From Marinobacter lutaoensis (GTDB taxonomy: Bacteria; Pseudomonadota; Gammaproteobacteria; Pseudomonadales; Oleiphilaceae), in the NCBI RefSeq assembly GCF_001981305.1, contig NZ_MSCW01000005.1:372001-436000 (forward strand): 64,000 nucleotides of DNA. The letters run 5' to 3'. A program made the position numbers and the translations under genes. How positions within the stretch are numbered: position 1 is the first letter of the stretch; every line of letters starts with the position of its first letter. The notes below the pieces were generated by a model that saw nothing but the letters and a program-made list of their open reading frames with translations, did no database searches and had not been told where the DNA came from. This document shows, in pieces, positions 1 through 64,000 of this stretch.

Positions 1-529
1 CATAGTACACATAGCCGGAAGAGTGCTCGCTGATTGCCCGGATGCGCTCGTCCGTGGTGGTGGGCGCCAGCAGGAAAATCGGATCCAGGCCGCGCTTGGC
101 GAACAGAGGAGCCACATCCTCCGCCTCCTCCGGGGGCAGGTCGACGGTCAGTACCCCGTCCACCCCGGCATCCGCCGCCGCGTCCGCGAACGCCTCATAG
201 CCCATGGCCTCGATCGGGTTCAGGTACCCCATCAGTACCACCGGGGTCTTGTCATCCTGGCTGCGGAACGTATGGACCATGTCCAGCACCTGACGGAGGG
301 AGGTGCCGTACCGGAGCGCGCGCTCGCAGGCCAGCTGGATGACCGGGCCGTCCGCCATAGGGTCGGAAAATGGCACCCCCAGTTCAATGATGTCGGCGCC
401 GGCGTTCACCAGGGTATGCATCAGCTCGACCGTGGCATCCGGATGCGGATCGCCGGCAGTGATGTATGGAATCAGCGCCTTCCGGCCCTGCCCCTTGAGG
501 GCCTTCAGTACCCCTTCGATTCGGCTCAT
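1..529 (-). CDS. trpA: Tryptophan synthase alpha chain (partial, C-terminus beyond window)
   Basis: Alpha subunit of tryptophan synthase, cleaving indole-3-glycerol phosphate to indole and glyceraldehyde 3-phosphate in the cytoplasm. Only the first 176 codons lie in the window; the gene runs off the left edge. The N-terminus reads [11 protein letters not shown], followed by IPYITAGDP and the active-site segment [14 protein letters not shown], which carries the catalytic Glu and Asp of the family. Further on, VLMGYLNPI and VDLPPEE match loops of the TIM barrel. It follows trpB with a gap of 19 bases, so the two subunits are co-transcribed in the usual B-A order. Nothing abnormal is visible in the part seen. 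Confidence 0.97.
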
Positions 530-548
530 GCGTGTTCCCCGTCCTTAC

Positions 549-1769
549 TCAGATCTCAATGCCATCGATTTGGGCGATGGTGTGGATGTCTTTGTCGCCC
601 CGGCCGGACACGTTGATTACCAGCATCTGGTCTTTGTCCATCCGGGCAGCCAGCTTGACGCCGTAGGCCACCGCGTGAGCGGATTCCAGTGCCGGCATGA
701 TGCCTTCCACCCGGGTCAGCAACCGGAATCCTTCCAGGGCCTCATCGTCGGTGACAGACACATAGTTGGCGCGGCCAATGTCTTTGAGCCAGGCATGCTC
801 GGGCCCGACCCCGGGGTAGTCCAGACCAGCGCTGACCGAATGGGTTCCGATGATCTGGCCGTTTTCGTCCTCCATCAGGTAGGTGCGGTTGCCATGCAGC
901 ACCCCCGGCCGACCGGCGCACAGGGGGGCCGCGTGCTGGCCGCTCTCAAGACCCAGGCCACCGGCCTCGACGCCGTAGAGAGCGACCTGCTCTTCGGTGA
1001 GGAAGGGATAGAACATGCCAATGGCGTTGGAACCACCACCCACGCAGGCCACCAGCGCATCCGGCAGCCGGCCGGCCTTTTCCATCGCCTGGCGGCGGAT
1101 CTCACGGCCGATCACCGACTGAAAATCCCGCACCAACAGAGGATAGGGGTGAGGTCCGGCCACCGTACCGATGATGTAGAAGGTGTCGTCGACGTTGGTC
1201 ACCCAGTCCCGCATGGCGTCGTTCATGGCGTCCTTGAGGGTCCGGGTACCGCTCTCCACAGCATGCACCTGGGCACCCAGCAATTTCATCCGGTACACGT
1301 TCAGGGACTGGCGCTGGACATCCTCGGCACCCATGAACACGTGACATTCAAGGCCCAGACGGGCACACACGGTGGCGGTGGCGACGCCATGCTGGCCGGC
1401 ACCGGTCTCGGCGATGATCCGCTTCTTACCAAGGAAGCTGGCCAGCAATGCCTGCCCGATCGTGTTGTTCACCTTGTGCGCGCCGGTATGGTTCAGGTCT
1501 TCCCGCTTAAGCCAGATCTGCGCACCCCCGGTTTCCCGAGTCAGGCGCTCCGCGAAATAGAGGGGGCTTGGGCGCCCCACGTAATCAGCCAGATCCTGAT
1601 CAAAACGTGCCTGAAAATCCGGATCCTCCCGCAGGCGCAGATACTCACGCTCCAGGGTCATCAGGGAATCCATGAGGGTTTCGGACACGAACCGTCCGCC
1701 AAAGGCACCGAAGTGCCCCCGGGCATCCGGGAGCGCTTTCAGCATTTCTTCAGTCAGCTTTACAGACAC
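549..1769 (-). CDS. trpB: Tryptophan synthase beta chain
   Basis: PLP-dependent beta subunit that condenses indole with serine. About 406 residues, normal for the family. The PLP lysine lies in HTGAHKVNN (about residue 99), the ammonium/substrate loop in ETGAGQHG, and the phosphate-binding loop in [11 protein letters not shown] chose the GTG at 1769 because AGAGG stands six bases upstream; an ATG at 1745 has no good ribosome site, although the homology proper begins only after it. The GTG start lies inside the end of trpF (20-base overlap), which suggests translational coupling. The order trpF-trpB-trpA is typical of many gammaproteobacteria with split trp operons. Confidence 0.96.
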
Positions 1770-2379
1770 GGTGAACCTCTTTGATGAAATCAGAAAGTTT
1801 CTGGATATCCTTGATGCCCTTGCGGCATTCCACACCACCGCTGACATCGACGGCCCAGGGTCTGACCTCCGACACGGCGCGAGCTACGTTATCAGATGAC
1901 AGACCACCGGCCAACACAAGGGGCAACGGCCGGCGTTGCGGGATCAGGGCCCAGTTGAAGGACTGACCGGTGCCGCCATACCGGTCCGGGACCCAGGCAT
2001 CCACCAGCAGCCCGGAAGCCTGGCGATAGGCTTCGAACGCCGCCTCGATCTGACCACCGTCCCGTACCCGGATCGCCTTGATCCAGCGCCGCCCGAACTG
2101 CTGGCAGAAGGCAGCCGGCTCATCTCCGTGAAACTGCAACACATCAAGGGGAACCTGATCCAGCACCGTTCGCACCCAGGCCGGCTCCGGATTCACGAAC
2201 AGGCCCACCACGGTTACGAACGGCGGGACCGCGCGGACCAGCTCGGCGGCCTGCCGGGGGGAGACGGATCGTGGGCTGGGCTCGTAAAAGACGAATCCTA
2301 GGGCATCGGCGCCGCAGCTTACGGCGGCGGAAACATCCTCCGGGCGGGTCAGTCCGCAGATTTTGACTCGCGTGGTCAT
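1750..2379 (-). CDS. trpF: Phosphoribosylanthranilate isomerase
   Basis: Stand-alone TrpF, converting N-(5-phosphoribosyl)anthranilate to the carboxyphenylamino-deoxyribulose phosphate in tryptophan synthesis. 209 residues; the N-terminal [11 protein letters not shown] carries the catalytic Cys, [10 protein letters not shown] follows, and [10 protein letters not shown] plus VDVSGGVE are the phosphate-binding loops of the TIM barrel. Its ATG overlaps the truA stop by four bases (ATGA), and its end overlaps trpB, so truA-trpF-trpB-trpA form one transcript. There is no fusion to trpC, unlike E. coli. Confidence 0.96.
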
Positions 2380-3284
2380 ACCGTGTGCCTGGGCTGCTTG
2401 ACATGAATGTGCGTGGGTTCGATCGGCCGGTTCACGTCCGCCTCGAACCAGGGACGGACAAACGCGGGGCCACAGTTGGCGGCCGGGATACCGTATTGCT
2501 TGGGATACCCGACATCAACCAGGTACAAGCCGTCCGGTGGTGCCGTGACACCGGCCAGGCGACGGTCCCGCGCGCGCAGGACCTCCGCTACCCAGGCCAC
2601 CGGCTGCTTGCCACTGCCCACCGCCATCAGGGCCCCGGCGATATTGCGTACCATGTGATGCAGGAAAGCGTTGGCCTGGACGTCGATCACCACGAATGCC
2701 CCCTGGCGCTTCACCGAAATGCATTCCAGGAAGCGTACCGGAGTTCGCGACTGGCAGCCAGCGGCGCGAAACGAGGTGAAGTCATGTTCGCCCACCAGCG
2801 CCTGGGCCGCCGCGTGCATGCGTTCGGCATCCAGGGGCCGGAAAGTCCAGCTCACTTGGCCCCGGAGAATTCCCGGTCGTACCGGGTGGTTGTAGATGAC
2901 ATAGCGATAGCGGCGGTACAGCGCGGAAAAGCGGGCATGGAAATCATCCAACCCCTGCCCTGCCCAATGGACCGAAATGTCGTCCGGCAGCGCGGTGTTG
3001 ATCCCCATGACCCAGGATCTCAAGTTCCGGATGGCGCCAGTTTCGAAATGGGCAATCTGGTAACTGGCATGAACCCCGGCATCGGTTCGGCCGGCACAGA
3101 CCAGTTCGACCGGGTGCGCCGCTACCTTCGCGACTGCGGCGGCCAGCTCGCCTTCCACGGAACGAACACCGGATTTCTGCATCTGCCAGCCGTGGAACCC
3201 GCGGCCATCGTATTCGAAGGCAAGGACAACCCGGCCCTGGCCAATGGCATTGTCTGTGGTGAGTGCTTGGGCTTCTAGGAACAA
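2376..3284 (-). CDS. truA: tRNA pseudouridine(38-40) synthase
   Basis: Converts uridines 38-40 of the tRNA anticodon arm to pseudouridine. The catalytic Asp is in [20 protein letters not shown] and the C-terminal HHMVRNIAG are hallmark TruA motifs. The start is uncertain: the only usual start codon ahead of the homology is a TTG at 3284 with no good Shine-Dalgarno, and no ATG or GTG precedes the conserved VVLAFEYDG segment. The start therefore may be this TTG or a rarer codon. It is the first gene of the truA-trpFBA unit, right after the fimV terminator, though its own promoter is not obvious. Confidence 0.94.
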
Positions 3285-3307
3285 GGAGGCGGTCCAAAAA
3301 TCCTGCT

Positions 3308-3354
3308 ACAAAAACAAAGCGCCGGCAGGCCCGATAACTCCGGGTGCCGGCGCT
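3308..3354 (-). terminator. Rho-independent terminator after fimV
   Basis: Read on the minus strand, a ten-base arm AGCGCCGGCA at 3345-3354 pairs with TGCCGGCGCT at 3318-3327, with a further CCCG/CGGG pair inside the loop, and TTTGTTTTTG follows. It lies 29 bases past the fimV stop, so fimV is probably transcribed separately from truA-trpFBA. Confidence 0.85.
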
Positions 3355-3382
3355 CGCTGCCTGACGGTCCGATTATAACGAA

Positions 3383-6300
3383 TCAGGACAGATTTTTAAG
3401 GAGATCCTGGGCTTCGGCTTTTTGTTCCTCATTGCCTTCCAGGGCGACCTCCTCAAGGATGTCGCGGGCGCCTTCGCTGTCGCCCATCTCGATATAGGCC
3501 CGGGCCAGGTCCAGCTTGGTGGCGGCTTCGTCGGTACCGGCCAGGAAACTGAAATCGTCCTCATCCCCCAGAGCCTCCTCGTCGATATCCGGCACGGCTT
3601 CGGGAGTCGACGGCACCGAATCAATGGCTTCGGAGGCCACCGGAACCTCGTCTTCCGGAATTTCGTCCCCGGACGTTTCCAGTGCATCCTCCAGACCAAG
3701 CTCTTCGTCCAGAGACGGATCCTCGGCCGCCGGGACTTCCGACGATTCATCCTCGGACACCTCGGAAAATTCTTCCATCAGCGCCAGGTCCTCGTCGGAC
3801 ACATCCAGCTCCAGCTCGTCCAAGGGCGACTCCTCGCTGGCTGCGTCCGCCAGGGCTTCGTCCTCGTCGGCGGCTTTGTCCAACTCGGCGTCCAGTTCGT
3901 CCAGGAAGGACTCATCCAGACCTTCCAGCTCCGACTCCAGGCTGCCAGTATCGTCCCCGCCGTCCGTCGCCTCCATGTCTTCGAGATCCAGGGTCAGATC
4001 GTCGTCCGCCGGCAGTTCCAGTTCTTTGTCGCCAGATTCATCCTCCGGAAGATCGAACGATTCAAGCGCGGCAAGCTCTTCCTCCGGCAGTTCGAGATCG
4101 GCGGAGCCGTCGTCCTCCCCGGTTTCATCAAGTTCGAAGTCGATGCCGAGATCGTCTTCGGCAAGGCTTTCTTCCTCTTGATCCCCCTGGTCGATCAGAG
4201 CTTCGTCGGACGCGGCGGCATCCTCCTCCGCGTCCAGCGACGGCAGATCGAACTCAATCATTTCATCCCGGTCATCGGCCTTCGGGGTGTCGGCGTCAGC
4301 CTCGGCCATTTCCTGAAGGTCGCTGTCCTCCATTTCCAGGTCGGACGCAAACTCGCCGAACTCGTTTTCAAGCTCTTCTTCGCTGCCAGCCTCGAAGGTA
4401 TCGGCCAGCAGTTCATCCGACAGCGGCTCGGCCGGTGTTTCTGCCCCGAAACCGCGATCCTCCCCGCTGGCGAATGCATCGGAACGGAGTTCGGATTCGA
4501 GATCGTCGATGCTCGGCATGGATTCGGCTTCTTCCAGACGCGCCTTCAACGCATTGGCCTGCTCCAGGGCGTCCTCGTCGTCCAGTGCCTCAATTTCGCC
4601 CAGCTGCTTCTCGAACGACTCACGGTCCTGGCTGTCGGCGTATATGCCCAGCAGTTTCAAGCGCAGATCGGTCCGGCTGGGTTCCCTGGAAATGGCTTCC
4701 TCCAGGACCTGAGCCGCCTGTTCCAGCTGGCCGAAGGCAACGTAGGAGTCCGCTTCGTCCAGAGCATCACGCGGGTTTTCAGCGGCCTCCGGGGCCTCTT
4801 CGTCGAGGGTCAGGTCAAAAGTGTCTGACTCATCAGCCGGCTCGTTGTTGAGCTGTTCGTAAAACGCCTTTTCCCGGTTGGCGTTGCGCCGTGCCAGCAG
4901 CAACAGCAGCAACAGCAAGACGATCAGGCCGCCCCCCAGGGCGATCTGGTACATGGGGTTGCTGACGATCAGGTCGATCACATTGCCAGGGAAGCCCTTC
5001 TCCGCAGCCGGTTTCGGCGCAGGCGCCGCCGGCTTCGCTGGCTCGGCTGCCGGCGCCGGTTCGCCGGCATCGCTGGAAGGCGCGCTGGCTGCCTGCGGTT
5101 CCGCTGCCTCCATGGGCTCGGTCTTGCCGCCGGCATCCGCCGGCTCGGCCTTGTTTCCGGTAGCCATGTCGGTGCCAGCGTCGCCGGCAGATTCCGGAGC
5201 AGAACTCTCTTCCGGTGCCATGGTGACGTCGGCCGCCATGGCATCAGCAGCCGGCTCGGCCGGTGCTCCCGGTTCCGCACCTTCCCCGGCATCGCCTTCA
5301 GCCGGCATGGCGGCGTCGGCGGCCATCGTGGTGGCGTCGGGCGTTTCCGGGGTCGCCGGCATTTCGCCAGCAGCATCGGTCGCGGCCTGATCACCCGCCA
5401 TACGCTGCAGATCGGCGAGCTGGCTGTTCTTGAGTTCGAGCAGCCGCTGCAAGGTCTCCACCTGATCCTGCAGGTCCTCCAGACGACTGTTCAGCTCCGC
5501 GTTCTCGCGACAAGCGCTTTCCAGTTCTTCCATCACCACCGCAGTGCCGGCATCGACGCCCCCCGGAAGCTGGCTGTCCCCGCCGGCGGAGCCGCCTTCC
5601 TGGGCATCACGGCCACCCTCGTTGTCCGCGACCAGCAGTTTGAGTTCGGCCTCCCCCCCGGTCGTCGCGGTGGGTGCCGGAGCGGAGCGACCGGTGGCGG
5701 TGGCATCAACGGTGCGGCGGGACGCTTCGAATGCCTCATTCTGCCGGGCCACCTGGCGCACAGCTTCGGCCCGACTGCGCCGCTGGATGTCTTCAAGGGA
5801 GGGAACCCGAAGCACTTCGCCCCGTTTCAGGCGGTTGATATTGCCGCCCATGAAAGCATCGGGATTCAAGTCCTGTATCGCCAGCATGACCTGCTGCATG
5901 GATACACTGTCGTTCGGACGCACCCGGGAGGCGATGGTCCAAAGGGTATCGGAAGGCCCGGTCGGGCCGATGGTGGAACGGCTATAGCCGGATGACAGGC
6001 TACCTTCGGCCGCCGCCTGGCGGCGCACCGATTCCTGGCTCCGGGATCGGACCGCCGGAGCGGTTTCAGCAACCGATGGTGCCGATACCGACTCAGCCAG
6101 ACCCGAGCGCTCGGCGTAGACAGGCGGATCCACCAGCACCGCGTACTCACGCATCAAACGGCCGCTCGGCCAGGTCAACTCGAGCAGAAAGTTCAAATAC
6201 GGCTCGCGCAGCGGTTCCCGGGAGGAAACATTGACGACCAGATTGCCATCGGAGCCGGTGACAACCTCGAAACGGAGCTTGCTGAGAAACTGATTGCGGC

Positions 6301-6514
6301 TCAGCCCGACACGTTCGTAGGCGGACTGAGGTGCGATATTGACAAAGACATCCCCGGGACTGATCCCCCGACTCTGGGTCAGGGCAATTTCCGCGTCCAG
6401 CGGCTCGTTCAGGTAGGACTGAAGTTCAATTTCCCCCAGCCCAAGGGCCTGTGCGACGCCGGAACCGAGCCCACCCGCAAGAGCGAGGGCAACCGCAAGC
6501 TTGCGTACCTTCAT
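3383..6514 (-). CDS. fimV: FimV family polar hub / pilus assembly protein
   Basis: Inner-membrane scaffold that in Pseudomonas helps type IV pilus assembly, twitching and polar organisation. 1043 residues. Visible layout: signal peptide (1-24); FimV N-terminal domain with LGEIELQSYLNEPL and a WPSGRLMREYAVLVDPP end (about 25-132); a LysM-like peptidoglycan-binding module DTLWTIASRVRPND (about 188-240); a coiled coil (about 330-375); an Ala/Pro/Glu-rich linker; one membrane span rich in Leu (about 520-541); a very acidic cytoplasmic part of about 450 residues; and the conserved C-terminal TPR-like FimV domain ending in LLKNLS. AAAGGA precedes the ATG. It sits between asd and truA, as in Pseudomonas. 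The acidic tail explains the long false open frames on the other strand. Confidence 0.95.
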   Translation of the reverse strand: MKVRKLAVALALAGGLGSGVAQALGLGEIELQSYLNEPLDAEIALTQSRGISPGDVFVNIAPQSAYERVGLSRNQFLSKLRFEVVTGSDGNLVVNVSSREPLREPYLNFLLELTWPSGRLMREYAVLVDPPVYAERSGLAESVSAPSVAETAPAVRSRSQESVRRQAAAEGSLSSGYSRSTIGPTGPSDTLWTIASRVRPNDSVSMQQVMLAIQDLNPDAFMGGNINRLKRGEVLRVPSLEDIQRRSRAEAVRQVARQNEAFEASRRTVDATATGRSAPAPTATTGGEAELKLLVADNEGGRDAQEGGSAGGDSQLPGGVDAGTAVVMEELESACRENAELNSRLEDLQDQVETLQRLLELKNSQLADLQRMAGDQAATDAAGEMPATPETPDATTMAADAAMPAEGDAGEGAEPGAPAEPAADAMAADVTMAPEESSAPESAGDAGTDMATGNKAEPADAGGKTEPMEAAEPQAASAPSSDAGEPAPAAEPAKPAAPAPKPAAEKGFPGNVIDLIVSNPMYQIALGGGLIVLLLLLLLLARRNANREKAFYEQLNNEPADESDTFDLTLDEEAPEAAENPRDALDEADSYVAFGQLEQAAQVLEEAISREPSRTDLRLKLLGIYADSQDRESFEKQLGEIEALDDEDALEQANALKARLEEAESMPSIDDLESELRSDAFASGEDRGFGAETPAEPLSDELLADTFEAGSEEELENEFGEFASDLEMEDSDLQEMAEADADTPKADDRDEMIEFDLPSLDAEEDAAASDEALIDQGDQEEESLAEDDLGIDFELDETGEDDGSADLELPEEELAALESFDLPEDESGDKELELPADDDLTLDLEDMEATDGGDDTGSLESELEGLDESFLDELDAELDKAADEDEALADAASEESPLDELELDVSDEDLALMEEFSEVSEDESSEVPAAEDPSLDEELGLEDALETSGDEIPEDEVPVASEAIDSVPSTPEAVPDIDEEALGDEDDFSFLAGTDEAATKLDLARAYIEMGDSEGARDILEEVALEGNEEQKAEAQDLLKNLS

Positions 6515-6638
6515 GCTTTTTCCTTTCCAGTCTCCGTTAGCGTTACTGCTTTCCTAAAACAGAATCGGACGAGGTTGGATGACTTTCGTCTGGGTAATCT
6601 GATTTTATTATGTCGTGATTTTAATATTTGGTTCCGGA

Positions 6639-6667
6639 AGTATTGTTGATATAAGCCGTTTTATCAA
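6639..6667 (-). promoter_or_regulatory. Putative sigma-70 promoter for fimV
   Basis: On the minus strand TTGATA (6662-6667) and AATACT (6639-6644) are separated by exactly 17 bases, within the AT-rich stretch upstream of fimV. This would give a leader of about 120 bases. Other AT-rich boxes nearby could serve equally, so the exact site is a guess. Confidence 0.4.
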
Positions 6668-6730
6668 TCAATCAGCCGCACACCTTGTACCATTTTTTTA
6701 TCTATCGGCCGGAACTTCCTAGCATCCTTG

Positions 6731-6770
6731 AAAATAACAGGGGCGGAGGCTGAAATCAGCCTCCGCCCCT
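6731..6770 (-). terminator. Rho-independent terminator after asd
   Basis: A perfect 15-base inverted repeat, AGGGGCGGAGGCTGA at 6739-6753 and its complement at 6756-6770, with only two bases between the arms. On the minus strand it is followed by GTTATTTTC. It lies about 57 bases past the asd stop and separates the leu-asd unit from fimV. Confidence 0.85.
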
Positions 6771-6826
6771 GGCCGGCATGCGAAAACCGGACACAGTTGG
6801 CATTACCAGGCCGGAAGGGCCATGGT

Positions 6827-7942
6827 TCAGCACTCCTGGAGGATGCGGAGCATCCGGCGCAGCGGCTCAGCCGCGCCCCAGAGCAGCTGATCACCCACGG
6901 TGAATGCCGAGATGTATTCCGGGCCCATGGCAAGCTTGCGGATGCGACCGATGGGGATACTCAGCGTACCGGTCACCTTGGCCGGTGTCAGCTCGGTCAT
7001 GGTCGCCTCCCGTTCGTTGGGCACCACCTTCACCCAGTCGTTCGCCTGCGCCAGGATCGCCTCGATCTCGCTCACCGGCAGGTCCTTGCGCAATTTGATG
7101 GTCAGCGCCTGACTGTGAGAGCGCATCGCGCCAATGCGAACACAGATGCCGTCAATGGGAATCGGGTTACCGGAGCGGCCGAGGATCTTGTTGGTTTCCA
7201 CGCCCGCCTTCCACTCTTCCCGGCTCATGCCGTTATCGAGCTGCTTGTCGATGAACGGGATCAGGCTGCCGGCCAGGGGAACACCGAAGTGGTCCGTCGG
7301 GAAGTCGCCGGAACGCAGGGTCTCGGTGACCTTGCGGTCGATCTCGAGGATCGCGGACGCCGGATCGTCAAGCTCGGCCCGGACACTGTCTCGCAGCGCC
7401 CCCATCTGGTTGAGCAGCTCGCGCATGTTCTGGGCGCCGGCGCCGGAGGCGGCCTGATAGGTCATCGGAGAAACCCATTCGATCAGGTCCTGCTCCAGCA
7501 GACCGCCCAGAGCCAGCATCATCAGGCTGACGGTGCAGTTACCGCCGATGAAATCCTTGACGCCCCGGCTCAGGGCCGCGTCGATGACCTTGCGGTTGAC
7601 CGGGTCCAGCACGATTACGGAATGGTCGGCCATTCTCAGGGTGGAGGCGGCGTCGATCCAGTAGCCCTGCCAGCCGGCATCGCGCAGCCTGCCATACACG
7701 TCGGTGGTGTAATCGCCCCCCTGGCAGGTCACGATCACGTCCATGCCTTTCAGGGTATCGATGTCGAAGGCATCCTGCAGTACAGGCACCCCGGGCTTGC
7801 CGACGTCCGGGGCCGGTTTTCCGGTCTGGGACGTTGAAAAGAAAACCGGCTCGATGTCGGCAAAATCGTTTTCTTCACGCATGCGCTGCATGAGGACAGA
7901 GCCCACCATGCCGCGCCAACCTACTAGTCCAACTCGCTTCAT
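6827..7942 (-). CDS. asd: Aspartate-semialdehyde dehydrogenase
   Basis: NADPH-dependent reduction of aspartyl phosphate to aspartate semialdehyde, the branch point to lysine/diaminopimelate, threonine and methionine. 371 residues, the long gammaproteobacterial type. [14 protein letters not shown] is the nucleotide-binding turn, GGNCTVSL carries the catalytic Cys (about residue 136), and [11 protein letters not shown] holds the substrate-binding His/Arg region. The open frame extends further upstream, but the family starts at [11 protein letters not shown] and a GAGG lies 12 bases before this ATG. It follows leuB after 128 bases, a neighbourhood conserved in pseudomonads. Confidence 0.97.
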
Positions 7943-8070
7943 GCGACTTTTGAACCTCGTTGCATTTGTGCCCGCCCATTGCCGTTGTCGCTGGCAGGGA
8001 CGGGATGGATGATCCCGCGGCAACCGCATCCTGTTACCGTCGGGTTTCAAACGCCTGGACCGGGCCTGAC

Positions 8071-9144
8071 TTACAGCGCCGCGAGAACGGCCTCGCCCAT
8101 CTCCCGGGTGGATACCTTGCGGGTGCCCTCGGAGAGGATATCCGCTGTCCGCAGCCCCTGGTCCAGAACCTGGCTGACCGCCGCCTCGATCGCATTGGCG
8201 GCTTCCTCCTCGCCCAGGCTGTAACGCAGCATCATGGCGGCACTGAGGATGGTGGCCAGCGGGTTGGCGATGCCCTGGCCGGCAATGTCCGGCGCCGAAC
8301 CGTGGCACGGCTCGTACATTCCCTGCTTCTGCGAGTTCAGGGAGGCGGACGGCAACATGCCGATGGAGCCCGTGAGCATCGCGGCTTCGTCCGAGAGAAT
8401 ATCACCAAACATATTGCCAGTCACAATCACGTCGAACTGCTTGGGTGCCCGAACCAGCTGCATGGCGGCGTTGTCCACGTACATGTGGGAAAGCGCCACG
8501 TCCGGGTATTCCCGTGTCAGGTCCTCCATGACTTCCCGCCACAGCACAGTCACCTCCAGCACATTGGCCTTGTCCACGGAACACAGCTTGCCGTTGCGCT
8601 GCCGGGCAGCCTCGAACGCCACCCGGCCAATGCGGCGGATTTCCGATTCGGTATACGCATAGGTGTTGTAGCCCTGCCGTTCGCCGTTTTCGAGATGACG
8701 CACACCGCGGGGCTGGCCGAAATAGATGCCACCGGTCAGCTCACGGACAATCAGGATATCCAACCCGGACACCACGTCCGGCTTCAGGGACGACGCCGAA
8801 GCCAGCTGTGGATAGAGGATGGCCGGACGCAGGTTGGCAAACAGCTCCAGACTGGAGCGCAGCCCCAGCAGCCCCTTCTCCGGGCGCTTCGCCATCGGCA
8901 GTGCATCCCACTTCGGCCCGCCGACCGCCCCCAGCAGGATGGCATCCGCCTGCCGGGCCTTCGCCAGAGTGTCTTCCGGCAGCGGCGTGTCACAGGCATC
9001 CAGGGCGGCACCGCCAACCAGCGCCTGCTCAAAATTCAGTCCCAGGGAAAAGCGGTCGTTGACCCTGGCCAACACACGCTCCGCCTCGGCGACAATCTCC
9101 GGGCCAATGCCGTCTCCCGGCAACAACAGAATGTTTCTGGACAT
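8071..9144 (-). CDS. leuB: 3-isopropylmalate dehydrogenase
   Basis: Oxidative decarboxylation of 3-isopropylmalate in leucine synthesis, NAD-dependent. 357 residues. The N-terminus [13 protein letters not shown], the substrate-binding [14 protein letters not shown], the VDKANVLEV segment and [16 protein letters not shown] are family signatures. ATG at 9144 was chosen because AAGGA stands seven bases before it and the alignment begins at [12 protein letters not shown]; the frame is open further upstream. Part of leuC-leuD-leuB, following leuD by 33 bases. Confidence 0.97.
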
Positions 9145-9177
9145 TACGGTTTCCTTGAGTCGTTCAGTCGGTATCAA

Positions 9178-9825
9178 TCAGTGACCACCGGCAAACAGCC
9201 AGGGCGCGGTTTGCCGGCGTTTTTCCTCGTAGGCGCGGATGAGGTCGGCGTCTTCCAGGGTCACACCGATGTCGTCCAGGCCGTTGAGCAGGCAGTGTCG
9301 ACGGAAATCGTCTACCTCGAACGGGAAGCACTCGCCGAACGGCGTGGTCACGGTACGCGCCGCCAGGTCGACCGCCAGTTCATAGCCCTCGTTGTCGTAG
9401 GTTTCCTGGAACAGCCTGTCAACGATTTCTTCATCAAGAACAATAGGTAACAGGCCATTCTTAAAGCAGTTATTGTAGAAGATGTCGGCAAAGCTCGGGG
9501 CGATGATGACCCGAAAACCGAAATCTTCCAGGGCCCAGGGGGCGTGTTCGCGGCTGGAGCCGCATCCGAAGTTGCGCCGGGCCAGCAGCACACTCGCGCG
9601 CTGATAGCGGGGCTGGTTCAGTACGAAGTCCGGATTCAGGGGCCGTTGAGAACAGTCCTGGTCCGGTTTGCCTTCGTCCAGGTAGCGCAGTTCATCGAAC
9701 AGATTGGGGCCAAAGCCGGTGCGTTTGATCGACTTCAGGAACTGCTTGGGAATGATCATGTCCGTGTCCACGTTGGAACGGTCCATGGGGGCCACGATGC
9801 CCTTGTGCTGGGTGAATGCTCTCAT
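9178..9825 (-). CDS. leuD: 3-isopropylmalate dehydratase small subunit
   Basis: Small subunit of isopropylmalate isomerase, working with LeuC to interconvert 2- and 3-isopropylmalate. 215 residues, normal length. [15 protein letters not shown] at the N-terminus and [15 protein letters not shown] are diagnostic, and [18 protein letters not shown] follows. It begins 17 bases after leuC ends, so the two subunits are co-translated from one message. Confidence 0.97.
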
Positions 9826-9842
9826 GGTCTTTCTCCTGTGGC

Positions 9843-11261
9843 TCAGTTCAACAGTTCACGGACATCGACGAAATGGCCGGTCACGGCCGCCGCAGCCGCC
9901 ATGGCCGGGCTGACCAGATGGGTGCGCCCGCCAAACCCCTGACGACCCTCGAAATTACGATTCGAGGTCGAGGCGCAGTGCTCACCCTGCCCCAGCTTGT
10001 CGGCGTTCATCGCCAGACACATGGAGCAGCCGGGATCCCGCCACTCCAGCCCCGCCTCAATGAAAATCTTGTCCAGACCTTCCCGCTCCGCCTGCGCCTT
10101 GACCAGGCCAGACCCGGGCACCACCATCGCCTGCTTCAGGGTTGGCGCCACCTTCCGCCCTTTCACCACCCGTGCCGCCTCACGCAGATCCTCGATCCGG
10201 CTGTTGGTGCAGGAGCCGATGAATACCCGGTCCAGCCGGATGTCGGTGATCTTCTGGTTGGGCTGCAGTCCCATGTACTTGAGCGCCCGGACGATACCCT
10301 CCCGCTTGATGGGGTCCTCTTCCTGAGCCGGATCCGGCACCCGGCCATCCACCGAGGTAACCATTTCCGGGGAAGTCCCCCAGCTGACCTGGGGCTTGAT
10401 GGCCGCGCCGTCGATCTCGACCACCTTGTCGAATACCGCATCCGGATCACTGTGCAGGGTTCGCCAGTAGGCCACCGCCCGATCCCACGCGTCTCCCTTG
10501 GGAGCAAACGGCCGGCCACGGACATACTCGATGGTGGTCTCGTCCACCGCCACCATCCCGACCCGGGCGCCGGCCTCGATGGCCATGTTGCAGATGGTCA
10601 TGCGCCCTTCCATACTCAGGCTCCGGATGGCCTCACCCCCGAACTCGACCGCATAGCCGGTACCGCCGGCGGTTCCAATGGTGCCAATGATCGCCAGCAC
10701 CACATCTTTGCCGGTGACACCGGGTGCCAGCTGGCCGTTGACCCGCACCAGCATGTTCTTCATCTTCTTTTGCACCAGGCACTGGGTGGCCAGAACATGC
10801 TCCACCTCGGACGTACCAATGCCATGGGCCAGACAGCCAAAAGCACCGTGGGTGGAGGTGTGGGAGTCACCGCAGACGATGCTCATGCCCGGCAGGGTCG
10901 CGCCCTGCTCCGGACCGATCACATGCACGATACCCTGGCGCTGGTCCTTGATCTTGAATTCCAGGATGCCGAACTCATCGCAGTTCCGGTCCAGCGTTTC
11001 CACTTGAGTACGTGAGACCGGATCGACAATGCCGTCAATCCCCTTGTCCCTCTCCGTGGTGGGCACGTTGTGGTCCGGGGTGGCCAGGTTGGCATCGATC
11101 CGCCAGGGCTTACGGCCCGCCAGGCGCAGACCCTCAAATGCCTGGGGTGACGTCACTTCGTGCAGCAGATGCCGATCGATGTAGATCAGCGCGGAGCCGT
11201 CGTCCCGCTGCTTGACCAGGTGGTCGTCCCACAACTTGTCGTACAAGGTCTTGCCCGCCAT
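9843..11261 (-). CDS. leuC: 3-isopropylmalate dehydratase large subunit
   Basis: Aconitase-family large subunit binding a 4Fe-4S cluster. 472 residues. The cluster cysteines are visible in [14 protein letters not shown] and in [11 protein letters not shown] near the C-terminus; [12 protein letters not shown] is another family motif. GAGAGA stands a few bases before the ATG. First gene of the leuCDB-asd unit, transcribed away from a LysR-type regulator that probably controls it. Confidence 0.97.
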
Positions 11262-11333
11262 GGTTCTCTCTCACTCATTGCCGGTGGTTTTGATTGGATG
11301 AAGGCATCATACTCCGGCCCAATAAATAACTCC

Positions 11334-11376
11334 AATTCATGTTTTTTATTCATTGAATTCCTAATAGGCATGAATT
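11334..11376. promoter_or_regulatory. Candidate LysR-type operator between leuC and its regulator
   Basis: Three related elements lie in this AT-rich stretch: AATTCATG at 11334-11341, the perfect palindrome ATTCATTGAAT at 11348-11358, and CATGAATT at 11369-11376, which is the exact complement of the first. LysR proteins bind T-N11-A palindromes plus a second activation site, so this triple arrangement is what an autoregulatory and leuC-activating region would look like. Function is inferred from position and symmetry. Confidence 0.5.
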
Positions 11377-11412
11377 AGGGTAAGACGAAATCACCCAGTG
11401 ACCGGATCCACC

Positions 11413-12285
11413 ATGGACGCCAACGCGATACAGGCCTTCCTGACCATTGTCGATCAGGGCTCCTTTTCCGAAGCCGCCGAGGTGCTTCACCTGACCCAGC
11501 CGGCCATCAGCAAACGGTTGGCAGCGCTGGAGAACCAGCTTGGCGTGCGCCTGATCGACCGGCGCCAGCGGGAGATTCGCCTGACCGACGCCGGCAAGCG
11601 GCTGCTGCCCCACGCCCGCCGCATCCTTGATGAAATCCACAACGCTCGCATGGCGGTATCGCCGGAAGCGGCGGAGATCGCCGGCGAGCTGCCCATCATC
11701 GCCAGTCACCACATTGGCCTGCATCACCTGCCCCGCTGGCTGCGGCAGCTGCGCAAGTGCTACCCAGACGTCAGCCTGAGCCCCCAGTTCCTGGAATCCG
11801 ACGCAGCCTATGGACAAATGCTCAAACGGCACGCGGAGCTGGGCTTTGTCACCCTAAGCGACAGCATGGCACCGGGCTTTCAAATACACGCACAGTGGCA
11901 GGACCCGATGGCCTTTGTCTGCGGCCCCGACCATCCCCTGGCCGAGCAACCCCGGCCACGACTGGAACACCTGGCGGCGCATCCGGCACTGTTGCCGGAC
12001 ACCAACACTGCCACTTACCGGGTGGTCAGCCGCCTGTTTCTGGAGGCGAACCTCCACCTGTCCCTGATGATGCCCACCAACTATCTGGAAACCATCAAGA
12101 TGATGACCAATGTGGGGCTGGGATGGAGCGTGCTGCCGGTGAGCATGGTGGACGACAATCTGCGGATACTGGAGGTGGGGCACCCGGTGTCCCGAGTGCT
12201 GGGTGCCATCGGGCTGGAGGGACGATCGCTCAGTGCCGCTGCCCGGGCCCTGCTGGACATCGTTCGCCAGGAAGAAGGGCTCTAG
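11413..12285 (+). CDS. LysR-family regulator, probably of leuCDB
   Basis: 290-residue LysR-type regulator. N-terminal winged helix-turn-helix (about 5-63): FLTIVDQGSFSEAAEVLHLTQPAISKRLAALE. The rest is the effector-binding domain, with the TNYLETIKMM and GLGWSVLP segments near its end. ATG at 11413 fits the family start; a GTG five codons earlier (11398) is the alternative. Divergent from leuC across 151 bases containing symmetrical sites, the classic layout of a regulator controlling its neighbour. The effector is likely a leucine-pathway intermediate, but that is inference. Confidence 0.9.
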   Translation: MDANAIQAFLTIVDQGSFSEAAEVLHLTQPAISKRLAALENQLGVRLIDRRQREIRLTDAGKRLLPHARRILDEIHNARMAVSPEAAEIAGELPIIASHHIGLHHLPRWLRQLRKCYPDVSLSPQFLESDAAYGQMLKRHAELGFVTLSDSMAPGFQIHAQWQDPMAFVCGPDHPLAEQPRPRLEHLAAHPALLPDTNTATYRVVSRLFLEANLHLSLMMPTNYLETIKMMTNVGLGWSVLPVSMVDDNLRILEVGHPVSRVLGAIGLEGRSLSAAARALLDIVRQEEGL

Positions 12286-12293
12286 CCCCCGGG

Positions 12294-13436
12294 TCAACGG
12301 GATTCAGCGGGCGCCCGTATCCCCCACCAGGCCACCAGCAGCGCCAGGGTCGCCGCCACCGCACCCCCCCAGAAGGCCGCGCCGGTACCCAGATACTCCA
12401 CCAACAGGCCGGACATCCAGGCGCCCACGGCTCCCCCCGCACCAAAGCTCAGGCCGCTGTACAAGGCCTGGCCCTGGCCATGGTGAGCCTGCCCGAAATA
12501 ACCGTGTATGTATTGCACCGACAGGGCGTGCAGGGCGCCGTAGGACGCCGCATGCAGCAGCTGCGCCAGCAACAGCAGCGCCAGGCCGCCGGTGAGATCG
12601 GCGATCACGCCCCAGCGCAGCGCCGTCAACAACAGCGCGCCCAGGGCAATCCGCCGTAACGAGAGGTGCCGCTGAAGCCGGTGCATGACCAGGAATAGGG
12701 CGATCTCAGCCAGCACCCCCAGCGACCACAGCAGTCCGATCGAGAACTTGCCGTATCCGTGCCGCTCCAGATGGATACTGAAAAACGTGTAGTAGGGGCC
12801 ATGGGAAACCTGCAACAGGAAATTCATCAGGAAGAAGGCCAGCACCGCCCGCTGCCACAGAACTCGGCCAAGGCTCCCTGCCGGAAGGCTCCGCCGCCGC
12901 TCGCCCCGTTCCGCCGGCACCAGGAACGTGGACAGGGCAATGCCGGCAAACACCGGGAGCAGCAACCAGGGCAAAGCCGACACCGGCACACGCTCAAGCA
13001 CGGCCCCCACCAACGCCACCGCACCGATGAAGCCGACCGAGCCCCAAAGTCGCACCTTACCATAGCGGTCCCGCTCCGGCCCGAGGGTGCGTAGGGTGAT
13101 CACTTCGTACAGCGGCAGGATGGCATTCCAGAAAAAGGTGAAGGCCAGCATTGCCAGCAGCAGGCCGGAGAAACCCGGCTCCAGAAAGACCCCGGCAAAG
13201 CAAAGAGCGCCGCCGATGGCGCCGACACGGACCAGGCGGACCCGCTGGCCGGAGCGGTCGCCCAGCCAGCCCCAGACACTGGGGGCAACGATTTTGGTGA
13301 GCTGGATCGACGCCATCAGCGTCGCGATCTGCAGATAACCGAAGCCCCGGGCTTCCAGATAGAGCGACCAGTACGGCAGCATGCCGCCCAGTAGGGCGAA
13401 AAACCAGAAGTAGAGGTTCGACAGGCGCCAGTAAAT
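12294..13436 (-). CDS. MFS transporter, apparent ATT start
   Basis: Twelve-helix major facilitator protein of the small 3-phenylpropionate/nucleoside-permease-like group, about 380 residues. Transmembrane stretches repeat throughout; the loop GWLGDRSGQRVR after helix 2 is the MFS signature. The first in-frame ATG (13380-13382) lies inside the first helix, and the reading frame ahead of it encodes the expected family N-terminus IYWRLSNLYFWFFALLGG. The frame opens just after a TGA at 13440-13442, so the only sensible start is ATT at 13434-13436, with CGGAG eight bases upstream. Third gene of prmB-aroC-MFS, 18 bases after aroC. Substrate unknown. Confidence 0.85.
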   Translation of the reverse strand: MYWRLSNLYFWFFALLGGMLPYWSLYLEARGFGYLQIATLMASIQLTKIVAPSVWGWLGDRSGQRVRLVRVGAIGGALCFAGVFLEPGFSGLLLAMLAFTFFWNAILPLYEVITLRTLGPERDRYGKVRLWGSVGFIGAVALVGAVLERVPVSALPWLLLPVFAGIALSTFLVPAERGERRRSLPAGSLGRVLWQRAVLAFFLMNFLLQVSHGPYYTFFSIHLERHGYGKFSIGLLWSLGVLAEIALFLVMHRLQRHLSLRRIALGALLLTALRWGVIADLTGGLALLLLAQLLHAASYGALHALSVQYIHGYFGQAHHGQGQALYSGLSFGAGGAVGAWMSGLLVEYLGTGAAFWGGAVAATLALLVAWWGIRAPAESR

Positions 13437-13454
13437 CGCTCAGACTCCGAACGG

Positions 13455-14549
13455 TCAGCGTTGGCCGAGCACCGGAGTGGTCACGGCCACGTCACCATTC
13501 TGCGCACGGTGCCGCAGATAGTGATCCATCAACACAATCGCCATCATCGCCTCGGCGATCGGGGTGGCCCGGATGCCGACACAGGGATCGTGCCGCCCAG
13601 TGGTGATCACCTCCACCGGGTTGCCCTCCACGTCAATGCTCCGCCCCGGCAGGCGGAGACTGGAGGTGGGCTTGAGGGCAATGCTGGCCACGATCGGCTG
13701 GCCGGAGGAAATCCCCCCAAGCACACCCCCGGCGTTGTTGCTGAGAAAGCCCTCGGGCGTCATTTCATCCCGGTGTTCGGTTCCCTTCTGCTCGACGCAG
13801 GCAAATCCGGCGCCGATTTCCACGCCCTTGACCGCGTTGATGCTCATCAGCGCATGCGCCAGATCGGCGTCCAGCCGGTCGAAGATCGGCTCGCCCAGAC
13901 CCGGCGGCACCCCTTCGGCGACGACGTTGATCCGCGCGCCAATGGAGTCCCCCTCCTTGCGCAGGGCATCCATGTAGGCCTCCAGTTCCGGCACCTTGTC
14001 CGGATCCGGACAGAAGAACGGATTCCGGTCGACCTGATCCCAGTCAAGCGTTTCCACCCGGATCGGGCCAAGCTGGGCCAGATAACCCCGGATCCGGATC
14101 CCCAGCCGTTCAGCCAGGAACTTGCGTGCCACCGCCCCCGCAGCCACCCGCATCGCGGTCTCCCGGGCGGATGAACGGCCACCGCCCCGGTAATCCCGAA
14201 TGCCGTACTTGTGCCAGTAGGTATAGTCGGCGTGGGCGGGACGGAACTGGCGGGCGATCCTGCCATAGTCCTTGGATCGCTGATCGGTGTTTTCAATGAG
14301 CAACCCGATGGGCGTGCCGGTGGTCCGGCCCTCGAACACCCCGGACAGGATCCGCACCTCATCCGGCTCGCGCCGCTGGGTGGTGTGACGCGAGGTGCCC
14401 GGTTTGCGACGGTCCAGGTCCCGCTGCAAGTCGGCCTCCGAGAGGGCCAGCCCGGGCGGGCAGCCATCAATGATGCAGCCGAGCGCAGGGCCGTGGCTCT
14501 CGCCGAACGTGGTGACGGTGAACAGTTTTCCGAAGGTGTTTCCCGACAT
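13455..14549 (-). CDS. aroC: Chorismate synthase
   Basis: Last step of the shikimate pathway, converting EPSP to chorismate with reduced flavin. 364 residues. Signatures: [18 protein letters not shown] near the N-terminus, [12 protein letters not shown] in the middle, and [18 protein letters not shown] near the C-terminus. It supplies chorismate to the trp and pabB genes also present in this window. Sits between prmB and an MFS transporter, an arrangement I recall in many gammaproteobacteria. Confidence 0.98.
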
Positions 14550-14576
14550 GGTTGCGTATCTTGTCCCGTGTTGTGG

Positions 14577-15491
14577 TCAGTGGGCGCTGGAACGGCGGGC
14601 TTGCCAGTCCCGGAGGTCCTGGGCCCGCAGCAGGAACACGCCGTCGCCGCCGTTTTCGAATTCCAGCCAGGTGAACGGCAGGTCCGGATAGGCCGCTTCC
14701 AGGGCTTCCCAGCTGTTCCCGACCTCAACGATCAGCAGACCCTCCTCGGTCAAGTGATCGGCGGCGCCGTCCAGAATACGGCGGGCAATGTCCAGACCGT
14801 CGTCGCCGGCCGCCAGGCCGAGCTGGGGCTCGTGGCGATACTCCGCCGGCATCGCCGCCAGATCCCGGGCGTCGACATAGGGAGGATTGCTCAGAATCAC
14901 ATCGTAGCGTTCGGTGATCGCGTCGAATACATCGGAGCGGATCGTGCGCACCCGGTCACGGACCTCGTGCAGGTCGATGTTCGCTTCCGCCACGGCCAGA
15001 GCATCCTCGGAAATGTCGGACAGATCGACCAGGGCGCCCTCGAACACCGTCGCCGCACCGATGCCAATGCAGCCGCTGCCGGTACACAGATCCAGCACCC
15101 GATGCACCGGCGTCTCGCCGAGCCACGGCTGAAGCCCCTTTTCCAGCAACTCGCCGATGGGGGAACGGGGAATCAGGACCCGCTCATCAACCTTGAACGG
15201 CATCCCCATGAACCAAGCCTCGCCCAGAAGATACGCCAACGGCACCCGATCCCTCACCCGCCGCTCGATGCGCTCGAACACGATCTCCCGTTCCCGTCGC
15301 AACAGCCGGGCGTCCAGGAAGACCGTGTTGTTTGCCAACGGCAGATTGAGGCTGCGCAGCACCAGGTGCACGGCCTCGTCCCAGGCATTGTCGGTGCCGT
15401 GCCCGAAATACACGTCGGAGCCGGCGAACCGGGAAGTGGCATAACGAAGGTAGTCCCTTACGGTGGTCAGGTCATCAATGGGGCTGGTCAC
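14577..15491 (-). CDS. prmB: Ribosomal protein uL3 glutamine N5-methyltransferase
   Basis: SAM-dependent methyltransferase modifying the Gln of ribosomal protein L3. 304 residues. The SAM-binding motif I is VLDLCTGSGCIGI and the catalytic NPPY motif is ILSNPPYVDARD. The start GTG at 15491 gives the family N-terminus TSPIDDLTTVRDYLRYA and has AGGA 11 bases upstream; the frame is open for another 83 codons with no homology. PrmC is the close paralogue, but the N-terminal part and the aroC neighbour favour PrmB. Confidence 0.94.
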   Translation of the reverse strand: MTSPIDDLTTVRDYLRYATSRFAGSDVYFGHGTDNAWDEAVHLVLRSLNLPLANNTVFLDARLLRREREIVFERIERRVRDRVPLAYLLGEAWFMGMPFKVDERVLIPRSPIGELLEKGLQPWLGETPVHRVLDLCTGSGCIGIGAATVFEGALVDLSDISEDALAVAEANIDLHEVRDRVRTIRSDVFDAITERYDVILSNPPYVDARDLAAMPAEYRHEPQLGLAAGDDGLDIARRILDGAADHLTEEGLLIVEVGNSWEALEAAYPDLPFTWLEFENGGDGVFLLRAQDLRDWQARRSSAH

Positions 15492-15524
15492 TGCGGATGA
15501 TTCCTGTTGTTTGGCAAATGTCGC

Positions 15525-15546
15525 GCGGATTATACGCTGAATCCGC
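15525..15546 (-). promoter_or_regulatory. Putative prmB promoter inside a palindrome
   Basis: A perfect TATAAT lies on the minus strand at 15529-15534, 38 bases ahead of the prmB start. It overlaps the inverted repeat GCGGATT (15525-15531) / AATCCGC (15540-15546). No convincing -35 box is seen, so the promoter may need an activator, or the palindrome may be a binding site. Confidence 0.4.
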
Positions 15547-15573
15547 ACCCTACTGCAGCCGCTTCCGCCGGTT

Positions 15574-16809
15574 CTAGACCGCCAGGGGCCCGGAGCTGGT
15601 ACGGTGCCGCTCGTAGCGATCCAGAGCCGCGGCCATGCGTTCCCGCCCCAGCTGAATGAGTTCCGGGGCCTTGTGATAGTCGTAACTGCGACAGGCATTC
15701 TTGGGAATGTTGACCAGCAGGTCGGGCGGATAACCGGCAATTTTGTACTGAATCAGCGCACTCTGCATCGTCTCAATGGACAGGTTCATGACGTCGAACT
15801 TGCCGATCCCGAGCTTGTCCCAATCAATGACCTCCCGCTCCTCGGCGGCACCCTTCGCGGCCTTGCGCTCACCAGAGGCATCCGGCTCCGGTGCCGGTTT
15901 GTCCAGCTCCCGCCGGCGCACCTCCCGCTCCAGTTTCTGCTCGGCGGTCGTGGTGTCCGGATCCGCCCGACGGGACGTCAGGGACTTCAGGGATTCCCAA
16001 TCGAACCAGCGGGACGCTTTTTCCCTAAGCACATCCACCCACTCGTCGATTTCCCGGCCGCTTTCGTGGCCGGTCACGAACGCGGCATCCGGAATCCGCT
16101 GACGCTGGTCATCCTCGCCGCTCAGGTTCACCGCGACGATCAGATCGGCGTGGGCGGAAATGGTGGGGATGATCGGCAGGGGGTTCAGCAGGGCACCGTC
16201 CACCAGCACCCGGCCGTTGAGCACCAGTGGCGTCACCACGCCGGGAATCGCCACCGATGCCCGGATCGCCTGATCCAGAGGCCCTTCCTGGAACCAGACT
16301 TCCTTGTGGGCGAGCAGGTCGGTGGCGACGGCGGTATAAGCAATGGGCAGGTCCTCGATGCGGATGTCACCGAGCATTTCACGGACAATGGAAAAAATTT
16401 TCTCGCCCCGGATCGCGCCAACGGAGCTGAAGGTTACATCCAACAATTTCAACACGTCGAACTGGCCCAGGCCAGTCACCCAGTCCTTATAGTCCTGCAA
16501 CTTGCCGGCGGCATGGAAGCCACCAATCAGCGCCCCCATGGAACAGCCGGACACGGCGACAATCCGGTAGCCCCGCTCCAGCAAAATCTCGATGGCGCCG
16601 ATGTGGGCGTACCCCCTGGCGCCGCCGCTGCCGAGTGTCAGCGCCACGGTCCGTTGGTGTTCCGGCTGCACCCGGGATTCCTCGCTCGCGGTCGCCACCG
16701 ATGCCGCGGACAGATCGGAACTCTCCACCACCACGGACACCCGGTGCTCGGGCACCTCCGTCTCTTCCGTCCCGGCCGGAACGTCCGGACCTTCCTCATC
16801 CCCCGTCAT
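15574..16809 (-). CDS. Patatin-like phospholipase family protein (RssA-like)
   Basis: 411 residues with an N-terminal patatin domain (about 50-250). LGSGGARGYAHIG is the oxyanion-hole glycine motif, SGCSMGALIGG contains the catalytic Ser, and LVDGALLNPLP contains the Asp of the dyad, so it should be an active lipid acyl hydrolase. The C-terminal half is a charged linker followed by a conserved YKIAGYPPDLLVNIP segment found in RssA/NTE-like proteins. No signal peptide: likely cytoplasmic or membrane-associated. A strong AGGAGG precedes the ATG. Follows the DUF4892-like gene by four bases. Substrate unknown. Confidence 0.88.
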   Translation of the reverse strand: MTGDEEGPDVPAGTEETEVPEHRVSVVVESSDLSAASVATASEESRVQPEHQRTVALTLGSGGARGYAHIGAIEILLERGYRIVAVSGCSMGALIGGFHAAGKLQDYKDWVTGLGQFDVLKLLDVTFSSVGAIRGEKIFSIVREMLGDIRIEDLPIAYTAVATDLLAHKEVWFQEGPLDQAIRASVAIPGVVTPLVLNGRVLVDGALLNPLPIIPTISAHADLIVAVNLSGEDDQRQRIPDAAFVTGHESGREIDEWVDVLREKASRWFDWESLKSLTSRRADPDTTTAEQKLEREVRRRELDKPAPEPDASGERKAAKGAAEEREVIDWDKLGIGKFDVMNLSIETMQSALIQYKIAGYPPDLLVNIPKNACRSYDYHKAPELIQLGRERMAAALDRYERHRTSSGPLAV

Positions 16810-16813
16810 GGCC

Positions 16814-17704
16814 TTACCTCCTGATCACGACGATTTCGATTCGATTCCCCTGGCGTTCGGGATCGGACAGAGCAATGCCCGGCCCCACGACAATCAGCCG
16901 TTGCCGGTCACGGGATACGCCGGTTCGGGCCAGAACCTCGCTGAGCGAGGTCAGCGCCGCCTCCGCCCGTGCCCGTGCCGATTCGTAGGATTCATCCGGT
17001 GCCAACGCCGAGAACCCGGCCAGCACCACCAGGGCGCCCGGCTGTTCCGCCAGCTCGCGGATCCGGCGCCGGTCCGTGGCGTGCCAGTCGAACCGATAGG
17101 TCACCTCCCCCTGCCAGGGAACCACCCAGGGGCCAAGCACCCGGCGGGAAGCCTCGGCAAGACCGGGTATCACAGCCTCGGGTTGCACCCGCAGGTGCTC
17201 AACCCATACATACTCGCGCAGGTTGCCGCGGGTCACGGTATAAACCAGCGTCAGCCAGCGGGCGCCATCCCCGTCCTCCGACACCGCGACCAAATAGTCC
17301 TGCTCCGAGTCGCGGCCATTGAGCACGGCCTGCCCGAACACCCGGTTGGCCCAGATCACGCTGCGACCACAGCGAACGTTCTCACACTCGAACAGGATAC
17401 GCGCGCCCTCCTCCTGTAAGCCACGAAGGTAATGATCGCGGGCCTCGCGCCGGGTCGCGTCCCGAGCCAGCTGGTATAGCCGACCCTCGCCGGTAACCGG
17501 TAACCGGGCCATGGTTTCGGAGCGGATCTCGTCATTGATTTCCCGGACCGGGCTGAACAGCACCAGATGGCCCGGAGATTCGATCTCCACCGAGGCTTCC
17601 CGGGTCGACTGCGGAAACGGATCGGGGAACGCGTCGGCCCGGGCCGGCACGGCCAGCAGCAGGAGCAGCGCTGACAGCATCCACCTCGAAGACAGGGTCA
17701 TCAT
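16814..17704 (-). CDS. Secreted DUF4892-like protein
   Basis: 296 residues starting with a clear signal peptide (WMLSALLLLLAVPARADA), so periplasmic or outer-membrane facing. The middle part resembles the DUF4892 family (YQLARDATRREARDHY, CENVRCGRSVIWAN, DYLVAVS). The C-terminal stretch, from VVLAGFSALAPDESYESARARAEAAL to NRIEIVVIRR, looks like a reduced OmpA-type peptidoglycan-binding fold. Its start is four bases from the hydrolase stop. Function unknown; family assignment is from memory of the motif pattern. Confidence 0.75.
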   Translation of the reverse strand: MMTLSSRWMLSALLLLLAVPARADAFPDPFPQSTREASVEIESPGHLVLFSPVREINDEIRSETMARLPVTGEGRLYQLARDATRREARDHYLRGLQEEGARILFECENVRCGRSVIWANRVFGQAVLNGRDSEQDYLVAVSEDGDGARWLTLVYTVTRGNLREYVWVEHLRVQPEAVIPGLAEASRRVLGPWVVPWQGEVTYRFDWHATDRRRIRELAEQPGALVVLAGFSALAPDESYESARARAEAALTSLSEVLARTGVSRDRQRLIVVGPGIALSDPERQGNRIEIVVIRR

Positions 17705-17707
17705 GAT

Positions 17708-18616
17708 TCAGGGTTGCTCCAGAAAGCGACTCACCGCCCGCGCGACCGGAGCCGTGTCCCCATCCAGATGGCAATGGTGGCCGCCCGGCACCTCGATCAC
17801 CGACAGGTCGCGGATCAACCCCGCGCGCTCCACCAGTTGGCCCCGGCTGGCCAAGAGCCCATTCGCCGCCTGTACCAGCAGCGTCGGCGTGGTGATTGCC
17901 GCCAGCGTGGCACGAACCTGATCCTCGGTCATCATTAGGGGAGACGGGTGCCGAAGTCTCGGGTCGGTGCGCCAGACAAAGCCCCGCTCGACGGGTTTCA
18001 GGTTGCGTGGCACCAGCGTCAGGGCCGCCTCGTGGCTCAGGGGGCTGACACCCCCTTCCCTCGCCTTCGCCGCGGTTGTGATGTCGGGGTAAACCACCGC
18101 CCGGCCCGAGCCGCGAAGCCGCTTGCCAATGGCACGGCGCAGTTGTGGCACCGTGTCTTCGAGCGGCCGGCTGATCGCCCCCAGGCTGTCGATCATCACC
18201 AGTCGCCGGACCCTCTCGGGAAACGCGGCGGCATACAGCCCGGCGACGATGCCTCCGAGCGAATGACCGACCAGGTCCACCCGGTCGTCAGCGCCAGGAC
18301 ACAGAGGGTGCTCCAGCAGCTCTGCCAGATCCGAGACATAATCCATCAGCCAATAGGACTGTCCGGGGCTGCGGTGCCCGGAGTGACCATGCCCGGCCAT
18401 ATCAATGGCATGAACCGGCCCCAGGGAGGCCAGCTCCGGCGCGAGCCGGGTGAAGGAGAGGCAGTTGTCGAGCCAGCCGTGCAGCAGCACCAGAGGCCGC
18501 GAAGGGACTGCGGCCGCCGGAGAAGACCAGGACATGCCCACCAGCGTCAGCTGGGAGAGCGGCCAGGAAGCGTCACGGCATGTCACACGGGCGGAAGAGG
18601 TCACCGGCATATCCAT
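17708..18616 (-). CDS. Alpha/beta-fold hydrolase
   Basis: 302 residues, alpha/beta hydrolase fold. VLLHGWLDNCLSF is the oxyanion/HG motif, VDLVGHSLGGIVAGLYAA the nucleophile elbow with catalytic Ser (GHSLGG), and VPGGHHCHLDGD near the end holds the catalytic His. No signal peptide. It lies between pilZ and the DUF4892-like gene in an apparent run of co-directional genes. The substrate cannot be told; family members include esterases, epoxide hydrolases and haloperoxidase-like enzymes. Confidence 0.88.
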   Translation of the reverse strand: MDMPVTSSARVTCRDASWPLSQLTLVGMSWSSPAAAVPSRPLVLLHGWLDNCLSFTRLAPELASLGPVHAIDMAGHGHSGHRSPGQSYWLMDYVSDLAELLEHPLCPGADDRVDLVGHSLGGIVAGLYAAAFPERVRRLVMIDSLGAISRPLEDTVPQLRRAIGKRLRGSGRAVVYPDITTAAKAREGGVSPLSHEAALTLVPRNLKPVERGFVWRTDPRLRHPSPLMMTEDQVRATLAAITTPTLLVQAANGLLASRGQLVERAGLIRDLSVIEVPGGHHCHLDGDTAPVARAVSRFLEQP

Positions 18617-18628
18617 CGTCCGGCCACC

Positions 18629-18979
18629 TCACATGGTGTGCGTGGGGCGGTCGGAGGTCAGTGACCCAGCGAGATAGGATTCGATCTTGGTCCGCGCGGT
18701 TTCGTCGTCGCCGTTGAACTGGACGCCTATCCCGGCGGCACGGTTGCCTTGGGCGCCCTTCGGCGTGATCCAGACAACCTTGCCCGCCACCGGGATTTTC
18801 TCGGGCTCGTCCATCAGGTTGAGCAGCAGAAACACCTCATCGCCCAACTGGTACTGTTTCTGGGTCGGGATGAACAGGCCACCCTGTTTGATGTACGGCA
18901 TGTACGCTGCGTACAGGACCGCCTTGTCCTTGATGGTCAGGGTAAGAATACCACTGCGTGCGCCAAATCCTGGGCCCAT
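18629..18979 (-). CDS. pilZ: PilZ domain protein (type IV pilus)
   Basis: 116-residue PilZ, close to the original Pseudomonas PilZ needed for type IV pilus biogenesis. ILTLTIKDKAVLYAAYMP and DEVFLLLNLMDEPEKIPV are characteristic, and the C-terminus carries AGIGVQF. Pilus-type PilZ proteins lack the RxxxR c-di-GMP-binding motif, and none is visible here either. ATG at 18979 is preferred to the GTG three codons earlier because AGGTG stands six bases before it. It follows holB, as in Pseudomonas (holB-pilZ). Together with fimV this supports twitching motility. Confidence 0.93.
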   Translation of the reverse strand: MGPGFGARSGILTLTIKDKAVLYAAYMPYIKQGGLFIPTQKQYQLGDEVFLLLNLMDEPEKIPVAGKVVWITPKGAQGNRAAGIGVQFNGDDETARTKIESYLAGSLTSDRPTHTM

Positions 18980-19089
18980 AGTCGACACCTATTCTTGCGT
19001 TACTGGGGAACGGACCGGACAGGAATACCGAAAAACCTGTCATTCCGCAATCATAGCAGCTGCCGGAGCGGGACACGCAAACCGGAGCG

Positions 19090-20121
19090 TCAGCCGGCCC
19101 TGCGACGGGGCATCAGCGCCTGCCAGGCCAGCAGCAACCGGGACGCCTCCAGCTCCGGGTTGACGTTGTAGACACCGGCCGCGCGGGCTTCCCGTACCTG
19201 ATCGAGCAGCTCGTGGGCCCGCCAGGGCGGGTTGTGCCGGGCCAGGAACTCCAGCATATCGGCCGCGTCCGGGTCGGCCACGGTACCCCCCGCCGCCAGC
19301 CGGGCCAGATCCGCGGCCCATCCCTCAAACAGACCGAGCGCCTCCTCCAGGCCCAGGGCCTTGAAGGCCCGGGCGGCATCGGCCACGGGCATCTCACCGC
19401 GCATGAACCGGCGAAAGGCGTCAAATGCGGTGTCACGCAGTTCAAGAAAATCGCCGGTCAGATATTCCAGCGCCAGTCTCGGCGCGCGGTCGGCCAGTGC
19501 CAGGGCGCGGCGAACCCGATCCGCCGGAGGGGCGGGTGTATCGCCACCGAGGCCATCCAGAGCCCGCGCCAGCCACTGCTCCGCCTGTGCCATGGAGGGT
19601 ACGGGCACCATCAGGGTCTGACATCGGGAACGAATGGTCGGCAGCACCGGCCGCCCGGTTTCCTGAAGCAGCAGCAGGGTCACGTCGGGCAGCGGTTCCT
19701 CCAGGGTTTTCAGCAGGGCATTGGCCGCGTTCACATTCAGCTGGTCCGCCCGGTCGATGATGGCCACCTTGTGATGGGCAACCTGCGGCGATGCCACGGC
19801 AAAGGCGGACAAGGCCCGGATCTGATCGACCTTGATCATACGTGAGGTTTCCGGGGCATAGACGCGTAGATCCGGATGGCTGCCCGCCATCACCAACTCG
19901 CACTGTTTGCAGGTACCGCAAGCGACCGGCCGCCCCTCGTGGCGGCCAGCCGGTGTTTCACACAGCAACAGGCCTGCCACCGCTTCCGCCCAGGCACGTT
20001 TGCCCACGCCCCGCTCACCGTTGAGGATCAGGGCATGGGGCAGGCGGTCCTCCGCCAAGCGCGCCTGCACCTGACGCCAGGCGCGTTCCAACCAAGGCAT
20101 TGTCTGGGCGATGTCTGTCAC
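19090..20121 (-). CDS. holB: DNA polymerase III subunit delta prime
   Basis: Clamp-loader subunit of the replicative polymerase. 343 residues. An AAA+ fold with GERGVGKRAWAEA (Walker A-like), a zinc module CGTCKQCELVMAGSHPD, IIDRADQLNVNAANALLKTLEEP (Walker B region) and the TIRSRCQ arginine-finger motif. Its ATG overlaps the stop of the transglutaminase gene by four bases. The usual upstream gene tmk is absent here. Confidence 0.95.
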   Translation of the reverse strand: MTDIAQTMPWLERAWRQVQARLAEDRLPHALILNGERGVGKRAWAEAVAGLLLCETPAGRHEGRPVACGTCKQCELVMAGSHPDLRVYAPETSRMIKVDQIRALSAFAVASPQVAHHKVAIIDRADQLNVNAANALLKTLEEPLPDVTLLLLQETGRPVLPTIRSRCQTLMVPVPSMAQAEQWLARALDGLGGDTPAPPADRVRRALALADRAPRLALEYLTGDFLELRDTAFDAFRRFMRGEMPVADAARAFKALGLEEALGLFEGWAADLARLAAGGTVADPDAADMLEFLARHNPPWRAHELLDQVREARAAGVYNVNPELEASRLLLAWQALMPRRRAG

Positions 20122-22178
20122 GGGGCGTTTCCGGTTCCTGTCCTGTGGCCACGTAGCTGGCGCCGGATGATCGACAAGGTCCGGCGCATGCGCCGCAGAT
20201 CGCTGCTCGATGCCGGAGCCGACGGGTTATAGTAATGGCTGTTGATCATCCGGGCAAAGCGGCGTGCCGTATCTCCGGCTTCCGGGCGGGTACGGGCCAG
20301 TCGCTTTGCCAGGTCGTCCGGGGTATCCCCCGGCCGCACCTCGACCCCGGCACGTCGGCACAGCGCCTGCCAGGCTTCCAGCAGGCGCCGGTGGCCGTCC
20401 CTGCGGGCTTCCCGGGGTGAGCGAACGTAGCTCACCAGCCCCAGGGCCAACAATCCCACACCGACCCCCCCTGCGGTCAGATAGCCCAGTTCACGCAAGC
20501 CCAGGCCACCGGGCAACCGGGACATCAGATCCATCTGACTCTGCCCCTGGTAACCCACCACCCAGCGCTGCCACTGGTAATTGATCCGGTCCAGCTGCAG
20601 GCTGGCCCATTGCAGCAACGCGATATCCCGGTAGCGCTGGGGCGAGAAGGGGTTCGACTCCAGGAACGAGCCCTCCTCCGCCACCGCATCGCGCAGGCCC
20701 GATTCAATGCGCGCGGGCGCGATCGCCGCCGTCGGGTCCACCCGCACCCAGCCCCGACCGTCCAACCAGGCCTCCACCCAGGCATGGGCGTCGTACTGAC
20801 GGACAATGAGGTACTCGTCATCCACCCCCGCCTCACCCCCCTGGTAACCCATGACAATACGGGCGGGGATGCCGGCAGCGCGCAGTACGAAGGTGGTGGC
20901 GCCGGCGTAGTGGGCACAGAACCCCCGTCGCTGATCAAACAACAGGGCATCCACCCCGTTTTCAGGCATGGCGGGAGGCCGCAGAGTGTAGAAATAGGGT
21001 TGCTGCCGGAACCGGGTCAGCAGCTCGGCCACCACATCGGTGTCGGCCAGGCGGCCCGCCAGGCTGGCTGCGAGCGCCCTCGCCCGGGGGTTGCCCTGCT
21101 CCGGCAGCTGCAGATAACGGTGCCGTTGCGTCGCATCCAGCGGGGTGCCAGGCACCTTCGGCAGACCCGTCAGTCGCAGCCGGTAGCGAACCGGGCTATC
21201 GGCCGGACGGGGGAAACGAAACAGGTCCTCCTCCACTTCGAACAGATTGCCCGAGGCGGCCTCGGAACCGGCCAGAGCAAACGCCCAGCGGCGGTCGGTG
21301 GGCTCCAGCAACACCTCGTACTCGGTGGCTGCCAGTGGCCCGACACCACCGTCGGTGGCGACCCGGGCTAACGGTTCGACGGGCGCGCCGCCGGTCTGCC
21401 GCCAGGTTTCGCCGTCCAGGTAGTCCAGCACCAGGCCCCGCCAGTATCGGTCGCGGTAAGCCGGTACCGCCCCCCCGAACGTCACCCGGAAAACCCGTTC
21501 GCTGCTCTGTGCCAGGTGGGAGATGTCGCCGGGGCGCAGGGTGTCGCTGAGCCCCGACCGGGCGTGACCGGACACCAGTGGCACCGTCCATAGGGGGCCC
21601 ATGCGTGGAAAGAACACGAACACCAGAATCACGAACGGCAGCCCTTTCAGGAACAGGCCACCGAGCCGCCGCCATCCGGATGCCAGACCGTCCGGCAGAT
21701 CCGGGGCGTTGACCACCTGCAACGCCACCAGTAACAACCCCAGGGCCAGGAAATTCACCAGCGCCCACAGGATTTCCTGGCGAAACAGGAAATTCACCGA
21801 CGCCAGATAGGCCAGAATGAAGAACAGAACATAGAAATCCCGGTGATTTCGGGTTTCCAGCCATTTCAGACCCACCGCGAGCACAAAGAAAGAGGCCGCG
21901 GTATCCACGGTAAAACGCCCGGAAACCGAGGCGATGTAGACCGCAATCAGCAAGGCCATGATCCCCATCCGGGGCAAGCGGCCCGGCAGGCGGACCCGTC
22001 CCCGCTGAGCCCGCCAGCGCCAGCCCGCCAGCACCAGACAGACGGCGATCAGCCACGCCGGCAACCGGTCCCACTGGGGCAGCAACAGTACGATAAAGGC
22101 GGCCATCAGCCACAGCAGTCCCTGGCTGGGAAGGCGCGACGGCTGGCGGCCCCGCTGTCGATCGTCACGCCGGCTCAT
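20118..22178 (-). CDS. tgpA: TgpA-like membrane transglutaminase
   Basis: 686 residues. N-terminal DUF3488 part with about six membrane helices (residues 20-190), a periplasmic transglutaminase-like domain with the Cys-His-Asp triad in GFCAHYAGATTF, YDAHAWVEAWLDGRGW and VRVDPTAAI, another helix (LTAGGVGVGLLALGLVSYV), and a cytoplasmic DUF4129-like end. This is the layout of Pseudomonas TgpA, an essential periplasmic transglutaminase. ATG at 22178 has GGAGG upstream; it overlaps the DUF58 gene by 14 bases. The 3' end overlaps holB. Confidence 0.93.
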   Translation of the reverse strand: MSRRDDRQRGRQPSRLPSQGLLWLMAAFIVLLLPQWDRLPAWLIAVCLVLAGWRWRAQRGRVRLPGRLPRMGIMALLIAVYIASVSGRFTVDTAASFFVLAVGLKWLETRNHRDFYVLFFILAYLASVNFLFRQEILWALVNFLALGLLLVALQVVNAPDLPDGLASGWRRLGGLFLKGLPFVILVFVFFPRMGPLWTVPLVSGHARSGLSDTLRPGDISHLAQSSERVFRVTFGGAVPAYRDRYWRGLVLDYLDGETWRQTGGAPVEPLARVATDGGVGPLAATEYEVLLEPTDRRWAFALAGSEAASGNLFEVEEDLFRFPRPADSPVRYRLRLTGLPKVPGTPLDATQRHRYLQLPEQGNPRARALAASLAGRLADTDVVAELLTRFRQQPYFYTLRPPAMPENGVDALLFDQRRGFCAHYAGATTFVLRAAGIPARIVMGYQGGEAGVDDEYLIVRQYDAHAWVEAWLDGRGWVRVDPTAAIAPARIESGLRDAVAEEGSFLESNPFSPQRYRDIALLQWASLQLDRINYQWQRWVVGYQGQSQMDLMSRLPGGLGLRELGYLTAGGVGVGLLALGLVSYVRSPREARRDGHRRLLEAWQALCRRAGVEVRPGDTPDDLAKRLARTRPEAGDTARRFARMINSHYYNPSAPASSSDLRRMRRTLSIIRRQLRGHRTGTGNAP

Positions 22179-23121
22179 CGCACCTCCAGACCGCCAGTGC
22201 CCGTAGGCAGCGGCGAACATGGACCGCCCCAAGGTCCGGTTCGATGCGCTCGCCGGGGAGGTTCAGACCGAAAGGTACGCCCTGGCTGGCACGCGCCAGT
22301 ACCAGCGCGGACAGATAACTCAGGCGGCGCTCGTGGTCTACGCCAGGGAAGGCGTCGAAGTCCAGGCGATCCGGCTGACCGGCGCCACCCCGCCAGTCCG
22401 CCACCACCATCTGCCCGTCCCGGGCGACCCGCTTCCAGAGCACCCGGGCGCTGAGATCACCCTCGCGCCAGGGCCTCAGTTCGGCCTGCTCGGTTCCCTG
22501 ACGGTCACGGACCAGTTGAGGGTCATCGCCGTCCTCACCGGTGGCCAGGGCCTCGGGCGCCGGCCGTGGCCTGGGGTAGCAAACCGCCGAGGATAGCGGG
22601 CGTATCCAGGACCAGGCCTTGAGCAATCCGAATGGGAAACGGGTTTCCACCCGGATTCGCTCCGGCCGCAGGTAGCCCCGGGCCTGCCCCCGGACCGCCA
22701 GGGTGACATCCTCGGATTGGCCCGGAACAACGTGAAAGCACACCTCCGCCGCCCCCGGGCAGGACAGGCGAATCGCCACGGCCCCCCGCTTGCCGGCGGC
22801 GGCGCGCAGGCGGAAGGCAATGCCCTCCCCGACAAACCCTTCCCCAGCCTGGACCAGCGTCAGCACCAGTCCGGACAGGTTCTGGTGGGTTTGATGAATG
22901 GCGCCCACGAACACGGTGCCCAGAAGAAAGGTGGTCAGGTAGATCAGACTGTTCTGGTAGTTGATGGCGGTCAGCAACATCACCACCAACAGCACGCCAA
23001 AGACCACGCCTGCGCCGGTCGGCAGTATAAAAATATTCTTCTGGTTAAACCGGCGCGTGTCGGCACGGGGAATGCGCCGATGGACCCAGTCCTGCCACTG
23101 CCTGGAGAAAAAACTGATCAT
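22165..23121 (-). CDS. DUF58 domain membrane protein
   Basis: 318 residues with two adjacent membrane helices near the N-terminus (GAGVVFGVLLVVMLLTAI and LIYLTTFLLGTVFVGA), then the DUF58 region in which LRPWREGDLSARVLWKRVAR is the family signature. DUF58 proteins usually sit between a MoxR ATPase and a TgpA-like transglutaminase; here the transglutaminase follows directly but no MoxR gene precedes it. Role unknown, presumed partner of TgpA. Confidence 0.9.
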   Translation of the reverse strand: MISFFSRQWQDWVHRRIPRADTRRFNQKNIFILPTGAGVVFGVLLVVMLLTAINYQNSLIYLTTFLLGTVFVGAIHQTHQNLSGLVLTLVQAGEGFVGEGIAFRLRAAAGKRGAVAIRLSCPGAAEVCFHVVPGQSEDVTLAVRGQARGYLRPERIRVETRFPFGLLKAWSWIRPLSSAVCYPRPRPAPEALATGEDGDDPQLVRDRQGTEQAELRPWREGDLSARVLWKRVARDGQMVVADWRGGAGQPDRLDFDAFPGVDHERRLSYLSALVLARASQGVPFGLNLPGERIEPDLGAVHVRRCLRALAVWRCDEPA

Positions 23122-23300
23122 CCTGCCCCACGAGACGATTGGAATGCGCTACCGGGAACGGACTATAGCAACGAACCGTGACCCGATGTTCCAGCTTACC
23201 GGAAATTCGAGGAGGCGGATCACAATCCTGACGGGATCGGGTTGAAAAACATCCAGGCACACCAAATACTGGTGGCAAGACCCATCATGAGGCCAACACC

Positions 23301-23915
23301 ATGAACCGCCATTGTCTGCTTGCCTGCGCGATTGCCGGGCTGAGCACCGGTCTGACCGCCCAGGCGGGGGTCGAAACTCTGACCTCCGACGAAATGGTCG
23401 ATACCTACGTCAAGGACTCGGCGGTCATCGTCGTGCCCCGCACGCCCAGCCAGGTGGAGGACCGCAAGCGGATCATCCGCTCGCTCACCATCTCCCCGGG
23501 CGAGCCGGTGCTGACCGAAGCGGAGGAAGAAGCCTACCGGGAAGCCCTGCAGCGCTACATAGAGAGCGGCCGAGAGGATGCGCTGGAAAATGCGGAAGAG
23601 GAGTTTGTCCGCCGGGCCCTGCTACTGCCCACCGACGAACTGGCCCGGGCGCAGCCCGCCGCCGAGTTCAGGGCCGTGCTGCCGCCACTGATTTTCGGCC
23701 AGCAGCCGGAGATCCCGGATGAACCCTTCACCCAGACCTTCCTGAACGACCAGCTGGGCATCGGCTTCGACGGCCAGAACCTGAACTTTTCCATCGGCAA
23801 CCCGCCCGGTATCGATCAAATCCACATTCCCCAGGCGATTAACGAGGGCCCCATCACCCTGACGCCCCGCCCTGGCGGCGGCTTCGACCTGTCCATTGCC
23901 GTGCCCGACTCCTGA
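23301..23915 (+). CDS. Secreted protein of unknown function
   Basis: 204 residues, not recognised. Signal peptide LLACAIAGLSTGLTAQAG at the start. The mature part is acidic, with a helical stretch (TEAEEEAYREALQRYIES, DALENAEEEFVRRALLL) and a Pro/Gly-rich C-terminal half that looks extended. GAGG stands eight bases before the ATG. It lies alone on the plus strand, divergent from the DUF58 gene and convergent with the DUF6160-like gene, with which it may share a role as a pilus- or envelope-related secreted protein; that link is only positional. Confidence 0.75.
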   Translation: MNRHCLLACAIAGLSTGLTAQAGVETLTSDEMVDTYVKDSAVIVVPRTPSQVEDRKRIIRSLTISPGEPVLTEAEEEAYREALQRYIESGREDALENAEEEFVRRALLLPTDELARAQPAAEFRAVLPPLIFGQQPEIPDEPFTQTFLNDQLGIGFDGQNLNFSIGNPPGIDQIHIPQAINEGPITLTPRPGGGFDLSIAVPDS

Positions 23916-23970
23916 AGCCGGCCAGACTTCGCGTCACCGGTCTTTATATCCCGATGTCGAGGGCGGACAA

Positions 23971-23998
23971 ATAAAAACGCCCCGCCAGAGCGGGGCGT
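23971..23998 (-). terminator. Rho-independent terminator after the DUF6160-like gene
   Basis: Minus strand: ACGCCCCGC (23990-23998), loop of four, GCGGGGCGT (23977-23985), followed by TTTTATTT. A nine-base GC-rich stem plus a U-tract, 25 bases beyond the stop at 24023. Confidence 0.92.
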
Positions 23999-24022
23999 CC
24001 AACGCCAGGTATCCGGGTCGGT

Positions 24023-24820
24023 TTAGTGACCGTAGACAGCCAGCTTGGTGTTGGTGATGGACAGGTTGTCCATGGCCACGGAACCGATGGACGCACCACC
24101 GATGTTGATGGCACCGATGCTCATATCCATGCTGATGTCCGCCACGTCAATGCGCAGGACGTCGGTCTTGGTGGACGCACCCAGGCCGGCACCCTTGTAC
24201 ACGTTGACGTTGGCAACAGCGAACAGAGCGGTCGGATCCGTGCTCGGGTCAGCGGACTCGAAGAAGTTCGCGCCCATGATGGCCATGTCCTGGATACCAA
24301 CGCCGAGGAATTCAACGTCGAAGTCCATATCCACCACATTGAACGCCACGGCCATGTTCAGGGTATCGGTCGCGGTGTCAACAGTGATGTCCAGCTGGCC
24401 CAGGTTACCCCAGCCACTCAGGTTGGATACCAGGGTGGTGGAGTCCGTGGCGCCTTCCAGAGCCATGGAGCTGGCCGTCATACCCCAGTCGATGGGCAGC
24501 CCATCCAGGGAGCCGACGTGGATGACTGCGTCACCGTCCGCCAGTACGTCAATATCGATCTTCAGCTGGTCCAACAGGTTGGTACCCGGACCACCGGCAA
24601 CGCCGGAACCACCCAGCACGATGTCGTTCACGACGAAGGAACCTTCGTCAGTGTAGCGGAACTGACCGATGCTGACTTGGGTTTCCAGTTCGATGGTGAC
24701 ACCGGCCTGACCGGTGACGTTGCCCATCGCGCTGTCGTCCATGGCTTTGAGGTCCGCGTGAGCGGCGAAGGGAGCAGCGGCGACGGCCGCGGCGAGAGCG
24801 ATTTTCTTCAGGCCTTTCAT
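24023..24820 (-). CDS. Secreted DUF6160-like protein
   Basis: 265 residues. Signal peptide KKIALAAAVAAAPFAAHA, then the motif LKAMDDSAMGNVTGQAGVTIELE, which I associate with DUF6160/FilA-like surface proteins of gammaproteobacteria. The rest is rich in Gly, Asp, Val and Ala, alternating short hydrophobic strands with turns (VADGDAVIHVGSLDG, MDFDVEFLGVGIQDM), suggesting a beta-rich fold such as a solenoid. No Cys and no anchoring motif. AAGGAGA ahead of the ATG is an excellent ribosome site, and the gene has its own terminator, so it is likely well expressed as a single gene. Confidence 0.8.
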   Translation of the reverse strand: MKGLKKIALAAAVAAAPFAAHADLKAMDDSAMGNVTGQAGVTIELETQVSIGQFRYTDEGSFVVNDIVLGGSGVAGGPGTNLLDQLKIDIDVLADGDAVIHVGSLDGLPIDWGMTASSMALEGATDSTTLVSNLSGWGNLGQLDITVDTATDTLNMAVAFNVVDMDFDVEFLGVGIQDMAIMGANFFESADPSTDPTALFAVANVNVYKGAGLGASTKTDVLRIDVADISMDMSIGAINIGGASIGSVAMDNLSITNTKLAVYGH

Positions 24821-25007
24821 TTTTATATCTCCTTGGAAACTCATATTTGTTGTTATCTGAGTTTTGATTTGGATGTGAAGCCTGCGACTCCACGATGCCA
24901 TTTAAGATTGTTTTACAGTCCGAATCCGTGACTCCATTCACAGTCTTTAACCAGCCGATTACACAACGAAACAAACCACGACTGGTTCTCAGATCCGGCG
25001 CCAGGCC

Positions 25008-25589
25008 TTACTCTGCCGCCTCCCCGTCCTTGCTGTCGTAGAACCATTCGAAGGGCTTTTTCTGGGTAACCGGCTCAGACCATTTGAGGGCGCCATTCTC
25101 CAGGGCGTAGGCCACGACCTTGTTACCGGAGACGCCGAGCCGGTGCTCATGCTCCACCACCAGAACCTCAGTATCGTCCTCTTTGCTAAGGCGACCGGTG
25201 TACAGGATTGCGGCGGCGTTGATCTCCCCCTGTCGGGCGATCGCCTTGATGGCCGCCCGATACATATAGATCTGGGCGGCAGCGGGAACCCGTTCGCCCT
25301 CCTCGCCCAGGCTGATACGCTTGACCGTCTTGCCGTCTTTCATCAACATCCACGCCGCCGGCATGTTCGGCGCGCCGTCCTTCAGTTCGGCCTCGTATTC
25401 GGACGTTGCCACCTCCGATAGATGAATGAGCTGCTGCTGAGCCGAGGCCAAAATCTGGACCAGCTCCTCCTCGCTGAGCTTGCCATCGTCCAGGGGGGAG
25501 CCGGCCGGGGCCGCCATTGAGGCCACGGGGGCAAACAGAAGGGCGGAGCCCAAAGCCAGGCCGGTGAGCAGCGTCTTGAAGCGGGTCAT
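25008..25589 (-). CDS. Secreted protein of unknown function
   Basis: 193 residues, not recognised. Signal peptide TLLTGLALGSALLFAPVASMAAPA. The mature part is about 165 residues with conserved-looking segments AAWMLMKDGKTVKRI, AAILYTGRLSKEDDTEVLVVEHEHRLG and KPFEWFYDSK; no Cys. ATG at 25589 has AGGG about ten bases upstream. It is divergent from pabB and followed, on the same strand, by the DUF6160-like gene after about 190 bases. Confidence 0.75.
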   Translation of the reverse strand: MTRFKTLLTGLALGSALLFAPVASMAAPAGSPLDDGKLSEEELVQILASAQQQLIHLSEVATSEYEAELKDGAPNMPAAWMLMKDGKTVKRISLGEEGERVPAAAQIYMYRAAIKAIARQGEINAAAILYTGRLSKEDDTEVLVVEHEHRLGVSGNKVVAYALENGALKWSEPVTQKKPFEWFYDSKDGEAAE

Positions 25590-25765
25590 ATGCGGTTTCC
25601 CTTGTTCTGTTGTTATGGATGGGTGGGGCGGCCGGCGCCGGATTGGCGTTAGAATGGGTGCGGGCTGCCCCGGGGCAGCCCTGCCATTACACCAGCGATC
25701 CAATTCCCGGCTCAACGCCCGTAATTTGACCGCGTTGGCATTTTCGGAAATTCGACGGAGCAGAC

Positions 25766-27136
25766 TTGAAACAACCTTCCCTGCAAGCGATCAGTCCCGA
25801 GACCTACCAGCAGTTGCGAGCCTGGGCCAGCCTGGAACCGGACTTCGTGCACCTAGGAAGCCATGGCACCGGCCCCGGCCGGGGGCGCTGGCAAGCCTTC
25901 TCCGCCCGGGCGACGGGGCATTACCCGAGCACCCGCGAGGATTCCCCGGCTACGGCAGCCCGGGACGTCGCCCAGGCAATGGAGGCTCTGGTGGCCAACT
26001 ACCGCCTGGCGCCGGCCAGCCCCGGCCCCAACGTGCCGATGGGCGGACTGGTGGGGTTTCTGGGCTACGAGTATGGCTACCTCAAGGAGCCCCGCTTGGC
26101 CCCCCTCTGCCCCGATCTCCCGGTCGCCACGCTGCACGCCGGCCTGTTCCTGTGGATGGCCAGCCGGAACCAGAGCACCGGGCAGCACTACCTGTGGCTG
26201 CACCCAGCCTGCCCGGATGATCTACGACGGCAGATCCGGTGCTGGCTGGAACAGCCGGCCCCTGAGGAAACCCGCCACTGGCGCATGACGGCACCATTCC
26301 GCGCCCGCCAGACCGCCGCCGAGTTCAAGCAGAGCGTCCGCGCCGTCAAGGATTACATCCGGGCCGGTGATTGCTACCAAGCCAACCTATCCCAGGAGTT
26401 CACCGGCCGCTATCAGGGCGATCCCTGGCTGGCTTATCAGGGACTGGCGGAAGCCAACCCCACCCCCTACAGCGCCTACCTCCGGGCTGGGGAACGGGCG
26501 GTGCTTTCGGTCTCGCCCGAGCGTTTTCTCGAGATCGAAGGGCGTACGGTCAGGACCAGCCCGATCAAGGGAACCCGTCCCCGGGGATCATCGCCGCAGG
26601 AAGACCACGCCCTCGCCCAGGCCCTGCTGGACTCGGAAAAGGACCGGGCGGAAAACCTGATGATCGTTGATCTGCTCCGCAACGACCTGGGCCTGAACGC
26701 CCGCACAGGCTCGGTCACCGTGGAGCAGCTGTTCGCACTGGAGTCCTACCGCAACGTTCATCATCTGGTGAGTCACATCCGGGCGGAGCTGGCGGACGGC
26801 GTGTCTCCCCTGCAGGCGCTGCTCGATGCGTTTCCGGGAGGCTCCATCACCGGTGCGCCCAAGGTTCGGGCCATGGAGATCATCCGGGAACTCGAACCAC
26901 ACTGGCGCGGCCCCTACTGCGGCTCGGTCTTCCACTACCGGTTCGATGGCCACCTGGACAGCAGTATCGCCATCCGCACCCTGCTGTGCGACGGTCAGGG
27001 ACGGATCCATTGCTGGGGCGGTGGCGGTATCGTCGAGGATTCAGACCCGGACGCCGAATATCAGGAAACCCTGACCAAGGTCGGGCCGCTGATGCGATTT
27101 CTGGAGGGGTTCACAGCAGGCCGGGCCGGCACCTGA
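25766..27136 (+). CDS. pabB: Aminodeoxychorismate synthase component I
   Basis: Makes 4-amino-4-deoxychorismate from chorismate, with glutamine-derived ammonia, for folate synthesis. 456 residues. The chorismate-binding domain occupies the C-terminal 270 residues: IRAGDCYQANLSQEF, RTSPIKGTRPRG (the PIKGT motif with Lys distinguishes the PabB type), ENLMIVDLLRNDL and FPGGSITGAPKVRAMEII. Start TTG at 25766 with GGAG five bases upstream. Anthranilate synthase TrpE is the main alternative, but the KGT motif and the length favour PabB. No pabC beside it. Confidence 0.93.
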   Translation: MKQPSLQAISPETYQQLRAWASLEPDFVHLGSHGTGPGRGRWQAFSARATGHYPSTREDSPATAARDVAQAMEALVANYRLAPASPGPNVPMGGLVGFLGYEYGYLKEPRLAPLCPDLPVATLHAGLFLWMASRNQSTGQHYLWLHPACPDDLRRQIRCWLEQPAPEETRHWRMTAPFRARQTAAEFKQSVRAVKDYIRAGDCYQANLSQEFTGRYQGDPWLAYQGLAEANPTPYSAYLRAGERAVLSVSPERFLEIEGRTVRTSPIKGTRPRGSSPQEDHALAQALLDSEKDRAENLMIVDLLRNDLGLNARTGSVTVEQLFALESYRNVHHLVSHIRAELADGVSPLQALLDAFPGGSITGAPKVRAMEIIRELEPHWRGPYCGSVFHYRFDGHLDSSIAIRTLLCDGQGRIHCWGGGGIVEDSDPDAEYQETLTKVGPLMRFLEGFTAGRAGT

Positions 27137-27160
27137 AGCCGGCCCGCCCGGCGTTGGCGC

Positions 27161-27775
27161 TCAGTCGTCGTGGATGACACTGGCCTCGAGGAATGCTCGC
27201 TTGAGGTCGTCGAAGGTGTGCACTGCGGGGAACTGGGGAAATTCGTCGATGACATTCTGCGGCGCATGGAACAGGATGCCCCGGTCCGCCTGCGCGAGCA
27301 TGGTGGTGTCGTTGTAGGAGTCGCCGGCGGCAATCACCCGATAGTTGAGCAGCTGGAACGCCCGTACCGACTGGCGCTTGGGATCACGCTGACGCAACAG
27401 GTAGTTGGTGATCTGGCCGTTTTCCGCCACCTCCAGCTTGTGACACAGCAGCGTCGGATAGCCGAGTTTTTTCATCAGCGGCATCGCGAACTCGTAGAAG
27501 GTATCGGAGAGAATGACCACCTGGAAGCGTTCGCGCAGCCAGTCCAGGAAATCCCGGGCGCCGGGCAGCGGGTCCAGCTCACCGATGACTTCCTGAATCT
27601 GCGGCAGACCGTAGCCATGCTGATCCAGCAAGCGCAGGCGCTGTTTCATCAGCACATCGTAATCAGGAATGTCCCGGGTCGTGGCCTTGAGCTCCTCAAT
27701 ACCGGTTTTCTCGGCGAATGCGATCCAGATTTCGGGGATCAGTACTCCTTCAAGGTCAAGGCATGCGAGTTCCAC
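27161..27775 (-). CDS. thrH: ThrH-type phosphoserine phosphatase / homoserine phosphotransferase
   Basis: 204-residue HAD-superfamily enzyme closely matching Pseudomonas ThrH, which dephosphorylates phosphoserine and can pass the phosphate to homoserine. MELACLDLEGVLIPEIW carries the HAD motif I (DLEG), VVILSDTFYEF motif II, and VIAAGDSYNDTTML motif IV. GTG start at 27775 with AGGAG six bases upstream. Convergent with pabB. Confidence 0.94.
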   Translation of the reverse strand: MELACLDLEGVLIPEIWIAFAEKTGIEELKATTRDIPDYDVLMKQRLRLLDQHGYGLPQIQEVIGELDPLPGARDFLDWLRERFQVVILSDTFYEFAMPLMKKLGYPTLLCHKLEVAENGQITNYLLRQRDPKRQSVRAFQLLNYRVIAAGDSYNDTTMLAQADRGILFHAPQNVIDEFPQFPAVHTFDDLKRAFLEASVIHDD

Positions 27776-27988
27776 AATGGTCTCCTGATTACGTCGAATG
27801 ATCGGCGAGCTGGCGCCCGGCCAGGGTCAGGGGCGTATGATAAGAAAAACTCCGCCCGAATGCATCGGGGGCGTTGAGGCCGCGCCCGAGTTCGTGAGGG
27901 TGCATAAAGATATAGATTGTCATTCCTTCAGGCTATGAGGGGTTTAGTGGTAGCCTGCACGCAGGTTCACGATAGGTAAGCACAGACC

Positions 27989-28711
27989 ATGACGGACATC
28001 GATACACTGCGCCAGTCACTCGAAGACCAGAGTCCACGCGCCATACTCAAGGAAGCCTTCCGGCGATACGACAACATCGCCCTCTCCTTCAGCGGTGCCG
28101 AGGACGTGGCCCTGATCGAGATGGCCCACAAGCTCACCGACAACCTGCAGGTGTTCACACTGGATACGGGCCGCCTGCACCCGGAAACCTACGAATTCAT
28201 CGAGACCGTCCGCACGCACTACGGCATCCACATCGAGATTCTGTTTCCGGATGCCGCCGAGGTTCAGGACCTGGTCAACCGCAAAGGGTTGTTCAGTTTT
28301 TATGAGGACGGCCATTCCGAGTGCTGCGGCATCCGCAAGGTCAGCCCGCTGCGGCGCAAGCTGGCCACCGTCGACGCCTGGATCACCGGCCAGCGCAAGG
28401 ACCAGAGCCCGGGCACCCGCCATGACGTGCCGGTCGTGCAGGAAGACCCCACCTTCTCCGGTCCGGACAGGACGTTGGTGAAATTCAACCCGTTGGCCAA
28501 CTGGAGTTCCAAGGAAGTCTGGGATTACATCCGGATGTCCGAGGCACCCTACAACACACTGCACGAGCGGGGGTTCATCAGCATCGGCTGCCAGCCCTGC
28601 ACCCGCCCGGTCCTGCCCGGGCAACACGAGCGGGAGGGTCGCTGGTGGTGGGAGGAAGCCACCAAGAAGGAATGCGGCCTGCACGCCGGCAACCTGATCG
28701 CCCGCAGCTGA
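27989..28711 (+). CDS. cysH: Phosphoadenosine/adenosine phosphosulfate reductase
   Basis: Reduces activated sulfate to sulfite in cysteine synthesis. 240 residues. [14 protein letters not shown] is the P-loop-like motif; cysteines ECCGIRK (about 112-113) and GCQPCTR (about 201-204) would hold a 4Fe-4S cluster, indicating an APS-type reductase as in Pseudomonas. The C-terminal KKECGLH carries the catalytic Cys. The gene converges with cysB, the regulator of this pathway, 30 bases away. Confidence 0.95.
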
Positions 28712-28741
28712 CGGCCGACGCGCCCTACCCGACGGCCCACC

Positions 28742-29806
<1,065 letters not shown>

Positions 29807-29907
29807 TTATTTTTCATTCTTTTTTAATATAGGCAAAGCCTTTGCCTCAGTTTAGACCAAAACCGAATGTGCACGGGCCTGGACAGTCACTTTCGTCACT
29901 AGGGCCC

Positions 29908-29936
29908 TTGACTTGAATCACACAAGGCACACAATC
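29908..29936 (+). promoter_or_regulatory. Possible promoter of the MalT-like gene
   Basis: TTGACT at 29908-29913 and ACAATC at 29931-29936 are 17 bases apart and stand about 33 bases ahead of the start codon. The -10 match is weak. Nearby, the palindrome AGGCAAAGCCTTTGCCT at 29831-29847 lies between cysB and this gene and could be a regulator site. Confidence 0.3.
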
Positions 29937-29969
29937 CGGTAACAACTCTCCACCGGCATTCAGGACCCA

Positions 29970-32681
29970 ATGCTGCTGACCACGAAATTCCTTAGACCCA
30001 CCACCGACGCCCGGGCGGTCCGACGCGACCGGCTCAGCACGCGGCTGGCTCCGGGTGGCAGCAAGCGACTGAACTTGGTGATTGCGCCGGCAGGGTATGG
30101 CAAGACCACGCTGGTCAGCCAGTGGTGTGCCCAGTCCTCCCTGCACGACGCGTGGCTGTCCCTGGACGAGCACGACGACGACCCGCGCCGGTTCTGGCAG
30201 TACGTGCTGGGTGCCTTTGAGCACGCCGGATTACCCGACATGCCGGCCTGCCGCAAGCAGCTAACCCGCCAGGACGGCAGTGACCTGACGCCGGTCATGA
30301 CCGCCCTGCTCAATACCCTGGAGCGGGACGGCGGGCACTGGTGTCTGGTCCTGGACGACTACCACTTCGTGGGCAATGCCGACATCCACCGTCAGCTCGC
30401 TTGGTTTCTCGATTACCTGCCGCCGGGCGTGCTCATTACCCTGGTGTCACGCACCGAGCCGCCACTGCCCCTGGCGCGATGGCGGGTGCGGCGTTGGGTT
30501 GAGGATATTCACCCCGGCCTGCTGGCGTTTTCTGAAGGGGAATGCCGCCAGTTTTTCCGCGATACCATGGGCCGGGACATCTCCGAGGCCGACGCCAGTG
30601 CCCTCTGGCGCAAGACGGAAGGCTGGGTGGCGGCGATGCAACTGTCCGCCCTGTCCGGCGGTGATCGCATCAGCGGCGACAGCGCCGCCGTGGCTAACAT
30701 CGACGAGCGCCAGATCAGCGATTATGTGCTGACCGAGGTCCTGCAGCAGCAACCGTCCAGGCTCGCCGATTTCCTGCTGCAGACCGCCTGCTGCCCCCGC
30801 TTGACCGCGTCCCTCTGCGACACCCTCCGGGGCCGGGACGACAGCCAGGAAATCCTGGAGGAGCTGCTGCGCCAGAACCTGTTCCTGATCCCCCTGGATA
30901 CCCGCAACGAATGGTTCCGCTACCACGACCTGTTCCGGGATGCGCTGGTGCAACGGCTGCGCCACACCGACCCGGCCCGGGCGGAATCCCTGTGGCGCCA
31001 GACAGTGACCTGGCTGCTGGAACATGGCCACGTACAGGACGCCATCGCCCAGATCGTGCGCCAGCAGGACTGGCCCTGGCTGGCCCGGGTCCTGGCCGAG
31101 CATGGCAACAACCTGATCCACGCCGGCTTTCATCTGCCGGTCCTGGACTGGCTGGAAGCCCTGCCCGCCCATTTGGTCAACGACAGCCCGAGACTACAGA
31201 TGGTGCGGATTTGGGGCCTGTTCTTCGCCAACCGGGTGGACAGCATCGAGCCCCGCCTGGTCGCCCTGGAAGACCTGCTGGACCGTCGGGTCGCGGATTC
31301 CCACCCAGACGCGGAGGGCGCCCTGGGGCTGCACTCCGAGCTGGCGCTGATACGTTCCTACCTCGCCCGGACCCGCAACGATGACAAACGGGTCAGCGAC
31401 CTGACCCGCCAGGTGCTGGAGGAAATCGACCACACCCAGATTCCGCTCAAGTCGGTGACCTACTACGGCCTGGGCCTGGACTATTACGGTCGTGGTGAAC
31501 TGCGCAAGGCGGAAGAAGTGCTGCGTTCGGCGGTGCACTACGGCCAGGTCGAGCGTAAGCCAAGCACGGCGCTGTCCAGTGGCGGCCTGCTGGCGTGGAT
31601 CCAGTACAACCGGGGCGATACCGACCTGGCCCTCGACACCTGTACCCAAGTGCGCCGCTGGGTGGACCAACACTACTCGGACCCCAGCCAGCCCAGGCTC
31701 ATCTCCTGCTGGCAGAACAGCACGCTGACGGAAATCTATCGGGAGCGCAACGAGCCGACGCTGGCCCACAATCACCTGGCGCCGCTGCTGGAGCACGTCA
31801 CCCGGGGCACCGAGCCGGGCCAGCATGTCATCATCCAGTATGTCCGGGGCCATCTGGCCTTCAGCGAGGGACGCCTGCAGGAAGCCACCGAGGCGCTGGA
31901 AGACGCCCTGCTCACCGGCCGCCGGCGCCGGGACCACATCGTCTTCGAGCCGCCCGCCAGCGCCGCGCTGCTGGCGCGCTGCCTGCTCGCCATCGGCATG
32001 CCGGAAAAGGCCGCGGCCTGCCTGGACGATGTCCACGACGACGAACTGACCAATCCGTTGAACCGGGAACAGCACCGGATCAGTCGGGCCAGAGTCTGCA
32101 ATGCCCTGCAACAACCGGAACGGGCCTTGGACCTGCTGGCCGAACTTGAGGCCAGCGCCGGCCGGGCCGGCCATAACCGGCACCTGGTACAGGCCCTGCT
32201 GGTCATGGCCGAGGCGCTCGACCTGATGAACCGCCCCGCCGAGGCCCAGAACAAGCTGGAACAAGCCATTGCCATGGCCCGGGAGAGTGGTTTTGCTCGA
32301 TTGCTCGCGGAGGAAAGCCCGCGCGTCCGGACCCTGCTGTGTGACCTGCCGGCACTGCGCGCCCCCGGACGCTGGAACCGCGACGTGCTGGCCATGCTTC
32401 GGGATCAGGAACACCGGGCCCGACAGCCACAGGAGACGGTGCCCGCCAGAGAGGCCGGCCCATCACCGGTACCGGAGGAGGCCCTGCCGGAACCTCTGAG
32501 CCAGCGGGAGCAGGAGGTGCTGGCGCTGATCCACCAAGGCCTGGCCAACAAGGACATCGCCCGGGCCATGGCGGTGGCGCCGGCCACCGTCAAGGCCCAT
32601 ATCCGCAACCTGTACGGCAAGCTCGGCGTCGGCCGCCGCACCGAGGCTTTGGCGCGGGCTCGGGCACTGGGCCTGCTGTAA
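29970..32681 (+). CDS. MalT/AlkS-type LuxR-family ATP-dependent regulator
   Basis: 903-residue STAND-type regulator. Order: NTPase domain with Walker A in VIAPAGYGKTTL (about 38-46) and VLDDYHFV as Walker B; a winged-helix region; a long TPR-like helical middle (about 350-800) for effector sensing; and a C-terminal LuxR helix-turn-helix, PLSQREQEVLALIHQGLANKDIA and VKAHIRNLYGKLGV. This is the MalT/AlkS/AcoK design. Neither maltose nor alkane genes are next to it, so the inducer is unknown. AGGA lies four bases before the ATG. Single gene on the plus strand, divergent from cysB. Confidence 0.9.
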   Translation: MLLTTKFLRPTTDARAVRRDRLSTRLAPGGSKRLNLVIAPAGYGKTTLVSQWCAQSSLHDAWLSLDEHDDDPRRFWQYVLGAFEHAGLPDMPACRKQLTRQDGSDLTPVMTALLNTLERDGGHWCLVLDDYHFVGNADIHRQLAWFLDYLPPGVLITLVSRTEPPLPLARWRVRRWVEDIHPGLLAFSEGECRQFFRDTMGRDISEADASALWRKTEGWVAAMQLSALSGGDRISGDSAAVANIDERQISDYVLTEVLQQQPSRLADFLLQTACCPRLTASLCDTLRGRDDSQEILEELLRQNLFLIPLDTRNEWFRYHDLFRDALVQRLRHTDPARAESLWRQTVTWLLEHGHVQDAIAQIVRQQDWPWLARVLAEHGNNLIHAGFHLPVLDWLEALPAHLVNDSPRLQMVRIWGLFFANRVDSIEPRLVALEDLLDRRVADSHPDAEGALGLHSELALIRSYLARTRNDDKRVSDLTRQVLEEIDHTQIPLKSVTYYGLGLDYYGRGELRKAEEVLRSAVHYGQVERKPSTALSSGGLLAWIQYNRGDTDLALDTCTQVRRWVDQHYSDPSQPRLISCWQNSTLTEIYRERNEPTLAHNHLAPLLEHVTRGTEPGQHVIIQYVRGHLAFSEGRLQEATEALEDALLTGRRRRDHIVFEPPASAALLARCLLAIGMPEKAAACLDDVHDDELTNPLNREQHRISRARVCNALQQPERALDLLAELEASAGRAGHNRHLVQALLVMAEALDLMNRPAEAQNKLEQAIAMARESGFARLLAEESPRVRTLLCDLPALRAPGRWNRDVLAMLRDQEHRARQPQETVPAREAGPSPVPEEALPEPLSQREQEVLALIHQGLANKDIARAMAVAPATVKAHIRNLYGKLGVGRRTEALARARALGLL

Positions 32682-32893
32682 TCCTGCCCGCCGGTATTGT
32701 GACGCACCTCACATTTTCCGAACGCTTTCTACGCCCTCTACGCCCTTTGGACGATCCCGCTACGCCCGGCCTTTCCTTATCATGGCAGTCAAGGTGAGGC
32801 ATGGCCCTCGCCCCGAATTCTGAAACTTCAGGCCTTCAGATTTCTTGTTCCGCGTTGTTTCAACGCCAGGGTTCAGATGGACCCCTTCGACAA

Positions 32894-32922
32894 GAGCCAA
32901 CCCATGGTTGGCTCTTTTTTTT
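32894..32922 (+). terminator. Strong plus-strand terminator 212 bases beyond the MalT-like gene
   Basis: GAGCCAAC (32894-32901), loop CCATG, GTTGGCTC (32907-32914), then eight T residues; an AA/TT pair extends the stem. It works only on the plus strand. It may end the MalT-like transcript or a separate small RNA starting in the 256-base gap before dinG. Confidence 0.88.
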
Positions 32923-32937
32923 GGCAAGCGGCTTTTG

Positions 32938-35121
32938 TCAGGGCTCGATGATCCGCCGGAACGGTGGCAGCGCATCCAGCAACAGCTGGCCGTACCGGCG
33001 GGTGACGATGCGCCGGTCCAAAATCGTGACCCGCCCGGTATCCTGCTCGGTCCGCAGCAGCCGCCCCACCGCCTGGACCAGCTTCACCGACGCGTCCGGC
33101 ACGGTGATCTCCATGAACGGGTTGCCTCCCCGCTGGGTGACCCACTCCGCCAGGCTGGCCTCGATCGGATCATCCGGTACCGAAAACGGCAGCCGGGTGA
33201 TGACCACATGCTTGAGGTACTTGCCGGGCAGGTCGATCCCCTCGGCAAAGCTGGCCACGCCGAACAGCACGCTGGGCCGCCCCTCGTCCACCCGTGCGCA
33301 GTGCTGGCGCAAGACTTCCCCCTTGGCCATGTCATCCTGGGTAAGAATCAGGTCCGGATGTTCCGGCGCCAGGGCGTCCCGCACCCGGTGCATCTGCCGA
33401 CGGGAGGTGAACAGAACCAGGGTAGCCGGCTCCCCGGCCCACAGATCCGGCAGGCGTTCCACCAGTGCGTCGGTGAAGGCGTCATCGGTTGGCATGGCTC
33501 GCATCGACGGCACCTCGACGGTGGCCATGTCACCATAGCGAAAAGAGCTCGGTACCACGCAGTAGCGGCTGGCCTCCGGCAGTCCCGCCCGGCTGCGCAG
33601 ACGATCAAAGCGGCCCAACGCGGTCAGCGTGGCGCTGGTCAGCACGGCGCCGTAGGCCCGAGACCAAAGGCGGCTGTACAGGAGATTGTCCGCCAGCACC
33701 GGGGAACTGTAGAAGGTAATATCCTCGGCGTGCTCCCAGCGCTGTCGCACCGCCCAGCGGGCGGGCGGCGGCACCTTGGCCCGGGGTCTGGCGCTGTCGT
33801 CGTCCCCGTTCTCGGTCGCTGTGGACTCGTTGACCTGCTCGCACCAGGCCACCCAGAGTCGCAACTGGTCCTCGGCACGGCTGTGAAACGCACCGATCAC
33901 CGGATACCAAGCCTCGGCCGTCTCCCGGTCGATGTCGTGCTCCTTGCGCTCGTCGAAGGCAGCCTGCACATCGTCCGCCAACGCCCCCAGATGACGGACC
34001 AGAGTCGCCGTGGCCACGCGCGCCTCCGCCGCCAGTGCCGCCAGCGCGTCCGGCAGTTCACCCTCGGGGTAGCGCCATTGGGCACTGCGGCGTTCCTCGT
34101 TAAAGTCCCAGCGGGTATTCGTTTCCGCCTCCTGGTAAACCCGGCCCAGCACCAAATCCAGGTCCCGGGCCGCGGTCCCGATCTTGTCCAGGGTCTTCAC
34201 GGCCTGAGTACCGGGCGCCAGAAACGGCTGCATTTTCACCAAGGCCTGGGACAGCTGCTTGAGCCACTGACGTGTGCCGTTCAGGGCCACAGAGGCGGCA
34301 AAATGATTCAATGCCTTATCCGGCAGGTGGTGAGCCTCGTCGAAGATGTACAGGGCATTCTCCGGTTCCGGCAGTATGGCACCACCGCCCAGGGCAAGGT
34401 CGGCCAGCACCAGGTCGTGGTTGGCCACCACCACGTCGGCCTGATCCAGCTCCTTACGGGCATCGAAGAAGGCGCAACTGTCAAAGTAGCTGCAGTGGCG
34501 GTTGGTGCACTGACGGTGGTCGGTGGTCACCTGACGCCAGACGTCGTCCGGAATCTGCTCGGGCCAATGATCGCGATCGCCATCCCAGCTGCGGTCGCCG
34601 TAACGGGCCAGCATCTGCTCAAAAAAGGCGCGGGAGCCGGGCTCATCCCCGGCCTGGGCCTCCAGCAAGAACAGCGGCATGGTCTCACTGTCGCCGTTGC
34701 CTTCGTCATGCAGGCGGGCCTCCAGCCGCGACATGCACAGATAGCGCCCCCGGCCCTTGGCCAGGGTCCAGCGGAAATCCAGGCGGGTATGCTGCTTCAG
34801 GTCCGGCAAGTCCTTCAGCACGATCTGGTCCTGCAATGCCACGGTCGCGGTGGAAATCACCAGGGTCTTGCCCAGGGCCCGGGCCACGGGTACCGCCGCG
34901 ACCAGGTAGGCCAGAGTCTTGCCGGTCCCGGTCCCGGCTTCGATGACACAGGTGGCCGGCGGCGAGGTGCGGCGACCGTCATCGGCGGTAATCTCCCCCA
35001 TATAACGGGCGATCTCCGCGATCATCAGCCGTTGACCGTAGCGGGCACGGATGCCCTTACCGGCCAGCAGATCCCGGTAGGCCTGCTGAATTTCCTGCTT
35101 GAGTGCGTCGCTCAGGGCCAT
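32938..35121 (-). CDS. dinG: DinG-family ATP-dependent 5'-3' DNA helicase
   Basis: 727 residues, XPD/DinG superfamily-2 helicase. CVIEAGTGTGKTLAYL is Walker A, ALYIFDEAHHLPD the DEAH box, VQAVGRLLRT motif VI. The iron-sulfur cluster cysteines appear in KGRGRYLCMS, then QCTNRHCSYFDSC. Such helicases unwind R-loops and forked DNA ahead of replication. Its ATG overlaps the gspB stop by one base (TGATG), so exeA-gspB-dinG are coupled, an unexpected pairing of secretion and DNA metabolism genes. Confidence 0.95.
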   Translation of the reverse strand: MALSDALKQEIQQAYRDLLAGKGIRARYGQRLMIAEIARYMGEITADDGRRTSPPATCVIEAGTGTGKTLAYLVAAVPVARALGKTLVISTATVALQDQIVLKDLPDLKQHTRLDFRWTLAKGRGRYLCMSRLEARLHDEGNGDSETMPLFLLEAQAGDEPGSRAFFEQMLARYGDRSWDGDRDHWPEQIPDDVWRQVTTDHRQCTNRHCSYFDSCAFFDARKELDQADVVVANHDLVLADLALGGGAILPEPENALYIFDEAHHLPDKALNHFAASVALNGTRQWLKQLSQALVKMQPFLAPGTQAVKTLDKIGTAARDLDLVLGRVYQEAETNTRWDFNEERRSAQWRYPEGELPDALAALAAEARVATATLVRHLGALADDVQAAFDERKEHDIDRETAEAWYPVIGAFHSRAEDQLRLWVAWCEQVNESTATENGDDDSARPRAKVPPPARWAVRQRWEHAEDITFYSSPVLADNLLYSRLWSRAYGAVLTSATLTALGRFDRLRSRAGLPEASRYCVVPSSFRYGDMATVEVPSMRAMPTDDAFTDALVERLPDLWAGEPATLVLFTSRRQMHRVRDALAPEHPDLILTQDDMAKGEVLRQHCARVDEGRPSVLFGVASFAEGIDLPGKYLKHVVITRLPFSVPDDPIEASLAEWVTQRGGNPFMEITVPDASVKLVQAVGRLLRTEQDTGRVTILDRRIVTRRYGQLLLDALPPFRRIIEP

Positions 35122-35780
35122 CAGCGGGGGCTCACCCAGTCCCGGACCACACCCACGCGAAAGCGCTGGCCGTCCTTGCTCAGTACCACGCCGTCTTCGG
35201 TGATCCGCTCTACCCTCAGGCCGGCGAAGCCCTCACCCGTACGCAGGTAATGGCCGTTGATCATTACACGACGCGCCTGGGGATCGGACGAAAAAATATG
35301 GCTGTTGAACGTCAAATCCGGAATGCTCTTCTGAAATGAAAGGGGGAGTTCGACCAAGTGCGGAACCCGCTCCTCGATCTCGATGCCGGTGGCGGCCACC
35401 GGTGCCTCATCACCGCCAGGCCGGGCGGACGGTACGATAATCGTGGCCCGCTCAGCAAGTTCCGGAACCGTGGGTGCCGGAGGTGTCACCGGCTCCGGCG
35501 GCGCGTCCGCAACCGGTTGGGCGGGCATGGGCGCCGGAATCCCAGGCTCCACCGCCTCGGCCGGCACCGGTGTTTCCGGCGCTCGGGACGTGGCTGGCCA
35601 GAAGATATAGGCCAGCACGCCGGCATTGGCCATCAGTGCCAGGGCAAGCCAGCCGGCGGCTCCGACCCGGCGCCGGCGCTTGGGGCGGTGGACCAGGTGC
35701 AGTTGCTGCCCCAGGTCCGGGACCTTGCCCTGGCGACGTTCCGTTTCCGATTTTCTCAGCGCATCAAGGATATAGGACAT
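35121..35780 (-). CDS. gspB: GspB-like general secretion pathway protein
   Basis: 219 residues. A cytoplasmic start MSYILDALRKSETERRQG that is typical of GspB/ExeB, one membrane span (WLALALMANAGVLAYIF, about 44-60), a Pro-rich periplasmic linker, and the C-terminal GspB domain from IPDLTFNSHIFSSDPQARRV to FRVGVVRDW. With ExeA it helps place the type II secretin in the envelope. Overlaps exeA by one base. No other type II secretion gene lies in the window. Confidence 0.92.
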   Translation of the reverse strand: MSYILDALRKSETERRQGKVPDLGQQLHLVHRPKRRRRVGAAGWLALALMANAGVLAYIFWPATSRAPETPVPAEAVEPGIPAPMPAQPVADAPPEPVTPPAPTVPELAERATIIVPSARPGGDEAPVAATGIEIEERVPHLVELPLSFQKSIPDLTFNSHIFSSDPQARRVMINGHYLRTGEGFAGLRVERITEDGVVLSKDGQRFRVGVVRDWVSPR

Positions 35781-37465
35781 CAGCTACCCCCAATCGGCGA
35801 GACCACGGACCTGAGCCTTGGGACCGGCGCGTTCAGGTCATTGTGAATCTGGATCACGGTCATGGCCCCGGCGATGCCGTCCACCGAGAGCCCCCGGAAT
35901 GCCTGGTACCAGCGGACCTGTTCTGCCATCGGCAGGCGCTTGACCCGGGCACTTTCCGCCGGCTCCCGCAGCAGCCGGTCCGCCAGTTCCATCATGCGGG
36001 CGCCCAGCCACAACTGTTCGCCGGACTCAATGGCGTAGAAGCCATCTCCGCTGAGGTATTCCGGAAGCCGCCACAGCACCAGGAACTCTCCGAACCAGGC
36101 CTCCGCCAGCCGCTCGAACGAGACCCACACCGAGCGCCCGCCCGGCAGCCAGAGTTCTGCCCGGTCACCGTCCAACCGGCGCAGCACCACATAGCCGGTT
36201 TCGCCCCGTTCGCCGCGCAGGGTCAGGCGGGCCGGCCGGTCCAGGAATTCCAGGCTGCGTCGGGAGCCTTCCCGCACCAAGCAGCCCAGCCCGACATCAC
36301 GGGCATACGCGCAGGGCTCGGTTCCCCGGTCCTCGGGCAGTGTCCGGCCCCAGACGCGAAACAGCACGGCATAGGCGTCTTGCTCGGGCAGGGTCTGTTC
36401 GGCAAAACGAAAGGGCGCCAGGGACTCGGATTCCCGCGGCGCCACCGAAGGTGGTTCGACACCCGCGTTGGCGCTGTCCCCTGAGCTGTCCGCGCGCTCC
36501 ACTGTGCCGGCCCAGGGCAGGCTCGAGCCGAAGCGCGCGCTCAGCCCGGGCAGCCAGTGTTCGACCGAGGCCACCGCCGCGACCGCCACCAGCAGCACCG
36601 CCACCAGGCCCCAGAGGTAGCGGGGGCGGACCGTGCGGGAAGGCGTGCGCGGCCGGACGCCCTGCCCCCGGACTTCCCGGGCCGCCTGGCGAATATGGGC
36701 GGCGGTGATTTCGTGCTCGCCCTCGGCGTAGGCTCCCAGCAGCGCGCGATCACTGATCAGGTTGATCAGCCGGGGAATGCCCTGGCTCTCCCGATACAGG
36801 CGGGCGACGGCGCCGGCGGTGAACAGGTCCCCGCGCATGCCGGCCACACCGAGGCGGTATTTCAGATACGCCGGCAGTTCGTCGCGGCCGATGGCATCCA
36901 GATGGTAACGGGCGGTCACCCGCTGGTTGAGCTGACGCAATTCCGGCAATGCGAGAATTTCCTGCAGCTCCGGCTGTCCCAGCAGGACGATCTGCAGCAA
37001 TTTTTTTTCCGCCGTCTCCAGGTTGGTCAGCAGGCGCAGCTGTTCGAGCACATCCGCCGACAGGTTCTGGGCTTCGTCGATCATCAGTACCTTGTGGCGG
37101 CCGGCGGCGTGGGCCTTGAGCAGGTCCTGATTGATCAGGTCCACCAGCTGCTTGATGCTGGCGCCCACCTCATGGGGAATCTCCAGCTCGTCGCAGATGG
37201 CGGACAGCAACTCACGGGCGGTCAGCCTTGGGTTCAGGATCAGGGCGATGTCGACGTTGTCCGGCGCGTTTTCGATGAAACAACGACTGACCGTGGTCTT
37301 GCCGGTGCCCACCTCCCCGGTGATGACGATGAACCCTCCCTGCCCCTGAACGCCGTACATCAGGTGGGCCAGCGCCTCCTTGTGGCGCTCGGTGAGGTAG
37401 AGGTAGCGGGGATCGGGTGCGATGGAAAACGGCGGTTCCCGAAAGCCAAAGAAGTCGTAATACAT
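35780..37465 (-). CDS. exeA: ExeA/GspA-like AAA ATPase with peptidoglycan-binding domain
   Basis: 561 residues. N-terminal ATPase starting MYYDFFGFREPPFSIAPDPRYL, with Walker A GEVGTGKTTVSR and Walker B KVLMIDEAQNL; a membrane span at about 285-303 (YLWGLVAVLLVAVAAVAS); and a periplasmic part ending in a peptidoglycan-binding module (WYQAFRGLSVDGIAGAMTV). In Aeromonas ExeA remodels peptidoglycan for secretin assembly together with ExeB. First gene of exeA-gspB-dinG. Confidence 0.94.
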   Translation of the reverse strand: MYYDFFGFREPPFSIAPDPRYLYLTERHKEALAHLMYGVQGQGGFIVITGEVGTGKTTVSRCFIENAPDNVDIALILNPRLTARELLSAICDELEIPHEVGASIKQLVDLINQDLLKAHAAGRHKVLMIDEAQNLSADVLEQLRLLTNLETAEKKLLQIVLLGQPELQEILALPELRQLNQRVTARYHLDAIGRDELPAYLKYRLGVAGMRGDLFTAGAVARLYRESQGIPRLINLISDRALLGAYAEGEHEITAAHIRQAAREVRGQGVRPRTPSRTVRPRYLWGLVAVLLVAVAAVASVEHWLPGLSARFGSSLPWAGTVERADSSGDSANAGVEPPSVAPRESESLAPFRFAEQTLPEQDAYAVLFRVWGRTLPEDRGTEPCAYARDVGLGCLVREGSRRSLEFLDRPARLTLRGERGETGYVVLRRLDGDRAELWLPGGRSVWVSFERLAEAWFGEFLVLWRLPEYLSGDGFYAIESGEQLWLGARMMELADRLLREPAESARVKRLPMAEQVRWYQAFRGLSVDGIAGAMTVIQIHNDLNAPVPRLRSVVSPIGGS

Positions 37466-37564
37466 GGATGTCCAGTCTGATACCCAGGCCCCAGGCCCTG
37501 GGGCGCCCCGGCAGCGCGGCGTGTTTAGCGGCTATGATACCGCTCGCCCCGGGCACATGCCATC

Positions 37565-39052
37565 TCAGGATGCACCAGGCCCGGCGTCGGTCACCAGACG
37601 CAGCGCCACGGTCCGGCGGCTGCGCTGTTTCAGGCGCCGGACGCACCGCTCCAGAGTCTTGGAGATGCGGGCGTGGGAGCGGATCATGGAGATTTTCGGC
37701 CAGGTGGCCCGTTCGCCGGCCAGGATCATCCGGCGAATATAATCCGGGTCTGGATTCGACAGCATGCGCCGGAAGTCCGCCGGCCGGTAGGACGGTGCGA
37801 TGGTGACATCCCCGGAATAGCGTTGGGCCATGATGGTGTAGAGCTGGCCGGACACCTGCCGCAGCAGTTCCGGGCGGACCCGCTTGCGCAGGTAGTCGAA
37901 CACGCCACGGCCATGGAATTGGATCTCCGCCTTGAGCAGATGCATGGGCAGCCGTGCCAGGGACAGTTTTTCGTCTGGGCCTTTCCGGCTCAGGAACGGC
38001 ACCACGTGGGGATTGGTCTGGCTGACAATGGTAAAGTTCACGTCATACAGGTGCATCAACCGTTCAATGGGCAGATCGCTGACCACCGAACCGTCCACGA
38101 AACTGACCCGTGGCATGTAGGGCATGGCGTGCCCCTCGAGGTCTTTCGTCATCAGCGTCACCGGCGGAAAAATGCCGGGAACGGCGGCACTGGCCAGCGC
38201 TGCGCTCCACACCAGCAGATAGGGCGAGGTGTAACCGCACAACAAGCGCGCCTTCTGGTGAGCCTGTACCGGAGACACGCTGATGTTGACCGAGCGGCCG
38301 GTACGCTGAAACGCTTCCTCGAAGGTGTATTCGCCGATGTTGGCACGCAGACAGGCGCGCAGCTGATCCTGGTCCATCAGACCCTCGCCGCGCATGGCGC
38401 TGAGCAATCCCCGCCATTTCCAGGCCTTGAGATTATGGTTTTCCGGCACCAGCATGTCCGGCACCTCGGCGTCTGTGTGCACCCCGAGAATCCCCGCGAT
38501 CACCGCGCCGATGCTGGAACCGGCAATCACCTGGGGCAGCAGGCCCTTCTCCCAGAGCGCCTTGATCACGCCAAAATGGAACATGCCCAGGGTGGCGCCT
38601 CCGGACAGCAGCAGGGCCGGCCGGCCATAGCTGGTGAGGGTGTCCCGGAAGAACTGCAGCTTGTCGGCGAGGGGAAACCCGGGGACCGGGTGGTCACATA
38701 AAAAATCCAGCGATTCACAGACCTGGGTGATGTATTCCTCGATCAGATGTTTGGTGCCCACGCGGGAACGGGTGTACAGGGCCGGGTTGCCCATGTTGCC
38801 CAGGTCGTGATGCAGTCCCTCCCGGAGCGCCCGTTTCAGGCGTTCGAAATCGTTGTGCTGCCGGTACTGTTTGAGGCTGCTCAGGCGGTCGTGGATCAGT
38901 TCGTAGTGGTAGAGGTCGGAGGCGAACGCCTCCTTCCACTCGGCGTTGCCTTCAAGGAAGTCCAGCTCCAGTGCCGCCGCCTTCCAGGCTTCGTAGTGAG
39001 GGGCCTCGGCCAGCATCCGGCGATATTTGGCGATTCTCGAATCCCGGATCAC
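37565..39052 (-). CDS. DUF3336 patatin-like acylglycerol/phospholipid hydrolase
   Basis: 495 residues. The N-terminal DUF3336 region (about 5-140; WKAAALELDFLEGNAEWKE) precedes a patatin domain with LLLSGGATLGMFHFG (oxyanion hole), AGSSIGAVIAG (catalytic Ser, about residue 179) and FVDGSVVSDLP (Asp). The same architecture occurs in yeast and plant triacylglycerol lipases (Tgl3/SDP1 type), so a role in turning over stored triacylglycerol, wax esters or phospholipids is possible; Marinobacter relatives store wax esters. GTG start with GGAGG upstream. Lies 30 bases downstream of the MlaA-family gene. Confidence 0.88.
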   Translation of the reverse strand: MIRDSRIAKYRRMLAEAPHYEAWKAAALELDFLEGNAEWKEAFASDLYHYELIHDRLSSLKQYRQHNDFERLKRALREGLHHDLGNMGNPALYTRSRVGTKHLIEEYITQVCESLDFLCDHPVPGFPLADKLQFFRDTLTSYGRPALLLSGGATLGMFHFGVIKALWEKGLLPQVIAGSSIGAVIAGILGVHTDAEVPDMLVPENHNLKAWKWRGLLSAMRGEGLMDQDQLRACLRANIGEYTFEEAFQRTGRSVNISVSPVQAHQKARLLCGYTSPYLLVWSAALASAAVPGIFPPVTLMTKDLEGHAMPYMPRVSFVDGSVVSDLPIERLMHLYDVNFTIVSQTNPHVVPFLSRKGPDEKLSLARLPMHLLKAEIQFHGRGVFDYLRKRVRPELLRQVSGQLYTIMAQRYSGDVTIAPSYRPADFRRMLSNPDPDYIRRMILAGERATWPKISMIRSHARISKTLERCVRRLKQRSRRTVALRLVTDAGPGAS

Positions 39053-39082
39053 GGCCTGGCCCTCCTCGTCTATCGGCCCGGA

Positions 39083-39874
39083 TCAGAAGTCATCCAGCAT
39101 GAAATCTTCGTCGTCGCTGGCGAACGGGTCGTCGATCACCCGACCGTCGTTGATCAGGAATTCCCGGCGTTGCAGGTAGGCGTTGCGTACAAAGATATAG
39201 GGGTCGCCGGAAATGAATCCCTCGGCCGGAATCAGGTCCGCCCGTTTATCCACCACCTGCAGCGCCCGGGCGTAGTAGATTTCCGGAGACTCCACGTTAT
39301 CCCAAAGCGAGGGAAAGGCAAAGCTGTCCGTCGCCAGTCCGCCGAAATCCCTGGGCGTGGACGGCCCCAGCAAGGGCAGCATCAGGTAGGGGCCGGAATC
39401 CAGCCCCCAGTACCCCAGGGTCTGGCCGAAGTCCTCGGGGCGTTCCGGCAGGTCGAACGCCGTCGCCACGTCGATCAGGCCGCCAAGGCCGAACACGGTG
39501 TTGTAGGTGAAGCGACCCGCTGCCACCACCGCGGATTCCCCCTTGAGCTGAAGCACGCTGTTGATGAAGTTGCGCACCTCCGTCAGGTTATTGAAAAAAT
39601 TGGTCACCGCCTTGTCGAGCAGGCTTGGGGTGAGGTCGCGGTAAGTCTGCGCCACCGGTTTCAGAATCCAACGGTCCACGGTTTCGTTGAAGTGGTAGAC
39701 CTTGCGGTTCCAGGCTTCGTAGGGATCCTCCACCGAGACCGGCTGGGCACCGGCAGGCGCAGGCTCCTGCATGGCCTGGGCCAGAACGGACGGAGTGGCG
39801 CCCAATGCCATGAGAAGGATGGCGGCGGGTGCCAGGGGGGAAAGCCAACGCCGGATTGAAGTAGCTATCATCAT
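39083..39874 (-). CDS. mlaA: MlaA/VacJ family protein lacking a lipobox
   Basis: 263 residues. The family core is clear: DPYEAWNRKVYHFNETVDRW, NFFNNLTEVRNFINSVLQ, GRFTYNTVFGLGGLIDVA and EDFGQTLGYWGLDSGPYLMLPLLGPS. MlaA removes misplaced phospholipids from the outer leaflet and passes them to MlaC. The N-terminal signal (AAILLMALGATPSVLAQA) contains no Cys, so it would be cleaved by signal peptidase I rather than lipidated as in E. coli. An acidic tail closes the protein. Paired with a patatin-like lipase. Confidence 0.93.
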   Translation of the reverse strand: MMIATSIRRWLSPLAPAAILLMALGATPSVLAQAMQEPAPAGAQPVSVEDPYEAWNRKVYHFNETVDRWILKPVAQTYRDLTPSLLDKAVTNFFNNLTEVRNFINSVLQLKGESAVVAAGRFTYNTVFGLGGLIDVATAFDLPERPEDFGQTLGYWGLDSGPYLMLPLLGPSTPRDFGGLATDSFAFPSLWDNVESPEIYYARALQVVDKRADLIPAEGFISGDPYIFVRNAYLQRREFLINDGRVIDDPFASDDEDFMLDDF

Positions 39875-39963
39875 GCACTCTTGGGTTGTGATTACCGTTT
39901 CGCTTCGACGACAATACCGGCGCTTTGAGTTGTCGTTATTGTTTCAGCTTCCGGAGGAGCGCG

Positions 39964-40371
39964 ATGTCAGTACCAGGAAATCATGTTAGCACGCTGACCA
40001 TGGCCCTGCGCTGGGGTGACATGGACGCCTACGGCCACGCCAACAACACGGTCTACTTCCGATTCTTCGAGGAAGCCCGCATTGTCTGGCTGAGCTCTCT
40101 GGAACTGGGCGCTCCGGAGGAGCCCACCGGGCCGGTCATTATAAAGACCAGCGCCACCTTCCTGAAAGAACTCACGCACCCAGCCACGGTGGTGGTCAAG
40201 ACCTTCGCCGACAAGGCCGGCAACACCAGCCTCGACACCTACCACCTGCTGGAGGATGCCGAGACCGGAGAAATCTACGCCGAGGGGTATGCCAAGATCG
40301 TCTGGTTCGATCGCAAGACCCGGAAGTCGGCGCCGCTGCCAGACACCCTGAGGGCGCTGGCGGCACGCTGA
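39964..40371 (+). CDS. 4-hydroxybenzoyl-CoA thioesterase family acyl-CoA thioesterase
   Basis: 135-residue hotdog-fold thioesterase. RWGDMDAYGHANNTVYFRFFEEARI carries the family motif with the catalytic Asp (the GDMDAYGHANN part). GGAGG lies upstream of the ATG at 39964; a longer open frame starts at 39925 but adds an unlikely N-terminus. Divergent from mlaA and convergent with the FabH-like gene. Substrate unknown, probably an acyl-CoA. Confidence 0.9.
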   Translation: MSVPGNHVSTLTMALRWGDMDAYGHANNTVYFRFFEEARIVWLSSLELGAPEEPTGPVIIKTSATFLKELTHPATVVVKTFADKAGNTSLDTYHLLEDAETGEIYAEGYAKIVWFDRKTRKSAPLPDTLRALAAR

Positions 40372-40381
40372 CACGCCGCCG

Positions 40382-41503
40382 TTAGCGGCGGCGGACCACG
40401 ACGCTGCCGATGGAATAGCCAGCGCCAAAGGAGCAGATGACGCCCAGGTCACCCGATGCCAGGTCGTCCTTGTACTTGTGGAAGGCGATGATCGAGCCGG
40501 CGGAGCTGGTGTTGGCGTATTCATCCAGAATCACTGGGGCCTCGTCTTCCGTCGCGTCGCGGCCGAGAACCTTGCGGGCAATCAGCTGATTCATGTTGAG
40601 GTTCGCCTGGTGCAGCCACATCCGGCGCAGGTTCTCCGGCGCCAAACCCAGGCCCTGCAGGTGTTCCTGAATGGTCTGCGCGACCATGGGGGACACCTCC
40701 TTGAATACCTTTCGGCCCTCTTGCACGAACAGCTTGTCCGGCTGGCCGATGCCCGATTCATCGGCACGGTTCAGGAACCCGAAGTTGTTGCGGATGTTAT
40801 TGGAAAACCGGGTTTTGAGGCGGGTACCCAGAATCTCGAAGCCCTCGCCGTCCCGGACGTTCTCCTCCCGCTCCACCAGGATCGCAGTACAGGCGTCGCC
40901 GAAAATGAAATGGCTGTCCCGGTCACGGAAATTGAGATGGCCAGAGCAGATTTCCGGGCTGACCACCAGCACCGCCCGGGCGGCGCCGTTCTCCACCGAG
41001 TTGACTGCAGCCTGGAGGCCAAAGGTGGCGGAGCTGCAGGCCACGTTCATGTCGTAGGCAAAGCCGTCGATGTCCAGCGCGTCCTGAACCTCGATGGCGA
41101 TGGCCGGGTACGGGCGCTGCATGTTGGAGCAGGCCACGATCACCGCATCCACGTCCGCCGCGGTCCGCCCCGCCTGTGCCAGGGCCTCGCGGCAGGCCGC
41201 CACCGCCATCTCGCACTGCACCGAGGGCTGGTCGTTGGGGCGTTCGGGAATGCGCGGCACCATCCGGTTCGGGTCCAGGATGCCGTCCTTGTCAATCACA
41301 TGACGGCGCTTGATGCCGGAGGCTTTCTCGATGAACGCAGAGGAGGAGTATTGCAGCGGCGCCCGTTCGCCCCGCTCGATCTCGCCGGCATGCTCGGCAT
41401 TGAACATGTCCACGTACTGGTTGAAGGACGCCACCAGCTCGTCGTTGTCGATGGTTGCAGGTGGTGTGTACAGACCGGTTCCGCTAATGACCGCTTTAAT
41501 CAC
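40382..41503 (-). CDS. Beta-ketoacyl-ACP synthase III (FabH-like, PA3286 type)
   Basis: 373 residues, thiolase-fold condensing enzyme. Catalytic Cys in NVACSSATFG, His in WLHQANLNM, Asn in EYANTSSAGS: a full Cys-His-Asn triad. It is longer than E. coli FabH and resembles the second FabH of Pseudomonas (PA3286), which uses octanoyl-CoA to feed beta-oxidation products into fatty acid synthesis. GTG start with GGGG five bases upstream. The assignment to that subgroup is from memory. Confidence 0.88.
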   Translation of the reverse strand: MIKAVISGTGLYTPPATIDNDELVASFNQYVDMFNAEHAGEIERGERAPLQYSSSAFIEKASGIKRRHVIDKDGILDPNRMVPRIPERPNDQPSVQCEMAVAACREALAQAGRTAADVDAVIVACSNMQRPYPAIAIEVQDALDIDGFAYDMNVACSSATFGLQAAVNSVENGAARAVLVVSPEICSGHLNFRDRDSHFIFGDACTAILVEREENVRDGEGFEILGTRLKTRFSNNIRNNFGFLNRADESGIGQPDKLFVQEGRKVFKEVSPMVAQTIQEHLQGLGLAPENLRRMWLHQANLNMNQLIARKVLGRDATEDEAPVILDEYANTSSAGSIIAFHKYKDDLASGDLGVICSFGAGYSIGSVVVRRR

Positions 41504-41612
41504 GCTAACCCCACGTCATAACTGTGAAAATTGGATGGACACACTGTTCCGATGGCAGAAATGGTACCACAGTCCGGCCGCGTTTCCCGTTAGGCTTTGG
41601 TGCATGTCCGGA

Positions 41613-44600
41613 TCAGGCCCGGACCTTCTGCCACTGTTTGTCCAGGCGCTTGACGGACACCGTCATGGCCGTGCCCAGCTGCTGCGCAAAAAAGGACACC
41701 CGGAACTCTTCCAGCATCCACCGGTACAGCACCAGCTCCGGATCCCGGATACCCTGGCGTTCGAGCTCGTCCCGCTTGGCGGCATAACGGGCCCACAGGG
41801 GCTCAATGGTATGCAGGAACTCCCGCTCCCTCCCCATTTCCCGGGGCATTTTTTCCAGACGCACCAGGCAGGCCTCGAAGTAGACCGGGAACCGTGCCAA
41901 CCATTCCGGCGGCGTGGCCACCAGGAATCCGGGATAAACCAGGTTGGCCAGCTGGAATTTCAGGTCCGCCATGCTGTTGGCCAGGGCCAGACTGATCTTG
42001 CCCTTGAGCTGCCGGGCCACCTTCTGGTAGCCGGTCATGGCCTGGTGCAGGCGCTGGTCCGCCCGCTCCAGGGCCGGGATGAAATCGCCCCGATGGATTT
42101 GGAATATCCGCTCGAAGTCCTCCGGCGAACGTGGCAACGCCTCTCCCAGGAAGTGCTCGATGACGCTGGCCACCAGCAGGTCGTCAAGCAGCCCCCGGGC
42201 CTGTCCGACCGGTGCGAACATCAGCGCCGACTGTTTGAAATGCGGCAGCTTGCGATCGAGATCGCTCAGGGTATTGCCGAACCGGTTGATGATCAGCCGG
42301 GCCACGCCTCGCCGGGTATTCTCCTGCGCCGTCAGGGGGTCCAGGCAACGGACTTCTCGAACGCTGTCGCCCAGGTCCTCCAGGGCTGGGAACACGGTAA
42401 TCTGCATGCCTCCCTTCTCGGTCTGGACCTGGGCCGGCAAGGCGCCAAACTGCCAGTCCTGATGCCGCTGGGCCGGGGCTTCGGCGGCGCGCGACCGGTC
42501 GGCCGCTGACGCCAGGGCGGCCTCTGCCTGCCCCTCCAGCTGGCGTTGCAGCCGGACCGGGTCCCGCCCTTCGGCCAGGACCTGACCATCGTCGCCCAGG
42601 ACCCGCACGTTCATCCGCAGATGGCGCGGCAGCGCCTGCTCGGGCCAGGCGTCGGGATCCACCTGGACACCGGTCATCCGTCGCAGCTGCTCACCGAGCT
42701 TCAGGCTCAGGGGCTCGTTGCAGGGTTGCAGGTTGGCCAGGGCGGCATCGACGAAATCCGGCACCGGCACGAAATTACGCCGCAACGCCTTGGGCAGGCC
42801 TTTCACCAGCGCCACGCATTTTTCCCGCAACAGCCCCGGTACCAACCATTCCAGGCGCCGCACCGGCAACTGCCGCAACGCCATCAGCGGCACCTCAAGG
42901 GTGACCCCGTCCCGTTCGCTGCCGGGCTCGAACTCATACCTGAGCGGATAGCGCACGCCCTCCCAGGCCAGGAAGTCCGGGAACTGCTCCGCCGCTTCGG
43001 CATCCACCGGACGTTGCAGGATGTCCTCGTCGGTCAGTTCCAGCGCCTTGAGTTCCGGCTCGGACAGCCCCCGCCACCAGGTCTCGAAATGCCGGCCACT
43101 GACGATTTCCCCGGGCAGGCGCTGGTCGTAGAAGGCGAACAGGGTCTCGTCGTCCACCAGGAGGTCCCGCCGCCGGGTCTTCTTTTCCAGATTCTCGACG
43201 CTGTCGAGCCGTTCCCGGTTGCGCGCGATGAACGGTGCCCGGGTCCGGTAGTCCCCTTCCACCAGGGCCCGCCGGATAAACAGCTCCCGACACACCGTCG
43301 GATCCACCCGGGTGTAGGCGATGCGACGCTTCGCCACCACGTCCAGGCCGTAAAGAGTCACCCGTTCATACCCCATCACCTGGGCCCGTTTCTGCTCCCA
43401 GTGGGGCTCGAAGTAGTGGCGTTTGACCACGTGCCCGGCGAGAGGCTCGATCCACTCCGGCTGGATGGCCGCCACGGTACGAGCGAACACCCGGCTGGTC
43501 TCAACGATTTCCGCCGCCACGATCCACTTGGGTGCAGACTTGGCCACCCGGGAACCCGGGAAGATCCATACCTTGCGGTTCCGGGTGGCCAGGTATTCCT
43601 TGTTCTCCACCTTGACCGCCACCTGCCCCAGCAGGCCGGCCAGGATGGCCTTGTGAACGGCTTCGTAGGCCGCCGGTTCCCGGTTCGCCGCCAGCCCCTG
43701 CTCCCGGCAGATGAGTGCCAGCTGGCGGTGGATGTCCCGCCACTCCCGCAACCGCATCCAGCTCAGGAAGGTTTTCTGGCACAGCTTCTTGAGCTGATTC
43801 TGGGACAGCGCCTGGCGCTGTTCCTCGAACCAGTTCCACAGGTTGAGCAAGGTAGTGAAGTCCGATTCCTTGTCCTGGAAGGGGGCGTGGGCCTGATCAG
43901 CGGCCTGTTGTTTGTCCTGGGGACGCTCCCTCGGGTCCTGCACGCTCAGTCCGGCGATGATGACCAGCACCTCGCTCAGGCTGCCGAGTTCGGCGGCGGT
44001 CACCAGCATCCGGGCCAGTCTCGGGTCCAGCGGCAGCCGGGCCATGGTGCGCCCCAGCCGCGTCAGGCGACGCTTCGCGTCCACCGCCCCCAACTCCTCG
44101 AGCAGCTTGTAACCGTCATTAATCTGGCGGCGATCCGGCGCTTCCAGGAACGGGAACGCCCGGATGTCGCCCAGGCCCAGAGTGGCCATCTGCAGGATGA
44201 CCGAGGCCAGGTTGGTCCGCAGGATTTCCGGATCGGTATACTCCGGTCGGTTGTTGAAATCCGATTCATCGTACAGCCGGAAACAGATCCCGGGCGCCAC
44301 CCGGCCACACCGGCCGGCGCGCTGGTTGGCGCTGGCCTGAGACACGGGCTCGATGGGCAGCCGCTGGATCTTCGAGCGCACGCTGTAGCGGCTGATCCGG
44401 GCCACCCCGGTATCGATCACGTACCGGATCCCGGGCACTGTCAGCGACGTCTCCGCGACGTTGGTGGCCAGCACGATCCGGCGGCCCCGATGGGCCTGGA
44501 ACACCCGGTTCTGTTCCTGGTTGCTCAGGCGTGAATACAGGGGCAACACCTCGGTGTGGCGCAGATCGGCATGGCGCAGCACCTTGCTGAGAAACCGGAT

Positions 44601-45524
44601 TTCCCGCTCCCCGGGCAGAAACACCAGCACGTCTCCGGGCGGTTTCCGCTCGGCCCGCTCGTGCGCCTCGATTTCCGACAGAGCCTGAAGCACCGCCTCG
44701 CCCCAGCCCTGGTCCCGGTCATCCTCGTCCCCGGCCAACGGCCGGTACCGGATGTCCACCGGGTAGGTGCGACCGCTGACCTCGATCACCGGAGCTTGGT
44801 CAAAGAAATCGCTGAACCGTTCCACCTCGATGGTGGCGGAGGTGATGATGACTTTCAGGTCCGGGCGCCGGGGCAACAGTTGTTTCAAATAACCCAGCAG
44901 GAAGTCGATGTTCAGGCTGCGCTCGTGGGCCTCGTCGATGATCAGGGTATCGTAGCGATCCAGGAACCGGTCGTGCTGAATTTCCGCCAGCAGGATACCG
45001 TCGGTCATCACCTTGACCCGGGAATCCTCACGGGTCTGGTCCGTGAACCGAACCTGATACCCGACCTGCTGCCCCACCGTCTCGCCCAGTTCCTCGGCAA
45101 TGCGCGCGGCCACGCTGCGGGCAGCGATCCGGCGCGGCTGGGTATGCCCGACCAGACCACGCAGGCCTCGCCCCATGTTCAGGCAGATTTTAGGGATCTG
45201 AGTGGTCTTGCCGGAGCCGGTCTCGCCGGCCACGATCACCACTTGGTGCTGCTCGATGGCGGCGCGGATGTCCTCCACCCGGTCCGACACCGGCAGGCTG
45301 TCCGGAAAAGTCAGAGGGCGGTGCCGCTGCCGGCGCCGCTGGAGGATGTCCTGTCCCCGGGCGAGCCAACGCCGCAGACTCTCCAGCTCCTTCGGTCCGG
45401 GCTCGCCCCGGCTCCGGGCCAGGGTCCGGGCAATGCGGGCCGCTTCCAGCTGGTTGCACTCAGCCAGCTGGCCGGAAAGGTACTGGGCCGCCTCGCGGGG
45501 CGAATCGAAGGTCGGTGTCGTCAT
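41613..45524 (-). CDS. hrpA: ATP-dependent RNA helicase HrpA
   Basis: About 1303 residues, full length for HrpA, a DEAH-box helicase linked to rescue of stalled ribosomes and mRNA processing. VAGETGSGKTTQIP is motif I (100-107), LIIDEAHERSLN motif II (197-200), ITSATIE motif III, and QRAGRCGRVAPG motif VI. Then come the HA2/OB regions and the long HrpA-specific C-terminal part ending FFAQQLGTAMTVSVKRLD. The start is uncertain: ATG at 45524 has only CAGG upstream, and longer starts at 45563 or 45575 are possible. It faces away from no promoter I can define; fadD lies upstream on the same strand with a terminator between. Confidence 0.95.
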   Translation of the reverse strand: MTTPTFDSPREAAQYLSGQLAECNQLEAARIARTLARSRGEPGPKELESLRRWLARGQDILQRRRQRHRPLTFPDSLPVSDRVEDIRAAIEQHQVVIVAGETGSGKTTQIPKICLNMGRGLRGLVGHTQPRRIAARSVAARIAEELGETVGQQVGYQVRFTDQTREDSRVKVMTDGILLAEIQHDRFLDRYDTLIIDEAHERSLNIDFLLGYLKQLLPRRPDLKVIITSATIEVERFSDFFDQAPVIEVSGRTYPVDIRYRPLAGDEDDRDQGWGEAVLQALSEIEAHERAERKPPGDVLVFLPGEREIRFLSKVLRHADLRHTEVLPLYSRLSNQEQNRVFQAHRGRRIVLATNVAETSLTVPGIRYVIDTGVARISRYSVRSKIQRLPIEPVSQASANQRAGRCGRVAPGICFRLYDESDFNNRPEYTDPEILRTNLASVILQMATLGLGDIRAFPFLEAPDRRQINDGYKLLEELGAVDAKRRLTRLGRTMARLPLDPRLARMLVTAAELGSLSEVLVIIAGLSVQDPRERPQDKQQAADQAHAPFQDKESDFTTLLNLWNWFEEQRQALSQNQLKKLCQKTFLSWMRLREWRDIHRQLALICREQGLAANREPAAYEAVHKAILAGLLGQVAVKVENKEYLATRNRKVWIFPGSRVAKSAPKWIVAAEIVETSRVFARTVAAIQPEWIEPLAGHVVKRHYFEPHWEQKRAQVMGYERVTLYGLDVVAKRRIAYTRVDPTVCRELFIRRALVEGDYRTRAPFIARNRERLDSVENLEKKTRRRDLLVDDETLFAFYDQRLPGEIVSGRHFETWWRGLSEPELKALELTDEDILQRPVDAEAAEQFPDFLAWEGVRYPLRYEFEPGSERDGVTLEVPLMALRQLPVRRLEWLVPGLLREKCVALVKGLPKALRRNFVPVPDFVDAALANLQPCNEPLSLKLGEQLRRMTGVQVDPDAWPEQALPRHLRMNVRVLGDDGQVLAEGRDPVRLQRQLEGQAEAALASAADRSRAAEAPAQRHQDWQFGALPAQVQTEKGGMQITVFPALEDLGDSVREVRCLDPLTAQENTRRGVARLIINRFGNTLSDLDRKLPHFKQSALMFAPVGQARGLLDDLLVASVIEHFLGEALPRSPEDFERIFQIHRGDFIPALERADQRLHQAMTGYQKVARQLKGKISLALANSMADLKFQLANLVYPGFLVATPPEWLARFPVYFEACLVRLEKMPREMGREREFLHTIEPLWARYAAKRDELERQGIRDPELVLYRWMLEEFRVSFFAQQLGTAMTVSVKRLDKQWQKVRA

Positions 45525-45598
45525 GGCCTGGGAAGTGTACTCCTGCTTTCGGGTGGCGGTCATGCCAGGCGGCACAGTCTAGCGGGAATCGGACCACC

Positions 45599-45631
45599 GT
45601 AAAACGAGAAGACCCCGCCGGGGCGGGGTCT
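45599..45631 (-). terminator. Rho-independent terminator after fadD
   Basis: Minus strand: AGACCCCGC (45623-45631), loop of four, GCGGGGTCT (45610-45618), followed by TCTCGTTTT. It lies 23 bases beyond the fadD stop and separates it from hrpA. Confidence 0.8.
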
Positions 45632-45653
45632 GTCCGAATCTGGCGCTTGCCGC

Positions 45654-47330
45654 TCAGGACTTGGCGGCTTCGTCCCGCAGTTCCCGACGCAGGATCTTGC
45701 CCACGTTGGACTTGGGCAGCTCGTCGCGGAACTCGAAGTGCTTGGGCACCTTGTAGGCGGTCAGGCGTTCGCGGCAGAACTCCTTGAGTTCGTTTTCGGT
45801 GACGCTGTCGTCCGCCGGGATCACGTACACCTTGACCGCCTCGCCGCTCTTGGCGTCGGGCACACCCACCGCCGCGCACTCCCGCACCTTCGGATGGGAG
45901 CTGACCACGTCCTCCACCTCGTTCGGGAACACGTTGAAACCGGACACGATGATCATGTCTTTCTTGCGGTCGACGATGCGGATGTAACCGTCTTCCTGGA
46001 TGACCGCGATGTCACCGGTTTTCAGGTAGCCATCCTCGGTGAAGGACTTGCGGGTGTCCTCCGGGCGCTGCCAATAGCCCCGCATGACCTGGGGCCCCTG
46101 CACACACAGTTCACCCGGCTCGCCCAGCGGCGTTTCCTTGCCGTCTTCATCGAGGGTCTTGACGCGGGTCGAGGGAATCGGCAGGCCGATGGTACCCACC
46201 TGAATGGCACTGGGGGGGTTGAGCGTCACCACCGGGGAGGTCTCGGTCATACCGTAGCCTTCACAGATTTCACAGCCGGTGACTTGGTGCCACATCTTGG
46301 CGGTGTCGCTGGTCAGCGCCATGCCCCCAGACGCGGTGAGTTTCAGCGGGCTGAAGTCCAGGTCCTGGAATTCCTCGTTGTTGCACAGGGCCACGAACAG
46401 GGTGTTGAGGCCGAGAAACGCGGTAAACCGGTGCTTTTTCAGTTCCTTGACAAACGCCGGGATGTCCCGGGGGTTGGGAATGAGGATATTGTGGGCGCCG
46501 GCCTCCAGCATGATGCCGCAGTTCAGGGTAAAGGAATAGATGTGGTACAGCGGCAGCGGTGCCACCACCACTTCCCGGCCCTCGTCGACGTTGTCTTCCA
46601 GCATCGGCCGCACCTGCAGCAGGTTGGCTACCAGGTTGCCGTGGGTGAGCATGGCGCCCTTGGCGACACCGGTGGTCCCTCCGGTGTACTGCAGCACCGC
46701 GATGTCATCCTTCTTGCAGGCGACCGGGGTGAAGGTTTCCCGGGCCCCGGCACCGAGCACCGCCGGCAGGCGGTGGGCGCCGGGAATGTGGAACGGCGGC
46801 ACCATTTTCTTGACGTGCTTGACCACGGCGTTCATCAGAGTGCGCTTGAGCGGCGAGTGCATGTCGGCGATTTCGGTGACGATAACATGCTCGATGCTGG
46901 TCTGAGGAATCACCTTTTCCGCGTTTTCGGCCATGTTGGCCAGAACCACCAGGGCGCGGGCGCCGGAGTCGTTGAACTGGTGTTCCATTTCGCGCTGGGT
47001 GTAGAGCGGGTTGGTGTTGACCACGATCAGGCCGGCCCGCATCGCGCCAAACACCACCACCGGATACTGCGGCAGGTTGGGCATCTGCACGGCGATACGG
47101 TCGCCGGGTTTGAGGTCGGTCCGGTTCTGGATCCAGGCAGCGAAGTTACGGCTCTGGATGTCCAGGTCCCGGTAGGTGAGGGTTGCGCCAACAGCACTGA
47201 AGGCAGGTCGGTCCGCGTACTTCTTCACGGCCTGTTCAAACACTTCGACCATGCTTTCGTACTTATCCAGGTCTACCTCGCGCGGAATCCCGGCGGGGTA
47301 TTTGTCCTGATAGAACTGCTCAAAATCCAT
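45654..47330 (-). CDS. fadD: Long-chain fatty-acid-CoA ligase
   Basis: 558-residue adenylate-forming enzyme activating long-chain fatty acids. LQYTGGTTGVAKGAML is the AMP-binding motif, EGYGMTETSP and DGYLKTGDIAVI follow, FNVFPNEVED is the hinge-proximal FadD signature, and KSNVGKILRREL holds the catalytic Lys near the end. ATG at 47330 (MDFEQFYQDKYP) has AGGAG six bases upstream; an ATG two codons earlier would leave no spacing. Divergent from a PhaJ4-type hydratase, the same pairing I recall for fadD-phaJ4 in Pseudomonas. Confidence 0.96.
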   Translation of the reverse strand: MDFEQFYQDKYPAGIPREVDLDKYESMVEVFEQAVKKYADRPAFSAVGATLTYRDLDIQSRNFAAWIQNRTDLKPGDRIAVQMPNLPQYPVVVFGAMRAGLIVVNTNPLYTQREMEHQFNDSGARALVVLANMAENAEKVIPQTSIEHVIVTEIADMHSPLKRTLMNAVVKHVKKMVPPFHIPGAHRLPAVLGAGARETFTPVACKKDDIAVLQYTGGTTGVAKGAMLTHGNLVANLLQVRPMLEDNVDEGREVVVAPLPLYHIYSFTLNCGIMLEAGAHNILIPNPRDIPAFVKELKKHRFTAFLGLNTLFVALCNNEEFQDLDFSPLKLTASGGMALTSDTAKMWHQVTGCEICEGYGMTETSPVVTLNPPSAIQVGTIGLPIPSTRVKTLDEDGKETPLGEPGELCVQGPQVMRGYWQRPEDTRKSFTEDGYLKTGDIAVIQEDGYIRIVDRKKDMIIVSGFNVFPNEVEDVVSSHPKVRECAAVGVPDAKSGEAVKVYVIPADDSVTENELKEFCRERLTAYKVPKHFEFRDELPKSNVGKILRRELRDEAAKS

Positions 47331-47368
47331 CACCATCTCCTGTTGGGCGCTTCTGGTTCTGATTGTAA

Positions 47369-47378
47369 TGGTCTACCA
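47369..47378. promoter_or_regulatory. Possible fatty-acid regulator site between fadD and phaJ4
   Basis: TGGTCTACCA is a perfect ten-base palindrome 38 bases upstream of fadD; a further half ATGGTC lies 17 bases on. GntR- and TetR-type fatty-acid regulators bind TGGT-N-ACCA-like sites, and the position would cover the fadD promoter. Function is inferred only from symmetry and location. Confidence 0.3.
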
Positions 47379-47523
47379 ATGTCTAAATGGTCAAATAATC
47401 AACCCGACAAAAGTATCAGCCGAAAAAAAGTGGGGAGAGAATAGCAGTTTTGTTAACGATGAGGTAGGTTTCACGCATTCGGACCGGCACCCGATGATGA
47501 CCCGAACCCGCGCGGAGCACACC

Positions 47524-48009
47524 ATGAACGACACCCTGGATACCCTGGAAAACCTCACTTACGATGAACTGAACGAAGGCGACACCGCCACCTTTACCCG
47601 AACCCTTACCGAGGACGAGCTGATCCTGTTCGCGGCCGTATCCGGCGACGTCAACCCGGTTCACCTGGACAAGGAATTCGCCGCCCATTCCATGTTCAAG
47701 GAGCGCATCGCCCATGGTATGTGGAGCGGGTCCCTGATCTCGGCGGCGCTGGCGACGGTCATGCCGGGCCCAGGCACCATCTATCTGGAACAGAGCCTGG
47801 CCTTCAAGCGCCCGGTAAAGCTGGATGACACCATCACCGTGACACTCAAGGTGCTGCGTAAGGAACCGAAGAACCGGCTGCTGGTCGAGTGCGACGTGCG
47901 CAACCAGAACGGTCAGCAGGTGGTCGCCGGGGAAGCCCGGGTGATTGCGCCGACCGAAAAGGTTCGCCTGCACAAGCCCATCCTTCCCGCCATCAGCATC
48001 GATCGCTGA
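47524..48009 (+). CDS. phaJ4: (R)-specific enoyl-CoA hydratase (MaoC/PhaJ4-like)
   Basis: 161 residues, hotdog fold of the MaoC type. FAAVSGDVNPVHLDKEFA and FKERIAHGMWSGSLISA contain the catalytic Asp and His (the D-x4-H dyad). PhaJ4 converts trans-2-enoyl-CoA from beta-oxidation to (R)-3-hydroxyacyl-CoA. GGAG lies six bases before the ATG. Divergent from fadD, supporting a role in fatty-acid use. Converges with the TonB-like gene seven bases later. Confidence 0.88.
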   Translation: MNDTLDTLENLTYDELNEGDTATFTRTLTEDELILFAAVSGDVNPVHLDKEFAAHSMFKERIAHGMWSGSLISAALATVMPGPGTIYLEQSLAFKRPVKLDDTITVTLKVLRKEPKNRLLVECDVRNQNGQQVVAGEARVIAPTEKVRLHKPILPAISIDR

Positions 48010-48015
48010 TGCCCC

Positions 48016-48984
48016 TTACCCGGGCAGGAAATCGATCGGGAAACGAACACGGCGAGTGCCGACCTCATCGGCACCGAAGTTGAACAGCCGTACACGCAGG
48101 GCAATCCGCTGTTCCAGTGCGGGATGGTCCAGCTCTGAGCTGACCACCTCGCAGGCGGACACCGACCCATCCGGCTCAATCACCAGCTCAAGCAGCACCT
48201 TGCCCCGCAGGGTCGGGTCCTGGCGAAGTTCGCGTTTGTACAGCGAATACAACACCGTCTTCTGGGCGTCGAACACCCGCCGGATGTTGCTCATACTGCG
48301 TTCCTTCGCCACCGGCGCCGCCGAAGCCATAACCGACTCCCGGACCGGTTCCGGTTCCGGCGCTGGCACCACCTCCCGAGCCCGATGACCGGCCACCGCC
48401 ACCGTCGCCTCGGGCACCGGTGGTGCCGCCCCAGGCCCACCACTGCCGGCCAGCACCTCCGCCGGTGCGGCTTCGGGCCCGGCCGGGGCGGCATCGTCCC
48501 GCAGGTTGGTCCGTAGCGACGGCCCCGCCCCCTGCCCTGGGGCTCTGAGCGCAGCCAGGCGCTCCTTCATGGCCAGCAGTCCAGACCGGGAAGCCACCTG
48601 GCGCGCCTGCTCTGGGCTCTGGGATACCGGCGCCGGTGGCCGTGGCACCGCAACCGGTTCGGACACCGTCGCGACCGGAGACGAGACCTCGATCTCGGTG
48701 GGTTCCGGCGGTGGCGCGGCCGGCGCTTCCGGTTCCGACACCACCGGCTCCGGCCTGGCCACCGGCTCCGGCGGCTGAATCAGACGTACCAGCTGGGGCG
48801 GCACCGTCTCCACCTCGGCCCGCTCCCGGGCCGGCAGTTCGACCCCCGGCAACCAGATCGCCGGCACCAGAAACACGGCGCACACCAGCGCCAGCAGCCC
48901 AAGGAAACGGCCCTGCTCCGACCGGTCCCGGGACCAAGGCAAGCTCGCCGTATCCGGACTGAACCCTTGCCCGGCCTCAGCCAT
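48016..48984 (-). CDS. TonB/AgmX-like periplasm-spanning protein
   Basis: 322 residues. Short cytoplasmic start, one membrane helix (FLGLLALVCAVFLVPAIWLPG, about 27-47), a long Pro/Ala/Glu-rich periplasmic stalk, and a C-terminal TonB-like domain of the AgmX/PglI type (about 235-322: IRRVFDAQKTVLYSLYKREL, GKVLLELVIEPDGSV, VRFPIDFLPG). It would carry conformational energy from the ExbB/ExbD motor across the periplasm. Last gene of the nine-gene operon, overlapping the second ExbD gene by eight bases. In Myxococcus the AgmX-type domain occurs in GltG and GltJ, so GltG-like is a reasonable label. Confidence 0.88.
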   Translation of the reverse strand: MAEAGQGFSPDTASLPWSRDRSEQGRFLGLLALVCAVFLVPAIWLPGVELPARERAEVETVPPQLVRLIQPPEPVARPEPVVSEPEAPAAPPPEPTEIEVSSPVATVSEPVAVPRPPAPVSQSPEQARQVASRSGLLAMKERLAALRAPGQGAGPSLRTNLRDDAAPAGPEAAPAEVLAGSGGPGAAPPVPEATVAVAGHRAREVVPAPEPEPVRESVMASAAPVAKERSMSNIRRVFDAQKTVLYSLYKRELRQDPTLRGKVLLELVIEPDGSVSACEVVSSELDHPALEQRIALRVRLFNFGADEVGTRRVRFPIDFLPG

Positions 48985-49459
48985 GGTCCACCTCCGGCTC
49001 GACCGCCAATCGTACTTGGCGGAAGTCGGCGTCGATGCAGGTGGACAGGATCCGGCGCAATACCCGGTAATCGGTATCCCGGGCTGCCAGCACCGTAATC
49101 GCCAGCCCCGTCGCCGGCACCACGGCCACCCCAGCACGCTGCCGCAGCAGGGCCTCGGACAGTCCGGCGAGCGGCCCCTCCTCGCTCTCCGTCAGCCGAT
49201 CCACTTCCCGCCCCTGCAACCGAACGCTGCGCCCCTCCAGCTCGACCGTCAACGCCTCGGCGGCCGGCTGCCCGGCGACAGCGTTGGGCAACGGGATTCC
49301 GGCGCGGTTCTCAAGGACCTTTACATCGGATGAGTTCACCATCAGGAAGAACACCAGCAGGGTGAAGATGTCCATCAGGGACACCAGGTTGAGTCCCCCG
49401 GCGGCGCGCCGATGGTCCGGCTGCCGGCGCAGACGCCGGGGTCTGTTCCGTGGTTTCAC
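48977..49459 (-). CDS. ExbD/TolR-type motor subunit with the conserved Asp
   Basis: 160 residues. Basic N-terminus, one membrane helix (LVSLMDIFTLLVFFLMV) and a periplasmic domain. Asp30 in SLMDIF sits where the proton-conducting Asp of TolR/ExbD lies. GTG start overlaps the stop of the preceding ExbD gene (GTGA), with GGAGG upstream. In an Agl-type system this would be the AglQ- or AglS-like subunit that conducts protons. Confidence 0.9.
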   Translation of the reverse strand: MKPRNRPRRLRRQPDHRRAAGGLNLVSLMDIFTLLVFFLMVNSSDVKVLENRAGIPLPNAVAGQPAAEALTVELEGRSVRLQGREVDRLTESEEGPLAGLSEALLRQRAGVAVVPATGLAITVLAARDTDYRVLRRILSTCIDADFRQVRLAVEPEVDHG

Positions 49460-49986
49460 GAGTCACCTCCCGGGCCGGCTTCCGGGATGGGCGCCAGAGT
49501 CCGGCCTTCCGGCGCATCCTGCAGCGCGATGTCCGGAAACAGCTCCCCCGGCACAACGCTGGCTGCCACCACCGCCGGATAAGTACGCAGGGTCTCCATC
49601 GCCCGGACCAGGGTCTGGTAATCGATGCCGCGGGCCACTTCCAGGGTAATACCGGTGGTGCCCGGATGCCCGGACTTGATTCCCCGCAACAGCCGCCTGA
49701 GACCGGCAAAGTCCTGCTGGCCGTCCCTGGCCGGCAGGACAGCCAGCGCCCCCCGCCCACGGTCGGCCACTGCCACCCCTTCGGGAAGCAGCGTGACCAC
49801 CAGATCCAGCGACCCCGGCTCGCTGCTCCCGGTCGGGGTCCACTCCGGGAATCGGAGCTCAATCACCCGCAGCTGGCTGAACACCATGCCCAGCAGCAGC
49901 ACCGGTACCAATACGATCATCAGGTTCAGGAACGGCGTGATATCCAGGTCCGGGGACAGACGCGTTCTCGGATGGCGACGCTTCAT
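49456..49986 (-). CDS. ExbD/TolR-type subunit with Asn at the proton site
   Basis: 176 residues, the first of two ExbD genes. LDITPFLNLMIVLVPVLLLG is the helix; the residue matching the ExbD/TolR Asp (TPFIDVM in ExbD) is Asn21 here. The periplasmic part is longer than usual and ends Gly/Pro-rich. ATG at 49986 has a GGGGGG site; the frame is open six codons further. A subunit without the Asp is expected to be structural within a heteromeric stator. Confidence 0.88.
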   Translation of the reverse strand: MKRRHPRTRLSPDLDITPFLNLMIVLVPVLLLGMVFSQLRVIELRFPEWTPTGSSEPGSLDLVVTLLPEGVAVADRGRGALAVLPARDGQQDFAGLRRLLRGIKSGHPGTTGITLEVARGIDYQTLVRAMETLRTYPAVVAASVVPGELFPDIALQDAPEGRTLAPIPEAGPGGDS

Positions 49987-50029
49987 CGGAACCCCCCGGC
50001 ACAAAAACCGACTCGGTACGATCCGGCCA

Positions 50030-50680
50030 TCAAGCCGGCACTCCGGACGCAGCGGCGGTATCGGACATAAGATTCAACAGCCGGACCCCAGCCATTTCGA
50101 AACTGTCGACGATCTCGTTGGTCCGGGTCTGCAACAGGGCGTGGAACATCAGTAACGGGATAGCGGACATCAACCCGAACGCGGTGGTGTTCATCGCCAC
50201 GGATATGCTGCCAGACAGCAAACTGGCCTTCTGGGAGGGGTCGGCCGCGGCCACGGCGGTGAACGCCGAAATCAGGCCGATGATGGTGCCCAGCAGCCCC
50301 AGCAGGGTCGCGATGTTGGCCAGGGTGGCCAGGTACTGGGTCCGCTTTTCCAGACGGGGCAGCACCTCCATCAACCCTTCTTCCATGGCGTACTCCACCT
50401 CCTCCCGACGGCTGTTCGCGAGCAGGCGACCGAGCCCGGCGGCCATGATCCGGCCGATGGCGCTGTCGGACTGGCTCGCGGCCTTCATGGCACGGCGGTA
50501 GTCGCCCTGACGCAGCAGGGGCAGGATTCCCTTCTCGAAGGTCACCCGGTTCCTGCGCCGGACGGACAGCAGGTACAGGAAGCGCTCCAGGCTGATGGCC
50601 AGCCCGAGGGCCAGGACACAGCCAATGGGGTACATGAAGATCCCCCCTTCCTGAAAAAATCGGATCATGGTTTCCAGCAT
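50030..50680 (-). CDS. MotA/TolQ/ExbB-type proton channel subunit
   Basis: 216 residues with three membrane helices (about 14-35, 112-136, 156-180). LATLLGLLGTIIGLISAF and AMNTTAFGLMSAIP are the conserved TolQ/ExbB motifs with the Thr residues lining the proton path. Forms the motor with the two ExbD proteins encoded downstream, 43 bases away. One TolQ plus two TolR is the AglR-AglQ-AglS composition. Start ATG with GGGAG upstream. Confidence 0.93.
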   Translation of the reverse strand: MLETMIRFFQEGGIFMYPIGCVLALGLAISLERFLYLLSVRRRNRVTFEKGILPLLRQGDYRRAMKAASQSDSAIGRIMAAGLGRLLANSRREEVEYAMEEGLMEVLPRLEKRTQYLATLANIATLLGLLGTIIGLISAFTAVAAADPSQKASLLSGSISVAMNTTAFGLMSAIPLLMFHALLQTRTNEIVDSFEMAGVRLLNLMSDTAAASGVPA

Positions 50681-50707
50681 GTCGGTTCTCCCATGGTGAC
50701 AGCACGG

Positions 50708-51046
50708 TTACGGATGGCGCTCCGGGTACTCCAGCGTCAAGGGGTCGAGGCTGTCCCGAAAACGCCAGAGATTGTCGAAGGCCCGGGGATCCAGAAGTCC
50801 TTCCAGCTCCGGCGCCTGCTCGGGCAACGACGCCTCCGGGTGGCGCGGGAGCGTGGGGGCCTGCCAAGGCAGGATGAACAGCATTCGGGGATTATCCTCG
50901 CCGGGACGGGCAGCCAGCCCCTCGATGGTCAGCGCCGGGACCGCCGCCGTCCCGCTCACCGAGTCCGGCCCGGCGTAGGCCCAGGGTAATGGCAGCAGCC
51001 AGAGCAACAGCAGTCCGGTCAGTCTCCGGTGGGCTCTGCCGCTCAT
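50708..51046 (-). CDS. Small secreted protein of the ExbBDD-TPR operon
   Basis: 112 residues, not recognised. Signal peptide GLLLLWLLPLPWAYA; the mature part is about 85 residues, Pro- and Leu-rich, with MLFILPWQAPTLPR and FDNLWRFRDSLDPLTLEYP. No Cys, so not a lipoprotein. Overlaps the TPR lipoprotein gene by four bases and precedes the ExbB gene by 27, so it is an integral member of the operon. Confidence 0.75.
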   Translation of the reverse strand: MSGRAHRRLTGLLLLWLLPLPWAYAGPDSVSGTAAVPALTIEGLAARPGEDNPRMLFILPWQAPTLPRHPEASLPEQAPELEGLLDPRAFDNLWRFRDSLDPLTLEYPERHP

Positions 51047-51513
51047 GGCGCCAGCCTCCGTTCCAGGTCGGCGACCCAACCCGCCACGTCAGGCGCGTCG
51101 TCCCCGGTCAAATCAAGGTACGCCCGGTAATGAACCAGGGCGCAGTCCAGTTGCAGCAGGTACAGCTCGCAGAGGACCGCCAGGTTGTAGTGGAGGTCCG
51201 GCACCCCGGGCGAATGGCGGATGCCGTCGTCGAGCAGTCGCGCGGCCTCGGCGTAGCGATGCCGTTCCGCCAGCGCCAGGGCGAGATTGTTCACCGCCAC
51301 GGCATCCTGCGGATTGAGCGCCACCGCCTGCTGCCAGGCGTCGATGGCGGCGTCCTCGCGCCCGGCCTGCCAGTCCAGGTCCCCTCGCCTGGCCAGCACC
51401 GACGCCCGATCCGGGTCCCGGGGCACGGCGGAACCACCGGTTTCCGGGGTTGCCGCGCAGCCCGCCAGCCACAGCAGGACCCCGAACACAGCCATGCGCT
51501 CACGCCCCGTCAT
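51043..51513 (-). CDS. TPR lipoprotein (GltE-like)
   Basis: 156 residues. The signal sequence ends in the lipobox LAGC at Cys19, so it is a lipoprotein; Ala-Ala follow, which suits transport to the outer membrane. Three TPR-like helical pairs follow (DAAIDAWQQAVALNPQD, VNNLALALAERHRYAEAARLL, DLHYNLAVLCELYLLQLD). GGAGGTGA precedes the ATG, and the gene overlaps the end of the 935-residue TPR gene by 14 bases. Size, lipidation and neighbours resemble Myxococcus GltE (AglT). Confidence 0.85.
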   Translation of the reverse strand: MTGRERMAVFGVLLWLAGCAATPETGGSAVPRDPDRASVLARRGDLDWQAGREDAAIDAWQQAVALNPQDAVAVNNLALALAERHRYAEAARLLDDGIRHSPGVPDLHYNLAVLCELYLLQLDCALVHYRAYLDLTGDDAPDVAGWVADLERRLAP

Positions 51514-54307
51514 TCGTCACCTCCGGGTGCCATTCCATCCAGCGTACCTGGCGTTGGTAGCGCCCAGGGTGCATCCGGGCCAGGGCCTCCAGGCTTTTGC
51601 CAATCCATTCGTCGTACCCGGTCTTCGTGATCCGTTGATGATTCGCCTCATGCAGGGCAATGGCCTCTTCCTCAAACGGGTAGGCTTCCTCCTCCAGCAG
51701 AACGCGGTACTGCAGGGCTTCCAGTTCATTCAGGCTCCCGGGCACCTCCGATGCCATCAGGTCCCGGGCCAGTTGCCGGTACAACTCGGCCCGGAGGAAC
51801 AGCACCTGTGAGCGGACCGCCTCGCCCCCCAGCCGTTCTGCTTGCTCCAAACGCTGCCGGACCGCCGCCAACGCACGTTCCTTGCGGGCCAGGGCGTCCT
51901 CGAGCGGCTGAACCAACGGCAAGGACCGGAACCGGTCCGCTGCCCGCCGGGCCAGCACCCATGCGCTGTCGGTGGCCCACGCCAGGGTCTGGTCGGAATG
52001 CCACGGGCTGTCCAGCTCGGCGCGCACCAGGGCTTCGTGCCAGGGTTCGGGTATCGCCTCGGTGGACAGCAGCCGATGCCTCAGACGCTGCAACCGGCGG
52101 TGATCCGGCCCCTCGATAGGCACCGGTGAGGTCGCCAGGTACTGGCGATAGAGTGCGTTACGGGCTTCGATGTCGCCGGCATCGTGGTACAGCTCCGCAG
52201 CCCGGAGCCGGTCCGGCCAGGGATTGGCCAGGTCACGGGCCCGAGCCAGCAGCTCATCGGCCGCACGCCGCGGCTGGCCGGAACGGCTGTAGGCAAGCAC
52301 CAGCTTGTCACGGATGCGGACCGCCAGCGGATGGTCCGGATAATCGTGACGAAACCGTTGCAGCTGATGGATGGCGTCCTGCCACTGCGACGCTCTAAGT
52401 AGGGTGTTGGCGGCATCAAAGCGGCCCTGAATGGCGACCTCCGACCCAGGCAGAACGGTTTCGATCCGCAGAAAGTGGGCCACTGCCAGCGGCACGTCAC
52501 CCTGATCCGCGGCCTGCGCGCCCTGATGGTAAATGGACTCGGCCAGTTGTCGGCGCAGCTTGGCCTCCTCCCTGGCCGCCTCCGTACCGGCGCCGTGGTG
52601 CAGGGCCAGGGCCTGCCGCCAGGCCCGCTCCGCCGATGCGAACGCGCCCGCGGCTTGCCGTACCCGGGCAGTCACCAGCCAGGCGGCGTAGCGCTCGCTT
52701 GGCTGCGCCAGGGGGTGGACCTGTACCCGCCGGGCATACACCTGCGCCCGGTTGCCGTTGCCCAGGGTCAACCACCGTCCGGCCACGTCCGCCAGGGCCC
52801 CGGTTCCCCGGGGATCGTCGGGGTAGGTTTCGGTAAACCGGTCCACCGCCGCCGACAGTGACACCAGGGCGAGGCTCTGATCCGCCGCGGCCAATCGCCC
52901 GACCCGATCGATCAGAACCCTGACTTCGGCCCAGGCCGAGTCCACCGCGGCATCATAGCCGGGAACCTGGTAGCCCGCCGTCCGGAAGGCCGCCAGCGCA
53001 GGCGCCTGCCGCCCCGCCCCCAGCCATGCATCGCCAGCCAGTCGCCAAAGGGGCCCCGGGGCCACCACTCGCATCGCCAGACGCTGGTATTCAGCGGCGG
53101 CCGGGGCGTACCACTCGGCGGCGCCGGCCAGGTCGCCAGCACGCCGGAGGGCTGAGGCGTTCACGTAGCGGGAGTCGGCCCAGGCACGGGCAAACCGGCG
53201 CCAGCGTTCCTGGTGTCGGGCGTCCAGGCGCCGGTACGCCGCGTCCTCCCGGTAAGCGGCGACGTAGTCCGCACGGGCGCCCTCCGCCCGGTCCGGCTGC
53301 CCCGCCGCCTGCCAGACCGAGATGATCTGGTCACGGAAATCCGGTACCGTCGGGTGTTGGGGATACCGGTTCACGAACGCCTGATTGACCGCCACTGCCT
53401 CCTCGAACCTCCCTTGCTGGGTGTAAACGTCGGCCAGCCGGTCGTACAGCAAGGCAGCCCAGGCCGGCAGCGTCGGAGCTCTGGCCAGCCAGGTATCCAG
53501 AGCGGCAACCCCGCCGGTGCGGGCGGCCATCATTGCCAACACCCGCAGGGTATCGTCGAGGGTATCGATGGAGGCTTCAGGCACCCGGGCCAGGCTTGGT
53601 GCATCCGGCAGGAACTGATCCAGTACCGCCATGAAGGTAATGGTGGCCCGCCTCCAAGCGGCTTCGCCCTGTTTGAACTGGCTCCAGCCCATCATGTAGC
53701 GGGCCTTGGCCTTCAGGTCCGGGCGGCCGGAGCCCGCCAGCAGCGCTTGGTAATGGCTCTCGGCCTTTGGGTACTGGCCGCCGGCGAAGGCCGCCTCGGC
53801 AATCCGGAACTGGGCCTCCGGCACCAGCGGAGAGTCGGGATACAGTCCCACCAGCTGCTCAAGCCGCTCGACGGACCGGCCGGGTTGTCCGGTCAGAGCA
53901 TACGCCTTAGCCATTTGATACAGCAGTTCATCAAGTCGCCCGGAAAACGCCCCCCGGGACAGGATGGCCTCGTAGCTGGCCAGTGCGTCCCGGTACAACC
54001 CAACTTCCTGTTCGGCGGAAAGGCCGAGCTCCAGGCCGGAACGGTCACGGATCTGGGCCAGCCGGTTGAGCGCATCAACCCGCACTTCGGGCTCGCCGGA
54101 GGTCTCAAACAGGCGGCGATAACGACGCGCGACTTCTTCCGGCGAGATGGCCGGCAAGGGGCGGTTCTCAAAGGTCAGGAACACGGGGTGCATGTCGGCC
54201 AGGGTTTCACCGTCACGGCCAAGTTCAACGCGGAAGGACTCCTGGCCCGCGGCCGGCCCGGCCAGCATCAGAACAAGCAGCAGTACTGGGGAAACCGGCC
54301 GCTTCAC
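51500..54307 (-). CDS. Large periplasmic TPR protein (GltD/AgmU-like)
   Basis: 935 residues with a signal peptide (VLLLVLMLAGPAAGQ) and TPR-type helical repeats over most of its length (for example LDELLYQMAKAYALTGQPGR, PEAQFRIAEAAFAGGQYPKA, LADVYTQQGRFEEAVAVNQ). No membrane helix after the signal, so periplasmic. GTG start with GGAGG seven bases upstream, overlapping the preceding stop (GTGA). Resembles the long TPR protein GltD of the Myxococcus gliding machine in position and design; sequence identity could not be tested. Confidence 0.82.
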   Translation of the reverse strand: MKRPVSPVLLLVLMLAGPAAGQESFRVELGRDGETLADMHPVFLTFENRPLPAISPEEVARRYRRLFETSGEPEVRVDALNRLAQIRDRSGLELGLSAEQEVGLYRDALASYEAILSRGAFSGRLDELLYQMAKAYALTGQPGRSVERLEQLVGLYPDSPLVPEAQFRIAEAAFAGGQYPKAESHYQALLAGSGRPDLKAKARYMMGWSQFKQGEAAWRRATITFMAVLDQFLPDAPSLARVPEASIDTLDDTLRVLAMMAARTGGVAALDTWLARAPTLPAWAALLYDRLADVYTQQGRFEEAVAVNQAFVNRYPQHPTVPDFRDQIISVWQAAGQPDRAEGARADYVAAYREDAAYRRLDARHQERWRRFARAWADSRYVNASALRRAGDLAGAAEWYAPAAAEYQRLAMRVVAPGPLWRLAGDAWLGAGRQAPALAAFRTAGYQVPGYDAAVDSAWAEVRVLIDRVGRLAAADQSLALVSLSAAVDRFTETYPDDPRGTGALADVAGRWLTLGNGNRAQVYARRVQVHPLAQPSERYAAWLVTARVRQAAGAFASAERAWRQALALHHGAGTEAAREEAKLRRQLAESIYHQGAQAADQGDVPLAVAHFLRIETVLPGSEVAIQGRFDAANTLLRASQWQDAIHQLQRFRHDYPDHPLAVRIRDKLVLAYSRSGQPRRAADELLARARDLANPWPDRLRAAELYHDAGDIEARNALYRQYLATSPVPIEGPDHRRLQRLRHRLLSTEAIPEPWHEALVRAELDSPWHSDQTLAWATDSAWVLARRAADRFRSLPLVQPLEDALARKERALAAVRQRLEQAERLGGEAVRSQVLFLRAELYRQLARDLMASEVPGSLNELEALQYRVLLEEEAYPFEEEAIALHEANHQRITKTGYDEWIGKSLEALARMHPGRYQRQVRWMEWHPEVTNDGA

Positions 54308-55953
54308 GGCGATGCCTCCCCCAGCGTTTCCAGAGCCAGATATTCGTAAAGATGGGCGATGCGTTGCTCCGCCTTGCCCAAGGCGCGGGCCATCCGCTGG
54401 TCCTGCCGGTTCACGTAGTCGAACGCCAATGCGTCAAGGCGGGCTTCGGCCCGGCGACGAAGCTCGGAAACCTGTCGTAGGTATGCCTCGCCGAGCGTGC
54501 GATACTCGCCGATCCGCACCCGGGAATCGCCGTTACTAGCGGGCGCGGACAGGTCGTTCAGGGCATGAGCAGCCAGCACCAGGGACTGTTCCAACTCAAA
54601 CCACGGTCCCTGACGGGTGGCGGACACCTGGGTCCGGGCCGCCCGCACCCGTTCCAGAAGGGTCTGATTGCGGGCGCTCAGTTCGGGCAGTCGCCCCGCG
54701 TCGCCGTGGCCACGGGCCAAGGTTTCAGCGAACAGCGCGAGGTCACGACTGGTACCGATCAGTTGCTGTTCCAGGCCCTGAAGACGGGCCACGGCGGCCA
54801 CCGCCTGCTGGGCCTCCGGCTGTTCCAGGAAATCCAGAAGATAGGCCAGGCGTGGTTGCTGAAGCGTCCGGTTGTCGGCCAGGAACCATTCCACGTCATC
54901 GTTGCGGGCGGCCTGCACCAGGGCCGGATAGGCCCCCCGGTCATGGATGTCCCGGGCCAGGGTCCGTAAGGTTACCCGCTCGCTTTCGTATGCGGCATTC
55001 GCGGCGAGGTAGGCTTCCCCAGCCTGCCCCAGATAGCCGGCACGGTCGTAGCCCTGCCCCATGCCCAGCCACGCATCAGCGGCACCGGGATAGGCCAGCG
55101 GGAACTTACGGGCCCGGTGCCAACTCTGCATGGCTGCCCGATAGTTACCCTGAGCCATGCGAGCCAAGCCATGGAGGTATAAAGCCCGGGGCGTGGAGGT
55201 GCTGGTCAGGGACACTTGCTCCAGAAAGCCCAGGGCTTTGCCGGGATCGCCGTTGCGGTACGCCAGGTAGCCGGAACGTATCAGGATACGGTCGCGCAGC
55301 GCCTTGGCGCGTTCCGGCAGCGGGTCCTTGGCGGTCATGGCGAGCGCCACCCGCAGCGCCACCAGGGCCCGAGTCGGGCTCAGATCTTCCTCCGCGTAGT
55401 GACGGGCAAGGTTGACGTATCCCGACGCCGCCCAGTAACCCTCGGGCATCCGCGCCAGCCGGTCACCGGCCTGGTCCGCCTGGCCGGATCGCAGCGCCAG
55501 CATGGCGAGCTGATACAGCGCCTCCTGGGTCGCCGTCGCCGGACCCAAGCGGGCAGCCTGTTCGAACCGGTCCTGCGCCGAGGTCTGGTCGCCGTTGGCC
55601 AGCGCGGCGCGAGCCAGTACCAGGGCGGCTTCACCACGGTGCCAGGGGCCCTCAAGCACCTGCTGGAATTCTGCCAACGCCCGCTCACGGAAGCCGGCCT
55701 GGTACCAGGCCCGGGCCCGAAGAAAGGGAGCCGATGCGCCGGATAGCCCGGGCAGGTGTCGCAGGGCCTCCGGCAGATCGCCGGTGGCCAGCGCGTAACG
55801 AATACGCCCTTCCCTCAGCCGTTCGGGTGCTGGCGGCTCCGAGGCCGAAGCCGGCAGCATCAGCAGCATCAGCAGCCCCAGGGTGCCGCGACGAAACCAC
55901 TCTAGGCTCGAACCGGACACGGCGCCGTTACTTCCATTCGGTAAAGGTGACAC
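54304..55953 (-). CDS. Periplasmic TPR protein (GltC-like)
   Basis: 549 residues. A hydrophobic signal segment (TLGLLMLLMLPASAS) is followed by TPR-like helices (ALVLARAALANGDQTSAQ, EALYQLAMLALRSGQADQAG, LYLHGLARMAQGNYRAAMQ) and a helical C-terminus (RRRAEARLDALAFDYV, RALGKAEQRIAHLYEYL). GTG at 55953 gives the longest form, overlapping the upstream gene by 26 bases; GTG at 55920 just after the upstream stop is an alternative. Likely works with the adjacent TPR proteins. Confidence 0.8.
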   Translation of the reverse strand: MSPLPNGSNGAVSGSSLEWFRRGTLGLLMLLMLPASASEPPAPERLREGRIRYALATGDLPEALRHLPGLSGASAPFLRARAWYQAGFRERALAEFQQVLEGPWHRGEAALVLARAALANGDQTSAQDRFEQAARLGPATATQEALYQLAMLALRSGQADQAGDRLARMPEGYWAASGYVNLARHYAEEDLSPTRALVALRVALAMTAKDPLPERAKALRDRILIRSGYLAYRNGDPGKALGFLEQVSLTSTSTPRALYLHGLARMAQGNYRAAMQSWHRARKFPLAYPGAADAWLGMGQGYDRAGYLGQAGEAYLAANAAYESERVTLRTLARDIHDRGAYPALVQAARNDDVEWFLADNRTLQQPRLAYLLDFLEQPEAQQAVAAVARLQGLEQQLIGTSRDLALFAETLARGHGDAGRLPELSARNQTLLERVRAARTQVSATRQGPWFELEQSLVLAAHALNDLSAPASNGDSRVRIGEYRTLGEAYLRQVSELRRRAEARLDALAFDYVNRQDQRMARALGKAEQRIAHLYEYLALETLGEASP

Positions 55954-56464
55954 GGGGCTGGTAATCCGGCGCGGGGGCGGCCACGGTCAGTTCCACCACC
56001 AGGGCCCCGGGTGGTTTGATGAAGGACCGTACCGCCTCACGCCGGACGAAGGACTTGTCTGCCGCCCGGGCGGTAATCACCGCCTTGAGGCGGTGTTGGC
56101 CGGTGGCCAGGTTGCCGATGTAAAGTTCCTGGACGCCTCCGGCCTCCAGGGCGCTGCGTTCACGGTTCTGATACAGGTGCGAGGCCACCGGTTGATCATC
56201 CAGGAACAGCTCGATGGCATCCAGGTCCAGGGTTTCCCGCTCGGCCAGGGACAGGAATACGCTCAGGCGGGTGTGGGTGGGGTACAGCAGCTGGCGTTCC
56301 AGGGACCGCACCGACGCCAGGTGTTCATTGACCTGGGCCGACAGGGACTCAATATCGTCGTCGAGGCTGGCGGCAACGCCCGTGTGCGAGATCAGGGTTG
56401 CGGCGGCCCAGGCAAACCACCAGGGCCCCCGCCGGCATCTTGTTGTTGAGTGTAAGCCGTACAT
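55928..56464 (-). CDS. Secreted protein of unknown function, first gene of the operon
   Basis: 178 residues, not recognised. Basic start and a hydrophobic signal segment (GPWWFAWAAATLISHTGVAA), then a helical stretch SAQVNEHLASVRSLERQLL and a beta-rich part (LDAIELFLDDQPVASHLY, LYIGNLATGQHRLKAVITA) that looks like an immunoglobulin-like or similar domain. AGGAG stands five bases before the ATG. It opens the nine-gene ExbBDD-TPR operon and so is probably a dedicated component. Confidence 0.78.
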   Translation of the reverse strand: MYGLHSTTRCRRGPWWFAWAAATLISHTGVAASLDDDIESLSAQVNEHLASVRSLERQLLYPTHTRLSVFLSLAERETLDLDAIELFLDDQPVASHLYQNRERSALEAGGVQELYIGNLATGQHRLKAVITARAADKSFVRREAVRSFIKPPGALVVELTVAAPAPDYQPRVTFTEWK

Positions 56465-56477
56465 CGGTCTCCTGCCC

Positions 56478-56496
56478 TGCCGGCCCGGAGCCGGCA
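56478..56496 (-). promoter_or_regulatory. Leader hairpin ahead of the ExbBDD-TPR operon
   Basis: TGCCGGC (56490-56496 read on the minus strand) and GCCGGCA (56478-56484) flank a five-base loop, ending four bases before the AGGAG ribosome site. No U-tract follows, so it is not a terminator. It could affect message stability or initiation. Confidence 0.3.
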
Positions 56497-56644
56497 ACGT
56501 CTTGTAACAAACCGACAGGAAGCGTAACACCCGGTAACCAGAAAGAACGGTATCCAGATCACCAAATGGCAAAGAGGGATGTCGAATTAATTTACAGAAG
56601 GGGCATGACCGGCCAACGGCAATCCCGGGCCACGAACAACAGCT

Positions 56645-56776
56645 ATTTGATTTTTCAGGGACTTTCGCTTTTGGCCCTGGTCTTGCTGAGAATATCGTGG
56701 CGGAACCGCCAGTCGGCGGCTCCGCTGAAAATATGCCGAGCTTTGGCCGATGCTCTCAACCGCATCGGCCTTTTTT
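56645..56776 (+). ncRNA. Candidate small RNA, divergent from the ExbBDD-TPR operon
   Basis: On the plus strand, CAGGG (56656-56660) pairs with CCCTG (56675-56679), then a stable hairpin of GCGGA plus CCGCC against GGCGG plus TCCGC spans 56700-56725, and a terminator ends at 56776. No plus-strand gene lies upstream for the terminator to serve, the nearest being far away. The 5' end and promoter are not defined; no clear -35/-10 pair is seen. It may instead be a riboregulatory or antisense element. Confidence 0.4.
56745..56776 (+). terminator. Orphan plus-strand terminator
   Basis: GGCCGATGC (56745-56753), an eight-base loop, GCATCGGCC (56762-56770), then six T residues. On the minus strand no U-tract follows the hairpin, so it does not end the VWA gene transcript. 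Confidence 0.85.
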
Positions 56777-56795
56777 CACCTTTCAGAATAGCCCA

Positions 56796-57974
56796 CTACT
56801 TGCTGAGGTACCGCATAGCCGATTCCAGGCCCTCGAGGGTCAGCGGGTACATATGGTCGCCAACCAGCTGGCGGGTCATCCCGAGCGAGCCGCCACTGCC
56901 CCAGTAGGCTTCCGGCAGAGGGTTAAGCCAGACCACCTTACGGAAATGATCGGTGATGCGCTGGAACCAGGTCGCGCCCGCTTCCTCGTTCCAGTGCTCG
57001 ATTGAGCCGCCGGGATGGGAAATTTCATACGGCGCCATGGTGGCGTCGCCAACGAAGATCACTTTGTAATCCGGGGTGTACTTGTGGAGGATGTCCCAAG
57101 TACTGGTGGTCTCGTTCATGCGGCGGATATTGCTCTTCCACACACTCTCGTAGATGAAATTGTGGAAGTAAAAATACTCCATGTGCTTGAACTCGAGTCG
57201 AGCCGCCGAGAACAGCTCCTCGCAAACCCGGATGTGCGGATCCATGGAGCCGCCGACATCGAAGAAGATCAGCACCTTCACCGCGTTGTGGCGTTCGGGC
57301 ACCAGCTTCAGATCCAGATAACCGGCGTTACGGGCCGTTGAACGGATGGTGTCGTCCAGATCCAGCTGGTCCGCCGCACCCTGTCGGGCGAATTTGCGCA
57401 GACGGCGCAGGGCAACCTTGATGTTGCGGATACCAAGGGTGATGCTGTCGTCCAGGTCCTTGTATTCCCGCTTCTCCCAGACCTTGACCGCCCGGCCCTG
57501 GCGGCCACTTTTCTGGCCGATCCGGAAGCCTTCCGGGTTGTACCCGTTGGCGCCGAATGGCGAGGTGCCACCGGTACCGATCCACTTGTTGCCACCGGCG
57601 TGGCGTTCCTTCTGCTCCTCCAGGCGCTTTTTGAAGGTCTCGATCAGTTCCTCGAGCCCCCCCAGAGAGTCGATCCGGGCCTTTTCCTCCTCACTGAGGT
57701 ACTTCTCGAACTCCGCCCGCAGCCAGTCGTCGGGAATCAGGGCTTGCAGCAGGTCGTCCAGGTGCTCGATTCCCTCGAAGTAAGCCTTGAAGGCCCGGTC
57801 GAACTTGTCAAAATGCCGCTCGTCCTTGACCAGGCAGACACGGGCGAGATAGTAGAACTCCTCCATGTCCGCGAACGCCAGGCGCTTCTGCAGCGCCTCA
57901 AGCAAATCCAGAAACTCGCGCAGACTGGCGGGCACCTTGGCCCGCCGCACTTCGAGGAAGAAATCGATCAGCAT
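56796..57974 (-). CDS. CoxE-like VWA domain protein
   Basis: 392 residues, no signal peptide, cytoplasmic. An N-terminal helical region (LREFLDLLEALQKRLAFAD) is followed by a charged linker and a C-terminal von Willebrand A domain with a metal-ion site motif VLIFFDVGGSMDPHI; the D-x-G-x-S form is kept although the usual DxSxS first Ser is Gly. This architecture is that of CoxE/YehP-like partners of MoxR ATPases, and the MoxR gene directly precedes it (22 bases). Likely a chaperone pair that matures a metalloenzyme or envelope complex; target unknown. Confidence 0.87.
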   Translation of the reverse strand: MLIDFFLEVRRAKVPASLREFLDLLEALQKRLAFADMEEFYYLARVCLVKDERHFDKFDRAFKAYFEGIEHLDDLLQALIPDDWLRAEFEKYLSEEEKARIDSLGGLEELIETFKKRLEEQKERHAGGNKWIGTGGTSPFGANGYNPEGFRIGQKSGRQGRAVKVWEKREYKDLDDSITLGIRNIKVALRRLRKFARQGAADQLDLDDTIRSTARNAGYLDLKLVPERHNAVKVLIFFDVGGSMDPHIRVCEELFSAARLEFKHMEYFYFHNFIYESVWKSNIRRMNETTSTWDILHKYTPDYKVIFVGDATMAPYEISHPGGSIEHWNEEAGATWFQRITDHFRKVVWLNPLPEAYWGSGGSLGMTRQLVGDHMYPLTLEGLESAMRYLSK

Positions 57975-57996
57975 AGCTTGGCGCCCCAGGCCCGGA

Positions 57997-58839
57997 TCAG
58001 CTGCGACGGCGGGCCATGAAGGCCAGCTTCTGCAACAGGTGCACGTCCTGCTCGTTCTTCACCAGCGCGCCGTACAGCGGCGGCAGCGCCGAGCTGCTGT
58101 CCTTTTCCTGCAGTGCCTTGGCGGACAGCTCGTCGGCCATCAGCAGCTTCAGCCAGTCGATCAGTTCGGAGGTGGACGGTTTCTTCTTCAAGCCGGGGAC
58201 CTTGCGCACGTCGAAGAACACCTCCAGGGCATCCCGGACCACCTCCTGTTGCAGGTTCGGGAAATGAACGTCGACGATGCTCTTCATGGTCTCGTGATCG
58301 GGGAAGCTGATGTAGTGGAAGAAACAACGGCGCAGGAAGGCATCCGGCAGTTCTTTTTCGTTATTGCTGGTGATGACGACGATGGGCCGGTGCTTGGCGC
58401 GGATGGTTTGCTGGGTTTCATACACGAAGAACTCCATCCGGTCCAGCTCCAGCAGCAGGTCGTTGGGGAACTCGATGTCGGCCTTGTCGATCTCGTCGAT
58501 CAGCAGCACCACTGGCTCGTCCGACTCGAACGCTTCCCAGAGTTTGCCCTTAACGATGTAATTGCGAATGTCCTTGACCTTTTCATCGCCCAGCTGGGAA
58601 TCCCGCAGGCGGGACACCGCGTCGTACTCGTACAGCCCCTGCTGCGCCTTGGTGGTGGACTTGATGTGCCAGGAGATGAGCCTCATGCCGAGGGCGGCGG
58701 CCATTTCCTCCGCCAGCAGGGTCTTGCCGGTTCCGGGCTCCCCCTTGATCAGCAGCGGCCGCTGCAGTGCAATCGCCGCGTTGACCGCCATCTGCAGGTC
58801 ATCGGTGGCTACGTATTTGTCGGTGCCAGTAAACTTCAT
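57997..58839 (-). CDS. MoxR-family AAA+ ATPase
   Basis: 280 residues. Walker A GEPGTGKTLLAEE (about 33-40), Walker B VVLLIDEIDKADIEF, sensor ITSNNEKELPDAFLRRC with arginine finger. MoxR ATPases act with VWA proteins as chaperones. The start ATG (58839) follows the VWA-membrane protein stop by four bases and precedes the CoxE-like gene. The frame is open upstream but the extension is low-complexity and overlaps the previous gene. Confidence 0.94.
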   Translation of the reverse strand: MKFTGTDKYVATDDLQMAVNAAIALQRPLLIKGEPGTGKTLLAEEMAAALGMRLISWHIKSTTKAQQGLYEYDAVSRLRDSQLGDEKVKDIRNYIVKGKLWEAFESDEPVVLLIDEIDKADIEFPNDLLLELDRMEFFVYETQQTIRAKHRPIVVITSNNEKELPDAFLRRCFFHYISFPDHETMKSIVDVHFPNLQQEVVRDALEVFFDVRKVPGLKKKPSTSELIDWLKLLMADELSAKALQEKDSSSALPPLYGALVKNEQDVHLLQKLAFMARRRS

Positions 58840-58843
58840 GATC

Positions 58844-60796
58844 TCATTCCTGCGGATTGTTCTTTGGTTTCTCGTCGTCGGCCCCGGAGGTCCGTGTCCC
58901 CTCGTCGTCCGGCGCCTCGTCCTCATCGTATCCGGGCAGGTCGTCGAACTCGGACAGGTCGAAATCCTCCAGGCCGAACTCCTCGTCTTCCTCCGGTTCC
59001 GGCTCAGGCTCGGCATCCGGTTCGGTCTCCGGCGCCACCACTTCGTCGGCCACCGGAATCGTGTCTTCCGCCACAGCCTCCTCGGGCGCCGCAGTCTGGC
59101 TGTCTGTCGGTTCCGGTTCGGCAACGTCCGTCACCTCCGGGATGACCTCGGGCTCCGGTTCAGGTTCTTCGGCCCGTTCCGGGGCCGGGACCTCCGCCGC
59201 ATCGGCCACCGGCGACCGGGAGGCCGTCTCCGTTGCCCGCCCCCGCCGGCGCAGGAGAACCACCAGCACGCCCGCAACGACCAGAACGCCGGCTCCCCCA
59301 GCGGCGAGCCACGGCAACCAAGCAGTCAGGCCCGGTTCCTCTGCATTGCCCGGGTGTTCCGGAGCCGGCGCGGCCACCTCCGGGAGTGGCTCCGGTTCCG
59401 GCGGCGTCGCGTTTTCCACGTCCGCCACGTCGATGGGCGCAGGAATCGCCGCTTTGGGTGCCGGAACCGGCGGCGACGGCTCCGGGAGGTTCCCGGCCAC
59501 CGGCGCCCCAGCGCCGACGTCAGTCACTGCCTCCGGTACCCGATACTCGAGCAGGCCGGTGAACTTGCGGGCGAAGGTGCGGCCATCCGCGACCACTTCC
59601 ACTTGGTAACGCCCGGGTTCCGGGAGCTGGGTAATCCGGTCATGGTAGACGCCGTCGGCCGGTACCGTCTCGGGCGACAGCATCTTGGTGCCCCTGCGAC
59701 CGTCCTCGGACACCAGGGTCAGGCTGACGCTCACCACCTGAAGGAAGTCCGGATTGGTGATCTTCTCTTCGCCTTCGAAAAACGCCACCTCGATGTCTAC
59801 CGGCTGCTCCGCCGTGAAGCTGGGCGGCAGGTCGGCCACCCTCATGTTCAGGTCACTGACCACGGTGACCCGACTGCCTTCGCCCAGGGTGCCGTCGATC
59901 TGCCAACGACCGGCCTGTGGCCCGGTCACGGTCACCAGGTCATAACCGGCCTCCCGCACCCAGCGGACGTTGTCCGGGTGCTGGTCCAGCGCCATCGTGG
60001 TCTGATCCGGCCGGACCAGAGACAACTGCCGGGACGCAGAAGTTTCCGACTCGCCCCAAAAGATCAGCGCGGTGAACTCACGGACGCCGGAGTCGACCAG
60101 AAAGCCGTCGTTTTCAATAGGGATCTGGGGTTGAGGGGCCGCAGTGTTCAGGGCTTCCAGAAAGGCGCGGTTGAGCGCCTCGGCGTCCTTGGCAATATGG
60201 AAACTGCCACCGGAGGCCGTGGCCAGGCGCCGGAGAAAGTCGGCATCGGCCTGGTCGGACAGGGCGACGGGGTGGAAGGTGGCACCGCGGGCGACCAAGT
60301 CTGGCACCAGGGTCTCCAGAATTCGCTGTTCTTCGGCCTGGTTCGCCGCCGGGTCGTCGGCAATGTCCACCCGGCCGTCCGTCAGCAGGATGAAATGGGT
60401 ATTGTCCAGACGACCGCCGGTGTAGTAATCGTCGCTGGCCACCTCAATCGCACCCCCCAGGTTGGTGCGCAGCGCCACCGAGTTGATCTGGCCGGAACGT
60501 TCGATGGCCAGCTGGCGCCAGGCCTCAGTGACCTGGCGATGGGGTACCAGCATGTTGACATACTGGCCGAAGGTCCAAAGCCCGGCGGTGTCGCCGTCGG
60601 GCAGCAGGCGCGCCAGCAGACGCACCGCCGGCCGCCTCAGGTTGTCGGGGTCGGTCTGTTTCATTGAACCGGAGATGTCGACAATCATCCGGATATCCGA
60701 CCGTTCCGGCACCGCCACCGGCTCACCGGCCTTCGCCAGGGTGGCCAGGGTCAGGAAGAGCCAGAGCGGGTACCCCCGCGACAGGACGAACCGCAT
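58844..60796 (-). CDS. Membrane-anchored VWA protein with acidic tail
   Basis: 650 residues. Signal peptide (LWLFLTLATLAKA), a VWA domain (about 32-205) with the full metal-ion motif MIVDISGSMKQ and FILLTDGRVD, a beta-rich periplasmic region, a Pro-rich linker, one membrane helix (LAAGGAGVLVVAGVLVVLL, about 517-536), then a very acidic cytoplasmic tail of about 110 residues. The tail resembles the acidic part of FimV in composition. Overlaps the gene before it by one base. With MoxR and CoxE-like proteins it forms a MoxR-VWA module; function unknown. Confidence 0.87.
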   Translation of the reverse strand: MRFVLSRGYPLWLFLTLATLAKAGEPVAVPERSDIRMIVDISGSMKQTDPDNLRRPAVRLLARLLPDGDTAGLWTFGQYVNMLVPHRQVTEAWRQLAIERSGQINSVALRTNLGGAIEVASDDYYTGGRLDNTHFILLTDGRVDIADDPAANQAEEQRILETLVPDLVARGATFHPVALSDQADADFLRRLATASGGSFHIAKDAEALNRAFLEALNTAAPQPQIPIENDGFLVDSGVREFTALIFWGESETSASRQLSLVRPDQTTMALDQHPDNVRWVREAGYDLVTVTGPQAGRWQIDGTLGEGSRVTVVSDLNMRVADLPPSFTAEQPVDIEVAFFEGEEKITNPDFLQVVSVSLTLVSEDGRRGTKMLSPETVPADGVYHDRITQLPEPGRYQVEVVADGRTFARKFTGLLEYRVPEAVTDVGAGAPVAGNLPEPSPPVPAPKAAIPAPIDVADVENATPPEPEPLPEVAAPAPEHPGNAEEPGLTAWLPWLAAGGAGVLVVAGVLVVLLRRRGRATETASRSPVADAAEVPAPERAEEPEPEPEVIPEVTDVAEPEPTDSQTAAPEEAVAEDTIPVADEVVAPETEPDAEPEPEPEEDEEFGLEDFDLSEFDDLPGYDEDEAPDDEGTRTSGADDEKPKNNPQE

Positions 60797-61140
60797 CAGC
60801 GCCGCACCAGCCGGTAACGCACCAGATCCAGAACCCAGACCAGGAGCATGACCAGTCCCGCGATGGCGAAGTTGAAGAAGGCACGGCTGGCCTCCGCCAG
60901 GTCGCCCAGGACCATTTCATAGCCACCGAACAGCCAAGCGGGCATCCACCAGCCGTGGACATCCGGCGACTCGACGGGCGTCAGCAGCAAGACCACCAGC
61001 GCCGCCAGCAGCAAGGTGCGCACGCCGTACACCGGAATCCACCGGAACAGCAATTTCATCATGTAGAAAAACACTACGAAGGCAACGACATAGGCGGTCC
61101 AGAATATGCCGTAGGCCAGTTGTGTATCCGCATCGATCAT
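60796..61140 (-). CDS. Small membrane protein of the MoxR-VWA module
   Basis: 114 residues with three predicted membrane helices (FWTAYVVAFVVFFYMMKLLF, VRTLLLAALVVLLLTPV, FFNFAIAGLVMLLVWVLDLV). Not recognised. ATG at 61140 overlaps the ycgN stop by four bases, and its own stop overlaps the VWA-membrane gene, so translation is coupled on both sides. Probably a membrane partner of the VWA protein. Confidence 0.8.
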   Translation of the reverse strand: MIDADTQLAYGIFWTAYVVAFVVFFYMMKLLFRWIPVYGVRTLLLAALVVLLLTPVESPDVHGWWMPAWLFGGYEMVLGDLAEASRAFFNFAIAGLVMLLVWVLDLVRYRLVRR

Positions 61141-61586
61141 GACAATACCCAATGAATGATGTGTTCCTCCCACTGCGCCTCGGGCACCGCATCCTCCGAC
61201 ACCGTGCGCCCCCGGACCGAGACCCCGGCCCGGTGGACGGAGTCCGGATCGCCACTGCGCAAGGGATGCCAGTCCGGCAACGGTCGGCCCTCCGCCAGGG
61301 TGCGATAGGCGCAGGTGTAAGGCAGCCAGTGGTAGTCGCCAACGGTGTCCGGCGTCAGCGTCGTACAGCCTGGCACATGCCGCGTTCGCTCCGGGTAAAC
61401 GGTGCAGCGACACGTGTCCGCATTCATAAACCGGCACGCCAGGTCGGTATGGTAAACCTCGCCGGTGTCGGCATCCTCCAGCTTGTTCAGGCAGCAGAGT
61501 CCACAGCCGTCACACAACGATTCCCATTCCGCCGCTGTCATCTCGTGCAAGCGCTTGCGCTGCCAGAACGGGATCTGGGCGATCAT
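61137..61586 (-). CDS. ycgN: UPF0260 protein YcgN
   Basis: 149 residues, Cys-rich CxxCxxCC family. MTAAEWESLCDGCGLCCLNKL and ACRFMNADTCRCTVYPER show the conserved cysteines that may bind a metal or cluster. Molecular role unknown. ATG overlaps the ycgL stop (ATGA). The ycgL-ycgN pair following rnd is as in many gammaproteobacteria. Confidence 0.94.
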   Translation of the reverse strand: MIAQIPFWQRKRLHEMTAAEWESLCDGCGLCCLNKLEDADTGEVYHTDLACRFMNADTCRCTVYPERTRHVPGCTTLTPDTVGDYHWLPYTCAYRTLAEGRPLPDWHPLRSGDPDSVHRAGVSVRGRTVSEDAVPEAQWEEHIIHWVLS

Positions 61587-61876
61587 CGCCGGTGCTGCTC
61601 CAGTTTGCGCTTGAATTCCACGATGTAGCTCTCGGGTTCTTCCGGCAACTGCAGGTAGAACCCCTTGTCGTCGATCGCCGCCAGCACCTGGGCGCCGGTG
61701 GTGCGTGCCAGTTTCCGTTCGGGGGTGAGCAGCAAATCCATGCTGTGCACCGGAGTTCCGAACAGCGCCCGCAGAGCATCTGGCAATTCCTCCCAGCGCT
61801 GGCCCCGGCGGGTGAAGATGTAGGTGTCCGGCTTTCGGCTGCTGCGGAACACAGAGACAAACTCACGCTGGCTCAT
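61583..61876 (-). CDS. ycgL: YcgL domain protein
   Basis: 97-residue YcgL family protein of unknown function. VSVFRSSRKPDTYIFTRRG at the N-terminus and the central PVHSMDLLLTPERKLAR are typical. It overlaps the rnd stop by four bases, so it is translated together with RNase D. The frame is open 19 codons upstream but the family begins here. Confidence 0.92.
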   Translation of the reverse strand: MSQREFVSVFRSSRKPDTYIFTRRGQRWEELPDALRALFGTPVHSMDLLLTPERKLARTTGAQVLAAIDDKGFYLQLPEEPESYIVEFKRKLEQHRR

Positions 61877-63024
61877 AGGCTCAGTATTTCCTCGATTTCC
61901 CGCTTGACCGGGGCCAGCAACGCCGCCCGCCACCCCTGAAAAAAAGCGTTGCGCTCCAGGTCCCGATCCCGCATCAGTTGCTCAAGTCGTTTTCTGGGTG
62001 CAAGCAGTTCCACTGGAATATCAAAGGCTTCAGCTTGCTTTTTGAAGATATTTCTCAATTTTTTGTAGTGTTCCTGACGCTCCCTGGGCAGCGGAGGCGG
62101 TATCAACTCCAAGCTCTGATTATCAGTATCGTAGGCGTCGCGGACAAGCGCCAACAGGGCCTCGCCGTAGCGGCGGACGGTGCCGGGAGACAAACCGTGC
62201 ACCTGGCGCAGCTCCCGGTGGCTACCGGGCAGGCGCTCCGCCATCTCGATCAGCGCGGCATCCGCGACGACCCGATTTCGGGGCATATCCCGACGCCGGC
62301 ACTCCAGCTCGCGCCAGCGGACCAGAGCCTGCAGCACCGCCTGCTGGCGCGGCTTGAGAGTCCAGCCACCCCGCAGTTTCTGATAATGGGTGTCGGGATT
62401 TTCCTGATCGTGCAGTTCCTCGGCGAAACGTTCGGACTCCTCCGCCATCGCCACTTCCAGCCCCCGCTCGCGCAGAACGCCCAGCACCCAGTGGTACATG
62501 GGCTCTAGAAAACGGACATCGTCCAGCGCATAGCGCTGCTGGGCATCGGACAGTGGACGAGCCAGCCAGTCCGACCGGGTGGCGGATTTGTCCAGGGTTT
62601 CACCAAACAGGGTTTCCACCAAGCGGGCGTAGCCCAGGGAAAAACCGGCACCGGCCAACGCCGCACCCAGCTGCAGATCGACGACACCCCGCAGCCGAAC
62701 CCCCAGCCAGTGTCGAAACAGTTCCAGATCCTCACTCATGGCATACAGCAGCTTGGGCACGGCAGGGTCGGCCAGCACCGACCGGAACCGGCTGGAGGCC
62801 TCGGCGACCGAAGGCTCCACCAGGCACAGATCCGGCCCGAGACCAAGCTGCACCAGCCCGGGAATGGGATGGAAGGTATTGATCCGCTCGAATTCGGTAT
62901 CTAGGGCCAGGGGGTGGTCGTGGGAGGCGGACGCCAGCCATCGGTCGAGCGCCTCCGGGGTTGCGAGCCAATGCACGGTGTCCGGCGCGGCGGGCGCCAC
63001 AAGGGTCTGTGGTGGAACAGTCAT
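61873..63024 (-). CDS. rnd: Ribonuclease D
   Basis: 383-residue 3'-5' exoribonuclease trimming tRNA precursors. DEDDy motifs are seen in ALDTEFERINTF (exo I), YAMSEDLELFRHW (exo II) and QRYALDDVRFLEPMY (exo III with Tyr). A helicase-and-RNase D C-terminal (HRDC) domain follows (about 210-295). ATG at 63024, 16 bases after recR. Leads the rnd-ycgL-ycgN run that continues into the MoxR-VWA genes. Confidence 0.96.
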   Translation of the reverse strand: MTVPPQTLVAPAAPDTVHWLATPEALDRWLASASHDHPLALDTEFERINTFHPIPGLVQLGLGPDLCLVEPSVAEASSRFRSVLADPAVPKLLYAMSEDLELFRHWLGVRLRGVVDLQLGAALAGAGFSLGYARLVETLFGETLDKSATRSDWLARPLSDAQQRYALDDVRFLEPMYHWVLGVLRERGLEVAMAEESERFAEELHDQENPDTHYQKLRGGWTLKPRQQAVLQALVRWRELECRRRDMPRNRVVADAALIEMAERLPGSHRELRQVHGLSPGTVRRYGEALLALVRDAYDTDNQSLELIPPPLPRERQEHYKKLRNIFKKQAEAFDIPVELLAPRKRLEQLMRDRDLERNAFFQGWRAALLAPVKREIEEILSL

Positions 63025-63040
63025 GGAAGTATCCGGATCC

Positions 63041-63643
63041 CTATTCGGAGAGAGGTTTGCGTCCTCGGAACGCGTGAGTCAGCGTGAACCCGTCAACATA
63101 GCCCAGTTCCCCCCCCACGGGAATGCCATGGGCCAGCCGGGTGATCAAGACATTCTCACCGTCGAGGCGATCGGCGATGTAATGGGCGGTGGCCTCCCCC
63201 TCGACGGTGGGGTTGGTGGCGAGGATCAATTCGCTCACGCCCTCCTCCCGCACCCGCTTGAGCAGGCGCTCGATACCGATTTCCTCGGGCCCGACTCCGT
63301 CAATGGGTGACAGGTGACCCATGAGCACGAAGTAGCCGCCCTTGTAATCCCCCGCCTGCTCGATTGCCAGCAAGTCCGAAGGGCTTTCCACCACGCACAA
63401 CAGGCCATTCCGCCGGTTCGGATCCTGACAGATGCTGCACAGGTCGCTGTCGGCAAAATTCTGGCAGGACTGACAGCGACGGACCCCGGTCATGGCCTGA
63501 CTCAAGGCCTCGGCCAGGCGGGTGCCGCCCGAACGGCCCCGCTCCAGCAGGTGGAACGCCATGCGCTGGGCCGTTTTCTGGCCCACCCCGGGCAGGCAGC
63601 GCAGGGCCTCGACCAATTCATCAACCAGTGGACTGAAAGCCAT
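63041..63643 (-). CDS. recR: Recombination mediator RecR
   Basis: 200 residues. Helix-hairpin-helix [17 protein letters not shown], zinc finger [16 protein letters not shown], and a Toprim domain [12 protein letters not shown]. Works with RecO and RecF to load RecA. ATG at 63643 chosen over an in-frame TTG one codon earlier; GAGG stands a few bases upstream. Follows ybaB by 33 bases, the standard dnaX-ybaB-recR order. Confidence 0.97.
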
Positions 63644-63676
63644 CAATAACCTCGTGACGGGGGTGGCGCGGTGGGC

Positions 63677-64000
63677 TCAGAACGGCATCTTGAAACCGGG
63701 GGGCATGCCCATCCCGGACATCAGGCCGGACATTTTTTCCTTCTGGCTGGCCTCGATCCGGCGCACCGCATCGTTGACGGCGGCGGCCAGCAGATCCTCG
63801 AGGATTTCTTTATCCTCGGACAGCAGCGAGGGGTCGATCTCCACTTTGCGCACGTCATGACGGCCGTTCATGGTCACCTTGACCAAGCCGGCACCGGACT
63901 CGCCAATGACCTCGGCCCGGGCAAACTCTTCCTGGGCCTTCTGCATTTCTTCCTGCATTTTCTGGGCTTTCTTCATCAACTCGCCCATGTTCGGAATCAT
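63677..64000 (-). CDS. ybaB: YbaB/EbfC nucleoid-associated protein
   Basis: 107-residue DNA-binding nucleoid protein. [19 protein letters not shown] is the family N-terminal helix, and GHVKV-like [18 protein letters not shown] the core sheet. The ATG at 63998-64000 is the last codon of the window and fits the family start, so the gene is probably complete; dnaX should lie just outside. The C-terminal Met/Gly-rich tail is usual. Confidence 0.94.

What the first reader, a model, noticed from the sequence alone, without database searches (positions are those of the whole stretch)
48016..56464. Nine-gene ExbB-ExbD-ExbD-TonB/AgmX plus TPR operon resembling a minimal Agl-Glt machine
Seen: one TolQ/ExbB protein, two ExbD/TolR proteins, an AgmX-type TonB-like protein, a TPR lipoprotein, two large secreted TPR proteins and two secreted unknowns, all overlapping or nearly so. 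Known: in Myxococcus, AglR (TolQ-like) with AglQ and AglS (TolR-like) powers the Glt gliding complex and the related Nfs spore-coat machine, which includes TPR proteins GltC/D/E and AgmX-domain proteins. I recall comparative work placing a reduced core in gammaproteobacteria. Inference: this operon is such a core and may move or export a surface polymer, or drive a form of gliding or adhesion, in an organism without the Myxococcus accessory genes.
Basis: partly seen in the sequence, partly recalled or inferred. Interest (0 to 1): 0.8.

Follow-up and report, generated by a model that had tools for sequence, protein, structure and literature searches.

The report
Envelope machine that shares its motor
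A nine-gene operon in a Marinobacter genome encodes a predicted proton-driven cell-envelope machine of a family related to the Myxococcus gliding engine; some relatives have lost its motor genes but kept the rest, and a few of those keep a sister motor whose own machine is gone, so one motor likely drives more than one machine.

Summary
In detail: nine packed minus-strand genes (secreted helix/sandwich protein, two large TPR proteins, TPR lipoprotein, small secreted protein, ExbB, ExbD, ExbD, AgmX-type TonB-like protein). By domains and order it is a gammaproteobacterial Agl-Glt 'core complex', a kind described in 2011 with Marinobacter named; the genus here is Marinobacter. So the operon itself is not new, and the gliding/polymer reading stays untested.

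What is new lies in the relatives. Of 112 genomes of the genus, 87 carry this type; 12 (one clade) have lost ExbB-ExbD-ExbD but keep the rest under purifying selection, and all 12 carry the motor genes of a second, paralogous machine. In a subclade that second machine is gone and only its motor genes remain, conserved (ExbB dN/dS about 0.04). Motorless loci also recur in other gammaproteobacteria, mostly in genomes with a motored copy. The likely reading is a motor shared in trans, as AglRQS serves Glt and Nfs in Myxococcus. A second oddity: 95 of 100 ExbD pairs have Asn/Asp at the ion-carrying position, which predicts an asymmetric axle.

The parts
55928..56464 (-). Secreted protein of 178 aa ('Sec178'): signal-peptide-like start (by eye), helix 28-60, beta-sandwich 66-177
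   Evidence: ORF; no Pfam/NCBIfam match; relatives in 19 of 20 loci; AF2 model pLDDT 87.1
54304..55953 (-). Secreted TPR protein, 549 aa, in the place of GltC
   Evidence: weak TPR matches; position conserved; in some loci one open frame with a neighbour
51500..54307 (-). Large secreted TPR protein, 935 aa, in the place of GltD
   Evidence: TPR/YfiO matches; relatives in 43 of 185 genomes of the class; all-helical model, pLDDT 80.8
51043..51513 (-). TPR lipoprotein, 156 aa, in the place of GltE (lipobox LAGC, by eye)
   Evidence: TPR matches; GltE model only E=0.012, but 6.3e-11 for its relative in L057
50708..51046 (-). Small secreted protein, 112 aa, motif around E-x-P-x-VLYI(L/V)PW; at the place of GltF in the Myxococcus order
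   Evidence: alignment of 36 relatives; no family match; Myxococcus order from PMC3169522 section 6
50030..50680 (-). ExbB/TolQ-type motor subunit (AglR-like), 216 aa
   Evidence: PF01618 105.6 bits
49456..49986 (-). First ExbD/TolR-type subunit; Asn at the ion-carrying position
   Evidence: PF02472 37.2 bits; column count
48977..49459 (-). Second ExbD/TolR-type subunit; Asp at the ion-carrying position
   Evidence: PF02472 44.5 bits; column count
48016..48984 (-). TonB-like transducer with AgmX/PglI C-terminal domain (GltG-like, no FHA found), 322 aa
   Evidence: NF033768 59.4 bits over cut-off 40

Best explanation
The nine genes form a conserved operon whose products are predicted to build a proton-driven machine that spans the cell envelope, a gammaproteobacterial version of the Agl-Glt core, and its ExbB-ExbD-ExbD motor is likely an exchangeable module that sister machines can lend and borrow. 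Inferred working: the ExbB ring with an ExbD1/ExbD2 axle turns proton flow into motion; the AgmX/TonB-like protein touches the ring with its membrane helix and reaches through the periplasm; the TPR proteins, the small secreted protein and Sec178 carry the force to the outer membrane. Shown: gene content and order; a Marinobacter clade in which this operon lost exactly the three motor genes and kept the rest under purifying selection; the sister (type A) motor genes in every such genome found; survival of those motor genes, conserved, after their own machine was lost; Asn/Asp at the ion-carrying position of the two ExbD proteins. Inferred and untested: that the type A motor drives the type B machine, that the axle is a heterodimer with one protonatable site, and what the machine does at the surface.
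For: Family and order. Motor loss: of 112 genus genomes, type B GltD is in 87; 12 of these lack the type B ExbD2, and 12 of 12 carry the type A ExbD2, against 29 of 75 with a type B motor (Fisher p=4e-5, not corrected for kinship); all 12 type B and all 12 type A loci were mapped; nine named motorless loci form one clade, 100/100, in a 41-row tree. Reciprocal loss: G264 (one-contig genome) has at its type A locus only ExbB-ExbD-ExbD plus a broken TonB, and a complete but motorless type B; G297 and the MAG G189 keep only the type A motor genes; the three form one subclade, 95/96. Genomes without the type A GltD keep the type A motor in 2 of 2 motorless and 1 of 47 motored cases (p=0.0026; sets). 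Selection: orphan ExbB dN/dS 0.04, ExbD1 0.10-0.14, ExbD2 0.085 (G264-G189); motorless TonB 0.14, GltD 0.11, close to the motored ones (0.17, 0.14). Outside Marinobacter: 6 of 8 multi-copy genomes examined have a locus lacking its motor genes and all 6 also hold a motored locus, against 1 motorless of 19 single-copy genomes examined (p=0.0006); at least 5 changes of state are forced on a tree of 82 loci. Precedent: AglRQS serves both Glt and Nfs (PMC3858216, passages). Axle: N/D in 95 of 100 pairs.
Against: The Marinobacter motor loss looks like one event and the orphan motors like one further event, so the counts are not independent. G245 keeps an orphan type A motor although its type B motor is present, so an orphan motor may serve something else there. 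G297 has a frame break near the end of its orphan ExbD2 (ExbD2 dN/dS 0.17-0.21 with that copy) and a split GltC-like gene. The membrane helix of the motorless TonB is hardly closer to type A overall (0.379 against 0.339 identity). G056 has a motorless locus and no second GltD locus; its other motors were not searched. Other MotA/ExbB-family proteins exist in all 16 Marinobacter genomes scanned (8-11 matches each) and could be the power source. The motorless loci outside Marinobacter also lack the TonB-like gene. No binding or function was measured.
Confidence: 0.66

Rival explanations
1. The operon is a standard Agl-Glt core with its own motor; the motorless relatives are powered by the cell's general TonB or Tol motor, and the orphan type A motors were kept for another use.
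For: Each of 16 genomes scanned has 8-11 MotA/ExbB-family matches; G245 keeps an orphan type A motor while its type B motor is present.
Against: All 12 motorless genomes keep the type A motor genes, and the subclade that lost machine A kept precisely its motor, under strong purifying selection.
Confidence: 0.22
2. The machine needs no motor for its present role in the motorless clade; it has become a static envelope scaffold.
For: Motorless loci without a TonB-like gene occur in several other lineages.
Against: In the Marinobacter clade the TonB-like transducer is kept at dN/dS 0.14, which a static scaffold would not predict.
Confidence: 0.1
3. It is a TonB-type uptake system for siderophores or polysaccharides (TtpC-like).
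For: Weak TonB_C and ExbD family matches.
Against: TonB_C below cut-off, AgmX/PglI above; two ExbD genes; no receptor gene among the nine.
Confidence: 0.04

Closest known systems
Agl-Glt core complex of gammaproteobacteria (Luciano et al. 2011, PMC3169522)
   Same: AglR-, AglQ/S-, GltC/D/E/G-like genes in one cluster; Marinobacter named with duplicated clusters; an additional gene without Myxococcus homologue
   Different: The parts of that paper that I saw do not report operons that lost their motor, orphan motors, or the Asn/Asp ExbD pair
Myxococcus xanthus Agl-Glt / Agl-Nfs (Wartel et al. 2013, PMC3858216, passages)
   Same: One Agl motor serving two paralogous output complexes in trans
   Different: Here two or three motor types occur within one genus, and the sharing is inferred from gene losses; no Group A gene recognised in the operon; no FHA found on the GltG-like protein; AglQ and AglS are both described as having the aspartate (PMC9389320, passage)
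TonB-ExbBD, TtpC-type and Tol-Pal systems
   Same: ExbB/ExbD motor plus TonB-like transducer
   Different: AgmX/PglI C-terminus, two ExbDs, TPR proteins, no TolB/Pal or receptor match among the nine

Membership tests
Agl-Glt core complex (Group B) | AglR-like ExbB with two ExbD/TolR genes side by side | tested here: met
Agl-Glt core complex (Group B) | GltG-like transducer with AgmX/PglI C-terminal domain | tested here: met
   NF033768 59.4 bits, cut-off 40; the GltG equivalog cut-off itself is not reached (41.6 of 650)
Agl-Glt core complex (Group B) | GltE-like TPR lipoprotein | tested here: inconclusive
   lipobox (by eye) and TPR present; GltE model E=0.012, far below its cut-off; relative in L057 6.3e-11
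Agl-Glt core complex (Group B) | GltD- and GltC-like secreted TPR proteins homologous to the Myxococcus ones | tested here: inconclusive
   fitting size, place and repeats; no Myxococcus sequence could be compared
Agl-Glt core complex (Group B) | Genes in one cluster in gammaproteobacteria | tested here: met
Agl-Glt core complex (Group B) | Falls in the clade of the Myxococcus sequences in gene trees | not tested
   no Myxococcus sequence was in the calls made
Myxococcus Agl-Glt gliding machine | Group A genes (GltA, B, F, H, I, J, K) with the core | tested here: not met
   none of the nine proteins matches an outer-membrane barrel family or reaches a Glt equivalog cut-off; a small protein sits at the GltF place but has no family match
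Myxococcus Agl-Glt gliding machine | FHA domain on GltG | tested here: not met
   (protein 1: only a sub-cut-off TonB_C)
Myxococcus Agl-Glt gliding machine | Both ExbD-like subunits with the ion-carrying aspartate (as described for AglQ/AglS) | tested here: not met
   first ExbD has Asn, second Asp; the Myxococcus state is taken from a review passage
Myxococcus Agl-Glt gliding machine | Drives gliding | not testable with these tools
   needs mutants
TonB/TtpC siderophore system | TonB_C domain over its cut-off and a receptor | tested here: not met
   18.4 bits against 24.6; no receptor match among the nine
Tol-Pal | TolB and Pal with TolQRA | tested here: not met
   no TolB or Pal match among the nine

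The most novel reading that the evidence does not exclude
In gammaproteobacteria one Agl-type ExbB-ExbD-ExbD motor, with an asymmetric axle that carries a single protonatable aspartate, is a common power unit that drives several different Glt-like envelope machines in trans; operons such as this one repeatedly discard their own motor and survive on a sister's, and in some Marinobacter the sister machine has vanished and only its motor remains to run this one.
Probability: 0.55. Interest if true: 0.76.

Novelty: new variant of a known kind. Interest (0 to 1): 0.62.

Why it matters
The function of the gammaproteobacterial Agl-Glt core was called unknown in 2011 (PMC3169522). The loss patterns give natural experiments in ordinary marine bacteria: strains in which motor and machine lie in different loci, so the motor can be removed without touching the machine's genes. 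They also say which genes are separable modules. The Asn/Asp ExbD pair, if it forms one axle, would be a test case for how 5:2 motors step, because a homodimeric axle cannot separate the roles of its two proton sites.
Full report
What is there. The window lies in a 3.83 Mb, 25-contig genome. Its GltD is 46-58% identical to that of 37 Marinobacter loci (31% to L113), and a same-genus genome, G236, has a contig of 1,276,166 bases, the length of the Marinobacter sp. DY40_1A1 contig behind L071, so the genus is taken to be Marinobacter.

What family. A GltD relative (E up to 1e-10) occurs in 43 of 185 genomes sampled from the class. Fetched loci show one gene order. Luciano et al. 2011 (PMC3169522; abstract, passages, sections 6, 12 and 25 seen) described this core, single-cluster in gammaproteobacteria, and named two Marinobacter among those with duplicates. 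The operon is therefore a member of a known kind at the level of domains and order. Direct comparison with Myxococcus proteins could not be made; the GltG, GltE and GltJ equivalog cut-offs are not reached.

Two machines in one genome. The window's genome holds a second copy, 'type A', at G000:C1 (L039), preceded by relatives of an HZS-domain gene with CxxCH motifs, an SH3/outer-membrane-barrel gene and a DUF3570 gene; in other loci a second barrel matching TIGR04565 (6.5e-44 in L057) and a thioredoxin-like gene are present. The window's operon is 'type B'. A third ExbB type ('C') appears in the genus.

Motor loss. In the named loci, nine Marinobacter type B operons go from the small secreted protein to TonB with no ExbB or ExbD hit (four were looked at gene by gene, in L071 the two genes overlap). 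Across all 112 held genus genomes of at least 90% completeness, type B GltD is in 87, the type B motor in 75 of those, and 12 are motorless; all 12 have the type A motor; of the 75 motored ones, 29 have it, and 28 have neither the type A motor nor a type C GltD. Type A GltD was never found without the type A motor (0 of 41). The 12 type B and 12 type A loci were mapped one by one. In some of them Sec178 and the GltC-like protein lie in one open frame, but both are there. On a tree of 41 GltD proteins the nine named motorless ones form one clade, 100/100, and a second tree with more members agrees: a single loss, followed by spread over many species.

Reciprocal loss. In G264, a single-contig genome, the type A locus is reduced to ExbB-ExbD-ExbD and a broken TonB; tblastn (E up to 1e-3) finds no remnant of the other type A genes in that 19.5 kb stretch, and the genome has one GltD (type B, E up to 1e-30), one Agl-like ExbB (type A, E up to 1e-40) and no DUF3570. 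G297 and the MAG G189 also keep only the type A motor genes; in G297 the end of ExbD2 is out of frame. These three form a subclade, 95/96. G245 keeps a type A motor with a short TonB remnant although its type B motor is present. Pairwise dN/dS between orphan motors is 0.04 for ExbB, 0.10-0.14 for ExbD1 and 0.085 for the G264-G189 ExbD2 (0.17-0.21 with the G297 copy), at dS 0.6-1.5; the motorless type B genes show about the same constraint as motored ones. The simplest reading is that the type A motor is kept because it runs the type B machine.

Beyond Marinobacter. Of 8 other genomes with two or more GltD loci examined, 6 have a locus without the motor genes, and each of these 6 has a motored one; of 19 single-locus genomes examined (of 33), 1 (G056) is motorless (Fisher p=0.0006). 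On a tree of 82 loci, 16 of them motorless, at least 5 changes of state are forced by well-supported branches and parsimony needs 9. These satellites lack a TonB-like gene too, so they would have to borrow the transducer as well, or work otherwise. Wartel et al. 2013 (PMC3858216; passages) showed that the Myxococcus Agl motor serves both Glt and Nfs, so sharing has a tested precedent.

The axle. In 100 loci with both ExbDs, the residue at the ion-carrying position is Asn in the first and Asp in the second in 95, Asp in both in 5 (L108, L120, L124, L129, L132). The window has Asn/Asp. A review passage says that AglQ and AglS both have the aspartate and that it is not known whether they form heterodimers (PMC9389320). 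That the two ExbDs here share one axle is inference.

Not in print, as far as searched: in the open library listed no paper that I recognised as describing motorless or orphan-motor Glt cores, the Asn/Asp pair, or the DUF3570 link (PMC8238504 and PMC12204202 seen in passages only). Most subscription papers are not held.

Verdict. The operon is a known kind; the inferred motor sharing and the asymmetric ExbD pair are the new parts.

Noticed in passing
L057:13379-18993; DUF3570 also in L039, L040, L041, L046, L049, L052, L054 (8 of 20 loci with L057) and in 9 of the 80 loci L059-L138: Recurrent module just upstream of many cores: HZS-domain protein (2-3 CxxCH motifs in the eight of L059-L138), SH3+outer-membrane barrel, second barrel matching TIGR04565 (OMP_myx_plus), TlpA-like thioredoxin, DUF3570; class-wide, DUF3570 occurs in 35 of 43 GltD genomes against 10 of 142 others.
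   Followed up: partly
L098, L103, L106, L108, L110, L120, L124, L132, L055: A LamG protein (two CxxCH motifs in the eight counted) and a second exported protein with a twin-arginine-like start sit upstream of the core instead of the HZS module; I call the second one DUF1501-like from recall, Pfam gave no match for it.
   Followed up: no
L042, L043, L044, L119, L136; and L073, L074, L059, L060, L063: In the first five, GltC-like and GltD-like proteins make one chain of about 1400-1520 aa; in the other five, Sec178 and the GltC-like protein lie in one open frame.
   Followed up: partly
window 51500-54307: The window's GltD-like protein has a signal-peptide-like start but no lipobox cysteine (by eye), whereas relatives such as L045, L049 and L055 have one.
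   Followed up: no
window 56796-61437: CoxE-like VWA, MoxR ATPase, a large acidic-tailed VWA protein and a 213-aa unknown; the CoxE-like gene is beside the operon in 36 of 37 Marinobacter type B loci and three outside loci, probably shared synteny.
   Followed up: partly
L182, L183 (G237, G234): A third core type ('C') in Marinobacter with two barrel genes transcribed divergently from it.
   Followed up: no
L084: Most genes of this Marinobacter similis locus appear split in two, which looks like sequencing frameshifts.
   Followed up: no
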